This document shows, piece by piece, positions 1 to 53,823 of a DNA stretch of 53,823 nucleotides. The position numbers and the translations under genes are program-made. This DNA is from Symbiobacterium sp. (lineage in GTDB: Bacteria > Bacillota > Sulfobacillia > UBA995 > UBA9673): contig DYFB01000082.1 in assembly GCA_020725405.1 (NCBI GenBank), positions 1 through 53,823 on the forward strand, written 5' to 3'. The notes beneath the pieces were generated by a model that saw only the letters and a program-made list of their open reading frames with translations, was not told the DNA's origin and ran no database searches. Position 1 is the first letter of the stretch, and each line of letters begins with the position of its first letter.

Positions 1-140
1 ACGAGGTCCGGGTGACGGTCATCGCCACGGCCTTCGAGGACCGGCCCAAGAAGAAGAAGCGCGACCAGGCCGAGCTGGAGATAAGGCCCCTGTCCGCCGA
101 CGACCTCGAGGTTCCCACTTTCCTGCGAAAGCGCGACTGA
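1..140 (+). CDS. ftsZ: FtsZ cell-division GTPase, C-terminal tail (5' end cut by window)
   Basis: This gene is missing from the ORF track because its start lies outside the window. Reading from base 3, the frame gives about 45 residues. It begins with the last beta strand of the FtsZ C-terminal domain (EVRVTVIATAFE), passes through a short charged linker (KKKKRDQAE) and ends with the conserved C-terminal peptide DDLEVPTFLRKRD before TGA. That peptide is the docking site for FtsA, SepF and other partners in known FtsZ proteins. FtsZ polymerises into the Z ring at mid-cell and at the asymmetric sporulation septum. Its position just upstream of spoIIGA matches the Bacillota order. The linker is unusually short. 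Confidence 0.9.
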   Translation, partial: EVRVTVIATAFEDRPKKKKRDQAELEIRPLSADDLEVPTFLRKRD

Positions 141-181
141 CCGTCATCGTCTGCCCCAGGCTGCCGAAGCTTCTCTCTCTC

Positions 182-248
182 TGACGATTCCGGGCCTATG
201 GCCCCCTCCCGGGTTTGACACGGTCCCCCCGACGGTGCCGGTTATAAT
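182..248 (+). promoter_or_regulatory. spoIIG-type promoter with 22-bp spacer and Spo0A-box-like sites
   Basis: A perfect -35 hexamer TTGACA (215-220) and a perfect -10 hexamer TATAAT (243-248) are separated by 22 bp instead of the usual 17. The B. subtilis spoIIG promoter is known for this long spacing and depends on Spo0A bound next to the -35 element. The complement of TTTGACA (214-220) is TGTCAAA, one base from the 0A box TGTCGAA, and TGACGAT at 182-188 is a second near match. The site lies 54 bp upstream of the spoIIGA start. Spo0A control is inferred. Confidence 0.65.
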
Positions 249-301
249 GGCCCAGCGTCCCCAATAAGGTATATGTCAGGAGCCTGTCGGGGGGCCAAGC
301 C

Positions 302-1216
302 TTGCCGTACGTCTACGCCGACATACTCTTCCTGGTCAACTTCTGCTTCAACTTCTCCTTGCTCTACCTTGCCGGTCGGCTGTCGAGGTCGCCGGTGGTC
401 GGCCGTCGCCTGGTCCTGGCGGCGGCCCTGGGAGCGGCCTACGGCCTGGCCTCGGTCTTCCCCGAGGCCGGGTTCCTCATGAGCCTACCGGCGAAGCTCC
501 TCGTCTCCGGGGTGATGGTGGCCGTAGCCTATCCGACCCCCCGGCTGGCGTCCTTCGGGGCCGTCCTCGGCCTCTTCTATCTCGGCGCCTTCGTCGTCGG
601 CGGAGCCGCGATGGCCTGGACCTACCTCACCTCGGACACCCCGGGCTTCCCCGGGGGCGTCGCCGGCGGGCTCGGCCTGGGGGTCGTCCTCCCGTCGGCC
701 ATGCTCGCGGCGGCCCTTCTCCACTGGGCCGTCGTCGCCGGACGGGAGAGGGCCCGCGTCCTTGCCTACTGCGTTCCGTGCCGGGTGGTCATCGGCGGCC
801 AGGAAGCCGAGTTCCCCGCCCTCATCGACACGGGCAACCGCCTCCGCGACCCCATATCCGACGCCCTCGTCGTCATCGTCGAGTACCCGGCCATAGACCG
901 CCTGCTCCCTCCGGAGATCGCTCCCGTCTGGCAGACGGCCGAGCCCGACCACCCCGACCTCGGGTCCATCGCCGGGGCCCTGGGTCCGTGGTCGTCCAGG
1001 CTGAGGCTCATACCCTTCTCATCCATCGGAAGGGCGAGCGGTCTTCTCGTCGGGTTCAAGCCCGACGCCGTGATCGTCGGCGGCCGGGGGCGGACGGTCC
1101 GGAGGACCGACGTCATCGTCTGCGTCTCGCCGCGGCCCCTGTCGGCCGGGGGCGGCTACCGCGCTCTCCTGCCGCCCGAGGCCCTGGAGGCCGACGCCGC
1201 TGCCCGGGCCAGCTGA
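302..1216 (+). CDS. spoIIGA: SpoIIGA, pro-sigma-E processing aspartic protease
   Basis: A 304-residue membrane protein. The N-terminal half is a set of about five hydrophobic segments (residues 5-25, 38-55, 60-78, 83-105, 122-146). The C-terminal half is a soluble protease domain with the active-site motif ALIDTGN (Asp176) and the conserved stretch [10 protein letters not shown] followed by GFKPD. Two SpoIIGA subunits form a pepsin-like aspartic protease that removes the pro-sequence of sigma E in the mother cell once SpoIIR signals from the forespore. The chosen start is TTG at 302, giving [14 protein letters not shown], which matches the family N-terminus. The only Shine-Dalgarno candidate is a weak G-run at 289-294. 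The gene lies just upstream of its substrate gene sigE, as in other Bacillota. Confidence 0.95.
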
Positions 1217-1274
1217 GGTGCCCGGGCCGGCGGAACTGCCCGGGCCGGCGGAACTGCCCGGGCCAGGAATCCTG
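1203..1274 (+). repeat. 18-bp GC-rich tandem repeat at the spoIIGA/sigE junction
   Basis: The unit cccgggccggcggaactg is perfect at 1221-1238 and 1239-1256. Degenerate copies flank it at 1203-1220, overlapping the spoIIGA stop codon, and at 1257-1274. The ORF track reads it as a false N-terminal extension of sigma E ([12 protein letters not shown]). Confidence 0.8.
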
Positions 1275-1295
1275 CGAGGGAGAGGAAGAGCGAAA

Positions 1296-2054
1296 ATGGA
1301 CGGTGGACCTGTGACCGTGTCCCGCCCGACCCTGTGGACGAGACTCCGCTGGTCTCTCGTCCTCACCATCCAGCGTTGGTGCCGGATGCTCGGCCTGGCC
1401 GCAGGCCGGCCCGATCACTACGTGGGGACGAGCGAGGCCCTGCCCCCGCCCCTGTCCCCCGACGAGGAGGCCTACCTCCTTGAGCGCCTGCAGGCGGGGG
1501 ACCGGAGCGTCTGCGGGGCGCTCATCGAGCGCAACCTGAGGCTGGTCGTCTACATCGCGAAGAAGTTCGACAACACCCGGGTGGGGATAGAGGACCTCGT
1601 CTCGATCGGGACCATCGGACTCATCAAGGCCGTCAACACCTTCGATCCCGGCCGCCGCATCAAGCTCGCCACGTACGCGTCCAAGTGCATCGAAAACGAG
1701 ATTCTCATGTTCCTGCGCCGCAACCCGCCCAGGGCGGAGGTGTCCTTCGACGAGCCCCTGAACGTGGACTGGGATGGAAACGAGCTCCTACTCTCGGATG
1801 TCCTGGGGACGGACGCCAACGTCACCTACCGGGAGCTCGAGGAGGAGGTCGACCGGGTTCTCCTCCGGAAGGCGATGACCAAGCTCACCGAGAGGGAGCA
1901 GAAGATAATGCAGCTCCGCTTCGGCCTGGGCGATGGACAGGAGCGGACCCAGAAGGAGGTGGCCGACCGCCTCGGTATCTCCCAGTCCTACATCTCGCGG
2001 CTTGAAAAACGAATCATAAAGCGACTTCGACAGGAAATGGCGGCCATGATGTGA
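1296..2054 (+). CDS. sigE: RNA polymerase sporulation sigma factor E (pro-sigma-E)
   Basis: A 252-residue sigma-70 family factor that runs early mother-cell transcription. The amphipathic pro-region (about residues 1-42) ends in [13 protein letters not shown], aligning with the B. subtilis cleavage region [13 protein letters not shown], so processing by the adjacent SpoIIGA is expected near Tyr42. Region 2 is clear ([45 protein letters not shown]), as is region 4 with its helix-turn-helix ([22 protein letters not shown]). ATG 1296 was chosen because GAGGAAG lies 7 nt upstream and the family pro-region length fits. The track start at 1218 only adds tandem-repeat sequence. GTG 1311 is an alternative start. 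Confidence 0.96.
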
Positions 2055-2133
2055 CGTGCGACGCACCCCTGTGCGGCAGCGGCTGGTCGCCGTCCAGTGC
2101 GCGGTGCTGGGGCCGGGCGCCGCGAACCAACCT

Positions 2134-2242
2134 AAGAGAAGTGAAGGCAGGGAAGGGGAGCGAGAGAAGGGGAGTGAGAGAAGGGGAGCGAGAGAAGGGG
2201 AGGCAAAGAAGGGCAGGGGAGAAGGGAAGGGAGAGAAGAGGA
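2134..2242 (+). repeat. Purine-only tract with 14-bp repeats between sigE and sigG
   Basis: About 109 bases that are almost entirely G and A on the plus strand, lying in the 484-bp sigE-sigG spacer, which has no gene. A 14-bp unit cgagagaaggggag repeats three times in tandem (2161-2202, one substitution), followed by degenerate units. Tracts of this kind can adopt triplex or G-quadruplex structures, but a regulatory role is inference only. Confidence 0.75.
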
Positions 2243-2256
2243 TATCCCCTTCGTCA

Positions 2257-2285
2257 AAACATACTTACTGATGGGAAGTATGTTT
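2257..2285 (+). promoter_or_regulatory. AT-rich inverted repeat upstream of sigG (operator or hairpin)
   Basis: AAACATACTT (2257-2266) and AAGTATGTTT (2276-2285) form a perfect 10-bp inverted repeat around a 9-nt loop. It is an AT-rich island in a 70% GC region. CATACTT resembles the -10 box of sigma E/F/G-type sporulation promoters (CATA...), but no convincing -35 was found. It may be a repressor site, part of the forespore promoter of sigG, or a transcript hairpin. Confidence 0.45.
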
Positions 2286-2375
2286 CCGGAAGATGAACCA
2301 TCCCTAACCGGCATACCCCCCGGCCTTCTGCGAACCGAGGCCTGCAAACCTTGACCGGCCGCCGCCGGCCCCGGC

Positions 2376-2428
2376 GGACCAGCCCCGGCTGATCGGCCCC
2401 GCCGGACCAGCCCCGGCTGATCGGCCCC
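2376..2428 (+). repeat. 28-bp-period direct repeat upstream of sigG
   Basis: A 25-bp sequence beginning ggaccagccccggctgatcg occurs at 2376-2400 and again, without mismatch, at 2404-2428. It lies in the non-coding sigE-sigG spacer. Confidence 0.75.
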
Positions 2429-2538
2429 GGCGAGCCCGCCCCCGACGGAGCTCCGGCGGAATAGAGGTCCCGCCCGGCGGGCATACTCACCCCTAGTCCA
2501 CATCCTAAGAATTACCAGTGGGCAGGGGGAACTGGCTC

Positions 2539-3312
2539 GTGCTTGTCAACAAGGTCGAGATCTGCGGCGTTAACACGTCCAAGCTCCCAGTCCTCACGGC
2601 CGCCAAGATGCGCGAGCTCTTCCTGCGCATGAAAGGCGGCGACCGGACAGCCCGCGAACAGCTCATCCACGGTAACCTCCGGCTCGTTCTGAGCGTCATC
2701 CAACGCTTCAACAACCGCGGCGAGTACGTCGACGACCTCTTCCAGGTCGGCTGCATCGGACTCATCAAGGCCATCGACAACTTCGACCTCGGGCAGAACG
2801 TCAAGTTCTCCACTTACGCCGTGCCGATGATCATCGGCGAGATTCGTCGCTATCTCCGGGACAACAACCCCATCCGGGTCAGCCGGTCCCTCCGCGACGT
2901 GGCCTACAAGGCCCTCCAGGTCCGTGACGGCCTTGTCAACAAGTATTCCCGCGAACCCACGATCACCGAGATATCCCGGGAGCTGAAGATGCCCCGCGAG
3001 GAGGTCGTCTTCGCCCTCGACGCCATCCAGGAACCCATCTCCCTCTTCGACCCGGTCTACCACGACGGCGGGGACCCGATCTACGTGATGGACCAGATAG
3101 GGGACGAGAAGAATCAGGACTCCAACTGGCTCGAGGGCATCTCCATCCGGGAGGCCATGGAGAAGCTGACCGAGCGGGAGAAGCTCATCCTCTCGCTGAG
3201 GTTCTACGAGGGCAAGACCCAGATGGAAGTAGCCGACGAGATAGGTATCTCGCAAGCCCAGGTCTCGCGCCTGGAAAAGGCCGCGCTGGGGCACATGCGC
3301 AAGCTCATGTAA
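2539..3312 (+). CDS. sigG: RNA polymerase sporulation sigma factor G
   Basis: A 257-residue sigma factor for late forespore transcription. The N-terminus NKVEICGVNTSKLPVL is a signature of sigma G and is the segment contacted by anti-sigma factors in the family. Core signatures are RFNNRGEYVDDLFQVGCIGL in region 2, RDNNPIRVSRSLRDVAYKAL in region 3 and TQMEVADEIGISQAQVSRLE in region 4. GTG 2539 was chosen because it gives MLVNKVEICG, matching family length, with AGGGGG about 9 nt upstream. The track start (2518) adds seven unlikely residues. Unlike B. subtilis, a long repeat-rich spacer separates it from sigE. Confidence 0.96.
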   Translation: MLVNKVEICGVNTSKLPVLTAAKMRELFLRMKGGDRTAREQLIHGNLRLVLSVIQRFNNRGEYVDDLFQVGCIGLIKAIDNFDLGQNVKFSTYAVPMIIGEIRRYLRDNNPIRVSRSLRDVAYKALQVRDGLVNKYSREPTITEISRELKMPREEVVFALDAIQEPISLFDPVYHDGGDPIYVMDQIGDEKNQDSNWLEGISIREAMEKLTEREKLILSLRFYEGKTQMEVADEIGISQAQVSRLEKAALGHMRKLM

Positions 3313-3462
3313 GCTCCCGGACCCGGGGCCGGCGGCCGACCGCAGCCCGGCGGCGGCCGGCGGAGGTGCGACTTGCCTGGACCTGCCTGGCCTTCCCGAC
3401 GCTCCCGCGGATTACCCCTCCTTGCCCGGAGAAGACTAGCTAGACGGCGGCCCGGGGCGGAG

Positions 3463-3564
3463 AGCCGCCCGCGGCTCGGCCTCGGCCGGGGGAGCGAGCC
3501 GCCCGCGGCTCGGCCTCGGCCGGGGGAGCGAGCCGTCCGCGGCCCGGCCTCGGCCGGGGAAGCG
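3463..3564 (+). repeat. 34-bp tandem repeat, three copies, upstream of spoIIR
   Basis: The unit starts agccgcccgcggctcggcct and repeats at 3463-3496, 3497-3530 and 3531-3564. The first two copies are identical and the third is slightly diverged. It fills much of the 302-bp sigG-spoIIR spacer, where no gene is visible. Confidence 0.85.
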
Positions 3565-3614
3565 AGCCGGACCGGGGAAGCGAAGAGAACCGGGCCTGTT
3601 TGGAGGAAGTCACC

Positions 3615-4730
3615 GTGAAGCCAGACTTCAGAGCCGGCGCCGTCAGAACGAGCGCCGTCGACACGGGGAGGCCTGTCGCTCCCGCGAGAGCGGGCCGCGG
3701 CCGGGAGGTTGTCGGCCGGGTCCTTCTCGCGGGTCTCATCCTCTTCATCACCGCCGTGGTTCACGCCGGGTGGGAGCTCCGGGCCGAGAAGGCCTACAAC
3801 ATGCACAATCTCGTGCGCCTGCACGTCGTCGCCAACAGCGACGGACCGGCGGACCAGGCTCTCAAGCTGGAGGTCAGGGACGCCATCCTCCGGGTCTCGG
3901 GCGACCTGTTTACCGCCCGGGCTCCCGAGGACGCCACCTCCATCATCAGGGCCAATCTGGCGACCTTCGAGGAGGCGGCCAGGGACGTCGTCCGCGAAGC
4001 GGGCTCCGACTATCCGGTGAGGGCCGAGTTCGGGGTCTTCGCCTTTCCGGAGCGGACGTACGGGCCCCTCGTTCTGCGAGCCGGGGACTACCCGGCCCTC
4101 CGTGTCGTTCTCGGCGACGGACAGGGGACCAACTGGTGGTGCATTCTCTTTCCGCCCCTGTGCTTTCTCGATGTCGTGGGGGGTGGTCCGGACGCGGCCC
4201 GGAAGGTCGCCGCCGGGGATGGCTCGAGCGGAGCGGCCCGGGTAGTCTCCCTCCGTTCCCTATCTCCCGAGGAGAGGCGGGACCTCGAAAGGGTTCTCGA
4301 GCGCGTCCTGGAGAGAACCCGGGCCGGAGGGGCGCAGCCGGGGGGCGCACCGACCCACGCCGCCGGCGGAGCCGGAGGGGTCGGGCTCCTGGTCGCCGTC
4401 TCGACCGGCTCCGGCGCCCTGGTCGACCTTGGCTTCGGTGACCTTGGCTCCGGCAATCCCGGCTCCGGTGATGTCAGCATCGGCGCTCTCGGTTTCGAGG
4501 ACGCCGACCTCGACGACCTCGCCAGCGTCACCGCCGCGGGCCGCGACCCCGCCCCGGATTCGGGATACCTCGTTCTCGTGGCCGACACGGGAAACCATGG
4601 TCTCGAAGTGCGCCTATTCGTCGTTGAGCGGTTCAGGGAGCTCATGAGGGCCCTCGCCCGGGCTTTCCCGTGGCTCTTCCGGGAGGAAGGGTCGGCGGTC
4701 GGCCTCGGCGGTGCGAATCCCGACCGCTGA
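3615..4730 (+). CDS. spoIIR: SpoIIR, forespore signal protein that activates SpoIIGA
   Basis: A 371-residue secreted sporulation protein. After an Arg-rich N-terminus comes one hydrophobic segment (about residues 33-53), then the conserved core: VRLHVVANSDGPADQALKLEVRDA near residues 68-91 and YPALRVVLGDGQGTNWWCIL followed by FPPLCFLD. In known sporulators SpoIIR is made in the forespore under sigma F, is exported, and triggers SpoIIGA cleavage of pro-sigma E across the septum. It is longer than usual (B. subtilis about 224 aa) because of a Gly/Ser/Asp-rich insert (DLGSGNPGSGDV) before the conserved C-terminal helix EVRLFVVERF. GTG 3615 has GGAGGAAG 5 nt upstream; the track start at 3600 would use the Shine-Dalgarno itself as coding sequence. 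Confidence 0.93.
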   Translation: MKPDFRAGAVRTSAVDTGRPVAPARAGRGREVVGRVLLAGLILFITAVVHAGWELRAEKAYNMHNLVRLHVVANSDGPADQALKLEVRDAILRVSGDLFTARAPEDATSIIRANLATFEEAARDVVREAGSDYPVRAEFGVFAFPERTYGPLVLRAGDYPALRVVLGDGQGTNWWCILFPPLCFLDVVGGGPDAARKVAAGDGSSGAARVVSLRSLSPEERRDLERVLERVLERTRAGGAQPGGAPTHAAGGAGGVGLLVAVSTGSGALVDLGFGDLGSGNPGSGDVSIGALGFEDADLDDLASVTAAGRDPAPDSGYLVLVADTGNHGLEVRLFVVERFRELMRALARAFPWLFREEGSAVGLGGANPDR

Positions 4731-4766
4731 CAGCCCCGCCCTGTGGCCGTTCCCTTCTCACTCCGT

Positions 4767-4857
4767 GGCCGGAGCCGACGGCCGGAGCCGACGGCCGGAG
4801 CCGACGGACGGAGCCGGCGGGCGAAGCCAGCGGACGGAGCCGACGGGCTGAGCCGAC
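4767..4857 (+). repeat. 13-bp tandem repeat, about seven copies, between spoIIR and the htrA-like gene
   Basis: The unit ggccggagccgac repeats at 13-bp intervals from 4767 to 4857. The first three copies are near-perfect and the rest degenerate. It sits between two convergent genes and contains no recognisable terminator hairpin with a T-tract. Confidence 0.8.
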
Positions 4858-4868
4858 GTGGGCCAGAC

Positions 4869-6143
4869 CTACTGGTCCGACGGTCGTTCCATATCCAGGA
4901 CCACGCGAAGCTCGAGGTTCGTTCCGAGACGCCTAATCGATAGCACCGCGGTGTCCCCGATGGCGTGGCTCCAGAGGGCCGCGGCCACCTCCTCCATGGT
5001 GTCCGTCCGGCGGCCGTCGATGGCCCAGATGTAGTCGCCGGGACGAAGGCCCGCGCGGGCGGCGGGGCTTGCCGGGTGAACCTCCACGACAAGGAGTCCG
5101 GTCGTCGAGGGCAGTCCGTAGAAGGCTTCCCAGCTCTCCTCGAGCGTGGCGCCGAGCCAGGGGCGGATGACCCGGCCGTGCTCGACGAGCTCGGCGACAA
5201 TGGAAGCGATAACGTCGGCCGGCACGGCGAAGCCGAGACCCTCGTAGCCCCCGCCAATCTTCAGCGAGGTCATGCCGATGACCTCGCCGCGTGCATTCAG
5301 GAGCGGTCCGCCGCTGTTGCCGGGGTTGATGGCCGCGTCGGTCTGGATGAAGCGGTAGAGCTCCCCCAGGCCGCGGCCCAGCCCGCTGACGATGCCGGCC
5401 GTGACCGTGTTCCGGAGCCGGAACGACCCCGGGCTGCCGATGGCTATCACGGGTTCGCCCACCCGGACCTTCTCGATGTCGGCCAGGGGAAGGGCCGGAA
5501 GCCCTTCGAGGGGGACCCGGAGTAGGGCGACGTCGGAGAGCTGGTCGGAGACGACCATGTCCAGCGACGGGACCTCGTAAGAGCGGCCGTCGGACAGGAT
5601 GATCATGAGGCGGCTCGCCCCGCGGATGACGTGGTCGTTGGTCACAATCCAGCCGTCGGAGCGGTAGACGAAACCGCTCCCGAAGGCGAATGATTCGACG
5701 TCCCGTCCGTACTCGTCCCTGACGCGGTGGAACGAGACGATTCCGACGACGGACGGTGACGTTACCTCCACCAAGCGGGAGACGTCGAGCGCGGTGATGA
5801 GCCCGGCGGGGGCCGTCCCCGTGCCGCTTGTGATTACAATCCGGTTCTCGGCCTGGATGTAGTTCACCTGGTAGTTGAGGGCCTCGGCGAGGAAGCGCAC
5901 GGGGACGAGGATGCGGCCGCCGATGTTGACGGGCGGGACGTCGCAGGGGATGATCGCCCCGTTGACCACCAGGGTTATCGGACCGCCCGCGGCGGCCAGG
6001 GCCGGGGTCGGTCCGGCCGAAAGGACGACGAGGGCCAGGCTCAGGAGGAGGGCCACGGCTCCCGACGCCCAGCGGGGGGCGGTCGAGGCGTGCGGGCGCC
6101 CGGGCGAGAACCGCCCGTGTCCGCGGTGGGTCGGCTTAGGCAC
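4869..6143 (-). CDS. HtrA/DegP-like serine protease with copper-amine-oxidase-N-like and PDZ domains
   Basis: A 424-residue secreted or membrane-anchored S1C protease. A hydrophobic signal/anchor spans about residues 27-51. It is followed by a copper amine oxidase N-terminal-like module (VVNGAIIPCDVPPVNIGGR, VPVRFLAEALN) common in envelope proteins of Clostridia-type Bacillota. The protease domain carries the full triad: His171 in TNDHVI, Asp204 in SDVALLRV and Ser277 in GNSGGPLL. A C-terminal PDZ domain follows (SPAARAGLRPGDYIWAIDG). Such proteases degrade misfolded envelope proteins. GTG 6143 is preferred because AAAGGAGAAG precedes it; the track start (6200) lies in repeat DNA. It is downstream of the PPC gene and may be co-transcribed with it. 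Confidence 0.9.
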   Translation of the reverse strand: MPKPTHRGHGRFSPGRPHASTAPRWASGAVALLLSLALVVLSAGPTPALAAAGGPITLVVNGAIIPCDVPPVNIGGRILVPVRFLAEALNYQVNYIQAENRIVITSGTGTAPAGLITALDVSRLVEVTSPSVVGIVSFHRVRDEYGRDVESFAFGSGFVYRSDGWIVTNDHVIRGASRLMIILSDGRSYEVPSLDMVVSDQLSDVALLRVPLEGLPALPLADIEKVRVGEPVIAIGSPGSFRLRNTVTAGIVSGLGRGLGELYRFIQTDAAINPGNSGGPLLNARGEVIGMTSLKIGGGYEGLGFAVPADVIASIVAELVEHGRVIRPWLGATLEESWEAFYGLPSTTGLLVVEVHPASPAARAGLRPGDYIWAIDGRRTDTMEEVAAALWSHAIGDTAVLSIRRLGTNLELRVVLDMERPSDQ

Positions 6144-6190
6144 GTCTATCGCTTCTCCTTTCTCAGCGAGGGAGCCCTTGTCCTGGCGAA

Positions 6191-6272
6191 GCGGCCCCAC
6201 GGGCCGGAGCCTCTACAGGCCGGACGGCGGACGGCGGAGCGGCCCCGCGGGCCGGAGCCTCTACAGGCCGGA
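6191..6272. repeat. 34-bp direct repeat (two copies, 48-bp period) running into a coding 3' end
   Basis: A 34-bp sequence (gcggccccacgggccggagc...) at 6191-6224 recurs at 6239-6272 with one mismatch. The second copy overlaps the last codons of the minus-strand PPC protein gene (stop at 6261), so the repeat has contributed its C-terminal residues. Confidence 0.8.
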
Positions 6273-8447
6273 GCCCGCCGTCCGAACCTGGACGCTCAGC
6301 CCGTAACCGCCCCAGCCTGAGGTCCCGGCCTGGACCACGGCGACGTAGTAGGTTCCGGCCGCCGGGCAGACCCACTCGAGGCGGGAGGCCTGGAGGCTGT
6401 CTCCGGCCGGGTCGTTGTCGTTGTAAGCGAGGGCTTTCGCCGGGGGGTCCCCGAAGAGGATGATGAGGGTGTCACAGGCCGGTGAGAGACCGAAGGTGCT
6501 GATGACGTAGGTGACTCCCGGAAGACCCTCGAACGAGAACCACTCCACGTCCCCCGGACCCAGGAGCGAGCCGGCGACGGGCCTGCCGTCGGTGGACAGG
6601 GGAAGGGCGGTCTCGACCGTGTCGTTCCGCTTGGGGCCGTAGGTGCTGACCGCGAAGACGTAGGACCCCAGGTTCCCGCCGGAGGACGAGACGCTGGCGT
6701 AGACCGGACCGTTGAAATCGGCCGTCCAGGCGATGAGACTGGCCGGGCCCTGGTAGTCGTCGTTCGCGGCGAGGTCGGAGACGCCGTCCCGCGTCAGCCG
6801 GAGCTTCGTGTCGCAGCCGGGGGACAGACCGAGAGTCTGCACGTAATAGGTCACGCCGGCCTTGGCGCTGAAGGTGTACCAGTCCTCCTCGTCGGGGCTG
6901 ACGAGCCAGTCGAACCAGGCCCAGGAGTCCACGTCGGTGGCCACCGCGCCGGCGACGCCCGTCCACCACTCCATGGGTTGAGTCGTGAGGGAGATGGTGT
7001 AGGTCCCCCCGCGGGTGGCCACTCCGGAGACCTCGAACTCGTAGCGGCCGTCGGCCGGGCAGAGCCACCTCAGGCGCGAGCCCAGCTTCTCGCTTCCCCA
7101 ATTGTCGTCGGTCATGAGAAGACGGCCGTCGGGGGCGTAGAGGGAGAGGACGGTATCGGACCCCTCCCCTAGGCCCAGGGTCTCGATGTCGTGGAGCACG
7201 TTCGCCCGGGCCTCGAAGTAGTACCGGTCACGGTCGGTCGGGCTGTCGAGGAAGCCCGTCACGCCCCCGGCGTCGGGGCGCACCTCGCGGGCTCCCTCGC
7301 TTGAGCTGTCGGGGTCGGAAGTGGGGAAAAGCTCGAGCGTGTAGCCTCCGGCCGTGCTGCGCCGCCCCTCGACCCTGACGTAGTAGGTGCCCGGCTCGGT
7401 GGCGACGACTCGCACCTCCGACCATCCGGGCCAGCCCTCGTCGTAGACGGCCTCGTCGTTCCGGCCGAGGACGAGGTCGAGGTCCGGCGCGTAGACGGTC
7501 AGGACGGTATCGAGGCCGCCGGAGAGGTCCCTGGTCCGGACCGTCCAGATGCTGGCCTCGGTGACGGTGAAGCTGTAGTAGTCGAGATCGCGGAGGTCCT
7601 TCAGGCGTCCCGGGACGGAGCCGCCGCCGGCCAGCCGGTTGTCCGCGCCGGCCGGGTGGTCGTCGGCCTCCTCCGTCCTGATGGTGATGACGCCGGTTCC
7701 AGTCTGATAGTGGACCGAGGCGCCGAGCTTCTCGGCGATGAAGCGGAAGGGGACCATGGTGAAGTCCCCGACGAGCGCGGGGGGCGCGTCGAGCGGGACC
7801 TTCTCCCCGTTGACCTCGGCCTCGCCACGGCCGACCCACATCTTGATGACCGTCGGTCCCAGGACGACGACGGCCTTCTTCTCGGAGTCCACCCAGTCCA
7901 CGAAAGCTCCGAGACTCTCGCCGACGAACCTCAAGGGCACCAGGGTGCGGTCCCGGCGGACGACAGGAGCGGCCGCCAGGGTTACCTCGACCCCGTTCAC
8001 CCGGGCGAGCCTGCTCCCCACTGTCAGAATGACCACGACCGGGTCGGCCGTGGCCCTGGCGGCGACGAGTCCGGCCGGGCCCGGTGTCTTGTCGTCGTGG
8101 GAGACGACGACCTTGTACCAATAGTCCTGGTCGTTGTGGACCGTTCCGTCGGTGAACTCCGGACGCCCGAGGGGGAGAGGGGTGAGAAGCCGCCACGGTC
8201 CCTCGGGCCCGGCAGACGAGCGGTGGACGAGATAGCCTCCGACCGGGCGGGTGGGCGAGGGGGGCTCGGACCAGGTGAGCTTCACCCAGCCGCTGCCGAC
8301 CTCCGCCGTGAGGCCGGGGAGGTCGGCGTCCGCGGAGCCCGACGTCGGCGGGGAAGCCAGGCCGAGGACCAGAACGAGGACCAACACCTGCGCCGCTGCC
8401 GATCGGGGGAGACGCGGCGCGGAGCCTGCGGTTTTCCTGGCGGACAT
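6261..8447 (-). CDS. Secreted multidomain protein: FN3-like, copper-amine-oxidase-N-like and pre-peptidase C-terminal (PPC) domains
   Basis: A 728-residue exported protein. A signal peptide (QVLVLVLVLGLASPP) covers about residues 20-38. It is followed by a fibronectin type III-like domain (VKLTWSEPPSPTRPVGGYLV, DYWYKVVV), two stalk-like copper amine oxidase N motifs (RTLVPLRFVGESLGAFVDW and TMVPFRFIAEKLGASVHY), then about four tandem PPC-type beta-sandwich repeats (for example YSFTVTEASIWTVRTRDL, GTYYVRVEGR, DWYTFSAKAGVTYYVQT). No catalytic motif was seen, so a structural, adhesive or substrate-binding surface role is inferred. ATG 8447 has GAGGAGG 9 nt upstream and places the signal peptide correctly; the track start at 8555 does not. 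It faces the divergent ECF sigma operon. Confidence 0.8.
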   Translation of the reverse strand: MSARKTAGSAPRLPRSAAAQVLVLVLVLGLASPPTSGSADADLPGLTAEVGSGWVKLTWSEPPSPTRPVGGYLVHRSSAGPEGPWRLLTPLPLGRPEFTDGTVHNDQDYWYKVVVSHDDKTPGPAGLVAARATADPVVVILTVGSRLARVNGVEVTLAAAPVVRRDRTLVPLRFVGESLGAFVDWVDSEKKAVVVLGPTVIKMWVGRGEAEVNGEKVPLDAPPALVGDFTMVPFRFIAEKLGASVHYQTGTGVITIRTEEADDHPAGADNRLAGGGSVPGRLKDLRDLDYYSFTVTEASIWTVRTRDLSGGLDTVLTVYAPDLDLVLGRNDEAVYDEGWPGWSEVRVVATEPGTYYVRVEGRRSTAGGYTLELFPTSDPDSSSEGAREVRPDAGGVTGFLDSPTDRDRYYFEARANVLHDIETLGLGEGSDTVLSLYAPDGRLLMTDDNWGSEKLGSRLRWLCPADGRYEFEVSGVATRGGTYTISLTTQPMEWWTGVAGAVATDVDSWAWFDWLVSPDEEDWYTFSAKAGVTYYVQTLGLSPGCDTKLRLTRDGVSDLAANDDYQGPASLIAWTADFNGPVYASVSSSGGNLGSYVFAVSTYGPKRNDTVETALPLSTDGRPVAGSLLGPGDVEWFSFEGLPGVTYVISTFGLSPACDTLIILFGDPPAKALAYNDNDPAGDSLQASRLEWVCPAAGTYYVAVVQAGTSGWGGYGLSVQVRTAGSGL

Positions 8448-8733
8448 GCCCTGAAGCCTCCTCTTATCGACGGCGGCCGGTCCTCTTGTCGACCACGGTC
8501 GCCCTGCTCCCGCCCTCCGGCCGGGCGGGGCCGGGATACGCCGGTTCGTTTCCACACCTGGCCGATATTCCCTGTGGCGGGTCCGCCATGCCGCCGGCGC
8601 CCAGGCCGCTCTCCGGGCGCAAGGTACACCGAGTCCCCGGGACGAATGACAGGTGTTGAATAGGTGCGCAGTGAACCCGGTCGTGCTGGGTCCACCGCCG
8701 ACCCGGTGGCAGACGACGAGCCGGAAGTCGGCG
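8448..8733. other. Divergent intergenic region with no gene
   Basis: This is most of the 335-bp space between the minus-strand PPC gene and the plus-strand ECF sigma gene. Apart from the Shine-Dalgarno of the PPC gene (GAGGAGG near 8457-8463) and the ECF promoter immediately beyond it, I see no ORF with coding character, no RNA gene and no strong repeat. Confidence 0.5.
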
Positions 8734-8760
8734 CGTAACCTCGCCGGCTCCTTATCGTCT
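8734..8760 (+). promoter_or_regulatory. ECF-type promoter for the sigma/anti-sigma operon
   Basis: CGTAACC (8734-8740) and CGTCT (8756-8760) give AAC-N16-CGTC, the canonical ECF sigma-factor arrangement of an AAC-core -35 and CGTC -10. The -10 ends 22 bp before the GTG start of the ECF sigma gene, which leaves room for the Shine-Dalgarno and little else. The likely meaning is positive autoregulation. Confidence 0.65.
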
Positions 8761-8782
8761 TGACCGTTAGGGGGACGATTGC

Positions 8783-9352
8783 GTGAAGTCCGGGACCGAG
8801 CCCGACCTCGACCAGGTTTACGTCCGTCACGTCGGACCGGTCCGGAACTACCTCTACCACCTCAGCGGCTGCCGCGACCTGGCCGAGGACCTTGTGCATG
8901 AGGTGTTCTACCGGGCGATGCGCCAATTGGTATTGGGCGTGCGGGTGCGGCACGTGTCGGCCTGGCTCTACCGCATCGCCCGCAATCTCTACCTTGACCG
9001 TCTGAAGCGCCGCCGACTCGAGGAAACGTCGCTCGATGCTCTTGATGCTCATGCCGTCGACGAACTGGCCTACCGGGCGGGGAAGCTGGTCGGCCCGCCG
9101 GGACCGCCGCTCGGCCAGCCGGAGCTCGAGGCGCTCCGGCGCGAGACCAACGCCGACATCGCCACAGCCCTGCGGGCTCTTCCGGAGCGACAGCGCACCG
9201 CGCTCATCCTCCGCGATGTGGAAGGCCTCACTTACCGGGAAATCGCCGAGGTCCTCCGAACGAGCACCGGGGCGGTGAAGAGCCTGCTCCACCGGGCCCG
9301 GGACGGGTTCATCGAGATATATCGCCGCCTGGAAGACGGCAGGAGCGAATAG
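8783..9352 (+). CDS. ECF (RpoE-like) RNA polymerase sigma factor
   Basis: A 189-residue group IV sigma factor with only regions 2 and 4. Region 2 shows DLAEDLVHEVFYRAM and AWLYRIARNLYLDRLKRR. Region 4 shows ALPERQRTALILRDVEGLTY and the helix-turn-helix REIAEVLRTSTGAVKSLLHR. The linker between the regions (about residues 90-125) is a little long. GTG 8783 follows GGGGGA by a suitable distance. The next gene, 30 nt downstream, encodes a zinc-finger anti-sigma factor, and an ECF-type promoter lies just upstream, so this is a self-contained signalling pair. The signal is unknown; the neighbouring HtrA-like protease and PPC protein suggest an envelope function. Confidence 0.93.
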   Translation: MKSGTEPDLDQVYVRHVGPVRNYLYHLSGCRDLAEDLVHEVFYRAMRQLVLGVRVRHVSAWLYRIARNLYLDRLKRRRLEETSLDALDAHAVDELAYRAGKLVGPPGPPLGQPELEALRRETNADIATALRALPERQRTALILRDVEGLTYREIAEVLRTSTGAVKSLLHRARDGFIEIYRRLEDGRSE

Positions 9353-9382
9353 CGTGAGAGCACGCAGAAGGGGGTGCGGGCT

Positions 9383-10576
9383 ATGCCCGAGGTGACCTGC
9401 GCGCTGGTCGAGGACCTTCTCGACCTCTACCTGGATGGGGAGACCAGCGAGGAGACCGTCAGCTTGCTCGAGGAGCACATCGATAGCTGTGCCCGCTGTC
9501 AGTCACGAATCGAGCAGCGCCGTCGGGCGCGAGAGCGACTCGCCCGCCTGGCGTGGGGCAAAGGGGAGCTGTCCAGCCTGTTGGCGGGCGACGCCAAGGT
9601 CATCGCCATGGCTCGGCGGCGCCTGCGGCGGACTGTCCTCCGGGTCGTGGCCCTCAGTTTGGCCGTGGTTGTCGCCGGTTGGGCCGGGGTGTGGTTTCTG
9701 AGCGCTCCCGCGCCCCCGGGGATGTACCTGGCCCGGTTCACGGGCTCCCAAATCCTGGTGAACGGCCGGGCCGGTTTCATCATCCCCTTCCTGTGGGTCC
9801 CGGAGTATCCGGGCCAGCGGCCGCCGGAACTCTGGACCGTCGAGATACCCTGCGTGGGCGGGCGTGGGCTGACGCTGAAAGTGGCCGGGGTGACCCTGGA
9901 AGGCTGGACCTACGGCCCTCTCCGCTACCAGCGGGGTTGGATTCATGCTTACCAGCAGGAAGGCGTCTTGACGCGTTTCGGGGACGGGTTTTGGAGCTTC
10001 TACCCGAAGGAGCCGCCCCTGGACCCGCTGTGGGACGACGAAGGTCTGCCCTATATCACCCGGCGGGCCCGCGCGGTGACCATAATCGCCCGGGCGGGCC
10101 GGATCCTGGCCACCACCAGTGACATCGATCTGACCTTGGTCCAGTGGAACGATCATTCCATTCCGACCTACCGCCCGGCACCCGGGCCGGACGGAGAATG
10201 GAGTCCGTTCTTCAGGGTAGGCATCGGCGCCAGCGCGGATGGGCGGCACGTGCACCTGCAGGTATCGACAGATGTCGAGGGAGTCGAGCTCGTTGATGTG
10301 ATTCTTCCGGAGAGCGTGAGGCTGCTCCGGATCGAGGTCTCCCACGGCCCGGGGGGGGTCGGGCTGTCTGAGCCACTGGACCTGCCGTATAGGTTGCCTG
10401 TCGGAACAACAGATCTCGTTGGCCAGAGTGTCGCTGACCCCGGGTTCATGGTCTTCGCCACCATGGTGGTGTTGAGGGTCGGCGGGGAAACTCATCTCGA
10501 AGAAACCGGCCCCTACTCGACCCTGTCAGGAAACGCACCCCTCGGAGAGGTCTATGACCTGCGTCAACCCGATTGA
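9383..10576 (+). CDS. Membrane-anchored zinc-finger anti-sigma factor with large extracytoplasmic domain
   Basis: A 397-residue single-pass protein. The N-terminal cytoplasmic ZAS-type domain carries the motif HIDSCARC (H-x3-C-x2-C, about residues 33-40), preceded by a helix around Cys7 (VTCALVEDLLDLYLDGE). This is the typical binding module for the cognate ECF sigma. A transmembrane helix (VVALSLAVVVAGWAGVWFL) follows at about residues 80-98. The remaining 300 residues are extracytoplasmic and match no family I recognise; they contain beta-rich, Trp/Pro-rich segments and may sense the signal. ATG 9383 is preferred over GTG 9374 because AGAAGGGGG then sits about 8 nt upstream. Confidence 0.85.
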   Translation: MPEVTCALVEDLLDLYLDGETSEETVSLLEEHIDSCARCQSRIEQRRRARERLARLAWGKGELSSLLAGDAKVIAMARRRLRRTVLRVVALSLAVVVAGWAGVWFLSAPAPPGMYLARFTGSQILVNGRAGFIIPFLWVPEYPGQRPPELWTVEIPCVGGRGLTLKVAGVTLEGWTYGPLRYQRGWIHAYQQEGVLTRFGDGFWSFYPKEPPLDPLWDDEGLPYITRRARAVTIIARAGRILATTSDIDLTLVQWNDHSIPTYRPAPGPDGEWSPFFRVGIGASADGRHVHLQVSTDVEGVELVDVILPESVRLLRIEVSHGPGGVGLSEPLDLPYRLPVGTTDLVGQSVADPGFMVFATMVVLRVGGETHLEETGPYSTLSGNAPLGEVYDLRQPD

Positions 10577-10712
10577 GCCGAGGGTGGGAGCGGCTATGAC
10601 GCCGACGAGGGCCGCGGCTCAGACCGGGGCCCTCGGCCGATGGCCCTCACCCCGACCAGGGCCTGCTCTCGGATAGACCTGAGGGCCATATACTGATTCG
10701 AGGTGGTGCCTC

Positions 10713-10970
10713 TTGGTCAGGGCTTCGGACCTGCGGCTGAGGGACGTGGTCAACGTCCTCGACGGGTCCCGCCTCGGGTTCATCGTCGACTTCGAGCTCG
10801 ACCTCGAGACGGGGACGGTCACGGCGCTCGTCGTCCCCGGACCGGGCCGCTTCCTCGGCTTTCTCGGCCGCGAGACCGAGTACGTCATCCCCTGGGAGCG
10901 CATCCGGAAGATCGGCACCGACGTCATCCTCGTCGACATCCCCGGCTACACCGACCCGGCCCGGAGGTGA
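10713..10970 (+). CDS. YlmC/YmxH family sporulation protein (PRC-barrel-like)
   Basis: An 85-residue protein of PRC-barrel type: VRASDLRLRDVVNVLDGSRLGFIVDFELD, then GRFLGFLGRETEYVIPWERIRKIGTDVILVDI. Members of this family are widespread in spore formers and sit next to sigG or nrdR in many Bacillota, as here. The biochemical role is not established. The TTG start (10713) has GAGGTGG 6 nt upstream. It lies downstream of the anti-sigma gene with a 136-nt gap, so it probably has its own promoter. Confidence 0.85.
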   Translation: MVRASDLRLRDVVNVLDGSRLGFIVDFELDLETGTVTALVVPGPGRFLGFLGRETEYVIPWERIRKIGTDVILVDIPGYTDPARR

Positions 10971-11023
10971 GGGGCCGCTCCTCCGCCTTCTTCTTTCTTC
11001 CCCCAGGTTTTCGCTTTCCGGCG

Positions 11024-11076
11024 TAGACCACAGTATCTAGTCTGGCTATAATGAGGGGGTGCGCTATATCTCGTGA
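11024..11076 (+). promoter_or_regulatory. nrdR promoter overlapped by tandem NrdR boxes
   Basis: TAGACC (11024-11029), a 17-bp spacer and TATAAT (11047-11052) form a sigma-A promoter. Two 16-bp sites resembling the NrdR box (acaCwAtATaTwGtgt) flank the -10: CCACAGTATCTAGTCT at 11028-11043 (12 of 16) and GCGCTATATCTCGTGA at 11061-11076 (11 of 16). Their starts are 33 bp apart, about three helical turns, as in known tandem NrdR operators. One box covers the spacer and the other the start region, which fits repression. Confidence 0.65.
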
Positions 11077-11110
11077 GGAATGTATGTTCGCCCCCGGGGG
11101 AGGTGGGTCC

Positions 11111-11587
11111 GTGCGCTGCCCCCTCTGCGGCCGTCCCGACAGCCGCGTGCTCGACTCCCGGCCCGTCCAGGAGCAGCGGGTCATCCGCCGGCGCCGGGAG
11201 TGCGAAGCGTGCGGGAACAGGTTCACGACCTACGAGAAGACCGAGGAGCGCCCCCTGCTCGTCGTCAAGAGAGACGGGCGGCGGGAGGCGTTCGACCCCC
11301 TGAAGATAGTCGCCGGTCTCCTGCGGGCCTGTGAGAAGCGGCCCGTGAGCGCCGCCGACATGGAGAACCTCGCCGCCGAGGTGGAGCGGGAGATACGCCG
11401 CCTCGGGGACGAGGAGGTCTCCAGCGAAACCATCGGCGAGCTCGTCATGGAGAAGCTCCGGAAGCTCGACGAGGTGGCCTACGTGAGGTTCGCCTCCGTC
11501 TACCGGCAGTTCACCGACCTTGAGGCCTTCCGGCGCGAGGTCGACCGCCTTCGGCGGCGCGAAGCCGACCGCCTTCGGCGGGACTAG
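11111..11587 (+). CDS. nrdR: NrdR, ATP-cone transcriptional repressor of ribonucleotide reductase genes
   Basis: A 158-residue protein. The N-terminal zinc ribbon is [19 protein letters not shown] with the second Cys pair in [12 protein letters not shown], followed by the ATP-cone ([30 protein letters not shown]) to the C-terminus. NrdR senses ATP/dATP and binds tandem boxes in RNR promoters; such boxes sit over its own promoter here. GTG 11111 gives the canonical MRCPLCG start with GGGGAGGTGG just upstream. The track start at 11051 lies inside the -10 box. nrdJ follows 116 nt downstream and is probably co-regulated. Confidence 0.96.
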
Positions 11588-11600
11588 GGCCCCGGCCGGA

Positions 11601-11620
11601 GCCGGGATCTAGATCCCGGC
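11601..11620. promoter_or_regulatory. Perfect 20-bp palindrome between nrdR and nrdJ
   Basis: GCCGGGATCTAGATCCCGGC is fully self-complementary. As RNA it could form an 8-bp stem with a CTAG loop, but no T-tract follows, so it is not a normal intrinsic terminator. It could equally be a dimeric-protein site. It does not match the NrdR box. Confidence 0.5.
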
Positions 11621-11703
11621 CGAGCGATGACGGACCGATGATGACGATAAGAGAGAAGGCGCTGTGAACCGGCGCCCGAGACCGCGGGGGAGAGATAGAG
11701 ACG

Positions 11704-14700
11704 ATGGCCCGAGAACCGGTTCTGACCGAGAACGCCCTGATAGTCCTGACCAACAGGTATCTGGCCAAGAACGAGCTCGGCGAGGTTGTCGAAACCCCTG
11801 AGCAGCTCTTCCGCCGGGTCGCCCGGAATCTTGTCCTCATGGACGTCCTCTACGACCCCGAGGTCTACGACCCGGGGGGCGGCCAGACCGCCGGCGACGA
11901 GGTGACGCCGGCCGGAGCTGGCGAGCCGCCGCCGCCCTACACCTCCTACGACCTGTCGACTCTCCGCAACGCCTACGACAGCCTCCGGCGCCGCGGCCAC
12001 ATGAAAGTCGACTTCGGGCGGCTCCTGGGGATTCTGGCCGACCGTCGGCCGCTCCTCGCCCAGGCCGAGGACCGCCTCTACGGGGCCATGGCCTCGCTCC
12101 GCCTCCTCTTCAACTCGCCGACCCTCATGAACGCCGGCCGCGAGCTCCAGCAGCTCTCGGCCTGCTTCGTCCTTCCCATTGAGGACTCCCTCGAGAGCAT
12201 CTTCGACACCCTCAAGCACACCGCCCTGATCCACCAATCGGGTGGGGGCTGCGTGGCCGGCGACGCGCTCGTCCACACGAGCTACTGCGGTATCGAGGAG
12301 ATAGCCGCCCTCTACGCCCGGGTCCGCGAGACCGGCGTGGCGGAGGAGGTCGGCGACCGCTACCGGGTCATGGACGTGCGGGGCCTCGGCATCCGGACCA
12401 TGGGCGTCGACCCCGCCACCGGGACCTTCGAGCCGAGACCGGTCACCCACCTCTGGCGGTGGGAGGTCCCCCCGGGGGAGCGGGTGACGGTGAGGTGTGA
12501 GGACGGCACGGTGGTGACGACCAGCAGCTGGCACCCGTTCCTGGTCTTCACCGGGGAGGGGATCGAGGAGCGCCGCGCCGACCGGCTCCGCCCGGGAGAC
12601 ATTCTGCTCCAGCCGAACGCCAGCGTCCGGGGGAACTGGCCCTTCCGGGACTTCCAGGAGGTGGACGGGACCCGGCTCGACGAGGAGACGGCCTGGCGCT
12701 CGGCCCGGAGCGAGGCGAGCAGCGGCGACAGTCTCGAGCTCTTCGGGCCGGTGAGTAAGTCGCCGCTCACCGTGGTCTCAGCCTTCCTCGGCGGCCTCAT
12801 CGAGTCCAGGGGCCGCGTCGGACCGCGCGATCGGGGCGTGGTCGTCTCAACGGCCTCCCGGGAGTTCGCCCGGCGCCTGGAGGCCCTGGCGAGCCTCCTG
12901 GGCCTAGGTCCCTCCCTAAGGACCAGGCGGCCAGGGAAGCGGGGGGAGGCGGACGGCCGCCGGGTCTACGACGTGCGGTTGGCCTCGCCCGCCCGCACCG
13001 CCGACCTTGCGGCCATGGTCCTTCCGTGGGTCCGGGACCCCGACCGGCGCGCCCGCCTGGAGCACCTTCAGGAAGGCCGGGGGAGGGCCCGTCGCCCGAG
13101 CCCGCCGGCCCGTCCGGCCGCGGCCGCGGAAGGCCTCCTCCTCCACGAGAGGGTCGCGCAGGCCTCGACCCGGGTGACGGCCGTGGAGCCGGCGACCGGA
13201 GAGCGGGACTTCTACGATTTCACGGTGGAGGGCCACAACAACTACCTGGCCGGCCGCGGGAGCCTCACCATCGTCCACAACACCGGCTTCTCTTTCTCGC
13301 GCCTAAGGCCCAAGGACGACATCGTCCGCTCGACCGGGGGCGTCGCCAGCGGCCCGGTGTCGTTCATGCGGGTCTTCGACGCGGCCACCAACGCGGTCAA
13401 GCAGGGCGGTACCAGGCGCGGGGCCAACATGGGTATCCTCCGGTGCGACCACCCGGACATCGTCGACTTCATCAACTCCAAGACCGACAGCCAGGCCATC
13501 ACCAACTTCAACATCTCGGTGGGTCTCACCGACGCCTTCATGGAGGCGGTCCGGAAGGACGCCGAGCACGAGCTCGTCAACCCCAGGACGGGGAAGGTGA
13601 CCGGGACGATTAGGGCCCGGCGGCTCTTCGAGCTCATCGCCGAGCGAGCCTGGGCCAACGGCGAGCCGGGGGTCATCTTCCTCGACCGGATGAACCGGGA
13701 CAACCCGACCCCTCACCTCGGGGTGATCGAGAGCACCAATCCGTGCGGGGAGCAGCCTCTTCTCCCGTACGAGTCCTGCAACCTGGCCTCCCTCAACCTC
13801 GCCCGGGTGGTCTCCGGCGGCCGGGTCGACTACGAGGCTCTGGGGGACCTCATCGACCTGGCCATGCATTACCTTGACAACGTCATCGATGCCAACCGCT
13901 ACGCGATGCCCGAGATCGAGCGGATGACCAAGGCCAACCGCAAGGTGGGGCTCGGCGTCATGGGGTGGGCCGACATGCTCATCCAGCTCGGGATAGCCTA
14001 CGATTCCGAGGAGGCCGTCGCCCTGGCCGAGGAGGTCATGGGATTCATCGACGCCCGGTCGAAGCAGGCCTCGGCCCGCCTGGCCGAGGAGCGGGGACCG
14101 TTCCCCAACTTCGCGGGGTCGGCGCTCGACCGACCAGGTGAGCCGCCACTCCGGAACGCCACGACCACGACCATCGCTCCGACCGGGACCATCAGCATCA
14201 TCGCCGGGGCCTCGAGCGGCATCGAACCCCTCTTCTCCATCGCTTTCACCCGCAAGGGCGTCCTCGGGGGAAAAGAGCTCGTCGAGATCAACCCGCTCTT
14301 CGAGTACGTGGCCAGGCGCGAGGGATTCTACGGCGACTCCCTCATGGCCGCGGTGGCCAGGGCCGGGAGCATCCAGGCCCTGGACGGGGTGCCGGCCGAG
14401 GTCAAGAGGCTCTTCGTCACCGCCCTGGACATCGACCCCGAGTGGCACTGCCGGATGCAGGCCGCCTTCCAGAGACACACCGACAACGCCGTGTCCAAGA
14501 CGGTGAACCTCCCCTTCGAGGCGACCCCGGAGGACATCCGGGCGATATACGAACTCGCGTACGACCTCGGCTGCAAGGGGGTCACGGTCTACCGCAACGG
14601 GAGCCGGGCTTCGCAGGTGCTGAACGTGGGGCGGAAGGCCGGGGCCGGAGAGGGGTGCGGCCCCGGGCCGGGGCCGGCCGCCCGGGCGGCGGGTGTCGCG

Positions 14701-15441
14701 GCGGTCGCGCCGCCCGGCCGCCAGGTCATCGACCGCGGCCCGTGGGGGAAGGTCCGCCCGGTACCGCGGCCGACCGGTCTCTCCGGCGTGACGGTCCGGA
14801 AGATAACCCCGCTCGGGAACCTCTACCTCACCCTCAACATCGCCGACAACCAGCCGTTCGAGCTGTTCGCCCAGATCGGCAAGGCCGGCAGCGACGTCGC
14901 GGCTTTCACCGAGGCTCTGGCCAGGCTCGTCTCCCTCGCCCTCCGCTGCGGCATCGACCCCCGGGTCATCGCCGACGAGCTCGGCGGGATAGGAGGGAAC
15001 CGGAGCGTCGGGTTCGGCCCGAACCGGGTGAAATCGGTGCCCGACGCCATCGCCCGCTTCATGGACGAATACCTATCAGGGGAGATCGAGGTCTCGCCCT
15101 GGGCGGCGCGGCGGGCCGGACAGCTCACCATGTTCGAGAACGGGCCGGCCGCCGGGGCGGAGTCCGGGGGAGCCGCCCCCGGACCGGGCCCCGGAGTGGA
15201 GACGGGTGCCGGACCGAGCGGACGGGACGCCGGACGGGACGCCGGACGGGATGCCGACCGCCCGGTCGCCTGGGAGCCGGAGGTCTCCGCCGCGCCCGAG
15301 GCCGAGGACGACGTTTGGGCTGCTCAACCGGAGCCGGCTCTACGTTCGAGCTTCGACCTCTGTCCGACCTGCGGGATGCAGAGCCTGGCCTACGAGGAAG
15401 GATGTCTCAAGTGCCGGTCGTGCGGGTATAGTGAGTGCTGA
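11704..15441 (+). CDS. nrdJ: Adenosylcobalamin-dependent (class II) ribonucleotide reductase, intein-containing precursor
   Basis: A 1245-residue precursor. Removing the 344-residue intein leaves about 901 residues, a normal NrdJ size. It reduces ribonucleotides to deoxyribonucleotides using a cobalamin-generated thiyl radical. Key residues are visible: Cys153 (LSACFVLP) and Cys692 (ESCNLASLNL) as the redox pair, and Cys681 in NPCGEQ as the thiyl-radical cysteine, with the same 11-residue spacing as in known class II enzymes. ATG 11704 follows a GGGGGAGAG tract. The C-terminal third has a Gly/Pro/Asp-rich linker with repeated GRDA units and ends in a four-Cys zinc/redox tail (CPTCGMQS, CLKCRSCGYSEC). 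The gene follows nrdR and precedes a NicO-like transporter 18 nt downstream. Confidence 0.95.
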   Translation: MAREPVLTENALIVLTNRYLAKNELGEVVETPEQLFRRVARNLVLMDVLYDPEVYDPGGGQTAGDEVTPAGAGEPPPPYTSYDLSTLRNAYDSLRRRGHMKVDFGRLLGILADRRPLLAQAEDRLYGAMASLRLLFNSPTLMNAGRELQQLSACFVLPIEDSLESIFDTLKHTALIHQSGGGCVAGDALVHTSYCGIEEIAALYARVRETGVAEEVGDRYRVMDVRGLGIRTMGVDPATGTFEPRPVTHLWRWEVPPGERVTVRCEDGTVVTTSSWHPFLVFTGEGIEERRADRLRPGDILLQPNASVRGNWPFRDFQEVDGTRLDEETAWRSARSEASSGDSLELFGPVSKSPLTVVSAFLGGLIESRGRVGPRDRGVVVSTASREFARRLEALASLLGLGPSLRTRRPGKRGEADGRRVYDVRLASPARTADLAAMVLPWVRDPDRRARLEHLQEGRGRARRPSPPARPAAAAEGLLLHERVAQASTRVTAVEPATGERDFYDFTVEGHNNYLAGRGSLTIVHNTGFSFSRLRPKDDIVRSTGGVASGPVSFMRVFDAATNAVKQGGTRRGANMGILRCDHPDIVDFINSKTDSQAITNFNISVGLTDAFMEAVRKDAEHELVNPRTGKVTGTIRARRLFELIAERAWANGEPGVIFLDRMNRDNPTPHLGVIESTNPCGEQPLLPYESCNLASLNLARVVSGGRVDYEALGDLIDLAMHYLDNVIDANRYAMPEIERMTKANRKVGLGVMGWADMLIQLGIAYDSEEAVALAEEVMGFIDARSKQASARLAEERGPFPNFAGSALDRPGEPPLRNATTTTIAPTGTISIIAGASSGIEPLFSIAFTRKGVLGGKELVEINPLFEYVARREGFYGDSLMAAVARAGSIQALDGVPAEVKRLFVTALDIDPEWHCRMQAAFQRHTDNAVSKTVNLPFEATPEDIRAIYELAYDLGCKGVTVYRNGSRASQVLNVGRKAGAGEGCGPGPGPAARAAGVAAVAPPGRQVIDRGPWGKVRPVPRPTGLSGVTVRKITPLGNLYLTLNIADNQPFELFAQIGKAGSDVAAFTEALARLVSLALRCGIDPRVIADELGGIGGNRSVGFGPNRVKSVPDAIARFMDEYLSGEIEVSPWAARRAGQLTMFENGPAAGAESGGAAPGPGPGVETGAGPSGRDAGRDAGRDADRPVAWEPEVSAAPEAEDDVWAAQPEPALRSSFDLCPTCGMQSLAYEEGCLKCRSCGYSEC
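12250..13281 (+). mobile_element. In-frame intein with degenerate LAGLIDADG domain inside NrdJ
   Basis: A 344-codon insertion interrupts the conserved extein sequence SGGG/TGFSFSRLRP. It starts with Cys183 (CVAGDALVHTSYCG, block A). Block B follows (GTVVTTSSWHPFLV, with the T-x3-H pattern), and it ends in block F/G FYDFTVEGHNNYLAGRGSL...IVHN followed by Thr as the +1 nucleophile. Cys1, the penultimate His, the terminal Asn and Thr+1 are all present, so splicing should work. The central region has only one LAGLIDADG-like motif, LGGLIESRG, where the usual acidic catalytic residue is Arg. The homing endonuclease is therefore probably inactive. Boundaries are placed by extein continuity and should be exact. 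Confidence 0.92.
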
Positions 15442-15459
15442 GGGGAGAGGGGTGACGCC

Positions 15460-16185
15460 TTGCCGGGACCGGGACAGCTCGGGGCCCTGTTCGTCGTCGC
15501 CGGGGCGGCGCTGGTGGGCGCCGTGCACGCCCTCCTTCCTGACCACTGGATACCCTTCGTCGTCCTGAGCAAGGCCCGGAACTGGGATATCCCCCGGTCG
15601 CTCCGGGCCGTCGTTGCCGGCGGGGTGGCCCACCTCGCCTCGACCGCGGCGCTCGGCCTCCTCATCGCCTATCTCGGCGCCGGCGCTCTGGAGAAGGTCG
15701 GGCACACGGCGGAGCTCGCCGGGGCCGGGGTCCTGGTCGTCTTCGGGGCCGTCCTCACCTGGCGGGGGGTCCGGACGGCGCGCGCCGCGGCCGCCGCCGA
15801 CGGGACCGCCGACCACGGGCCGCCAGTTCGCCCGGGTCACCGGTGCGGGCCGGGCCACCGTCACGCGGTCGGCCAGGGCCGCGACCGGCCGGCCGCCAGC
15901 GACCGGAGCCACATCCTCCAAGGGGCCATCCTCGGCCTCCGGCCCTGCGCGGAGGCCATCCCCATCTTCCTCGCGGCGGCGACCTTCGGGCTCACTCCTT
16001 CGCTCGTGGTCGTCGCGGTCTGGGTGGCGGTCACGCTGGGGGCCATGGTGGCCGTCGTCTGGCTCTCCCTTCTCGGTCTCCGCGGTCTCAGGCCCGAGCG
16101 GCTCGCCCGCTACGGAGAGCTCGTGGCCGGGTCGGTCATCCTGGCCATGGGCCTGGGCGCGGCCAGTCTCTGCCTGCTCCACTAG
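15460..16185 (+). CDS. NicO/RcnA-like polytopic membrane protein, probable nickel/cobalt transporter
   Basis: A 241-residue membrane protein with about six hydrophobic segments. TM1 ends in HALLPDHWIPFVVL, reminiscent of the His/Asp motif of NicO-type Ni/Co transporters. A cytoplasmic loop between the third and fourth segments is rich in His (HGPPVRPGHRCGPGHRH), a usual feature of RcnA-like proteins. A second conserved motif is LGLRPCAEAIPIF. TTG 15460 follows GGGGAGAGGGG. It is 18 nt downstream of the cobalamin-dependent nrdJ, so supply or efflux of cobalt is an attractive but inferred link. Substrate and direction cannot be read from the sequence. Confidence 0.65.
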   Translation: MPGPGQLGALFVVAGAALVGAVHALLPDHWIPFVVLSKARNWDIPRSLRAVVAGGVAHLASTAALGLLIAYLGAGALEKVGHTAELAGAGVLVVFGAVLTWRGVRTARAAAAADGTADHGPPVRPGHRCGPGHRHAVGQGRDRPAASDRSHILQGAILGLRPCAEAIPIFLAAATFGLTPSLVVVAVWVAVTLGAMVAVVWLSLLGLRGLRPERLARYGELVAGSVILAMGLGAASLCLLH

Positions 16186-16246
16186 CCCTTCGCCCGGCGG
16201 CAGGTAACTCCGCCCTGGGGGTGAAAGATGTAGAAATACTCAGATA

Positions 16247-16275
16247 GCGGCCCGGATGCCTGCCCCCCGGGCCGC
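16247..16275 (+). terminator. GC hairpin after the NicO-like gene (possible terminator)
   Basis: GCGGCCCGG (16247-16255) pairs perfectly with CCGGGCCGC (16267-16275) over an 11-nt loop. No T-tract follows, so termination is uncertain. It lies directly before the Shine-Dalgarno of the next gene and could also affect its translation. Confidence 0.35.
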
Positions 16276-16293
16276 CCCAGGGGAGGGGAGACC

Positions 16294-17718
16294 ATGAGGA
16301 CGGCCGAGGAGTACCTGGCCAAGCTCAGGGGGATGCGCCGGAACGTCCACTACCGCGGGGAGCTCGTCGACCGTGACCACCCGGACATCATGCCCGGCAT
16401 CCGGGTCATCAGCGAGACCTTCAAGGTTGACGACCCGGCCCTGAAAGGTCTGGCCGCGGCGACGTCCCACCTCACCGGAGAGACGGTGAACCGCTTTTGT
16501 CACATCCACTGCACCACGGACGACCTCCTCGCCAAGCAGAAGCTCACAAGGCTCCTTTGCCGCCGGACCGGCGGGTGCATCCAGCGCTGCATGGGCATCG
16601 ACGCCCTCAACGCCCTGTCGGTGGTCACCAAGCTCGCCCAGGACGCCACGGACATCGACTACCACGAGCGGTTCAACCGCTATCTCCGCTACTTCCAGGA
16701 GAACGACCTCGTCGGCAACGCGGCCCAGACCGACGTGAAGGGCGACAGGTCCAAGCGGCCCTCCGAGCAGGCGGACCCCGACCTCTACGTGAGGGTCGTG
16801 GAGCGGGGCCGCGACGGGATAGTCGTTCGCGGGGCCAAGGCCCACAACACCATCGGCCCCTACTGCGACGAGATCATCGTCCTCCCGACCCGCCTCATGA
16901 CCCCGAACGACGCCGACTGGTCGGTGGCCTTCGCCGTGCCGGCCGACGCCGAGGGGGTCCACCAGTACATCCGGGCGACCCACCCGCGCCCGCGCTCCTT
17001 CCTCAAGGCTCCGGTGGCCGAGTTCGGGGCCTGCGACTCCCTGACCGTCTTCGACGACGTCTTCGTTCCCTGGGAGAGGGTCTTCCTCTGCGGCGAGACG
17101 GTCTTCGCCGGCCAGCTGGCCGCTCTCTTCGCGACCTACCACCGCCACAGCTACACGGGGTGCAAGGCCGCCGTCTCGGACATCGTCCTCGGGGCGGCCG
17201 CCCTGGTGGCCGAGTACAACGGGGTGGCCAAGGCCCCCCACGTCCGGGACAAGCTCGCCGAGCTCATCGCCGTGGGAGAGCTCGTCTTCGCGGCAGGGGT
17301 GGCGGCCAGCGTGACGGCCCAGCCCGCCTCGTCGGGGACGATGGTCCCGGACATCATCTTCACCAACGTCGGGCGCTACCACGCCGGGGTCAATGTGATG
17401 CACGAGTTCGAGATTCTCATCGACCTTGCCGGCGGTCTCCCGGCAACTCTGCCGCCGGAGGAGGAGTGGGCGAACCCCGAGAGCGCCCGCTTCCTCGATA
17501 AGTACATCATGCGCAACCCGAGCGTCTCGGCCGAGAACCAGCACCGGTGTTTCCGGCTGCTCTCGGACCTCCTCTGCTCGAGCAACTCCGGGGTGATGCA
17601 GGTCGCCGGGGTTCACGGGGGCGGCTCGCCCATCATGGAGCGCATCGCCATCACGAGCCTCTACGACTTCGAGGAGAAGAAGGCCCTGGCGAGATACCTC
17701 GCCGGGATAACGAGCTAG
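16294..17718 (+). CDS. 4-hydroxybutyryl-CoA dehydratase / vinylacetyl-CoA isomerase family enzyme
   Basis: A 474-residue flavoprotein of the HpaB/4-hydroxybutyryl-CoA dehydratase superfamily. The residues that bind the [4Fe-4S] cluster in the clostridial dehydratase are all present: Cys95 and Cys99 in GGCIQRCMG, and His283 and Cys290 in TYHRHSYTGCK. The catalytic Tyr (287) and the Lys following the last Cys (291) are also kept. The plain 4-hydroxyphenylacetate hydroxylases lack this Cys/His set, so dehydration/isomerisation of a 4-hydroxyacyl-CoA is the better call. The enzyme belongs to GABA or 4-hydroxybutyrate fermentation, or a related CoA pathway, but no other pathway gene is nearby. ATG 16294 has GGGGAGGGGAG upstream. 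Confidence 0.85.
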   Translation: MRTAEEYLAKLRGMRRNVHYRGELVDRDHPDIMPGIRVISETFKVDDPALKGLAAATSHLTGETVNRFCHIHCTTDDLLAKQKLTRLLCRRTGGCIQRCMGIDALNALSVVTKLAQDATDIDYHERFNRYLRYFQENDLVGNAAQTDVKGDRSKRPSEQADPDLYVRVVERGRDGIVVRGAKAHNTIGPYCDEIIVLPTRLMTPNDADWSVAFAVPADAEGVHQYIRATHPRPRSFLKAPVAEFGACDSLTVFDDVFVPWERVFLCGETVFAGQLAALFATYHRHSYTGCKAAVSDIVLGAAALVAEYNGVAKAPHVRDKLAELIAVGELVFAAGVAASVTAQPASSGTMVPDIIFTNVGRYHAGVNVMHEFEILIDLAGGLPATLPPEEEWANPESARFLDKYIMRNPSVSAENQHRCFRLLSDLLCSSNSGVMQVAGVHGGGSPIMERIAITSLYDFEEKKALARYLAGITS

Positions 17719-17732
17719 AGGGGAGGACGGCC

Positions 17733-18602
17733 TTGAGCCGGACCGGAGCCTTTCCCGCGGACGAGCTCGAAGGCGGCCCGGTCGTCATCCGGATGGCGGC
17801 CCTGGAGGAAGCGCTCCCGGGAACCCTGGCCGTTTTCAGCACTCGCCTGGGAGGGGTGAGCTCCCCCCCCTGGGATACCCTGAACCTCGGCTACCACGTC
17901 GGGGACAGCCCGGTCGACGTCACCGAGAACCGCCGGCGGCTCCTGCGGGCCCTGGGCGTCGAGGCCGACAGCCTGGCGGCTCCGGCCCAGGTCCACGGGG
18001 ACGGCGTGAAGGTGGTCCACGCCCCGGGGCGCTACGAGGACGCCGACGGTCTTCTGACCCTCGTGCGGGGACTTACGCTCGCGGTGTCCTGCGCCGACTG
18101 CGTCCCGGTCTACCTCCTCGACCCGCGGACTCCCGCGGCCGGCCTCGTCCACGCCGGGTGGAAGGGAACCCTGGCCGGCATCGCCGCCCGGGCGGCGGAA
18201 ACCATGGTTCGCCGGTTCGGCTCCCGCCGCTCGGAGCTCGTCGCCACCATCGGACCGGCCATCGGGCCGTGCTGCTACGAGGTCGGACCGGAGGTGGCCG
18301 GCCCGGCCGAGGAGCGCTTCGGTTCCGGGGCCGTCAGACGTGACGAGGACGGCCGCTCCCGCTTCAACCTGTGGGAGGCCAACCGCCTGAACCTCCTGTC
18401 GGCCGGGCTCGACAGACGGCGGGTTCACGTCTCCGGGCTCTGCACGTTCTGCCGGGAGGACCTGTTTCACTCCCACCGGCGGGCCACCCTGCGGGGGCCG
18501 CGGCCGCCCCGCTCGGGGCGGATGATGGGACTGATGCGGCTCCCGCTGGAGGGCCGGGCCGGAATGTGGGGGGAGGAAACGTCGCTCCCCCGCAAGAACT
18601 AG
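17733..18602 (+). CDS. pgeF: PgeF/YfiH (LACC1-like) multicopper-type protein, peptidoglycan editing factor
   Basis: A 289-residue protein of the YlmD/YfiH family. Conserved metal-site motifs are SCADCVPVYLLDP, VHAGWKGTLAGI, IGPAIGPCCYEVG and LCTFCREDLFHSHRR, containing the His/Cys triad that binds zinc. Family members act on purine nucleosides (LACC1) or prevent misincorporation into peptidoglycan precursors (PgeF of E. coli). The chosen start is TTG 17733, 14 nt after the previous stop, with GGGGAGGACGG upstream; the track start at 17547 overlaps the previous gene. It opens the conserved pgeF-yggS-yggT-divIVA block. Confidence 0.92.
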   Translation: MSRTGAFPADELEGGPVVIRMAALEEALPGTLAVFSTRLGGVSSPPWDTLNLGYHVGDSPVDVTENRRRLLRALGVEADSLAAPAQVHGDGVKVVHAPGRYEDADGLLTLVRGLTLAVSCADCVPVYLLDPRTPAAGLVHAGWKGTLAGIAARAAETMVRRFGSRRSELVATIGPAIGPCCYEVGPEVAGPAEERFGSGAVRRDEDGRSRFNLWEANRLNLLSAGLDRRRVHVSGLCTFCREDLFHSHRRATLRGPRPPRSGRMMGLMRLPLEGRAGMWGEETSLPRKN

Positions 18603-18652
18603 GCCCCCACTACCCCCCGGACCTCCGGCGGGCTAAGGAAGGGCTAGGCCAG

Positions 18653-20065
18653 TTGACCCGGTCCGGTGACAGGAGAGCGCGCCGCACGAGCCGGAGGTCG
18701 CGGTCGGGCGGTCGCAGCGGGGGCCTTCGCGACGGTGAGCGCGGCGGCCGCACGGTCCGGGCCGGCCGGCCGCTCTCGAGCCGCACGGCCCGCCGCGGGC
18801 CGACCTCACGCCGCTCGGCGGCGCGGGCGGCGTCCCGGGGCCGCTTCCGGTCCTTCCTCCTCCTGGCCGGCCTTCTTCTCGCCCTGGGGGCGGTCGGCTA
18901 CCCGGCCGTCAGGTCCGTCGTCCTCGCGCAGCTGGTGGGCGTCGCCCTCGCCCGCGAGGGCCGGGTCGAGGAGACCATCTCCTGTCAGGGATTCGTCATC
19001 CGGCACGAGACTGTCCTCCGCTCTCCGGTGACGGGGACGGTCTCGCTGTCCCTGGCCGAAGGGGAGCGGGCCAGGGCAGGCGCGGAGGTCGCCCAGCTTG
19101 CGGACGCTGAGGAGCGGCGGGAGGCGGCCGCCGCCGTAGCCAGGCTCGAGGCGGAGCTCGCGGCTTACGACGCCGAGCGCGGCCCGGAGAAGGAGGCTCT
19201 GGAGGCCGAGCTCGCCGCTATCCGGGCTGAGGGCCAGGCTCAGGCCGAGAACCTGAGGCTCGCCTGCCTGGCGGCGGATTTTCCGGGCATCGACGCCTCC
19301 TCGCGGGCTCTCGCCGTCGCCGGCCGGCGGCGGCGGGACGCCGAGGACCGCCTGGCCGTCATCCGGGAGGGGCGGGAAAGGCTGGAGCAGGAGCTCGCCG
19401 CCGCGGAGGGCGCCCTCGAGCGGTCGACGTTCCCGGTCCTCGCCCCGGGGGCCGGGGTGGTTAGCTACTGCCTTGACGGCCTCGAGGAGATCCTGACCCC
19501 GGACTCCATCGGGCGCTACACCACCCGCCAGGTGCTGGCCATGGTCAGCCGCCCGGTCTTCACCGCGGAAGAGACACGTCTCCGGGCTGGCGAACCCGTG
19601 GCCCGGATAGTCAGCGACCGCGAGGTCCTGCTGGCCGTCGTCGTGACCAACAGCCAGGCCGACCGGATGGTCGCCGTCCGGGACGTGACCCTCCGCTTCC
19701 CGGCCTTCGAGGGCCGGCGCGAGGCGGCGGCCCGGCTTCACCATGTGGGTGAGCGGGAGCGGAACGGGTACTGCCTCATCACCTACGCCACGGGGGAGCT
19801 CCTTGACGGCATGGTTTCCGGACGGCAGGTGGAAGCGGTCATCGTTCTCAAGACCCTGAGCGGGACTGTCGTTTCCCGCAAGGCTGTCGTCCAGCGCGGC
19901 GGGATGGATGGAGTCTTCGTCCTCGACCGGAACGTCTGCCGCTTCCAGCCGGTGGAGGTCAGGGGAGGTAACGAGGACGAGGTGGTGGTCAAGGGCCTCC
20001 CCGCCGGGACGCCGGTCATCACCACTCCGTGGCTGGTGGACGAGGGGCTGAGGCTGGGAGGATGA
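18653..20065 (+). CDS. HlyD-like membrane protein with arginine-rich N-terminus
   Basis: A 470-residue protein. The first 60 residues are extremely Arg/Ser/Gly-rich (RRARRTSRRSRSGG), followed by one transmembrane helix (FLLLAGLLLALGAVGYPAV). Next comes a lipoyl/barrel-sandwich half (GTVSLSLAEGERARAGAEVAQLAD), a coiled coil (about residues 155-260, rich in EAELAAYDAE-type heptads), the second half-motif (APGAGVVSYCLDGLEEIL) and a C-terminal beta domain. This is the HlyD/RND-adaptor layout, but no partner pump is encoded nearby. In spore-forming Clostridia a similar gene often sits between pgeF and yggS; its function is unknown. TTG 18653 has AAGGAAGGG 9 nt upstream. Its stop overlaps the yggS start (ATGA). 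Confidence 0.75.
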   Translation: MTRSGDRRARRTSRRSRSGGRSGGLRDGERGGRTVRAGRPLSSRTARRGPTSRRSAARAASRGRFRSFLLLAGLLLALGAVGYPAVRSVVLAQLVGVALAREGRVEETISCQGFVIRHETVLRSPVTGTVSLSLAEGERARAGAEVAQLADAEERREAAAAVARLEAELAAYDAERGPEKEALEAELAAIRAEGQAQAENLRLACLAADFPGIDASSRALAVAGRRRRDAEDRLAVIREGRERLEQELAAAEGALERSTFPVLAPGAGVVSYCLDGLEEILTPDSIGRYTTRQVLAMVSRPVFTAEETRLRAGEPVARIVSDREVLLAVVVTNSQADRMVAVRDVTLRFPAFEGRREAAARLHHVGERERNGYCLITYATGELLDGMVSGRQVEAVIVLKTLSGTVVSRKAVVQRGGMDGVFVLDRNVCRFQPVEVRGGNEDEVVVKGLPAGTPVITTPWLVDEGLRLGG

Positions 20066-20772
20066 CGAACCTGGGCGCGGGCGCCGATATTGACGTCAAC
20101 CTGGAGCGGGTCAGGGAGCGCATCGCCCGGGCGGCCCGCCGGGCGGGTCGGGCTCCCGAGGATGTCCGCCTGGTTGCGGTGACCAAAGGCGTCCCCGTCG
20201 ACCGGGTCCGTCGGGCCATCGAACTCGGGGTGAGCGACCTCGGCGAGAACCGGGTGCAGGAGGGAGCGGCCAAGCGGGCGGCCCTCGCCGGCGACGCGCC
20301 CGCCGTCAGCTGGCACCTCATCGGCCACCTCCAGACGAACAAGGCCGGCCGGGCCGCCGAGACCTTCGACCTCATCCACTCGGTCGACGGCGTCCGGGTG
20401 GCCGAGGCCTTGTCGAGGAGGGTCTCCGGTTCGCTGCCGGTTCTGCTGCAGGTCAACGTTTCCGGCGAGGCGTCCAAGTTCGGGGTCGGTCCGGAGGAGG
20501 CCGGGGAGCTCCTGCGGGCGGTGAGCCGGCTGCCGGGTCTCGTGGTCCGCGGGCTCATGACCATGGCCCCACTGGTCGACGACCCCGAGGAGACGCGGCC
20601 GATCTTCCGCCGGCTCGCCCGGCTGGCGCGGGAGCTCGGCGGGCTCCGCCTCCCGGGTGTGTCGCTGGACCTTCTCTCCATGGGGATGACTCAGGACTTC
20701 GAGGTGGCCATTTCTGAGGGGGCCAATCTTGTCAGAATAGGGAGCGCGATTTTCGGCCCGCGTGAGGGATAA
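20062..20772 (+). CDS. YggS/YlmE family pyridoxal-phosphate homeostasis protein
   Basis: A 236-residue alanine-racemase-fold PLP protein without racemase partner domains. It shows VRLVAVTKGVPVDRVRRAIE (PLP Lys), LGENRVQEG, WHLIGHLQTNKAGR, HSVDG, LLQVNVSGEASKFG, RGLMTMAP and the C-terminal LSMGMTQDFEVAISEGANLVRIGSAIFG. YggS proteins buffer free PLP and influence amino-acid metabolism. Translation begins at ATG 20062, overlapping the preceding stop by 4 nt (ATGA), so it is translationally coupled to the HlyD-like gene; the track start at 20029 is too early. Position matches ylmE of Bacillus. Confidence 0.94.
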   Translation: MTNLGAGADIDVNLERVRERIARAARRAGRAPEDVRLVAVTKGVPVDRVRRAIELGVSDLGENRVQEGAAKRAALAGDAPAVSWHLIGHLQTNKAGRAAETFDLIHSVDGVRVAEALSRRVSGSLPVLLQVNVSGEASKFGVGPEEAGELLRAVSRLPGLVVRGLMTMAPLVDDPEETRPIFRRLARLARELGGLRLPGVSLDLLSMGMTQDFEVAISEGANLVRIGSAIFGPREG

Positions 20773-20793
20773 TACGGAAAGAGGTGGTCCTCC

Positions 20794-21084
20794 TTGCCTT
20801 CGGCCGTCCTCCTGGTGAACCTCGTTGTAGTGCTGGCCATCCTGGTGCTGGTGGTGCGCATCGTCCTCTCCACCGTCACCGCCGTCGCCGGCCCGGACCG
20901 CCTCTGGCCCGTCCTGAGGACCGTCCACAACTACCTGGTCGAGGTCACCGAGCCGGTCCTGAGGCCCATCCGCCGGGTTCTACCCGATGTCGGGGTCCCT
21001 ATCGACCTCTCGCCTCTCATCGCTATCATCGTCCTTGACATAGTCGGGCGCGTGCTGTCCTTCGCCCTGCTGCGGGTCCTGTGA
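20794..21084 (+). CDS. YggT/YlmG family membrane protein
   Basis: A 96-residue protein with two hydrophobic helices (VLLVNLVVVLAILVLVVRIVL and LSPLIAIIVLDIVGRVLSFALL) separated by the family loop VTEPVLRPIRRVLPDVG. YggT proteins sit beside cell-division genes and are linked to septum, osmotic or DNA-distribution functions without a defined activity. The TTG start has AAAGAGGTGG upstream. In most Bacillota sepF precedes this gene; here yggS is followed directly by yggT and no sepF is present. Confidence 0.9.
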   Translation: MPSAVLLVNLVVVLAILVLVVRIVLSTVTAVAGPDRLWPVLRTVHNYLVEVTEPVLRPIRRVLPDVGVPIDLSPLIAIIVLDIVGRVLSFALLRVL

Positions 21085-21093
21085 GGGAGGAAG

Positions 21094-21153
21094 ATGTCGG
21101 CAACCGTCGAAACGAGTGCCGTTGAAGTGTCCGCACGGGGGTGCCGAGTTTGA
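21094..21153 (+). CDS. Possible 19-codon minicistron coupled to divIVA
   Basis: ATG 21094 is preceded by GGGAGGAAG and opens a frame MSATVETSAVEVSARGCRV whose TGA (21151-21153) overlaps the divIVA TTG start (TTGA). The geometry suggests translational coupling, because the divIVA start has only a weak G-run upstream. No homology is recognised, and the peptide itself may be irrelevant or not made. Confidence 0.3.
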   Translation: MSATVETSAVEVSARGCRV

Positions 21154-21833
21154 GCCTAACTCCTCTCGATATTCACAACAAGGAGTTCAGCCGGGCCTTC
21201 CGCGGCTACTCCGAGGCCGAGGTCGACGAGTTCCTCGACACCGTGGTCAAGGAGTTCGAGGGCCTCATCCGGGAGAACGCGGAGCTCAAGGACCGCCTGG
21301 ACGAGATCGAGCGGACCGTCGAGCGCTACCGCGCCATCGAGGACACCCTCAACAAGACCCTCCTCCTCGCCCAGCAGGCGGCGGAGGACGCGCGCGCCCA
21401 GGGTGAGCGCGAGGCCGCTCTCGTCCGCGAGCGGGCCAAGCTGGACGCCCAGCGGATCATCGATGAGGCCCGGGAGCGGGCCAAGCAGGCTCTGGCCGAC
21501 TACGCCGAGATCCGCCGCGAGGCCGAGCTCTTCCGGATGAGAATGAAGACCCTGCTCTCTGCCCAGCTCGAGCTCTTCGAGGAGGCGGCGCTCAAGGGAG
21601 ACGACCTCCCGAGCGTCCCCGTCCCCGAGCCCGAGGAGGAGGAGCGCGAGGAGGCGGTAGCCCTGGACTTCCGCCGGGCCGAGCCGGCTAGGCCGAACCT
21701 TTGGGGCGAGCCGGTCGAGACCGGACCCCGGTTCCCCGCGCGGCTCCGGCCGGAGCGCGCCGCGCCGCCCGGGCCGTCCTTCTCGGTCGAGCCGGCCGCC
21801 GGGGACGAGGACGAGGAGGACAAGGACTGGTAG
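21150..21833 (+). CDS. divIVA: DivIVA cell-pole/septum-site determinant
   Basis: A 227-residue peripheral membrane protein. The N-terminal lipid-binding domain has the family signature SLTPLDIHNKEFSRAFRGYSEAEVDEFLDTV. It is followed by a long coiled coil (about residues 28-150, with ETLNKTLLLAQQAAEDARAQ) and an acidic/proline-rich C-terminal tail (PEPEEEEREEAV, DEDEEDKDW) longer than in B. subtilis (164 aa). DivIVA senses negative membrane curvature and recruits MinJ/Min proteins, and in sporulation chromosome-anchoring factors. TTG 21150 gives MSLTPLDIHNKEF, the usual N-terminus, and leaves a G-run 8 nt upstream; GTG 21141 is the alternative. The 4-nt overlap with a minicistron is noted separately. 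Confidence 0.94.
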   Translation: MSLTPLDIHNKEFSRAFRGYSEAEVDEFLDTVVKEFEGLIRENAELKDRLDEIERTVERYRAIEDTLNKTLLLAQQAAEDARAQGEREAALVRERAKLDAQRIIDEARERAKQALADYAEIRREAELFRMRMKTLLSAQLELFEEAALKGDDLPSVPVPEPEEEEREEAVALDFRRAEPARPNLWGEPVETGPRFPARLRPERAAPPGPSFSVEPAAGDEDEEDKDW

Positions 21834-21863
21834 GGGGAACCCGGGGAGGGCCGGAGGGGCGCC

Positions 21864-21932
21864 GTGGCCCGCATGGCTCCGGGCCGGGGGGCGGCGATGA
21901 CGCCGCTCGGCCGGGGGCGGTCCTCAGGGTGA
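21864..21932 (+). CDS. Possible 22-codon minicistron coupled to the DUF167 gene
   Basis: GTG 21864 follows GGAGGGG and opens MARMAPGRGAAMTPLGRGRSSG. Its TGA (21930-21932) overlaps the GTG start of the DUF167 gene (GTGA). The layout is the same as in front of divIVA. It may serve as a ribosome-loading leader; no homology is recognised. Confidence 0.3.
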   Translation: MARMAPGRGAAMTPLGRGRSSG

Positions 21933-22216
21933 GGGCCCGCCCGGGAGCCTCGAGGACGGAGATCGCCGGGTTCTACGACGACGCGCTGGCCGTGCGCGTC
22001 GCCGCTCCACCCGAGAAGGGCCGGGCCAACCGGGCCCTTCTGGATTTTCTGGCCGAGAGCCTCGGCGTCGCCGTCAGTGACCTCTCCTTGGAGGCCGGAG
22101 CCCGCGGCAGGGACAAGCTAGTGCGGGTCAGGGGCCTCAGCCCGGCCGAGCTGGACCGCCGGGTCGAGCAGGCGGCCGGAGCCGCCCCGCGGCGCCCGGA
22201 CACCACGAGAGCCTAG
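21929..22216 (+). CDS. DUF167 (YggU-like) domain protein
   Basis: A 95-residue protein: RARPGASRTEIAGFYDDALAVRVAAPPEKGRANRALLDFLAESLGVAVSDLSLEAGARGRDKLVRVRG. The motif APPEKGRANRALLDFLA is diagnostic of DUF167. The function of the family is not established; it is often found beside yggT. There is no ATG, GTG or TTG in frame between the divIVA stop and GTG 21929, so that start is forced. It trims the first residues of the first beta strand (AVL precedes the start codon), which is slightly odd. The track start at 21701 overlaps divIVA and is not credible. Confidence 0.85.
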   Translation: MRARPGASRTEIAGFYDDALAVRVAAPPEKGRANRALLDFLAESLGVAVSDLSLEAGARGRDKLVRVRGLSPAELDRRVEQAAGAAPRRPDTTRA

Positions 22217-22229
22217 GAGGACGGACCGA

Positions 22230-23348
22230 GTGTCGCGACTGCGGACCACGGAGGTCGACCGGGCCGACCGGGCCGGGCTCGAGCGCTTCGGGGAATACGT
22301 CGCCCACGGGCCGAAGGGCCACATCCTCCAGACCGTGGCCTGGGGCGAGCTGAAGGCGCGGACCGGCTGGATCCCGGTGCGGTTCGTGGTCGAGGAGGTC
22401 GGGTCGGGGCGCCTCCGGGGCGCCGTGTCGGTTCTTCTCCGGCGCATCCCGGTTCCGGGACGAAAGCTCTTCCTCGCCTACGCGCCCCGCGGGCCGGTCG
22501 TGGACTACGAAGACGAGGAAGCGCTCCGAGCACTGGTCGATGAGGTGCGGAGGAACCTCCGCGCCCGGGGTGCCGTCGCCCTGAAGATCGACCCCGACAT
22601 CCCCGCCGCCCGGACCGATGTCGTCCGGCGTCTGGAGGGTCTGGGGTTCCGGCGCGTCGACAGGGGCCTCGGCTTCGAGGGGGTTCAGCCCCGTTTCGTC
22701 TTCCGCCTTCCGCTCGACCGGACGCCGGACGAGCTGATGGCCGCCTTCCAACCCAAGACGAGATACAACATACGCCTCGCCGTGCGCCGGGGCGTCACGG
22801 TCCGTCCGGGACGCGACCTCGCGGACCTCCGGACCTTCTACCGCATCCTTCTCGAGACGGCCCGGCGGGACCGCTTCCTTGTCCGGGCCGAGAGGTACTA
22901 CCGGGACATGTGGGAGCTCCTCGTCGAGCGGGGTCTCGCCCGGCTCTTCCTCGCCGAGCACGAGGGGGAGACCCTGGCCGGCACGATAGCCTTCATCCTG
23001 GGGGACAAGGCCTGGTACGTCTACGGGGCTTCCTCGAACACCCGCCGGGAGGTCATGCCGAACTACCTTCTCCAGTGGACCATGATTCTCTGGGCCAAGG
23101 AGAACGGGTGCAGGATGTACGACTTCCGGGGGGTGTCCGGGAACCTCGACCCCTCCGATCCCCTTTACGGTCTCTACCGCTTCAAGAAGGGCTTCGGGGC
23201 GGAGTTCACCGAGTTCATCGGGGAGTTCGATCTCGTCCTCCGCCCGGCCTGGTACCTTCTCTACACCTACGGTGAGCCGGCCTACCGGCGCCTTAGAGCC
23301 GCCTTGCGTCCCGGCCCGACTACCCTTCCGGTCGAGGGGGGAGATTAG
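22230..23348 (+). CDS. FemABX-family peptidyltransferase (lipid II amino acid ligase-like)
   Basis: A 372-residue protein with two GNAT-like folds, typical of the Fem family that uses aminoacyl-tRNA to extend the peptidoglycan stem-peptide cross-bridge. Signatures are ILQTVAWGELKARTGW near the N-terminus, KIDPDI, the hallmark AAFQPKTRYNIRLAVRRGVTV, then ARLFLAEHEGETLAGTIAFILGDKAWYVYGASS and YDFRGVSG...LYGLYRFKKGFGAEFTEFIGEFD. The GTG start has AGGAGG upstream. It sits 13 nt after the DUF167 gene, within the cell-division/cell-wall block. The amino acid transferred cannot be predicted. Confidence 0.92.
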   Translation: MSRLRTTEVDRADRAGLERFGEYVAHGPKGHILQTVAWGELKARTGWIPVRFVVEEVGSGRLRGAVSVLLRRIPVPGRKLFLAYAPRGPVVDYEDEEALRALVDEVRRNLRARGAVALKIDPDIPAARTDVVRRLEGLGFRRVDRGLGFEGVQPRFVFRLPLDRTPDELMAAFQPKTRYNIRLAVRRGVTVRPGRDLADLRTFYRILLETARRDRFLVRAERYYRDMWELLVERGLARLFLAEHEGETLAGTIAFILGDKAWYVYGASSNTRREVMPNYLLQWTMILWAKENGCRMYDFRGVSGNLDPSDPLYGLYRFKKGFGAEFTEFIGEFDLVLRPAWYLLYTYGEPAYRRLRAALRPGPTTLPVEGGD

Positions 23349-23365
23349 GCCCCGGAGGGGTGGGT

Positions 23366-23803
23366 TTGAGCGACAAGGGACCGGTGGGCGGTCCGACGGG
23401 CGGGCCGGTCGGCGCGGAGCAGGACGAGGCCGGTCCGGTCGCCGTGGCGCGGCACCGGACCGCTCCCCCCGAGCGGCCGTCCGCGGTCGCCGAGTGGCGC
23501 TCGGAGCCGGCGTCCGAGGCCAGCGTCAGGGCCCTGAGCCGCCGACTCGCCGACTACACGCGGCACATCGAGAACCTCAACATCGCCGAGTACGTCGAGC
23601 TCGTCCGCAACCCCCGCCGGATGTTCATCCTCAACTTCATCTCCGGGATCGGCCGCGGCTTCGGCATCGCCGTCGGGTTCACCCTCCTCGGCGCCCTGGT
23701 CGTCCTGGCCCTCCAGAGACTGGTCATGCTGAACCTGCCGGGCATCGGCGGGTTCATCGCTGAGATAGTCCGCATCGTCCAGGGGAACCTGCGGGGACCC
23801 TGA
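23366..23803 (+). CDS. DUF5665 domain protein, small membrane protein
   Basis: A 145-residue protein. The first 55 residues are low-complexity and Gly/Pro-rich. The conserved part is LADYTRHIENLNIAEYVELVRNPRRMFILNFISGIGRGFGIAVGFTLLGALVVLALQRLV, with a short amphipathic section followed by one transmembrane helix and a terminal hydrophobic segment (GIGGFIAEIVRIVQ). This family occurs mainly in spore-forming Bacillota and has no known function. TTG 23366 lies 5-6 nt after GGAGGGG; GTG 23360 overlaps that sequence. Confidence 0.8.
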   Translation: MSDKGPVGGPTGGPVGAEQDEAGPVAVARHRTAPPERPSAVAEWRSEPASEASVRALSRRLADYTRHIENLNIAEYVELVRNPRRMFILNFISGIGRGFGIAVGFTLLGALVVLALQRLVMLNLPGIGGFIAEIVRIVQGNLRGP

Positions 23804-23863
23804 CGGGTCCGGCGAGCGGCCCCGGAGCCCCGGGATCGCCGGGCCGGAAGGAGCGTGCCGACG

Positions 23864-24568
23864 ATGGTCGACCGGGAAAAGTTCCGCCGCCTCCTGGAGC
23901 GGGAGAGGCTGCGGCTCGAGCGGGGGATAGAGGAGCTCGAAAGGACCGGCCTGGACCGGAGCCTCGGGGAGGCCGTGATGGAGTTCTCGACCTACGATAA
24001 CCACCCGGCCGACCTCGGGACGGAGACCTTCGAGCGGGAGAAGGACATCGGCCTGCGGGAGGACCGGAGGACGACCCTCGACCTGATTGAGAGAGCCCTG
24101 GAGCGGCTCGACAGCGGCGACTACGGAACCTGCGAAGACTGCGGCCGGCCCATCGACGAGGCCCGGCTGGAGGCCGTGCCGTGGACCGCCCGGTGCGTAG
24201 CCTGCCAGGGCGAGGTCGAGCGGGCCGAGGCCCGGGACTGGGAGCGTCCGTCGGAGGAGGACGTCCGGCCGGCCTTCTCGAGCTTCACCGAGGGCGGGCC
24301 GGAGGACTTCGTCGGTTTCGACGGAGAGGACGCCTGGCAGGCCGTGGCCCGGTACGGGACGTCGAACACCCCCGGGGACTTCCCCGGAGCGGTCGACTAC
24401 GAGGAGGCCTACATCGACGCTGACGAGAGGCTGGGGGCCGTGGAGGAGGTCGAAACGGCTCCGGGGCCGGGTCCCGGTCCGGACGGCCGCCCCCGAGGCC
24501 TGACCGGAGACGACGACGAGGGAAGGAGGCCGGAGGGCCGGGGACGAAAGAAGCGCCGCCCGGGGTGA
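23864..24568 (+). CDS. YteA-type TraR/DksA C4 zinc-finger protein
   Basis: A 234-residue protein. A coiled-coil N-terminus (REKFRRLLERERLRLERGIEELERTG) is followed by the YteA signature FSTYDNHPADLGTETFEREKDIGLRE, then a DksA-like C4 zinc finger GTCEDCGRPIDEARLEAVPWTARCVACQ. The C-terminal part includes EDAWQAVARYGTSNTPGDFP, another family signature, and a low-complexity basic end (GRGRKKRRPG). DksA relatives bind the RNA polymerase secondary channel; YteA proteins are sporulation-associated in Bacillota, with no defined target. ATG 23864 has AAGGAG 10 nt upstream; GTG 23855 is too close to it. Confidence 0.92.
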   Translation: MVDREKFRRLLERERLRLERGIEELERTGLDRSLGEAVMEFSTYDNHPADLGTETFEREKDIGLREDRRTTLDLIERALERLDSGDYGTCEDCGRPIDEARLEAVPWTARCVACQGEVERAEARDWERPSEEDVRPAFSSFTEGGPEDFVGFDGEDAWQAVARYGTSNTPGDFPGAVDYEEAYIDADERLGAVEEVETAPGPGPGPDGRPRGLTGDDDEGRRPEGRGRKKRRPG

Positions 24569-24578
24569 GGGCTCGAGG

Positions 24579-24606
24579 ACTCCGGGCGGGAAGGGCCGCC
24601 CGGAGT
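24579..24606 (+). terminator. Strong GC hairpin between the yteA-like gene and lspA
   Basis: ACTCCGGGCGG (24579-24589) and CCGCCCGGAGT (24596-24606) form a perfect 11-bp stem with a 6-nt loop, 10 nt after the yteA stop. No T-tract follows, so it may act as a pause, an mRNA-stability element or a weak terminator. Confidence 0.45.
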
Positions 24607-24687
24607 GACGGGCGGAGGACGCCGGGTGGCAGGACCCGGAGAGCGTTCGGACACCCTTACCGGGGACACGAGAGGAAGTCCGCCGAC

Positions 24688-25194
24688 ATGACACCACCGA
24701 CCGGCCCGGGGCCCCGTGCGCGTCTCGTCGCCTTTCTCGGGGTCTGGCTCGTGGCCCTCGCCTGGCTGTCGGCCGACCTGGCCAGCAAGGCCTGGGCTCT
24801 CGAGGCCCTGGCCGCCGGGGAGCGCGAGGTCCTGAGCGGTGTCCTGTGGTTCAACCTCACCCGCAACCCCGGGGCGGCCTTCGGGCTCTTTCCGGGAGGG
24901 CGCCCGTTCTTCGTCGCCGTGACCGCCGTCCTCATCGGGGTCGGCGCCGTGGCGCCCTTCCTCTTCGAGACGCGGAGCCTCGGCTCCGGACACGTCGGGC
25001 TCGGGCTCCTGGTCGGTGGGGGCATGGGTAACCTTTACGACCGGGTCTTCCGGGACGGCCTGGTCGTGGACTTCATCGACGTGCGGATCTGGCCGGTGTT
25101 CAACCTCGCCGACGTCGGAATCGTGACCGGGACGGGGCTTGTGCTGCTCTACCTGGTAACCCGGGTGCTCCGGCCCGGGGTGGGGTCGGGGTGA
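24688..25194 (+). CDS. lspA: Lipoprotein signal peptidase (signal peptidase II)
   Basis: A 168-residue integral membrane aspartic peptidase that cleaves signal peptides of prolipoproteins. Four hydrophobic helices are visible. Motifs: ADLASKAWAL after TM1, WFNLTRNPGAAFGLF, GGGMGNLYDRVFRDGLVVDFID and VFNLADVGI, with catalytic Asp residues in NLYDR and NLADV. ATG 24688 was chosen because GAGAGGAAG precedes it and the N-terminus matches family length. The track start (GTG 24565) would overlap the yteA stop as GTGA and add 41 Arg/Gly-rich residues containing a strong hairpin. ileS, often found upstream of lspA in Bacillota, is absent here. Confidence 0.96.
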   Translation: MTPPTGPGPRARLVAFLGVWLVALAWLSADLASKAWALEALAAGEREVLSGVLWFNLTRNPGAAFGLFPGGRPFFVAVTAVLIGVGAVAPFLFETRSLGSGHVGLGLLVGGGMGNLYDRVFRDGLVVDFIDVRIWPVFNLADVGIVTGTGLVLLYLVTRVLRPGVGSG

Positions 25195-25201
25195 GGCTGC
25201 G

Positions 25202-26329
25202 GTGACCGACGAGGGGCGCGAGGAGCGGCGGGATGTCGTCCCTGACGACGACGCCGAGCCGGAGGAAGAAGCTTGGGAGAGCGAGGTCGAGCTGACGGTC
25301 GACCCTCCGGGAGCCGGACGCCGCCTGGACGCCTTCCTCGCCTCCCGCCGCGATCTCGGCCTGTCGCGCTCCCACATCCAGAAGCTCATCGCCGAGGGGC
25401 TGGTGACCATCGATGGCGAGGAGACCAAGGCCAGCTATAGGCTGCGGGCCGGGGACCGGGTAAGGGTGACCGTGCCGTTCCCCGAACCGCTCGAGGTCGA
25501 GCCCGAGCCCATCCCCCTCGACATCGTCTACGAGGATAACCACCTCGTCGTCCTGAACAAGCCCCGGGGCCTCGTTGTCCACCCGGCTCCCGGGCACCTC
25601 CGGGGCACCCTGGTAAACGCCCTCCTCGCCCACTGCGATCGCCTCTCGGGTATCGCCGGGGTCTGCCGGCCGGGAATCGTGCACCGCCTGGACCGGGATA
25701 CGAGCGGGGTGATGGTCGTGGCCAAGACCGACCAGGCCCACCGCTCCCTCTCCGAGCAGATAAGGGCAAGGACGGCCCAGAGGCGCTACCTCGCTCTGGT
25801 TCACGGTGATGTGGCGGCGGAGGAGGGGACCATCGAGACCAGGATAGGGCGCGACCCGGTCAACCGCAAGAAGATGGCGGTGGTCCGCGAGGGTGGACGG
25901 GAGGCGGTGACCCACTACCGGGTTCTCGAGCGGTACGTCGATTTCACCCTCGTCGAGTGCGCCCTCCGCACCGGGCGGACCCACCAGATCCGGGTCCACA
26001 TGGACCACATCGGGCATCCGGTGGCCGGAGACCCCGTCTACGGGCCGAGGCGACCGCGGCGGCTCCGGCGGGAGATGGCGAGGTCGATGGCCCTGGTCGT
26101 GGACGACGGCTACCCCGAGGCCATCGGCGCTCTGGAAGGTCAGGCCCTGCACGCCCACTTCCTCACCTTCCGGCACCCCGCTACGGGCGAGCCGATGGAG
26201 TTCCGGGTCCCGATGCCCCCCGACATGGAGCGGGCCGTGGCCGAACTCCGGCGCCGGGGTCCGCTCCCTCTCGGACCGCGCGGTCCCTCACCCGCCGGGT
26301 CCGGGGGTCGGGTCCCCCCGCCGCGGTGA
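25202..26329 (+). CDS. RluD/YlyB-type ribosomal RNA pseudouridine synthase
   Basis: A 375-residue RluA-family enzyme. The N-terminal S4 RNA-binding domain is GRRLDAFLASRRDLGLSRSHIQKLIAEGLVTIDGEE. The catalytic domain has the invariant Asp in HRLDRDTSGVMVVAKT, followed by RTGRTHQIRVHMDHIGHPVAGDPVYG and ALHAHFLTFRHP. It isomerises uridine to pseudouridine, most likely in 23S rRNA. An acidic 35-residue N-terminal extension and a Pro/Gly-rich C-terminal tail are additions. The neighbour order lspA-rluD is the standard Bacillota one. The last 42 bases overlap the convergent OsmC-family gene. Confidence 0.94.
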   Translation: MTDEGREERRDVVPDDDAEPEEEAWESEVELTVDPPGAGRRLDAFLASRRDLGLSRSHIQKLIAEGLVTIDGEETKASYRLRAGDRVRVTVPFPEPLEVEPEPIPLDIVYEDNHLVVLNKPRGLVVHPAPGHLRGTLVNALLAHCDRLSGIAGVCRPGIVHRLDRDTSGVMVVAKTDQAHRSLSEQIRARTAQRRYLALVHGDVAAEEGTIETRIGRDPVNRKKMAVVREGGREAVTHYRVLERYVDFTLVECALRTGRTHQIRVHMDHIGHPVAGDPVYGPRRPRRLRREMARSMALVVDDGYPEAIGALEGQALHAHFLTFRHPATGEPMEFRVPMPPDMERAVAELRRRGPLPLGPRGPSPAGSGGRVPPPR

Positions 26330-26842
26330 GTCCGGAGCCCCCGGTCGGACCTCGCACCGCCATGCCGGCCGGACCCGCAGGGAGTGGCTCACGCTGCAGT
26401 ACCTCTCGAGCGAGAGGGCGGCTGCCCGCTCCAGGGCCGTCAGGGCCTCCGGGGAGGCCTCGAGCCGGTAGACGAGGTCGAGGCCGGTGAAGCAGCGAGG
26501 GTGGCTGGCGGCCCGAGTTCCCGTCACTTCGATCTCGAGGCCGCTGAAGGGCACCCTCTTCTTCCCGAGGAGGCTCACCACGTCAAGCCCGGTGCAGGCC
26601 CCCACAGCGATGAGGAGGAGCTCGGTCGGGTAGGGGCCGGCGGACGGCTCCCGGGCCGGGTCGGGCGGGGGGAGAGGGGGGACGGGTTCCCCTCGGGGGG
26701 CGGCGGTTCCGAAGTTGATCAGGACCGGCTTGCCCGAGTCCCCGACTCCGGCGAAGCGGTCATCCCCGTGCCAGGTGAGAACGACTCTCGTCAGCGGGTC
26801 CACCCCAATCTGCGTCGGGTCTGGCGGCCACCCCCCGAGCAT
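26288..26842 (-). CDS. OsmC/Ohr-family protein (peroxiredoxin-like)
   Basis: The core is VLTWHGDDRFAGVGDSGKPVLINFG, then GPYPTELLLIAVGACTGLDVVSLLGKK, EVTGTRAASHPRCFTGLDLVYRL and LSLERYCSVSHSL, the standard OsmC fold. The two redox cysteines in GACTG and RYCSVS are conserved, consistent with thiol-dependent peroxide reduction. The first 20-odd residues of the listed form are unconserved. The start is uncertain: ATG 26842 is the last ATG before the domain, while GTG 26803 sits at the domain edge; neither has a good Shine-Dalgarno. The long track version to 27067 runs into the divergent kinase gene and is rejected. Confidence 0.82.
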   Translation of the reverse strand: MLGGWPPDPTQIGVDPLTRVVLTWHGDDRFAGVGDSGKPVLINFGTAAPRGEPVPPLPPPDPAREPSAGPYPTELLLIAVGACTGLDVVSLLGKKRVPFSGLEIEVTGTRAASHPRCFTGLDLVYRLEASPEALTALERAAALSLERYCSVSHSLRVRPAWRCEVRPGAPDSPRRGDPTPGPGG

Positions 26843-26951
26843 TCGCCGCCGTCGGTCCGCCGCCCTCCTGAAGACCGGGTCCGCAGGATTCGACGGAAGT
26901 ATACGCAATTCTCCAGCCACGACCCAATTCGACCCTGTGGGAGATGAGAAC

Positions 26952-27842
26952 TTGCCCGAACCGTTCTTCATCGTCAACCCGGCCGCCGGTAACGGCCGGG
27001 CCATCGCGGTCTGGCGCCGCGTCGAGCCCTTGGCGGCGTCCCTGGGCGGCTGCGAGGCCCGTTTCACCGAGGGGCCCGGCCACGCGGGCGAGCTGGCCCG
27101 CCAAGCCGCGGAGAAGGGTCACGACCGGGTGGTCGTCCTCGGCGGGGACGGGACCCTGAACGAGGCCGGCAACGGACTCGTCGGCACCGGGGCGGCTCTC
27201 GCGGTCGTGCCGGCCGGAACGGCCAACGACTGGGTCCGGACCTTCGGTATCCCGGCCGACGTGCGAGAAGCCACGGTCGTGGCCTACCGCGGTCGTTTGG
27301 TCAGGACCGACATCGGCCTGGCGGTGGGGGTCAGGTATTTCTTCAACATGGCCGGGATAGGCTTCGACGCCGAGGTCGCCCATCGGGTCAACCGGCACGG
27401 TTCGGTCCTAAAGACCGTGGGGGGAACGCTGCCGACCGTCATCGCCCTCCTCGGGACCCTCCTGGCCTACAGGGCGCCGGCGGCTCGACTGGGCCTGGAC
27501 GGCGAGACGGTGGAGGTGCCGAGCCTTCTCCTGTGCGCCGCGGGCGTGGGCCGCCACATCGGAGGCGGCATGATGATGCTTCCGGAGGCGGTCGCCGACG
27601 ACGGTCTCTTCGATGTCCTGTGGGCCCGGGGAATGGGGCGGCTCGAAGTCCTCCGGCTCCTGGCGAGGGTCTACTCGGGCGGGCACACCGCCGACCCACG
27701 GGTCTTGACGGCCCGGTGCCGGCGGCTGACGGTCACCTCCGAACGCCCGCTGGCCCTGCATCTCGACGGCGAGGTCGTCGGGACCCTGCCGGTCACGCTC
27801 GAGATAGTCCCGGAGGCCCTGGACGTTGTCGTCCCGGCCTAA
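26952..27842 (+). CDS. Diacylglycerol/lipid kinase family protein (YegS/BmrU-like)
   Basis: A 296-residue protein with the diacylglycerol kinase catalytic domain: FFIVNPAAGNGRA at the N-terminus, VVVLGGDGTLNEAGNGL (nucleotide-binding GGDGT), AVVPAGTANDWVRTFGIP, then FFNMAGIGFDAEVAHRVN and the C-terminal metal-site region DDGLFDVLWARGM. It phosphorylates a lipid such as diacylglycerol, probably recycling lipid turnover products. TTG 26952 directly precedes the family N-terminus, with GGGAG 8 nt upstream. It is divergent from the OsmC gene, and its TAA overlaps the TAG of the convergent downstream gene (CTAA). Confidence 0.92.
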   Translation: MPEPFFIVNPAAGNGRAIAVWRRVEPLAASLGGCEARFTEGPGHAGELARQAAEKGHDRVVVLGGDGTLNEAGNGLVGTGAALAVVPAGTANDWVRTFGIPADVREATVVAYRGRLVRTDIGLAVGVRYFFNMAGIGFDAEVAHRVNRHGSVLKTVGGTLPTVIALLGTLLAYRAPAARLGLDGETVEVPSLLLCAAGVGRHIGGGMMMLPEAVADDGLFDVLWARGMGRLEVLRLLARVYSGGHTADPRVLTARCRRLTVTSERPLALHLDGEVVGTLPVTLEIVPEALDVVVPA

Positions 27843-28852
27843 CCCTGCGTGGAACTCGGTCTCAGGAGCTGGACGAACTCCTGGAAGTTCGTCGGTCCCA
27901 TGCGGTGGGCGGCCTCTATCTTCTGCTTCAGATTCTCGATGCGCTCCGTCTCGCCCATGTTGAGGAAGTGGTTGAGGGCCAGCTGGTACAGCTGGGCGGC
28001 GACCACCGGTCCGCCGCCTGCGCCGTCGAGCCGGGCCTTGTAGTCGCCCTCGGCCTCGAAGGACTCACCCTCGGCCCGCCAGACCCGGCGCTCGGCCTCA
28101 GCCTGGCCGCTGACGGCGTAGAGCTGCCTTAAGGCCTTCAGGGTCGCTCTCTCGAGGTAGTAGTCTCTCATGCTGACGAAGGACGCCCGGGCCTGCTCGA
28201 GACGCTCAGTGAGCCGGGTCCGTTCGGGCTCCGACAAGAGCTCGCCCAGGTCGAGAAGAGCGTCGGCCACGCGGGGCACGTGGGTGAGGTCCCCCGAAGT
28301 CGCCAGCCTGTCAATGAGCTCGAGGGCCGCGTCCTTGGCCGCCAGCTGGAGGTCCTTCTTCTTGAACTGGGCGGCGAGGTGGCAGGCGCGCCGGACGGCG
28401 CGGAAGGCGAGGTTGGTGTCGCCCCGGGCGTGGTAGAGCTTCCCGCACTGGACGTAGGCCTCGACAGCGACCGCCCCGGCCTCGGCGTCGCGGAACTTGT
28501 CCCAGAGGAAGTCGGCGTAGCGCGACCGGTGGAGCGGGTTCGCCGTGGCCGCGACCCGGTCCTTGAGGTACCGCTGGGTGGTGGGCGGCATGGAGTAGAA
28601 GTCGGGGAACGGGGTCCCGTCCGAGCGGGTGAATCTCGGACCGAAGTAGCCACCGGTCCCGAACGTCTCCGTCTCCCGGAAGGCGAAAACGAGCCACTCG
28701 ATTCGGGCCTGGGTGGCCAGCTCGAGCTGTCCCTCGCTTTGGAGAGCGTCCGCCGCTTTCTTGTAGGCCTCGCTCCGGTCCGAGTACAGGGGATAGAGTG
28801 AGCCCGTGTCGTTCTCGATCTTCCTGAGGAGCTCCGCGCTGCGGCTGGTCAT
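27839..28852 (-). CDS. Alpha-helical protein of unknown function
   Basis: 337 residues, predicted nearly all helical from composition, with repeat-like helical pairs (RSEAYKKAADALQSEGQLELATQARIEW, AVEAYVQCGKLYHARGDTNLAFRAVRRACHLAAQF, VAAQLYQLALNHFLNMGETERIENLKQKIE). They resemble TPR/SEL1-type solenoids. A non-helical patch FGTGGYFGPRFTRSDGTPFPDFYSMPP lies near residues 62-90. There is no signal peptide, membrane helix or catalytic motif. It may be a scaffold or interaction protein, but I do not recognise the family. ATG 28852 has AAAGGTGG upstream; the track start at 28888 does not. It is convergent with the lipid kinase gene. Confidence 0.65.
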   Translation of the reverse strand: MTSRSAELLRKIENDTGSLYPLYSDRSEAYKKAADALQSEGQLELATQARIEWLVFAFRETETFGTGGYFGPRFTRSDGTPFPDFYSMPPTTQRYLKDRVAATANPLHRSRYADFLWDKFRDAEAGAVAVEAYVQCGKLYHARGDTNLAFRAVRRACHLAAQFKKKDLQLAAKDAALELIDRLATSGDLTHVPRVADALLDLGELLSEPERTRLTERLEQARASFVSMRDYYLERATLKALRQLYAVSGQAEAERRVWRAEGESFEAEGDYKARLDGAGGGPVVAAQLYQLALNHFLNMGETERIENLKQKIEAAHRMGPTNFQEFVQLLRPSSTQG

Positions 28853-29053
28853 CCGCGGACGCCACCTTTCCCAGGGCGATTCCTCCAACCTGATGAGGTA
28901 CCTGGTAAGGGCGAAGAATTCTGCCGTTTTAGTGGGAATCCTCCATCATCCGACTCTGTCGGACGAGTTCTGCCGCCCGGAGCGCCTTTTCGCTCCCGGC
29001 TCGACGTCCAGGACGGAGGAGGCGGGCGGACGGCCCGGAATAGATGAGCCGAG

Positions 29054-31516
29054 ATGGGTCAGCGCAGCCTGAAGGTCTACATAGACGCTCTCCGGATCAT
29101 CGGTCCCAGGAACGCCGTCCTGGCTCTCCGGTACGGGTGGATGCAGAAGGCCCTCGACCGGCGTCGCGCTCCACCGCCCCCGGACGCGGCCTGGGTGGGG
29201 CCGGGACGGGCCGTGGAAGGCGTCCCGTCGCGGGACGGGCTCCTCGTCCGCTTCGAGCAGGCGGAGGTCAGGCTGAGAGCTCTGGCGGCCGACCTTCTCG
29301 AGGTTACCTGGAGGGAGCCGCCGGCGTACCTGCCTGTGCCCGACCGGGAGACCGACCCAGTTTCGCCCGTCGCGAAAGAGGTCCCGGGCGGCTGGAGCTT
29401 CCGCACGGGGGAGCTCGCCGTCCTTGTCACCCGGGAGGGCGGTATCCTTCTCGACGGGCTCCGGGAGGAGCTGCCGCCGCTCTTCCGGGGTGAGGAGGTC
29501 CGCCACGCCGTCCGCCTGGCCCCGGACGAGAGACTCCACGGGCTCGGAGAGCGTGCGGCCCCCCTCGACCTCAGAGGGGGGCTCTACCGGCTCTGGAACC
29601 GAGACCCCCAGGGGTACGGGCCGGGGGACGACCCGCTCTACCTGTGCGTCCCGGTCTACGTCAGCCGGGGGAGGGGTCGCGGGTACCTCGCCTTCTACGC
29701 CAACTGCAGCCCCGGGGTCATCGACGCCGGAAAAACCGACCCAGATATCCTCGAACACCGGTTCGAGGGCGGCGGTCTCCGCTACTACGTCGTCCCCGGC
29801 CCGCTGGACCGGGCTCTCGAGCGCTACACCGAGCTGACCGGGCGGCCGCCGCTCCCGCCCCTCTGGGCCCTCGGCTACCACCAGTCCCGCTGGAGCTACT
29901 ACCCGGACGCCCGAGTGAGGAAGCTCGCCCGGGACTTCTCGGAGCACGAGGTGCCCGTCGACGCTATCCACCTCGATATCCACCATCTGGACGGCTACCG
30001 GGTCTTCACCGTCGACCGGCGCCGCTTCCCCGATCTCTCCGGACTGGCCCGGGACCTGCGGGATCAGGGGCTGAGGCTCGTGGTCATCGTCGACCCGGGG
30101 CTCAAGGTCGACCGGGGTTACGCCGCTTACCGCGAGCTCATCCAGCGCCGGGCCTACGTGAGCCTCCCCGACGGGCGCCCCGCCGTCGCCCCGGTGTGGC
30201 CCGGTCCATGCGCCTTCCCCGACTTCACTTCCGCCGCTGTCCGGGAGTGGTGGGGCGGTCTCTACGAAGGGCTCCTCGGCCAAGGTGTCTCCGGCTTCTG
30301 GCACGACATGAACGAACCGGCCGTGTTCAGCGCCTCGGGCGACCCGACCCTGCCCCGGAGGGTCCGGCACGCCGCGGGCGACCACGGCGCGGTCCACAAC
30401 CTCTATGGGCTGTACATGTGCCAGGCGGGCTACGCCGGGCTCCGCCGGCTGGCCCCGGCGCGGAGGCCGTTCATCGTCTCTCGGTCCGGCTGGGCTGGGC
30501 TCCAGCGCTACGCCTGGACGTGGACGGCCGACATCCGCAGCGACTGGCCCTCGCTGCGCCAGACGGTGAGGACCATCTTGGGCCTCGGCCTGTCCGGCAT
30601 CCCATTCAGCGGGAGCGACGCCGGGGGCTTCACCGGTGACCCGGGGCCGGAGCTCTATGTCCGCTGGCTCCAGGCGGCGGCCTTCCACGCCTTCTTCCGC
30701 AGCCACACTTCCGCCCTGGATCCGGACCAGGAGCCCTGGAGCTACGGTGAGCCGTACACCTCGGCTGCCCGGGAGGCCGTCAGGCTGCGCTACGCGCTCC
30801 TTCCCTACGTCTACACCGCGGCCTGGGAGGCGGCCTCGAGAGGCTGGCCGCTGGTCCGGCCCCTCTTCTGGCCCGCACCGGGGGCCGCCGGAGGCCGGAC
30901 GGCGGTCGAGGGCTCGCGGCCGGCCCCGATCGAGGAAGCCGATGACGCCTTCCTCCTCGGAGCGGACCTTCTGGTCGCCCCGGTTCTCGAGCCGGGGGCG
31001 ACCGGCCGGGAGGTGCCCCTGCCCGCCGGAGACTGGTACGACTTCTGGAGCGACGAGCTTGTGACCGGTCCAGGCGTCGTCTGGCGGGAGGCGCCTCTTG
31101 AGAGGATACCCCTCCTCGCCCGGGCGGGAGCGGTCCTGCCCGCCGAGGACCCGGCCCCCAGCGTGGACCGGCGGACCCTGGACCGGCTCTACCTGCATGT
31201 CTACCCGCCGGCGGCCGGCGAGGAGAGGCTCTCCCGCCTCTACAGCGACGCCGGGGACGGCTATGGGCCCTACCGGGTGGACGTTTTCCGCCTGCGCCGG
31301 GACGAGAGCGGAGGGCGTCTCGAGTTCGCGTGGGAGGAGGGCGGGCCCGCGGGGCCGGCCGACCGGAGGTACCCCTGGCCGTACCGCGAGACGGTCCTGG
31401 TCCTTCACGGGGCGCCCCCCGGGAGGCCCGCCCGGCCGCAGTCCCGGGTCGGCGAGCGCCCCGGAGAGACGCTGACCGTCCAACCGTCAGCCAGGGTGGT
31501 CCTGGAGCTCGGCTAG
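29054..31516 (+). CDS. Glycoside hydrolase family 31 alpha-glucosidase
   Basis: An 820-residue cytoplasmic enzyme. The N-terminal beta-sandwich (LHGLGERAAPLDLRGG, YRLWNRDPQGYGPGDDPLY) leads into the GH31 (beta/alpha)8 barrel: PPLWALGYHQSRWSYYPD, then the nucleophile Asp418 in GFWHDMNEPAVFS, and the acid/base region RYAWTWTADIRSDWPSLRQTV, followed by PFSGSDAGGF and FFRSHTSA. Families with these motifs hydrolyse alpha-glucosidic bonds from maltose, isomaltose or glycogen fragments. No signal peptide is visible. ATG 29054 lacks a strong Shine-Dalgarno, so the exact start is less sure. It stands alone, divergent from the helical unknown, and shares a CTAG stop overlap with the next gene. Confidence 0.93.
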   Translation: MGQRSLKVYIDALRIIGPRNAVLALRYGWMQKALDRRRAPPPPDAAWVGPGRAVEGVPSRDGLLVRFEQAEVRLRALAADLLEVTWREPPAYLPVPDRETDPVSPVAKEVPGGWSFRTGELAVLVTREGGILLDGLREELPPLFRGEEVRHAVRLAPDERLHGLGERAAPLDLRGGLYRLWNRDPQGYGPGDDPLYLCVPVYVSRGRGRGYLAFYANCSPGVIDAGKTDPDILEHRFEGGGLRYYVVPGPLDRALERYTELTGRPPLPPLWALGYHQSRWSYYPDARVRKLARDFSEHEVPVDAIHLDIHHLDGYRVFTVDRRRFPDLSGLARDLRDQGLRLVVIVDPGLKVDRGYAAYRELIQRRAYVSLPDGRPAVAPVWPGPCAFPDFTSAAVREWWGGLYEGLLGQGVSGFWHDMNEPAVFSASGDPTLPRRVRHAAGDHGAVHNLYGLYMCQAGYAGLRRLAPARRPFIVSRSGWAGLQRYAWTWTADIRSDWPSLRQTVRTILGLGLSGIPFSGSDAGGFTGDPGPELYVRWLQAAAFHAFFRSHTSALDPDQEPWSYGEPYTSAAREAVRLRYALLPYVYTAAWEAASRGWPLVRPLFWPAPGAAGGRTAVEGSRPAPIEEADDAFLLGADLLVAPVLEPGATGREVPLPAGDWYDFWSDELVTGPGVVWREAPLERIPLLARAGAVLPAEDPAPSVDRRTLDRLYLHVYPPAAGEERLSRLYSDAGDGYGPYRVDVFRLRRDESGGRLEFAWEEGGPAGPADRRYPWPYRETVLVLHGAPPGRPARPQSRVGERPGETLTVQPSARVVLELG

Positions 31517-32805
31517 GGGGCGGCCGTCACCGCCAGCAGCTCCTCGGCCCTCTTCTCCCAGCCGGCCTCGGTCCGGTGGATGGCCCGCCCGGCGAAGAGC
31601 CGCCGCACCTCGCGGAGATAAGGAAGCTTGCGCAGGGCCACCCGGTAGCGGAGGAAGCGCTCGGAGGCCATCTCCTCGTCCGAGGCCAGAATGACCTCCC
31701 GCCGGAAGTTGAGAGCCTGAAGGGCCCGGCTGAGCTCGCGCACGCGGCGCTCGACCTGGTCGGGCGTCGGCCGTCCCTCGTCGACGATCCGGAAGAAGTA
31801 GGTCGCGTGGCCCGACTCGTTGGTGACCTCGGAGGCCAGGGCGTTGTGCTCGGGCAGGGCGACCAGGAACCAGTAGAGGGGGCGGTGCCGCGCTCCCTCG
31901 TCGCCCTCCTCTTCGCCCCCGCCGTCCGCCGAGCCCTCGGCGGCGCCGACTTCGCGGAGGCCGAGGTAAGTGAGTTCCGGCCTGGTCCGGGAGGCGAGCC
32001 ACTCGAAGGCCCGCCGGCGCACCGGGGACGGCTGGCCGGCCTCGTCGACGAAGATGACCTCGAGGAGGTGGGCCCAGAGGTTGGGGGCGACGGCCTCCAG
32101 CCGGGCCCGGCTCGTCGCCTTGCCCATCCGGAGGGCCCGCGCCAGCCGAAAGAGCGTGCCCTCGCTCGTCTCGGGGAGGGTGGAGGCCAGGAGGCGGGCG
32201 CTCCGCTCGTACATCTCGTCGACGGCCCGGGTGAGCTCGTCCTGCAACTCGCGGAACCTGGTTCCCATCCGGGTCAGGGTGAGTTTCTCCCCGAGGTCGA
32301 AGCGGAGGGTCAGGGTGTAGGCGGCCTCGTCGAAGGCCGCCGTGCCCTCGAGATCGCAGTAGGCGAAGTTGAAGGGGTCGGCCTGCTCGGGGAAGACGAC
32401 GAGGGTGTTCCGGTAGAGGGCCACCCGCGCCGCGTCGTCCTCGGAGGCGACGCGGCCCGCGTCCTCGAGGCGGTAGGCGCAGGAGAAGTCCTTGCGGAAG
32501 CCCTCGTCGGCCATGAGGAGGTTCCGGACGAGCTGAGCCTTCCTCCTGTCCTGGAGGTCGCGGACGAACTGGCCGTAGTACGAACCAAGGTGACGGAGGG
32601 CGAACTCCCGGCCGTCCCAGGTGCGGAGGCCGACCCTGTAGTCCCCTTCCTCGAGGCGGTCGATGTCCGAGTAGTAGAGATAGACCTCTTCCCGGCCTTC
32701 CGGAAGGACCACCAGGCCGTCCTCGGCCAGGGCGACGCGGCAGGGAACGCCCTGCGCCTCTTGGCCGGTCCCGGGAGTTTCCCAGCGGGCGGCGTGGAAC
32801 TCCAT
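31513..32805 (-). CDS. Unknown protein with two PH/GRAM-like repeats
   Basis: 430 residues. An internal duplication is visible: VALAEDGLVVLPEGREEVYLYYSDIDRLEEGDYRVGLRTWDGREFALRHLGSYYGQFVRDLQD (about residues 24-86) parallels VALYRNTLVVFPEQADPFNFAYCDLEGTAAFDEAAYTLTLRFDLGEKLTLTRMGTRFRELQDEL (about 127-190). The pattern of seven strands and a final helix resembles PH/GRAM domains. The C-terminal half is mixed alpha/beta with an acidic loop (GGGEEEGDEGARH). There is no signal peptide or transmembrane segment. Its ATG directly follows the TAG of the upstream zinc-ribbon gene, so the two form one operon. The function is unknown, perhaps membrane or protein binding. Confidence 0.7.
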   Translation of the reverse strand: MEFHAARWETPGTGQEAQGVPCRVALAEDGLVVLPEGREEVYLYYSDIDRLEEGDYRVGLRTWDGREFALRHLGSYYGQFVRDLQDRRKAQLVRNLLMADEGFRKDFSCAYRLEDAGRVASEDDAARVALYRNTLVVFPEQADPFNFAYCDLEGTAAFDEAAYTLTLRFDLGEKLTLTRMGTRFRELQDELTRAVDEMYERSARLLASTLPETSEGTLFRLARALRMGKATSRARLEAVAPNLWAHLLEVIFVDEAGQPSPVRRRAFEWLASRTRPELTYLGLREVGAAEGSADGGGEEEGDEGARHRPLYWFLVALPEHNALASEVTNESGHATYFFRIVDEGRPTPDQVERRVRELSRALQALNFRREVILASDEEMASERFLRYRVALRKLPYLREVRRLFAGRAIHRTEAGWEKRAEELLAVTAAP

Positions 32806-33447
32806 CTACTTACCCTGCGGCTGGCCGCACTCGGGGCAGAACTTGGCCCCGGCGGCCATCTTGGTCCCGCAGCGCTCGCAGGTCCGCTCCGCGGTCAGCT
32901 GGGCCCCGCACTGGGCGCAGAACCTGCCGCCGCTGGTCTCCGCCCCGCAGCTCGGGCACTTGGCCACGACATGGTCGACGACGTTGAGGTCGCGGGAGAA
33001 GTCGGTCTGCCACACCTTCTGGCGCATCTGGTCGAGCTGGGCCTCGCTCTGGCTGGCCGCGAGCTCCTGCTCGAGCTTCGGGGCGCACTCGACGCACAGG
33101 CCGCGTCCGGTGTTCCAGCAGACCTCCCGGCAGACCCACTTGCCGCAGCGGGAGCACTGGATGAAGTGGGGCTTGACGGCTTCGACGGCCCAGCGGAAGG
33201 CGTCATCCCAGGCTTTGCCCCGGGTCTGCCGGCGAATCTCGTAGGCGGCGTCGCCGACGCGGCCGATGACGCTCCCTCCGGCCAGTCGGCCGATGCCCCG
33301 GAGGAGTCCCTCGGCCTTGGCTCCGAGGCTAGGCTTGAAGGGCGACATGACGCCGTTCCCGCAGTGGTCGCAGTAGAACTCGAATTGGTGCCCCTGATCC
33401 GAGGACATGTCGTTGTAGTTCCGGGTGAACCTGATGAGCTCGCTCAC
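32806..33447 (-). CDS. Multi-zinc-ribbon protein
   Basis: 213 residues. An N-terminal CDHC pair (FYCDHCGNG) is followed by a Gly-rich, possibly amphipathic segment (LLRGIGRLAGGSVIGRVGDAAYE). Next comes a Cys-rich module CSRCGKWVCREVCWNTGRGLCVEC, a short coiled coil (LEQELAASQSEAQLDQM) and two tandem zinc ribbons, KCPSCGAETSGGRFCAQCG and TCERCGTKMAAGAKFCPECG. Such zinc-ribbon proteins usually mediate protein interaction. GTG 33447 has GGAGGG about 8 nt upstream; the track start at 33528 adds repeat-derived sequence. It is the first gene of a two-gene operon with the PH-like protein (0-nt spacing). Confidence 0.8.
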   Translation of the reverse strand: MSELIRFTRNYNDMSSDQGHQFEFYCDHCGNGVMSPFKPSLGAKAEGLLRGIGRLAGGSVIGRVGDAAYEIRRQTRGKAWDDAFRWAVEAVKPHFIQCSRCGKWVCREVCWNTGRGLCVECAPKLEQELAASQSEAQLDQMRQKVWQTDFSRDLNVVDHVVAKCPSCGAETSGGRFCAQCGAQLTAERTCERCGTKMAAGAKFCPECGQPQGK

Positions 33448-33602
33448 GAGAACGTCCCTCCGTCCGCTGGCCCCGCCGGCTGCCCGGCTGGCTCCGGTCG
33501 GCCGGGCCGTCCGCGCCCGCGCCCGCACGCCCCACCTCTGGGCTTTCTTTGGAGCCGCCCCGGTGACTTCGGCAAAGCTTCCTTCGTCTCCTCCCCGGCG
33601 CG

Positions 33603-33730
33603 GCCGGGGAGCGCCCGTAAGCCGGGGAACGCCCGTGTTAACCAGGGAGCGCCGGTAAGCCGGGGGGCGCCCGTAAGCCGGGGAACGCCCGTAAGCCGGG
33701 GAGCGCCCGTGTCAACCAGGGAGCGCCGAG
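33603..33730. repeat. 18-bp tandem repeat array in a 490-bp spacer
   Basis: The unit gccggggaacgcccgtaa recurs about seven times from 33603, alternating with the variant accagggagcgcc; some steps are 20 bp rather than 18. It lies between the divergent zinc-ribbon operon and the SCP2-cupin gene (33448-33937), where I see no gene. Two ORF-track entries (33444..33824 minus and 33638..34552 minus) read through it as a false hexapeptide repeat. Confidence 0.8.
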
Positions 33731-33937
33731 CCGACCGGCGAACGGCGGTGCGGCCGGGTCGCCGGCAGGAAAGGTGCTCCGGTTGGTGGAATCGGTCGAA
33801 ACGCCCGGGAAGCCTGAGCTCCACGAAGCTCCGGGGTGGGGGCTCCGACCCGGGAAGCGGGCGAACGGCCCGCGCCGCCGGATACCGGCCCGGCCCGCGA
33901 CCGAACCGGGCCGGAGACCCGGAAGGGGGATGGTCCG

Positions 33938-34618
33938 TTGCTGAAAGTCCTCGAGGATCTCGCCGCGAACTACGCCAGGGTGAAGCCCCAGGACTACGTG
34001 GGCTCCATCAACGTAGAGATAGGCGACAACCTGTTCACGCTCGTCCTTGAGAGGGACGATGTCTCGGTGAGGGAGGGGCGGTCGGATAAGGTCCTTGTGG
34101 ACCTCGTTATGAGCGAGGAGACTTTCGGAAAGCTCGTCGACGGGACCTGGAACGGGATGACGGCCGCCGGACGGGAGCACGCCCGCCAGCCAGCCCCGCT
34201 CGACTTCCGCTTCCCGCCGGGGCAGAGCCTGGGCGGGAAGCTCCTCCAAATGCTGTACCACCTCGGCATGCACTTCTTCCACCGGAGCTACCCGCACGTC
34301 TTCCGCTTCGGACCGGCCTATGCCCGGACGATCCACGGCGGGCACGCCGTCCCCCTGGCCTACGGGCACGGCATCCGCTTCGCCTACTACACCATCTCCG
34401 GCTCGGAGCAGATTAACGAGGCCGAGGACAGCGCCGACCCCTTCGACCAGGTCATTGCGGTCATCGGGGGCGCCGGCGCGGCCGTTATCGGCGGGGTGGA
34501 GGTGGCCCTGGAGAAGGGGGTCGCCGTCCACGTCCCTCCGATGACCACCCACATCATCCGCGCCCGCGGGGGCGGCCCGCTCGAGCTCTTCTGGGTGGCC
34601 TACGGGACCGGGGCGTAG
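33938..34618 (+). CDS. Probable SCP2-like / cupin fusion protein
   Basis: 226 residues. The first half resembles an SCP2 sterol-carrier domain: INVEIGDNLFTLVLERDDVSVREG, then VLVDLVMSEETFGKLVDGTWNGMTAAGREHARQPAPLDFRFP. The second half has cupin-like strands: YPHVFRFGPAYARTIHGGHAVPLAY, then IAVIGGAGAAVIGGVEVALEKGVAVHVPPMTTHIIRA. SCP2 domains bind lipids or hydrophobic ligands and cupins are small-molecule binding barrels, so a ligand-binding protein is inferred. TTG 33938 has GGAAGGGGGATGG upstream; the track start at 33836 has no support. It is followed after 20 nt by nfeD, so it may share their operon. Confidence 0.68.
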   Translation: MLKVLEDLAANYARVKPQDYVGSINVEIGDNLFTLVLERDDVSVREGRSDKVLVDLVMSEETFGKLVDGTWNGMTAAGREHARQPAPLDFRFPPGQSLGGKLLQMLYHLGMHFFHRSYPHVFRFGPAYARTIHGGHAVPLAYGHGIRFAYYTISGSEQINEAEDSADPFDQVIAVIGGAGAAVIGGVEVALEKGVAVHVPPMTTHIIRARGGGPLELFWVAYGTGA

Positions 34619-34638
34619 CCGGGGCAGGGGGGAGACTC

Positions 34639-35088
34639 TTGTTGGACTGGCAGCTGTGGCTTGTGCTGGCCGTGGTTCTCGGGGTGGCCGAGATTCTCAC
34701 GGCCGGGTTCTTCGTCCTGTGGTTCGCCCTGGGGGCCGTGGCCGCGGCTGCGGCCGCCGCCCTCGGCCTGGAGGTCGTGCCTCAGGTGGTGGTTTTCCTG
34801 GCCGTCTCCGGCCTGCTGGTGCTCTTCACCCGCCCGGTCGTCCAGCGGGTGGTGGAGGGGCGCCGTCCGGCCTACCGGACCAATGTGTCCGCTCTTGTGG
34901 GCCAGGTCGGAACGGTAGTCAAGGAGGTGCGGCCGCTCGATCCGGCGGGCCTGGTTAAGGTCCAGGGCGAGGTCTGGACGGCGGTTACCCGCGGCGGGGC
35001 CATCCCGGAAGGGGCGGCGGTCGTCGTGGAGGCCGTCGACGGGGTCAAGGTTATCGTGCGGCCCGTCGAGGACCACCTGCCGGGCTGA
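34639..35088 (+). CDS. NfeD family membrane protein
   Basis: 149 residues. Three to four hydrophobic segments (LWLVLAVVLGVAEILTAGFFVLWFALGAVAAAAAAALGL, VVPQVVVFLAVSGLLVLFT) precede a C-terminal OB-fold domain (SALVGQVGTVVKEVRPLDPAGLVKVQGEVWTAVT, IPEGAAVVVEAVDGVKVIVRPV). This is the short NfeD form, without the protease domain. NfeD proteins work with SPFH proteins in membrane microdomains and quality control, and the next gene is an SPFH protein. TTG 34639 follows GGGGGGAG. Confidence 0.92.
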   Translation: MLDWQLWLVLAVVLGVAEILTAGFFVLWFALGAVAAAAAAALGLEVVPQVVVFLAVSGLLVLFTRPVVQRVVEGRRPAYRTNVSALVGQVGTVVKEVRPLDPAGLVKVQGEVWTAVTRGGAIPEGAAVVVEAVDGVKVIVRPVEDHLPG

Positions 35089-35123
35089 GCGGGGGCACTT
35101 ATCGGGAAAGGAGACCGGGACGT

Positions 35124-36119
35124 ATGGACTTCGAGACAGTCCTCCTGACGAACTTCCTCCTGGCTGCGGTCGGCATCCTCATCCTCATCATCGCCCTGTC
35201 CTCGATACGGATCATCCACCAGGCCAAGGTCGGCATCGTCGAGCGGCTGGGGCGGTTTCACGGCAAGGCCGAGACCGGAGTGAACTTCCTCGTTCCCTTC
35301 ATCGACCGGATGCGAGCGATGATTGATCTGCGGGAGCAGGTGGCGGATTTCCCACCCCAGGCGGTCATCACCCGCGACAACGTGACCATGCAGATAGACA
35401 CCATAGTCTACTTCCAGGTGACCGACCCGATCAAGTACACTTACGAGATAGCCAACCCCAGGGCGGCTATCGAGTACCTCACGGCCACGACCCTCAGGAA
35501 CATCGTCGGTGAGCTCGACCTCGATGCGACCCTGACTTCGCGTGACGTGGTGAACGCCAAGCTGAGGACCATTCTCGACGAGGCCACCGACAAGTGGGGC
35601 ATCCGCGTCAACCGGGTCGAGCTCAAGAACATCATGCCGCCACGCGACATCCAGGACGCCATGGAGAAGCAGATGCGGGCGGAGCGCGAGCGGCGCCAGG
35701 CCATTCTCCTGGCCGAGGGTGAGAAGCGTTCCGCCGTCCTGCGGGCCGAGGGCGAGAAGGAGGCGGCCATCCGGCGGGCCGAGGGTCTCCGAGAGGCCCA
35801 GATTCTCGAGGCCGAGGGCCAGTCGAAGGCCATCATCATGGTCCAGGAGGCCCGGGCCAAGGGCATCAAGGCCGTCTACACGGCCATCAAGGAAGCCGAC
35901 CCCACGCGCGAGGTCGTGGCCATCCGGTCCATGGAGGCCCTGGAGAAAGTCGCCGAGTCCCCGTCGGTGAAACTCATCGTCCCGACCGAGGCGGTCGGCG
36001 TCCTCGGAGCCCTGGCGGGGGCGCGCGAGGTTTTCGCGCGCGACCCGGCCGCCGGCGAGGCGGCCCGGCCGCACGGGCGCGACGAGGGTGACAGCCCGGC
36101 CGGGGACGGTTCCGGTTAG
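35124..36119 (+). CDS. SPFH/stomatin-like (QmcA-type) membrane protein
   Basis: 331 residues. An N-terminal membrane helix (about residues 9-27) is followed by the SPFH/Band 7 domain: VGIVERLGRFHGKAETGVNFLVPFID, AVITRDNVTMQIDTIVYFQVTDP and LRNIVGELDLDATLTSRDVVN. A long coiled coil rich in RAEGEKEAAIRRAEG repeats comes next, then a C-terminal tail. SPFH proteins form large membrane cages that organise lipid microdomains and regulate proteases. It forms an operon with nfeD, 35 nt upstream. ATG 35124 is preceded by AAAGGAGA. A strong terminator lies after the gene. Confidence 0.95.
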   Translation: MDFETVLLTNFLLAAVGILILIIALSSIRIIHQAKVGIVERLGRFHGKAETGVNFLVPFIDRMRAMIDLREQVADFPPQAVITRDNVTMQIDTIVYFQVTDPIKYTYEIANPRAAIEYLTATTLRNIVGELDLDATLTSRDVVNAKLRTILDEATDKWGIRVNRVELKNIMPPRDIQDAMEKQMRAERERRQAILLAEGEKRSAVLRAEGEKEAAIRRAEGLREAQILEAEGQSKAIIMVQEARAKGIKAVYTAIKEADPTREVVAIRSMEALEKVAESPSVKLIVPTEAVGVLGALAGAREVFARDPAAGEAARPHGRDEGDSPAGDGSG

Positions 36120-36146
36120 CGGGAAAGCGAACGGGGAGAAACGAGA

Positions 36147-36174
36147 GGGGGGCGGGCCGTCCGGTCCGCCCCCC
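36147..36174. terminator. GC-rich 12-bp hairpin between convergent SPFH and subtilase genes
   Basis: GGGGGGCGGGCC pairs with GGTCCGCCCCCC across a 4-nt loop (gtcc), with one G-T wobble. It lies between convergent genes, so it is a plausible bidirectional terminator, although the downstream tracts on both sides are weak in T. Confidence 0.6.
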
Positions 36175-36231
36175 GTCGTTGCGCGCCTTGGAGCGTCCAA
36201 TCTCTGCCGGCCCGCCGGGCCCGGCGGCCCG

Positions 36232-37644
36232 CTACTGGCCAGCCACGGCCCTGTAGGCGTTCACCAGCCCCCAGCCGTAGACCTCGTCGTAGCCGACCCG
36301 TCCGAGGTCCTCGGCCGAGCCGATAACCGCCGCCTTGATCTGGGACGGACCGAACGCGGGGTTCTGGGCCGCGACCAGGGCGGCCACGGCCGCGACCTTC
36401 GGGGCGGCCATCGAGGTGCCCGCCATCCAGGCCCACCCGACGAGGACGGTCCCGTCAGGGTTCACCCTGGCGTAGGTGCTCAGGCACATGTCGAGATACC
36501 AGCCGGGCTGCGGGTAGCGCCGGAAGTCGCCCCCCGGGGCGGCGAGGTCGACGAAGCCCGGGCCGTAGGTCGAGTAGGAGGAGAGCGAATCGTCCGGCCC
36601 GGTGGCCGAGACGGCGATGACCCCGGCCGTCCCCGCCGGGACCTTCATCGTCGCGCCGATGAAGTAGTAGCCGTACGGGCCGTACCGCTCGTTCAGGAAC
36701 TGGGTGACCTCGTTCCTCCGCGTCGCGTTCAGGCCGTCGTTGCCGGCCGAGGCGACGACCACCGCGCCGCGGCGATTGGCGTACTCGACCGCCCGTGAGT
36801 AGGCGAGGAAGGGCGCGACGTCGTTTCCGAGCCTGTAAGTCTCACCGGTCTCGGGGTCGGTCCACCACACCTGGCCGAGGACGTGATAGCCGCCGAGGCT
36901 CATGGAGATGACCCGGCAGCCGTCGTCGGCCGCCTGGACGATGCCTGCGGCTATCCAGGCCGTGTAGCCGCTGCCCTGGCGGGTGAGGGCCCGGTAGGCC
37001 CGGAGACCGGTCCTCGGCGCAACACCGAGGACCCTGCCGTTCGCGGCGATCGCTCCTCCGCAGTGGGTGCCGTGGCCGTGGCGGTCGAAGTAGTCGTTGG
37101 GGTCGCCCGTCTCACTGGGATCGTTGCCGAACCCGCCGGCCGGAATCATGTTCCGCCCGGCGAGGAGGTTCATGGCCAGGTCGGGGTGGGGGTAGATGCC
37201 CGTGTCGATGACGCCCACGACCACATCGCGGCTTCCCGCCTGGATGTCGAAGCTCGCCCCGTTGTTCGTCACGCGCTTGATGTCCCACTGGTACAGGTTG
37301 TAAAAGACGGCCGCGCCGGTGTCGACTTCGGGGAGGTCGGCCATCTCGACCACGGGCACATCGAGGCTGAGCGGCAGGGACGGGCCGGCGGCCCGCACGG
37401 CCCCGCTCGCCAGGATGCGGCCGACGAAGCCGCCGCCGGCCCGGGCCTCGATGACGCCTATCTGCGGTATGGCCAGGACCACCTCGCCGCCGGCGGCCCG
37501 GACGATGTCGGCGGCGTCGTCCGGCAGGGTCGACGAGGAGAAGACAACGGTGTAGCTCTGGAGTTCGGAGGCCGCGAGAGCCGCGGCTCCCGGAGCGGCG
37601 GCCAGGATGACGGCCGATAGCAGGACTGCAAGGAATCTCTTCAC
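36232..37644 (-). CDS. Secreted subtilisin-like (S8) serine protease
   Basis: A 470-residue secreted protease. The signal peptide is KRFLAVLLSAVILAAAPGAAALA. An I9-like pro-region follows (SYTVVFSSSTLPDDAADIVRAAGGEVVLAIPQIGVIEARA). The S8 triad is complete: Asp147 in GVIDTGI, His191 in HGHGTHCGG and Ser411 in AGTSMAAPKV; the oxyanion Asn is in VASAGNDG. It should cleave proteins outside the cell or in the cell wall. GTG 37644 lies 9 nt after AAGGAGG and gives a clean signal peptide; the track start at 37764 does not. It is transcribed alone and is convergent with the SPFH gene. Confidence 0.94.
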   Translation of the reverse strand: MKRFLAVLLSAVILAAAPGAAALAASELQSYTVVFSSSTLPDDAADIVRAAGGEVVLAIPQIGVIEARAGGGFVGRILASGAVRAAGPSLPLSLDVPVVEMADLPEVDTGAAVFYNLYQWDIKRVTNNGASFDIQAGSRDVVVGVIDTGIYPHPDLAMNLLAGRNMIPAGGFGNDPSETGDPNDYFDRHGHGTHCGGAIAANGRVLGVAPRTGLRAYRALTRQGSGYTAWIAAGIVQAADDGCRVISMSLGGYHVLGQVWWTDPETGETYRLGNDVAPFLAYSRAVEYANRRGAVVVASAGNDGLNATRRNEVTQFLNERYGPYGYYFIGATMKVPAGTAGVIAVSATGPDDSLSSYSTYGPGFVDLAAPGGDFRRYPQPGWYLDMCLSTYARVNPDGTVLVGWAWMAGTSMAAPKVAAVAALVAAQNPAFGPSQIKAAVIGSAEDLGRVGYDEVYGWGLVNAYRAVAGQ

Positions 37645-37951
37645 CTTCTGAACCCTCCTTCTCTGCTCTAGAAAGGTTGCCCGAAAGGGCTGGGCGTGGC
37701 GGATGGCGCGCACGGAGCTACGACATTCGCTTCCAGCAGTGCCAATTCCTCCCACACGCCCCAAGAAAGCCTCAGGTCGGGGAATCTCGAGAGGCGGCCG
37801 CGACGCCGGCGGTGGGCTATCGACCGCCCAGGCTGCCGGCCGTCCAGGCTACCGCGGTCGAGCCGAGGCTTCCCTTCCGTTCCCTAGCCGACGGCCTCGA
37901 GGCCCTCGAAGGCCGCGGCGCACTCCGTTCGGGACGCCGGTATCCGACCCA
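37645..37951. other. Intergenic region upstream of the subtilase gene
   Basis: About 307 bases between two minus-strand genes. The part next to the subtilase holds its Shine-Dalgarno (AAGGAGG). The rest has no ORF with coding character, no tandem repeat and no clear terminator. A promoter for the subtilase is expected here, but I cannot place its boxes confidently. Confidence 0.4.
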
Positions 37952-38638
37952 TCAGGGGAAGGGCCGTCCGGCCAGCCAGTGGGAGAGCAGGAACAGTCCG
38001 CTGCCGATGACGACCACGGCGCTCACCTTCTTGACGGCCGGCACGGCCCCGCGGAGGGACTTCGTGACCCAGCCCTTGGAGAGGACGGTCGCGACGGACA
38101 GGGCGGTGACGGCCGCTCCCATCCCGGCGGAGTAGAAGAGGAAGGCCAGCGCGCTGGAGACGAAGCTTCCGGCCAGGGCGGCCCGGGTGACGACCACGAG
38201 GAAGACCGGCAGGGCACAGCCCAGCGAAGTGACGGCGTAGGCCACGCCGTAGAGGTAGATGCCGAAGAGACTGCGGGGCCGCTGCCTCTTTGCGAGTCCG
38301 GACTGAAGACCCGGAAGGTGGAGTCCGAGGAGCGGCCGGTCGGTCCACAGACCCAGGCCGAGGACGACCAGGGCGGCGCCGATGGGGAGGGTCAGCCAGG
38401 GGGCCAGTTCGGTGAGTCTTCCGCCGATCCACGAGGCCGGGAGTCCGGCGACCAGGAAGACCGAGACGAACCCCGCCGTCATGAGGAGCCCGGCGAGGAG
38501 CCCTTCCCGAGCGGTTCCCTGGACGTCCTCCCTGCCCAAGAGGTAAGAGAGGTAGGAGGGAAGCAGGACCACGCCGCAGGGGTTGAGCGCGGCCGCGAAC
38601 CCCGCTCCAAGAGCGAAGCCGACGTCGAGTTCCGCCAT
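37952..38638 (-). CDS. CcdA-like thiol-disulfide transmembrane protein
   Basis: 228 residues with six hydrophobic helices. Cysteines in NPCGVVLLPSYLSYLL (TM1) and TSLGCALPVFLVVV match the redox pair that passes electrons across the membrane in CcdA/DsbD-type proteins. These carry reducing power from cytoplasmic thioredoxin to extracytoplasmic acceptors for cytochrome c maturation or spore-coat/cell-wall thiol proteins. No thioredoxin-like partner or cytochrome biogenesis gene is nearby. ATG 38638 follows GGAAGGGG; the 98-residue upstream extension in the track (to 38932) overlaps the divergent gene and is Arg-rich noise. Confidence 0.9.
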   Translation of the reverse strand: MAELDVGFALGAGFAAALNPCGVVLLPSYLSYLLGREDVQGTAREGLLAGLLMTAGFVSVFLVAGLPASWIGGRLTELAPWLTLPIGAALVVLGLGLWTDRPLLGLHLPGLQSGLAKRQRPRSLFGIYLYGVAYAVTSLGCALPVFLVVVTRAALAGSFVSSALAFLFYSAGMGAAVTALSVATVLSKGWVTKSLRGAVPAVKKVSAVVVIGSGLFLLSHWLAGRPFP

Positions 38639-38768
38639 CCGGGTCCCCTTCCAACGCTGTTTCCACGCGTCGCACGGTCCACGGGCCCTGTGCCGCGACC
38701 CGACGTCTTCCGGCGATGCCCCCGGGACAGTGTTCCCTCGCCACGAGCTCGCCGGACAGACTAAGGCC

Positions 38769-39290
38769 ATGAGCTCCGTGCGCGGTGTCATCTTCGCCCT
38801 CCTCCTTCTCGTCGGAACCCTGGTCCTCCTGGTCGGTCTGCCGCCGGCGTTCAAGGCGCGCCTGGCCGAGCGCCTCGCCCTCCCGGCCCCTCCGGAGGGA
38901 GGCTCCGGAGTGGTCGTTGTCAAGTCCATCAACCAGCTCTACCTTTTCGAGGACGGGCGGGTCGTGCGTCGCTACGACGTTGCCACCGGCCGGGACCGGT
39001 CGTTCACGCCGGAGGGGTCTTTCCGGGTCGTCAGGCGCCTCGAAGAGCCCGGTGACGCCCGGTTCGGCCCGCGGTGGCTGGGTCTTGCCGTACCGCCCTC
39101 CGCGGACCGGCGCGGACCGCCGGGCGACCCGCGGGCCGCCGCGGGGATGAAATACGGTCTCCACGGCACGGACGAGCCCTGGACCATCGGCGGCTACCAC
39201 TCGGCCGGCTGCATCCGGCTCAGGAACGAGGACATCCTGGAGCTGTACGGGGCGGTGGAGGTGGGGACAGTCGTGGAGATCCGGCCCTGA
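38769..39290 (+). CDS. L,D-transpeptidase (YkuD family)
   Basis: 173 residues. An N-terminal membrane helix (residues 6-25) anchors a short extracytoplasmic YkuD domain: VVKSINQLYLFEDGRVVRRYDVATGRD, then the catalytic region YGLHGTDEPWTIGGYHSAGCIRLRNEDI with His132 and nucleophile Cys148. Such enzymes make 3-3 cross-links in peptidoglycan or attach proteins to it, and several act on spore cortex or coat. No LysM domain is present. ATG 38769 has only a weak Shine-Dalgarno (AAGG), but the anchor starts correctly. It is divergent from ccdA and 28 nt from the convergent GNAT gene. Confidence 0.92.
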   Translation: MSSVRGVIFALLLLVGTLVLLVGLPPAFKARLAERLALPAPPEGGSGVVVVKSINQLYLFEDGRVVRRYDVATGRDRSFTPEGSFRVVRRLEEPGDARFGPRWLGLAVPPSADRRGPPGDPRAAAGMKYGLHGTDEPWTIGGYHSAGCIRLRNEDILELYGAVEVGTVVEIRP

Positions 39291-39318
39291 CCGGCGGCCG
39301 GAGGTGCCTGCCGGGGGT

Positions 39319-40035
39319 TCAGGTCGCCCGGAGCTTCTTCTGCATGACGATCCAGCGCCGCCGCCCGTCCGGCATCTCCCCAACGGGGAGGAAGCCGATT
39401 GCCCGGTAAAGGCGCATGGCCGGAAGGTTGTCCTGGAGGACCTCCAGCTTGACCGTGGCCACCTTCCGACGGCGAAGGTAGTCGAGACCGTGCGCCAGGA
39501 GAAGCTTGCCGAGACCCCGACCCTGATAGGCGGGGGCCACGGCCAGGGACAGCACCTGCGCGGCCGAGCGGTGGGCCGGCCGGAACGTGGCGACGAAAGC
39601 CAGCTTCTGGGCGAGAAGGCGCGGCACGGCCTCGAAGCCCACACCGTAGCGCCCCGTCAGGAACCGGAACAACCAGGGGATCCAGGCTCCGGTCAGGGCG
39701 GCGGTTGACCAGAGCCGGGGCATGTGGCGGGTCACGATGGCGTAACCGGCGAGAGGAGGGTCGTCGTCGCCCCTGTCGGGCCTGGCCGTGTGGACCGCCT
39801 CCGGCTCGACACGGATAACGAACGAGAAGAAGTCGGCCATGGCGTCGGGCCGGGGCCGTCGCCGGCCGAAGATCCTCCTCACCGAGTCCGGGAAACACTC
39901 GAGGAAGAGCTCAGCCATCGCTCCGGCGTCGGCCGGCTGTCCCTGGGCCAGGATGAACCCGCGCGCGGCGGCGCTCTCCGGCGTCACGCGGCTCCGGCAC
40001 CTCCCGTCCCGGCTACCTGTCCCGAGGTCATTCAC
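39319..40035 (-). CDS. GNAT family N-acetyltransferase
   Basis: 238 residues with the acetyl-CoA binding motif AAQVLSLAVAPAYQGRGLGKLLLAHGLDYL and a C-terminal VKLEVLQDNLPAMRLYRAIGFLPVGEMP strand pair typical of GNAT enzymes. The N-terminal half (about 130 residues) has an aromatic-rich segment (TGAWIPWLFRFLTGRYGVGFEAV). The substrate is unknown. GTG 40035 overlaps the upstream deacetylase stop by 8 nt and has GGGGAG at the right distance, so the two genes are probably co-translated; GTG 39987 is an alternative start. Confidence 0.85.
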   Translation of the reverse strand: MNDLGTGSRDGRCRSRVTPESAAARGFILAQGQPADAGAMAELFLECFPDSVRRIFGRRRPRPDAMADFFSFVIRVEPEAVHTARPDRGDDDPPLAGYAIVTRHMPRLWSTAALTGAWIPWLFRFLTGRYGVGFEAVPRLLAQKLAFVATFRPAHRSAAQVLSLAVAPAYQGRGLGKLLLAHGLDYLRRRKVATVKLEVLQDNLPAMRLYRAIGFLPVGEMPDGRRRWIVMQKKLRAT

Positions 40036-41386
40036 GGTCGTCTCCCCACCCGGCCGGGACCATCTCGAGACCGTCGCCTTGTCCAGTGAGGCCGGAGATG
40101 ATCATCAGCTCGCTGACCGTGACGAACTTGAAGCCCCTGGCATCGAGTTCATCCAGGAGGACGGGCAGGCCTTCGACGACATTCTGCCGCCAGCCTCCGG
40201 TGGTCCGGATGAGGTTTCCCCCGTCGTGGAAGAGGAGAACGTCGCCGCCCCGGACGTTCTGGAGGAGACCCCGGACCATCTCGTCCGGTCTGAGTTCCAG
40301 CCAGTCCCGCGAGCTGCGGGTCCACAAGGCGACGGTCACCCGGTGCTCCCGGGCCAGCTCAAGGATGTACCGGTTGTAGAGCCCGCGGGGCGGCCGGAAG
40401 AGACGGGGTTCGACCCCGGTCACGGCCTTGAGAGCCTCCTGGGCCCGCAGGAACTCGGCGCAGGTTCCGGCGCGTCCGAGCGACACGAGGTTACGGTGAC
40501 TGTAGGTGTGGTTGCCGACCTCGTGACCTTCCTCGACCACGCGCCGGGCGAGCTCCCAGTGATCCTCCGCGTGGCTTCCGACCATGAAGAAGGTTGCCTT
40601 CACACCCCGCTGACGAAGGATGTCCAGCACGGCGGGGGTGACATTCGGGTCCGGCCCGTCGTCGAAGGTCACGGCGATGAAGGGCAGGTGCGGGTTCCCG
40701 CCGCGGAAGAGGTACAGGCCCATCCCGAAGCCTCGGTAGACGTAGCGGTTAAAGAAGAAGAGGGAAAGGGCGAGGGCGACCGCGAGCGCCGCGGCCAGCC
40801 GGAGAGCCAGCGTCCGCCAGGTGGGGCTCGACTGCCGCTTCCGGCGGGTGACGACGCCGAAGAGAACGGGCAGCTCGTCCGCGTAGTCGAACGTGAGAAC
40901 GATGGCGAACAGGCCCCCAAGGACGGTGGCGAGGTCGCTCTGGTAGGCGGCGCCGGCGAGCGAGGGGGTGGCCAGGCCGACCAGAAGGGTCGCCAGACCG
41001 TCACTCCGCCGCGTCATGAGATAGAGTGCCAGCCAGAGGGCTGAACCATAGACAAGGAGCCAGGGCGCCGCAGCCGCCGCCACGCCCGTGACCGCGGGAA
41101 GGGTCCGGTGGGGCCTCAGGTGAAGGGGCGGCCTCAGGGGCTGGAAGGCGAACCCGACGATGAAGCCGGCGCTGGCGGCCGCCACCGAGACGCTGGTGTC
41201 GTGGACCAGTCTCGCGGCTACCGGTGCGGCGGCCGCGAGCAAGAAGGAGAGGGCGAAGCCGACGTCGACGGGGCCGAGCCGGCCTCCCGGCCCGAAACCT
41301 CCGCGGAGCCGCCTGCACAGGCCCTGAGCGGGGATGAGTCCCAGAACCAGGCCGATGGACGCGGAAAGGTAGAGGGACGACAGCAA
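40028..41386 (-). CDS. Polytopic membrane protein with C-terminal NodB polysaccharide deacetylase domain
   Basis: 452 residues. The first 225 residues are about seven hydrophobic segments. The very N-terminus (LYLSASIGLVLGLIPAQGLCRRL) is faintly reminiscent of PlsY-type acyltransferases, but the family is unclear. The C-terminal NodB domain has AVTFDDGPDPNVTPAVLDIL (catalytic/metal Asp pair), VGNHTYSHRNL (metal His pair), RLFRPPRGLYN and GDVLLFHDGG, matching active peptidoglycan or chitin deacetylases. It probably deacetylates wall glycans at the outer membrane face. The TTG start follows GGGAG by 9 nt. It is the first gene of an operon with the GNAT. Confidence 0.88.
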   Translation of the reverse strand: MLSSLYLSASIGLVLGLIPAQGLCRRLRGGFGPGGRLGPVDVGFALSFLLAAAAPVAARLVHDTSVSVAAASAGFIVGFAFQPLRPPLHLRPHRTLPAVTGVAAAAAPWLLVYGSALWLALYLMTRRSDGLATLLVGLATPSLAGAAYQSDLATVLGGLFAIVLTFDYADELPVLFGVVTRRKRQSSPTWRTLALRLAAALAVALALSLFFFNRYVYRGFGMGLYLFRGGNPHLPFIAVTFDDGPDPNVTPAVLDILRQRGVKATFFMVGSHAEDHWELARRVVEEGHEVGNHTYSHRNLVSLGRAGTCAEFLRAQEALKAVTGVEPRLFRPPRGLYNRYILELAREHRVTVALWTRSSRDWLELRPDEMVRGLLQNVRGGDVLLFHDGGNLIRTTGGWRQNVVEGLPVLLDELDARGFKFVTVSELMIISGLTGQGDGLEMVPAGWGDDRE

Positions 41387-41433
41387 GGAAAAAAACTCCC
41401 GTCAGCCCGGTGTTCGCACCGCGCAGCCCCTCA

Positions 41434-41442
41434 AGTATAACA
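41434..41442 (-). promoter_or_regulatory. Extended -10 promoter for the NodB-GNAT operon
   Basis: On the minus strand the sequence is TGTTATACT, an extended -10 (TG-N-TATACT), about 47 bp upstream of the TTG start. No good -35 box is present at 17 bp, which fits an extended -10 promoter. It is a rare AT-rich patch in this segment. Confidence 0.5.
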
Positions 41443-41495
41443 TGACCCCGGGCCGGAGGGTTGACCCGGGCCGGAGCGAACGCATCTCCTTCCCG

Positions 41496-42671
41496 TCAAG
41501 GGCCGATCCACCGGTTGAGGTAGTCCGAGAAGGCCGGATGTTCGCCGCCGATCGCCGTGACTACGATCTCTTCGCAAATCCGCAGGCCTTCGTCGCCGTT
41601 GGTCAGAATGACAACGCCGAGACCCCGGTCCGGGTCGGCCAAGACGAAGTTCCGGTAGCCGTCCTTCCAACCCCACTGCCAGAAGCTGCGGCCGGTCTCC
41701 CCGTGCTCAAGGCCCCAGCCGAGGCCCCAAGAGAGAGACCCCTCGACAACCGTGACCTGGGGCCTCAGCATCTCCTCGACAGTGGCTCGACTCAGCCTCG
41801 CGGCGTCGCCCTCGCCCGCCCCGATGATCTCGGTGATAAAGCGGGCGAAGTCCGGGGCGGTGGTGTAGACCCCGTAGGCCGCGTTGGCCTGTGAGGGTCG
41901 GTAGAGGGGCACCTCGCTCCCGTCGTTGTGCCCTCGGGCGACCCGGTCCTCGTAGTCGGCGGTCCAGACGAAGCTGGTCGAGGCCAGGCCGAGCGGGGAG
42001 AACAGGTTCTCCTCCATGTACTCGGCCAGCGGCTTCCCGGAGACGTGCTCCATGACCCACTGGAGGTAGCGGAAGGCGTCGTTGGAGTAGGCGAAGACCG
42101 TCCCCGGACGGTAGACGACCAGGCCCCTGTCCGCGCTCAGCGCCGAGAAGCCGCTCGTGTGGGAGAGGACCATCCGGAGGGTGATCTCCTGGATGCGGCT
42201 GCCCGGAAGATAGGGCTCCGGAACGTAGTCGGCGAGGGGGCGGTCGAGCTCGAGCGCGCCTGTCTCGACCATCTTCAGGGCCGCGTAGGCCACGAGGTTC
42301 TTGGACAGCGACGCGCCGCGGAAGACGGTTTGCGGCGTTACCGGCTCCCGGGTCTGGAGGCTCCGGACCCCGAAGCCCTTGACCCAGACCACTTCCCCTC
42401 CGGCGATGAGGGCGACGGCCAGCCCCGGGACCTTGGCGCGCTCCATGGCCGCCGAGATGACCTGCTCGAGCCGGGCGACGACGGTCTCGAGAGCGACGCC
42501 GCCGATGGTGGGCGGAGTCGGTACGGTTTCGGCGTCGGGGTCGACGGCTAGAGGCCGGTGGCAGCCGGCGGCGGGCCCGCCGAGAGCGAGGACCACGCCG
42601 AGGGCGATGGTGCCGGCGAGGGGTAGGAGGCGCGGCCTTGGGGCGGGGCGCCTCTTACGACTGTCACCCAG
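41496..42671 (-). CDS. Beta-lactamase-fold serine hydrolase, probable lipoprotein (class C / PBP-like)
   Basis: The conserved core shows GASLSKNLVAYAALKM (Ser-x-x-Lys nucleophile motif), VLSHTSGFSALS, FAYSNDAFRYLQWVMEHVSGKP (Tyr-x-Asn) and a C-terminal WGLGWGLEHGETGRSFWQWGWKDGYRN. It acts as a penicillin-binding protein, D-aminopeptidase or esterase. The ORF-track start (GTG 42596) lies inside the signal peptide. Reading further upstream in frame gives GDSRKRRPAPRPRLLPLAGTIALGVVLALGGPAAGC, a basic n-region and a lipobox ending in Cys. The only plausible start is CTG 42671, with GGAAGGAG 10 nt before it. The fold is certain and the start is inferred. Confidence 0.85.
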   Translation of the reverse strand: MGDSRKRRPAPRPRLLPLAGTIALGVVLALGGPAAGCHRPLAVDPDAETVPTPPTIGGVALETVVARLEQVISAAMERAKVPGLAVALIAGGEVVWVKGFGVRSLQTREPVTPQTVFRGASLSKNLVAYAALKMVETGALELDRPLADYVPEPYLPGSRIQEITLRMVLSHTSGFSALSADRGLVVYRPGTVFAYSNDAFRYLQWVMEHVSGKPLAEYMEENLFSPLGLASTSFVWTADYEDRVARGHNDGSEVPLYRPSQANAAYGVYTTAPDFARFITEIIGAGEGDAARLSRATVEEMLRPQVTVVEGSLSWGLGWGLEHGETGRSFWQWGWKDGYRNFVLADPDRGLGVVILTNGDEGLRICEEIVVTAIGGEHPAFSDYLNRWIGP

Positions 42672-42834
42672 GGGTGCGTCACTCCTTCCGGGGCCGCCGC
42701 GCCGGGGCGCGCTCCGGGACCTGCGGTCGGCCGGCGGTCACAGAGCAGAGCTTCGTTCTTAAGCCCCTGTCAGGGACTTCTGGCGCAGGGAGGCCATTCC
42801 TCCTCTCATCAGTAGCCTCGGGTCCGCGCCTTCC

Positions 42835-42863
42835 TTGACAAGCCCCGGCCCGGCCGGTACACT
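42835..42863 (+). promoter_or_regulatory. Sigma-A promoter of the pyr operon
   Basis: TTGACA (42835-42840), a 17-bp spacer and TACACT (42858-42863) form a near-ideal sigma-A promoter. Transcription would start near 42870, which gives a leader of about 190 nt before pyrR that contains a PyrR site and an intrinsic terminator. Confidence 0.82.
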
Positions 42864-42903
42864 GTTCCCAGCGTGGCGGCCTAGCGGCTGTGTGGTGGAA
42901 CCC

Positions 42904-42933
42904 TTTAAACCGGCCCGGTGAGGCGGTAAGGAG
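42904..42933 (+). promoter_or_regulatory. PyrR-binding attenuator element in the pyr leader
   Basis: TTTAAACCGGCCCGGTGAGGCGGTAAGGAG contains the conserved GGTGAGGC...GGTAAGG core of PyrR RNA-binding loops. Bound PyrR-UMP is known in B. subtilis to block the antiterminator and so favour the downstream terminator. The terminator is present about 65 nt further on. Confidence 0.8.
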
Positions 42934-42956
42934 ACGAGCCCGATGTCCTGCGCTGA

Positions 42957-43613
<657 letters not shown>

Positions 43614-43639
43614 GGGAGAAGACGACTATCATGACGCCC

Positions 43640-43675
43640 TTTAAGGACCGGTCCGGTGAGGCCGGTAAGGGACCG
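43640..43675 (+). promoter_or_regulatory. Second PyrR-binding attenuator element between pyrR and pyrB
   Basis: TTTAAGGACCGGTCCGGTGAGGCCGGTAAGGGACCGG repeats the core CCGGTGAGGCCGGTAAGG seen in the leader. A terminator-like hairpin follows 13 nt later. B. subtilis also has PyrR attenuators between genes of this operon. Confidence 0.82.
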
Positions 43676-43687
43676 GAGGTTTCGCGG

Positions 43688-43725
43688 GACTCCGCGGCCG
43701 CGCGCGGCGGCCGGCGGAGTCTTCT
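43688..43725 (+). terminator. Terminator hairpin of the second PyrR attenuator
   Basis: GACTCCGC (43688-43695) pairs with GCGGAGTC (43714-43721). Additional GGCCG/CGGCC pairing inside gives a long GC stem, followed by TTCT. The T-tract is weaker than in the first attenuator. Confidence 0.65.
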
Positions 43726-43842
43726 CAGCACTGCGGAGACACTTGCAGGCATACCCCCGGGGGTAAGGTCGCTCGGATATCTGTTCCGATCGTCGGCGGA
43801 GTGGCCGGGGGAAGGGCTGACGAGGAGTTGGGGGTTGATGGC

Positions 43843-44805
43843 TTGCCGCTGAACCGCAAGGACGTGCTGACTCTCGAGGATATGTCGGTCGAGGAGATGA
43901 CGCTCATCCTGGATACGGCCGACTCCCTCAAGGAGATTCTCGGCCGGGACATCAAGAAGGTTCCGACCCTCCGGGGCCGCTCGGTCATGACCCTATTCTA
44001 CGAGCCGAGCACCCGGACCAGGACATCGTTTGAGATGGCCGGGAAGTACATGAGCGCCGACACGGCCAACATCGCCACGACGACCTCGGCCGTGGTCAAG
44101 GGGGAGACCCTGAAGGACACAGCCTGGACGGTCGAGGCGATGGGCATCGACTGCATCGTCATGCGTCACCCCATCGCCGGCGCCCCGCACTTCCTCGCCC
44201 GCATCTGTCAGGCGTCGATAATCAACGCCGGCGACGGGATGCACGAGCACCCCACCCAGGGGCTCCTGGACATGTTCAGCATCAGGGAGAGGAAGGGGAC
44301 CCTCAGGGCCCTGAAGGTGGCCATCGTCGGCGACATCCTGCACAGCCGGGTCGCCCGCTCGAACATCTGGGGCCTGACGAAGATGGGGGCCGACGTCTGG
44401 GTGACCGGCCCGTCGACCCTGATGCCGCCCGGAATCGAGAGGACCGGCGTGAGGACGACCTTCCGGGTCGAAGAGGCCATCGAGGGAGCCGATGTGGTGA
44501 TGGTCCTCCGCCTGCAGCTCGAGCGGCAGAAGAAGGGCCTCTTTCCGAGCATCCGCGAGTACTCGCGTCTCTTCGGGGTCACCCGCGAGCGCCTCGCCCT
44601 GGCCAAACAGGACTTCATCCTGATGCACCCCGGACCGATGAACCGTGGAGTCGAGATAGCCTCGGACGTCGCTGACTCGGAGTACTCGCTAATCACCGAC
44701 CAGGTCACGAACGGGGTGGCCGTGAGAATGGCTGTCCTCTACCTGCTCCTGGGGGGCGGGCCCGAGGGGTCGGCCCAGGCTGAAGGAGGAGGTGAGAAGC
44801 GGTGA
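43843..44805 (+). CDS. pyrB: Aspartate carbamoyltransferase catalytic subunit
   Basis: 320 residues. It condenses carbamoyl phosphate and aspartate, the committed step of pyrimidine synthesis. Motifs: the carbamoyl-phosphate site [45 protein letters not shown], and [17 protein letters not shown]. The most likely start is TTG 43843 ([15 protein letters not shown]), matching the family N-terminus with a G-run about 10 nt upstream; the track start at 43801 adds 14 odd residues. The stop overlaps pyrC (GTGA). There is no regulatory pyrI, as expected in this phylum. Confidence 0.95.
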
Positions 44806-46136
44806 AGCCGAAGCTGGTCGTAAAGAACGGGCTGGTCGCCGACCCCCTTGCCGGCAAGAGCAAGGTCCAGGACATCGTCGTCGAGAACGGCCGTATCGCG
44901 GCCGTGGCCCCGGGGTTGGGCGAAGGCGACCCCGGAGGGCGCGGTCAGGAGCCCGGGCCGGACCTCATCGTCATCGACGCCTCGGGGAAGGTGGTCCTTC
45001 CCGGGCTCATCGACGCTCACACCCATCTTCGCGAGCCGGGTCAGGAGCACAAGGAGGACATCGCCTCGGGCACGGCGGCGGCCGCCGTCGGCGGCTTCAC
45101 CACCGTCGCGGCCATGCCCAACACCGACCCGGTCATCGACACCCGGGCCGGCGTGGAGTTCGTCCTGAAGCGGGCCGCCGAGGCGGGCCGGGTGAACGTT
45201 CTGCCGCTCGGAGCGGTGACCAAGGGACAGAAGGGCGCCGAGCTCGCCGAGATGGGCGACATGGCCGAGGCCGGGGCCGTGGCCTTCTCGGACGACGGGC
45301 GGCCCGTGACCGGCTCGGAGCTCATGCGCTGCGCCCTGGAGTACGTGAAGATGCTCGGCCGCCCCATCATCAGCCACTGCGAGGACGTCGACCTCGTCAA
45401 CGAGGGGGTCATGCACCAGGGCTACTGGTCCACGGTTCTCGGCCTGCGGGGCGTCCCGGCCGCGGCCGAGGAGGTCGCGGTGGCCCGCGACGTCATCCTG
45501 GCCGGGCTCACCGGCTCCCGCCTGCATCTCACCCATCTCTCGACGGCGGGGTCCATGGCCCTCCTGCGCTGGGCCAAGGACAGGGGCTTCCCGGTCACGG
45601 CCGACGTCACGCCCCACCACCTGGCCCTGACCGACGAGGCCGTTCGGACCCTGGACTACGACACCGACACTAAGGTGAACCCGCCCCTCCGCGCTTCGGA
45701 GGACGTGGAGGCCCTCCGGGAGGCGGTGAGGAGCGGGCTCGTCGACCTCATCGCCACCGATCACGCCCCGCACCACTTCGACGACAAGGACGTGGAGTAC
45801 AACTACGCCGCGTCGGGCATCTCCGGTCTCGAGACGGCCGTCGCCGTTGTCGTGACCTGTCTCGTCCGCGAGGGCTTCCTTGACTGGGTGGGCTTGGCCA
45901 GGATGATGAGCCTGGCCCCGGCCCGCCTATTCGGCCTGGAAAGCAAGGGAACCCTGAAGGTCGGCGCTGACGCCGACCTCACCATCATTGACCCGGAGGC
46001 CGAGTGGACGGTGGACCCGGCCGCCTTCGCCAGCAAGGGACGGAACACTCCCTTCAAGGGTATGAGGCTCCGGGGTCGCGTCACGGAGACCATCGTGGGC
46101 GGACGGGTCGTGCTCCTGGGCGGGAAGCTGGTATAG
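44802..46136 (+). CDS. pyrC: Dihydroorotase (class I)
   Basis: 444 residues, an amidohydrolase that cyclises carbamoyl-aspartate to dihydroorotate. The N-terminal metal motif is [17 protein letters not shown]. Further ligands lie in the ISHCED and THLST segments, and the C-terminal catalytic region is [16 protein letters not shown] 14-residue Gly-rich insertion is present near residues 41-52 ([13 protein letters not shown]), in the first beta-sandwich. GTG 44802 overlaps the pyrB stop, with AAGGAGGAGG upstream, so translation is coupled. In Bacillus this gene is followed by carAB; here it is followed by pyrK after 2 nt. Confidence 0.96.
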
Positions 46137-46138
46137 CG

Positions 46139-47092
46139 ATGGGAGCGGCGACGGGGGGCCCGGTCCGGCCCACGCCTGTCTGGCACGGGTCGGCCGGGGT
46201 TCTGACGAGCGAGAGTCTCGGAGAGACCGGAGGCGGGAGGGGCGGGCCGGGCTCTTTCCGGCGGCTGACCCTCCGCGCCCCGGAGGTCGCCCAGGCGGCG
46301 CGACCGGGCCAGTTCGTCCATGTCCTCTGCCCGCCCGGGCCGGACCCGGGTCGGGCCTTCCTGCGGCGGCCGCTCAGCCTCCACGACGCCGACCCGGCGG
46401 CGGAGACGATCCGCCTCGTCTTCAGGGTCGTGGGCCCTGGAACCCGGGCCCTTGCCGCCCTTCGATCAGGTGACGAGCTGGACCTCATCGGTCCCCTCGG
46501 GAACGGTGTCTTCCCGGTCCTCGGCGACCGGCCGGCCATCCTCGCCGGGGGGGGGATGGGTCTTGTCCCTTTGCTCCTGCTGGCCAAACGCCTCGTCCGT
46601 GAGATGGACCGGCGGGCCGTACCGGCGCCGCTGACCCTCCTGGCCGGCGTTTCCGGGTCGGCCGAGCTCGCCCTGGTGGAGCTGTTTGAGGTTCTGGAAG
46701 GCCAGGCCGAGATGGCGGTCGCCTCCGAGGAGGGAGCCCCCGGGACGGTGCGGGGCCTGGTGACCGATCTCCTCGAAACGGCCTTGAGGCGAGCGGCCCT
46801 GAGGTGGGCCCGCCGCCCGGCCGTCTACGCCTGCGGACCGCGACCGATGCTGGCCGCCGTTCAGCGCCTGGTCGAGAAGGCCGGAGTCCCGGCCTGGCTT
46901 TCGGTCGAAGAGCGGATGGCCTGCGGGGTGGGGGCCTGCCGCGGCTGCGCCGTTCCGGTGAGGGGTCCGGCCCGCTACCGCCTGGCCTGCCTCGACGGCC
47001 CGGTCTTCGGGGCGGAAGAGCTCGACTTCGCCGAGACCCCGCCCGGGGAAGCGGAAAAGACTCCGACCGGGTCGGGAGGTGAACGCTCGTGA
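46139..47092 (+). CDS. pyrK: Dihydroorotate dehydrogenase electron-transfer subunit
   Basis: 317 residues. This is the FAD and [2Fe-2S] protein that passes electrons from PyrD to NAD+. It shows the FAD region RRPLSLHDAD, the NAD(H)-binding ILAGGGMGLVPLLLLAK, and the four cluster cysteines in RMACGVGACRGCAVPVRG...RLACLDG. It is longer than most PyrK (about 260 aa) because of an N-terminal Gly-rich stretch and a C-terminal tail. ATG 46139 starts 2 nt after the pyrC stop; the track start at 46004 overlaps pyrC. The stop overlaps pyrD (GTGA). Confidence 0.95.
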   Translation: MGAATGGPVRPTPVWHGSAGVLTSESLGETGGGRGGPGSFRRLTLRAPEVAQAARPGQFVHVLCPPGPDPGRAFLRRPLSLHDADPAAETIRLVFRVVGPGTRALAALRSGDELDLIGPLGNGVFPVLGDRPAILAGGGMGLVPLLLLAKRLVREMDRRAVPAPLTLLAGVSGSAELALVELFEVLEGQAEMAVASEEGAPGTVRGLVTDLLETALRRAALRWARRPAVYACGPRPMLAAVQRLVEKAGVPAWLSVEERMACGVGACRGCAVPVRGPARYRLACLDGPVFGAEELDFAETPPGEAEKTPTGSGGERS

Positions 47093-48180
47093 CGGGGAAG
47101 GGGACGACCGGTGGACCCGGGACCCCCGAGCCGTTCGTGGGCGCGGCGGCGGCGGGGAGGGCCGCCCCGGGCCCGGGTCCGGCCGGGCTCGGGGTTATCG
47201 TAGCTGGCGTGAAGATGACCTCACCGGTGATGACGGCTTCGGGGACGTTCGGCTACGGGCGGGAGTACGCCGGGCTCGTCGACATAGCCAAGCTCGGGGC
47301 GGTGGTGGTGAAGGGCACCTCGCTCGAGCCCTGGACCGGTAACCCTCCTCCGCGGACGGTGGAGACGGCGGCCGGGATGCTCAACTCAATCGGGCTCGAG
47401 AATCCCGGGGTGGAGCACGTCCTGCGTGAGGAGCTGCCCTGGCTCGCCGTTTTCGGCGTTCCCATCATCGTCAACATCGTCGGGCGGACGGTGGATGAGT
47501 ACGCCGAGGTTGCCCGGAGGCTCGAGGGGGCTCCCGGAGTGGCCGCTCTTGAGGCCAACATCTCCTGCCCTAACGTCAAGGAGGGCGGCCTGGCCTTCGG
47601 GGCCGACCCCGGGTCGGCCGCCGCCGTCGTCGAGGCGGTTCGCCGGGCAAGCTCTCTGCCCCTCATCGTCAAGCTGACCCCGAATGTCTCCGACGTGGCC
47701 GCTCTGGCGAGGAGTGTGGTCGACGCCGGAGCCGACGCGGTCTCCCTGATCAACACTCTGGTCGGCATGGCCATCGATGCCGAGACCGGCCGGCCCCTCC
47801 TCCCCCGGGAGACGGGGGGGTTGTCGGGGCCGGCGGTGAAGCCGGTGGCCCTGGCCATGGTCTACCGGGTGGCCCAGGCGGTCGCTGTCCCGGTCATCGG
47901 CATGGGCGGTATCCGGACCGGCCGGGACGCGGTCGAGTTCCTGATGGCCGGGGCCTCGGCCGTGGCCGTCGGAACCGCCGTCTTCATCGATCCGCAGGCG
48001 CCCCTGCGCGTGGCCGAGGAGATTGCCGGCTTCCTCGACCGCCGGGGCCTGCGGCACGTGCGGGACCTCGTCGGCCTGGCCAACGCCCGCTTCGTGGGGC
48101 GGCCCCCGGAACCGTGGACGCCGCCGGCTCCCGGCGCCGGTCCCGCCGACCGCGCCACTCGAGAGGAGGAGTCGCTGTGA
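47089..48180 (+). CDS. pyrD: Dihydroorotate dehydrogenase, class 1B catalytic subunit
   Basis: 363 residues, an FMN barrel enzyme that oxidises dihydroorotate to orotate using PyrK. Motifs: SPVMTASGTFGYG, ALEANISCPNVKEGG with the catalytic Cys typical of class 1B, LPLIVKLTPNVSDV, LSGPAVKPVALAMV and GMGGIRTGRDAVEFLMAGAS. The first 33 residues are Gly/Pro-rich and unusual for the family. The true core begins at GVIVAGVKMTSPV, but GTG 47089 overlaps the pyrK stop, which supports the listed start. The C-terminal tail (PPEPWTPPAPGAG) is also extra. Confidence 0.95.
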   Translation: MTGKGTTGGPGTPEPFVGAAAAGRAAPGPGPAGLGVIVAGVKMTSPVMTASGTFGYGREYAGLVDIAKLGAVVVKGTSLEPWTGNPPPRTVETAAGMLNSIGLENPGVEHVLREELPWLAVFGVPIIVNIVGRTVDEYAEVARRLEGAPGVAALEANISCPNVKEGGLAFGADPGSAAAVVEAVRRASSLPLIVKLTPNVSDVAALARSVVDAGADAVSLINTLVGMAIDAETGRPLLPRETGGLSGPAVKPVALAMVYRVAQAVAVPVIGMGGIRTGRDAVEFLMAGASAVAVGTAVFIDPQAPLRVAEEIAGFLDRRGLRHVRDLVGLANARFVGRPPEPWTPPAPGAGPADRATREEESL

Positions 48181-48974
48181 CGGCGAGAGAACCCGCGCCT
48201 CCGCCACTGGCGGTCGCTCTTGACTTCCCGGAGCCCGGACCAGCCCTGGACCTAGGGTCTCGCCTGGTGGGCCGGGTGGCCTACGTCAAGGTGGGGCTCG
48301 AACTCTACACCGCCGCGGGTCCGGCCGTGGTGACCGCCCTGCGCGAACTCGGACACGAGGTCTTCCTCGACCTCAAGCTCCATGACATACCCAACACGGT
48401 CGCCCGGGCGACGGCGGCGGCGGGCCGGTTGGGGGCGAGTCTTGTCACCGTCCACGCGAGCGGCGGACAGGGCATGCTCGAGGCCGCGAGGGAGGCCGCA
48501 GCCCGGGCGGCCGGGCTCGGCGCGGGTCGGGACGCGCGGCTCAGGGTTCTGGGAGTCACGGTCCTGACCAGCCTCGACCAGGCCGGGCTCGCCGCCACGG
48601 GCGTGGCCGGGCACCTCACCGACCAGGTCCATCGGCTGGCGGCCCTGGCCTCGAGCGCCGGCCTCGACGGGGTTGTCGCCTCGCCGCGAGAGACCGTCCA
48701 GCTCCGGGCTGTCCATCCTCCGCCGTTCCTCATCGTGACTCCCGGGGTGCGGCCCACGTGGGCGGCGGGGACGGGGGACCAGGCGAGGGTGTCCACGCCG
48801 CGCGCGGCCATTCTGGCCGGGGCGGACCTCGTCGTCGTCGGCCGGCCCATCACCTCGGCCGCCGACCCGGCCGCCGCCGCGGAGCGGATCGGGTCGGAGA
48901 TTCTGGCCGCCCTGGCCGAACGCGGCCGCCCGCGGCTGTTCGGGGAGGCCATCGGGAAGGAGAGAGACGGTTGA
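48177..48974 (+). CDS. pyrF: Orotidine 5'-phosphate decarboxylase
   Basis: 265 residues, a TIM-barrel enzyme that converts OMP to UMP. The catalytic charged network is in VFLDLKLHDIPNTV, preceded by AYVKVGLELY. Later segments are LGVTVLTSLDQ, DGVVASPRE, ILVTPGVRP-like FLIVTPGVRPTWA and ADLVVVGRPITSA. GTG 48177 overlaps the pyrD stop (GTGA); the track start at 48114 is inside pyrD. The stop overlaps the pyrE start (TTGA). Confidence 0.96.
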   Translation: MTAREPAPPPLAVALDFPEPGPALDLGSRLVGRVAYVKVGLELYTAAGPAVVTALRELGHEVFLDLKLHDIPNTVARATAAAGRLGASLVTVHASGGQGMLEAAREAAARAAGLGAGRDARLRVLGVTVLTSLDQAGLAATGVAGHLTDQVHRLAALASSAGLDGVVASPRETVQLRAVHPPPFLIVTPGVRPTWAAGTGDQARVSTPRAAILAGADLVVVGRPITSAADPAAAAERIGSEILAALAERGRPRLFGEAIGKERDG

Positions 48975-49582
48975 CCAGGAAGAGACTTACGCCTGAAAGC
49001 GTCCTTGCCCGCCTCCGGGAGGTCGGGGCCATCGCCGACGGGCATTTCCACCTCACCTCCGGAAAGCACAGCCCCGTGTTCGTCCAGTGCTCGAAGGTCC
49101 TGCAGTTCCCGGAGGACGCGACGGCCATAGGGGCCGCTCTGGCGCGCCGGTTCAGGGACGTCGAGGTCTCCCTCGTCGCCGGCCCGGCCATGGGCGGGGT
49201 GATCCTTGCCCACGAGGTGGCCCGGGCTCTCGGTGTCAGGAGCGCCTTCACCGAGAAGCAGAACGGAGCGCAGGTCTTCCGGCGGGGCTTCCGGCTGGGG
49301 CCCGAGGACCGGGTCCTCCTCGTCGAGGACGTTCTCACCACGGGAGGCTCCGTCCTTCGCTCGGCCGCGGCGGTCAAGGCCGCCGGGGCCGCAGTGGTCG
49401 GGGTGGGCCTCATCATCGACCGGACGGCCGGGAAAGCCGCCGAGTGCCTCGGCCTCGGCCCCGACGTCCCCGTTCACGCTCTGGCCTTTCTCGACGCTCC
49501 GGCCTACCTTCCGGAGCACTGCCCGCTCTGCCGGGAAGGACGTCCTCTGGTCCGCCCGAAGGAGCAGGAGCCCGTGGGCTAG
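48971..49582 (+). CDS. pyrE: Orotate phosphoribosyltransferase
   Basis: 203 residues. It joins orotate to PRPP to make OMP. The PRPP loop is VLLVEDVLTTGGSVLRSA; LTSGKHSPVFVQCSK and LVAGPAMGGVILAHEVARALG are orotate/PRPP-site segments. The C-terminal extension PEHCPLCREGRPLVRPKE with a C-x2-C pair is typical of the long (thermophile/Bacillota) PyrE form. TTG 48971 overlaps the pyrF stop (TTGA). Its TAG shares CTAG with the convergent PBP gene, so no intergenic terminator exists at the operon end. Confidence 0.95.
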   Translation: MTRKRLTPESVLARLREVGAIADGHFHLTSGKHSPVFVQCSKVLQFPEDATAIGAALARRFRDVEVSLVAGPAMGGVILAHEVARALGVRSAFTEKQNGAQVFRRGFRLGPEDRVLLVEDVLTTGGSVLRSAAAVKAAGAAVVGVGLIIDRTAGKAAECLGLGPDVPVHALAFLDAPAYLPEHCPLCREGRPLVRPKEQEPVG

Positions 49583-51483
49583 TCCGGCTCGGGGTTCTCC
49601 CGGCTGAGGAGCCAGGCCTCGATGACCGCCCTGGCCACCGGAGCCGCCGAGCCGGCGCCGCTTCCGCCCTGCTCGACGACGACGGCGATGGCTAGGCGGG
49701 GGTCGCCGTAGGGGACGAAGCAGATGAACCAGCCGTCGTCGTCCTCGCCGGATCCCGTCCTCTCGTGGGTCCCGGTCTTCCCGGCGACGCTGACCCCCCA
49801 CCGGGCCTCGAAGGCCGGTCCGAAAACCGACGCGGCCGTTCCCCGGACGGGCGAGGTTCCCATGGCCGCGCCGCGCATGGCCTCCCTGACGGCGAGCAGG
49901 GTCCCGGGCGACAGGCCGAGCTCGCCGGCGACCTCCGGCTTGGCCCGGACGAGGGTGAGACCGTCCCGGTCCAGAACCTCGTCGATGACGTAAGGGCGGT
50001 AGAGCGTCCCTCCGTTGGCCAGGGCCGCGGTGAGGAGGGCCAGGTGGAGCGGGGTGTGGGCGTGGAGACCCTCGCCGATGGCCGCGTCCATGACCTCGGC
50101 CGGCCAGAAGGTCGGGTCGTCCGGGAAGGCGGCGGCCTTCGCCTCCGGGCCGGGGACAGTCCCGGCCGGGTCTCCGTCAGCCACCGGCCCGGAGCGGCCC
50201 GGTCCGAGGGCTCCCCGCGGAGCGTAGAGGTCGAGCCCGACCGGCCGGCCGAGACCGAAGCGGCGGGCCATGCTGGCCAGCCGGTCTATTCCCAGCCTCA
50301 GGCCCATCTCGTAGAAGTAGACGTTGCAGGAGACCATCAGGGCCTCCCGGAGCCTCACCCGGCCGTGTCCTCCCGGCTTCCAGCAGCGCTTCGGGATGCG
50401 GGGGTGGGTCCCGGTGTCGACCACGGCCTCCCCGGTCGTCGTCACCCCGGCCTCGAGGGCGGCGGCCGCGGTGACGACCTTGAAGGCCGACCCGGGGGCG
50501 TAGAGCCCCCGGGAGACCCGGTCGAGAAAGGGACTCGATGGGTCGCGGTAGAGCCCCGCCGCCTCGGACCGTGGGCCGGGCAGGACGAGAAGGTTCGGGT
50601 CGAAGGACGGCTGGCTCACGAGGGCCAGGACCGCGCCTGTCCGCGGGTCGAGGACGACGACGGCTCCGCCCGGACGCGCCCCGCCGCTGGTCTCTGAAGG
50701 GCCCCCGAGCCGGGTCAGGGCGGCGCTGAGGCTTTCGTAGGCGGCTCTTTGGAGGACCGCGTCCAGGGTGAGCCGGACGTCGAGTCCCGGCTCGCCCTCC
50801 TGGGTGAGAAGGACCGTCGTGGAGTGTCCCGCGGCGTCGACCTCGTGCACCGTGCGGCCGGCCCGGCCGCGGAGAAGCCAGTCGCAGGCGGCCTCGACGC
50901 CGGTGACGCCGCGGAGGTCGCCGGGGCGGTAGAGATCGGGGTAGGTGAAGACATCCCGGGCCGAGACCTCCCCGAGGTAGCCGACGACGTGAGCGGCGAC
51001 CGGTCCCAGGGGGTACTCGCGCACCGGTTCCCAACCCAGGCTGAGGCCGCTGAGCTCGGGCTCCCTCTCGGCCAGCCTGGTGTAGGTCCGGGGGTCGAGG
51101 TCGGGGAGGACGTAGGCGGCCGGGAAGACCCGGTATTCCAGGCTCTGGAGGGCTCGGTGGAGCCCCGGGTCGTCGGGCCCGAAGAGGAGGGCGAGCCGGG
51201 TGAGGGCCTCGCCCGGCTGGAAAGCTTCCCCCGGTTGGAGGTAGGCCGTCAGGGAGACGCGGTCGGCGGCCAGGACCACACCGCGCCGGTCGAGGATGCG
51301 CCCGCGCGGGACGGGTGTGAGGACCTCGCGCACCGCGTTCTCGCGAGCGAGGGCGGTATAGGCCTCCCCGAGGAAGACCTGGAGCTGGACCAGGCGAAGG
51401 ATGAGGGCCAGGAAGGCGGCGGCGACGCAGAGGAAAAGGACGTCCAGCCGAGCCGGAGGGGGCTTTCGGAGCACCGTCGTCAC
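49579..51483 (-). CDS. Class B penicillin-binding protein (PBP2/SpoVD-like D,D-transpeptidase)
   Basis: 634 residues. An N-terminal transmembrane helix (about residues 14-35) is followed by the dimerisation/pedestal region (PRGRILDRRGVVLAADRV, PVAAHVVGYLGEV, GVTGVEAACDWLLRG). The transpeptidase domain carries the three active-site motifs: YAPGSAFKVV (Ser-x-x-Lys), VSCNVYF (Ser-x-Asn) and VAGKTGTHE (Lys-Thr-Gly). It cross-links peptidoglycan in elongation or spore-wall synthesis. A Pro/Gly-rich low-complexity insert follows YAPRGALGPG. GTG 51483 is the longest start; GTG 51474 has a better Shine-Dalgarno (AGGTG). It is divergent from the two-component genes. Confidence 0.93.
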   Translation of the reverse strand: MTTVLRKPPPARLDVLFLCVAAAFLALILRLVQLQVFLGEAYTALARENAVREVLTPVPRGRILDRRGVVLAADRVSLTAYLQPGEAFQPGEALTRLALLFGPDDPGLHRALQSLEYRVFPAAYVLPDLDPRTYTRLAEREPELSGLSLGWEPVREYPLGPVAAHVVGYLGEVSARDVFTYPDLYRPGDLRGVTGVEAACDWLLRGRAGRTVHEVDAAGHSTTVLLTQEGEPGLDVRLTLDAVLQRAAYESLSAALTRLGGPSETSGGARPGGAVVVLDPRTGAVLALVSQPSFDPNLLVLPGPRSEAAGLYRDPSSPFLDRVSRGLYAPGSAFKVVTAAAALEAGVTTTGEAVVDTGTHPRIPKRCWKPGGHGRVRLREALMVSCNVYFYEMGLRLGIDRLASMARRFGLGRPVGLDLYAPRGALGPGRSGPVADGDPAGTVPGPEAKAAAFPDDPTFWPAEVMDAAIGEGLHAHTPLHLALLTAALANGGTLYRPYVIDEVLDRDGLTLVRAKPEVAGELGLSPGTLLAVREAMRGAAMGTSPVRGTAASVFGPAFEARWGVSVAGKTGTHERTGSGEDDDGWFICFVPYGDPRLAIAVVVEQGGSGAGSAAPVARAVIEAWLLSRENPEPD

Positions 51484-51542
51484 CTACCCGGGATATAGCT
51501 ATTCAGCCGGGACCGGCGTCTGGACGTCGCCCGGGGCCCGGC

Positions 51543-51582
51543 AGGAAGGCGAGGGGCGCGGGAGGAAGGCGAGGGGCGCGGG
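51543..51582 (+). repeat. 20-bp direct repeat, two copies, upstream of the response regulator
   Basis: aggaaggcgaggggcgcggg occurs at 51543-51562 and again at 51563-51582, in the 117-bp space between the divergent PBP gene and the response regulator. Each copy contains a Shine-Dalgarno-like AGGAAGG. Confidence 0.75.
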
Positions 51583-51600
51583 AGGAACAGTACGGGGGAC

Positions 51601-52455
51601 ATGAGTCGGAAAATCCTTGTGGTCGACGACGAGGCGAACATCCGCGAGCTTATCTGCCTCTACCTCAGGCAGGCCGGTTTCGAGCCGGTGGAGGCGGAGA
51701 GCGGCCGGGTGGCTCTGGAGCTCCACCGCAGCGAGTCACCTGACCTGGTCATTCTCGACCTGATGCTCCCGGAGCGCGACGGGTGGGAGGTCTGCCGGGA
51801 GATACGGGCCTCGGCCGACACCCCGATCATCATGCTCACGGCCCGCGATGCGGAAACCGAGAAGCTCCTCGGCTTTGCCCTCGGAGCCGACGACTATGTA
51901 ACCAAGCCCTTCGAGCCGAGGGAGCTCGTCGCCCGGGTCCGGGCGGTGCTTCGGCGCGTGGTCCCTCGAGCGGCCGGCGCCGGCGCCGAGACCGGGACCG
52001 CAGCCCGGGGACCGGGCGCGGTCCCGGGCGGCGGACGCTCGGTCGGAGGGGAGACCCCCGGCCCCGGCAGGGCTCCTTCCCCGTCGGGGTCGGCCGCGGC
52101 GGGCCAGCCGGAGGTCGAGAGGGTCCCGCCCATCTTCGATTTCGGGTCCTTCCGCCTGAACCGCCTCAGCCGCGAGCTCGAGGTGAAGGGGAGGGTGGTG
52201 AACTGCCCGGCCAAGGAGTTCGACCTCCTCTGGCTCCTGGCCGCCCACCCCGGCCGCGTTTTCAGCCGCGAGGAACTCCTGCGGCGGGTTTGGGGGTACG
52301 ACTACTTCGGCGACCTCCGCACCGTGGACGTCCATGTGCGCCGGATACGCCAGAAGATCGAGCCGCGCCCCGATCAGCCGCGGTACATCCAGACGGTGTG
52401 GGGGATAGGCTACAAGTTCAAGCCGGCCCGGGATGACCGGGACGGTGAGGGGTAG
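51601..52455 (+). CDS. OmpR/PhoB-family response regulator with long interdomain linker
   Basis: 284 residues. The receiver domain (1-118) has Asp9/Asp10 (VVDDE), phospho-acceptor Asp53 (LVILDLMLPE), Thr (MLTARD) and Lys (YVTKPF). The C-terminal winged helix (about 180-278) shows FDLLWLLAAHPGRVFSREELLRRVWGYDYFGDLRTVDVHVRRIRQKI. Between them lies an unusual 55-60 residue Gly/Ala/Pro/Ser-rich linker (AAGAGAETGTAARGPGAVPG); family linkers are normally short. ATG 51601 is 2-3 nt after a G-run and 15 nt after GGGAGG. It is followed 4 nt later by a histidine kinase. The signal and targets are unknown. Confidence 0.93.
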   Translation: MSRKILVVDDEANIRELICLYLRQAGFEPVEAESGRVALELHRSESPDLVILDLMLPERDGWEVCREIRASADTPIIMLTARDAETEKLLGFALGADDYVTKPFEPRELVARVRAVLRRVVPRAAGAGAETGTAARGPGAVPGGGRSVGGETPGPGRAPSPSGSAAAGQPEVERVPPIFDFGSFRLNRLSRELEVKGRVVNCPAKEFDLLWLLAAHPGRVFSREELLRRVWGYDYFGDLRTVDVHVRRIRQKIEPRPDQPRYIQTVWGIGYKFKPARDDRDGEG

Positions 52456-52459
52456 TCCA

Positions 52460-53823
52460 TTGTCGATCCGGGAGCGCCTGGTCGCCAGCCACTTCGTCCT
52501 CGTTCTGGCTGTGGTCCTGCTCATCGGGCTTGTCTCGTTGGGTCTCGTCCGCGGCTTCATCCTCCGCTCCGCCACGGCCACCCTCACCGAGCAGGCCGAG
52601 CAAATCGCCGGGGTCCTTGACCGGCGCGTCTTCCTTCCGGACGACCGTGCGGGCCTACCGGCAGCGGGAGCTCTGGTCCGGATTATGAGCCAGCTCACGG
52701 GGGCCGACGTTCTGGTCCTGACTTCCACCGGGCGGGTGCTGGTGACTTCGGAGCGTCTTCGACCGCTCCTCGGAGGCGTCTTTCTCGCCGACCGGGTGGC
52801 CGACGCCCTGGAGGAGGGAAGGACCGTCTCCGAGACGTTCAGAGACCCGCTCGGCCGGCTCTCGGTCATCGTCGTCAGCCCGCTCCCCGGCGATCCAGGC
52901 GCGGCGGGGACGGCCGGGGCCGTGGCCCTGGTCAAACCGGTCGTCGAGGTCGGGCGGACCCTCGAGCGGCTTCTCGTCCTCTTCACCGCCGCCTCGCTCG
53001 CCGGTCTGGTGCTGTCGCTGGTCGTCAGTCTGCTGCTCGCCCGCACCCTGACCCGCCCCCTCCGGGCTCTGGAGACGGCCGCCACCAGGGTGGCGGCGGG
53101 CGACTTCGAGCACCGGGTGCCGGTCACAGCGGACGAGCTCGGCCGGGTTGCGGCCGCCTTCAACTCCATGGCCGCCCGCTTGGGTCAGCTGCAGCGGGAG
53201 CGCCAGGAGCTCTACGCCAGCGTCTCCCACGAGCTCCGGACCCCGGTCACGTCCATCAAGGGGTTCGCCCAGGCCGTCCAGGACGGGGTCGGCAGCCCCG
53301 AGGACAAGAAACGTCACCTGGCCATCATCCAGGAGGAGGCGGCAAGGCTCGAGCGGCTTGTGACCGATCTCTTCCAGCTCTCCCGGCTGGAGGCCGGACA
53401 GGTCAGCTTCGAGTGGACGAACGTGGACCTCTCCGCGCTGGTCACCCGGGCGGTTTCCAAGTTCGGGCCGCGGGCCGAGGACGGCGGGGTCGCGCTCGTC
53501 CTTGAGGGCGCTCGTCCGGAGCAGAGCCCCGGACCGCTCGTCAGGGGCGACCCGGACCGGCTTGAGCAGGTCCTGGCGAACCTCCTAGAGAACGCTCTCC
53601 GGTTTACCCCCCGGGGGGGGCGGGTCACCGTAAGACTCGAGCGCGAGCCGGGACCCAGGGAGGTCGTCGTCTCGGTCGAGGACACCGGGCCGGGCATACC
53701 GCCCGAAGATCTTGAGCGGGTCTTCGACCGCTTCTACACCGTGGATCGGTCGCGGGCGCGGCGGAAGGCGGGCACCGGGCTGGGGCTGGCCATAGCCAGG
53801 GAGATCGTCGAGGCCCACGGGGG
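52460..53823 (+). CDS. Membrane histidine kinase (3' end cut by window)
   Basis: This gene is not in the ORF track because it runs off the window. From TTG 52460 the frame gives 454 residues: a transmembrane helix (about 10-30), an extracytoplasmic sensor of about 140 residues, a second helix (172-192) and a HAMP domain (TRPLRALETAATRVAAGDFEHRV). The HisKA domain follows with His257 in SVSHELRTPVTSIKGF, then the HATPase part with N-box NLLENALRFTP, G1 DTGPGIP, F-box FDRFYTVD and G2 GTGLGLAIA. The sequence ends near AREIVEAHG. Together with the response regulator 4 nt upstream it forms a two-component pair that may control envelope functions. Confidence 0.95.
   Translation, partial: MSIRERLVASHFVLVLAVVLLIGLVSLGLVRGFILRSATATLTEQAEQIAGVLDRRVFLPDDRAGLPAAGALVRIMSQLTGADVLVLTSTGRVLVTSERLRPLLGGVFLADRVADALEEGRTVSETFRDPLGRLSVIVVSPLPGDPGAAGTAGAVALVKPVVEVGRTLERLLVLFTAASLAGLVLSLVVSLLLARTLTRPLRALETAATRVAAGDFEHRVPVTADELGRVAAAFNSMAARLGQLQRERQELYASVSHELRTPVTSIKGFAQAVQDGVGSPEDKKRHLAIIQEEAARLERLVTDLFQLSRLEAGQVSFEWTNVDLSALVTRAVSKFGPRAEDGGVALVLEGARPEQSPGPLVRGDPDRLEQVLANLLENALRFTPRGGRVTVRLEREPGPREVVVSVEDTGPGIPPEDLERVFDRFYTVDRSRARRKAGTGLGLAIAREIVEAHG

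Follow-up and report, generated by a model that had tools for sequence, protein, structure and literature searches.

The spoIIG promoter keeps a single geometry across the phylum, in which a GACA tetranucleotide lies 21 or 22 bp, mostly 21 bp, upstream of a TATAAT −10 element in front of spoIIGA. In Symbiobacterium sp., where these four bases end a perfect TTGACA hexamer, sequence comparison indicates that the element is very probably a Spo0A-activated, sigma-A-dependent spoIIG promoter. TTGACA would then be a Spo0A box, and the 21 to 22 bp would be the distance between the activator's box and the −10 element.

Organization of the spoIIG promoter region

The window, by which we mean the whole stretch of 53,823 bp analyzed here, corresponds to positions 1 to 53,823 (+ strand) of contig DYFB01000082.1 of Symbiobacterium sp., whose genome amounts to 2.23 Mb. 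The promoter element lies directly 5′ of spoIIGA, in the gene order spoIIGA-sigE-sigG-spoIIR (Table 1), SpoIIR being encoded 3′ of sigG (PF09551). SpoIIGA scores 200.5 bits against TIGR02854, slightly below the cut-off of 209.55. The final residues (DLEVPTFLRKRD) of the open reading frame preceding the promoter appear to resemble the C-terminal tail of FtsZ; this fragment has no Pfam match, and FtsZ is found among solved structures only as a sub-threshold match (4m8i, E 0.18).

Table 1. Features of the spoIIG promoter region and operon, in window coordinates.
Feature	Position	Strand	Evidence
3′ end of upstream ORF	3..140	+	Sequence; the contig starts here
Second Spo0A half-site position (predicted), CC here	209..210	-	Logo C 0.77 at −8, A 0.56 at −7; window sequence
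Main Spo0A box (predicted), TTTGACA	214..220	-	GACA near-invariant 21/22 bp from −10 in 155/226 regions; preceding TT unconserved
Position of TTY tract, TCC here	224..226	.	Logo +7 to +9 (7-9 bases past the G of GACA): T 0.86 / T 0.75 / Y 0.92
−10 element TATAAT of sigma-A promoter	243..248	+	Shared by the four genera in the window's family and kept phylum-wide
spoIIGA leader	249..301	+	Family alignment, fold, sigma-E model
spoIIGA, pro-sigma-E processing protease, TTG start	302..1216	+	PF03419 E 1.9e-70; TIGR02854 E 3.5e-59
sigE, sporulation sigma factor	1296..2054	+	TIGR02835 381.3 bits, above cut-off 348.6
sigG, sporulation sigma factor	2518..3312	+	TIGR02850 502.3 bits, above cut-off 457

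As the initial annotation had reported, TTGACA (215-220) and TATAAT (243-248) are both present as perfect hexamers and the spacer between them (221-242) measures 22 bp. The sequences found 16, 17 and 18 bp from this −10 element, CGGTCC, ACGGTC and CACGGT, do not resemble TTGACA, and no canonical sigma-70 site was found in positions 1-4000 of the window. Searching the whole genome for TTGACA-N15..24-TATAAT returned 8 perfect pairs, versus 0 for a reversed-pattern control; seven of them are spaced by 17 or 18 bp and only that of the window by 22. Since spacing is ordinary in the other sigma-A promoters of this lineage, the promoter of the window is a real exception. A model of the phylum-wide element scores 22.4 at this site and 12.4 at the next best site on both strands of the 53.8-kb window. 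The local copy is slightly degenerate, with TCC for the TTY tract described below and, at the second half-site, CC where most relatives have a CA located 10 bp 5′ of that in the main box; this half-site is therefore degenerate in the window.

The looser pattern NGACA-N21/22-TATAAT occurs at two further sites of the genome (reversed control, 1). No spore gene was recognized near either of them, and both are probably chance occurrences. One, a GACA-N22-TATAAT that may be fortuitous, is located shortly 5′ of a DNA polymerase I-like ORF (L050, G000:C80:7476-7507, − strand), and the other lies near a nucleotidyltransferase-like ORF.

Conservation of the promoter spacing across the phylum

From the phylum, including the class of the window, we collected the DNA 5′ of spoIIGA in 226 cases, representing 157 families, with family and phylum labels as assigned by the search tool; one of these regions, from Alkaliphilus serpentinus, was the single relative recovered by a contig search with the SpoIIGA of the window. 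When GACA-N(k)-TATAAT, one −10 mismatch being tolerated, was counted for k from 10 to 30, k = 21 was found in 120 regions and k = 22 in 37, every other value being found in 0 to 7. A strict motif, GACA-N21/22-TATAAT under the same tolerance, was present in 155 of the 226 regions and 101 families, compared to a mean of 2.6 and a maximum of 6 in local shuffles. These counts give each sequence equal weight, and counts per family agree with them. An unbiased count of every 4-mer at every distance from candidate −10 elements also placed GACA at 21 bp on top (119 genomes), followed by the overlapping TGAC at 22. Spacer identity among relatives is only 0.26 and the surrounding DNA is unalignable.

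The initial annotation had proposed that a spoIIG-type geometry linked to Spo0A, with its 22-bp spacing, is kept in this high-GC lineage. The geometry is indeed kept, and phylum-wide; the exact value of 22 bp is not what is conserved, as 21 bp is commoner (119 versus 36 of the 155 motif regions) and is the spacing of all three family relatives of the window.

Among the 71 regions lacking the strict motif, 21 score at least 12 with a model derived from the hits, 17 of these having a distance of 21 bp and 2 a distance of 22 bp; many of these variants carry TACA where GACA would be expected, and others a weak −10 element. The remaining ones have no recognizable copy within the stretch taken, which may reflect a gene start or promoter located elsewhere, or a diverged promoter. 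In several families the vicinity of the gene seems devoid of any copy, and spoIIG may be rewired there.

Conservation of individual bases

The logo of the motif regions reads C(−8) A(−7) ... Y(−1) G A C A NNN T T Y ... TATAAT. Information at position −2, where TTGACA has its first T, amounts to 0.02 bit, making this base random; at position −1, that of the second T, T has a frequency of 0.68 and C of 0.26. This logo is partly conditioned on the selection for GACA, a bias for which the unbiased 4-mer count and a leave-one-out analysis control. With each position freed in turn at 21 or 22 bp, G was kept in 157 of 178 cases, A in 157 of 161, C in 157 of 168 and the last A in 157 of 163 (88-98%). 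The first T, on the contrary, was found in 47 of 157 and the second in 106 of 157, with C in 40, mostly in high-GC genomes. Complete TTGACA hexamers occur in only 34 of the 155 motif regions. The same variation exists within the family of the window, whose four genera carry TTGACA-N22 (the window), CTGACA-N21, CCGACA-N21 and GCGACA-N21, all with TATAAT.

In sigma-A −35 elements, conservation is highest at TTG. The pattern observed here, in which GACA is near-invariant and TT is free to vary, argues against the initial view of TTGACA as a conserved −35 element. It also gives a split answer to the question, raised with that view, of whether the two hexamers drift independently among relatives: TATAAT and GACA stay, whereas the −35-like TT drifts. 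In the Spo0A box (TGTCRAA; TGTCGAA reads TTCGACA in reverse), either T or C is accepted at position −1 and the GACA bases are needed, and contacts with this box have been described at G2, C4 and G5, within the GACA bases (PMC3485338). TTGACA is thus best read as a putative Spo0A box that resembles a −35 element by accident, the TT/CT/CC/GC variation within the family implying that its perfect appearance in the window is a coincidence of drift.

Two Spo0A boxes had been proposed upstream of spoIIGA, and both sequences, TTTGACA (214-220) and TGACGAT (182-188), are present; only the former is conserved. Read in reverse, it is TGTCAAA, a 6/7 match to TGTCGAA, and its position is kept phylum-wide. 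TGACGAT was rejected as a Spo0A box, as no column beyond −9 is conserved (maximum 0.21 bit) and the sequence is lost in the family alignment. Further words resembling a Spo0A box occur upstream with moderate enrichment (63 versus 27 genomes) and have no fixed place. The CA of the upstream half-site, 10 bp away, fits a second tandem Spo0A box. The TTY tract is found 7-9 bases past the G of GACA in N21 and N22 promoters alike and, because it keeps this distance in both spacing classes, belongs with the activator side; it would fit the GAA end of a candidate third box 10 bp further on. We discarded the tract as a displaced −35 element, since the spacer would be 12 bp and its distance is fixed to GACA, not to the −10 element.

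spoIIE promoters and Spo0A

A similar layout was observed upstream of spoIIE in the same class (L239-L266), where exact GACA-to-−10 distances are 21 bp in 13 cases, 22 bp in 5 and 25 bp in 1; the spoIIE gene of the window's own genome (L240) is preceded by TGTGACA-N21-TAGAAT. Like those of spoIIG, these promoters have YGACA at 21-22 bp from the −10 element, often with CA 10 bp upstream. They differ in that a TTY tract is not evident and the −10 element is weaker, often TAGAAT, TAAAAT or TACAAT. Sharing of this layout by spoIIE indicates that the geometry is a property of the class of Spo0A-activated sigma-A promoters, not of spoIIG alone. The genome encodes one Spo0A (TIGR02875, 386.6 bits, cut-off 200), with an almost unchanged recognition helix; in its DNA-binding domain, SRVERAIRHAIEVAW is identical to the solved Bacillus domains 1lq1 and 1fc3. 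The rpoD match in this genome is cut by a contig end.

Sigma-E-type promoters in spoIIGA leaders

The leader of the window is almost invariant in the four family genera (GGCC...GTCCCCAATA...GTCAGGA...CGGGGGGCCAAGC), unlike the DNA upstream of the promoter. It contains a Shine-Dalgarno-like GGGGGG, and CCCC at 259-262 can pair with the Shine-Dalgarno-like GGGG in a predicted hairpin that shows no covariation; a search for an RNA element in this leader gave no Rfam match.

Across the collection, CATA-N3-ATG and GGCATA are over-represented in the leaders that separate the −10 element from spoIIGA. ATA-N16-CATA, in which GNYATA forms the −35 element, occurs there 32 times versus 0.7 in shuffles. 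In B. subtilis, spoIVA is sigma-E-dependent. A sigma-E model was built only from the spoIVA upstream regions of the class, its threshold being set at the 99% level of shuffled leaders. With this model, 59 of 155 spoIIG leaders score (34 families); none of 155 stretches of equal length taken 5′ of the Spo0A box does, nor any of 23 spoIIE leaders. In these relatives (e.g. L109, L111, L120, L098, L100, L150), the sigma-E-type promoter (GNYATA-N16-CATAnnnAT) is located 3′ of the Spo0A promoter and 5′ of spoIIGA, and in several leaders its ATA is the very one inside the sigma-A TATAAT. These promoters suggest a positive autoregulation of sigma-E.

In the leader of the window, a promoter of this type is at best weak and may be absent: the model scores no site, there is no ATA-N15..17-CATA, and AATA is found instead. 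This AATA, at 263, stands exactly 16 bp past the ATA of the −10 element in all four family genera, and the model gives 8.4 and 5.6 in two sister genera. It is possible that AATA represents a decayed sigma-E −10 element.

Discussion

Our analysis points to a promoter at which phosphorylated Spo0A would bind two bottom-strand sites head-to-tail, the box at 214-220 and, 10 bp farther upstream, a weaker half-site. The bound activator would occupy the upstream margin of the −35 region, at about −38 to −34, and the sigma-A holoenzyme would engage the consensus −10 element. As no usable −35 element exists at the normal 17 bp, region 4 of sigma-A would have to be held through contact with Spo0A. A fixed distance from activator to −10 element, as opposed to a stretched −35/−10 spacer, would explain the conserved 21-22 bp. 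Spo0A reportedly contacts sigma-A at spoIIG in B. subtilis, as the title of Schyns et al. 1997 has it (cited in PMC12090719). Conservation, spacing and the presence of spo0A are observed, and from them we infer binding, activation and the transcription start in this organism. Sigma-A could still touch TTGACA before activation, a contact of the kind proposed for B. subtilis.

By ordinary sigma-A criteria the promoter of the window is atypical, with a spacing of 22 instead of 16-18 bp and a TTG that is not conserved among orthologues. It could nevertheless be a true, stretched sigma-A promoter at which region 4 initially binds TTGACA as a −35 element before Spo0A shifts the polymerase downstream, a repositioning reportedly proposed for B. 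subtilis spoIIG. We find this unlikely. Its appeal lies in the perfect TTGACA of the window and in the excess of T over expectation at the second position; it is difficult to see how an initial −35 contact could be required when the first T is random, when one promoter in four has C instead of the second T, especially where GC content is high, and when sister genera carry CTGACA, CCGACA and GCGACA.

Even less probable is that the operon is expressed mainly from another promoter, such as a sigma-E-type promoter in the leader using TATAAT as −35 and the AATA at 263 as −10 element. The leader promoters of 59 of 155 relatives and the retention of AATA at exactly 16 bp in four genera speak for it, against which stand the absence of any site scored by the sigma-E model in the window and the inability of sigma-E to make its own first transcript, for which the Spo0A promoter would remain necessary. 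That the two hexamers met by chance in GC-rich DNA, in favor of which stand the two other places fitting the looser pattern, we give practically no credit: position, orientation and spacing recur 5′ of spoIIGA in 101 families, against 2.6 of 226 in shuffles, and this conservation across families refutes it.

The Spo0A-activated promoter that we favor is consistent with the spoIIG promoter of B. subtilis, which is controlled by Spo0A~P and sigma-A, with a Spo0A box in the −35 region located 22 bp from the −10 element. The two promoters share the gene, the box in the −35 region and the 22-bp distance; the window differs by its high-GC lineage, by a degenerate upstream half-site and by the lack of a demonstrable second upstream Spo0A site. 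In Clostridioides difficile, RNA-seq mapped the spoIIGA start to a sigma-A promoter with boxes GTGACA and TATAAT (PMC3789822), and Spo0A binds the spoIIGA upstream region in vitro, weakly (PMC3485338). That promoter is the same element as in the window, in a low-GC organism and with a box starting with GT instead of TT. By analogy, the mapping and binding would provide independent experimental support for a Spo0A/sigma-A promoter in the window.

The leader promoters make us lean slightly toward a phylum-wide relay, in which the Spo0A/sigma-A promoter, with its fixed 21-22 bp geometry, would start sigma-E synthesis and a sigma-E promoter in the leader would then take over, in some families by reusing the ATA of TATAAT as its −35 element. 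The literature searched on C. difficile spoIIGA describes only the sigma-A promoter; subscription literature lay outside this search, so the novelty of the relay is uncertain. The leader finding makes sigma-E autoregulation testable. More generally, one activator-promoter geometry is held within one bp before the same operon across a phylum, and the pattern of substitutions tells the bases that Spo0A would read from those that sigma-A would not, which provides a direct evolutionary argument on how Spo0A activates spoIIG.
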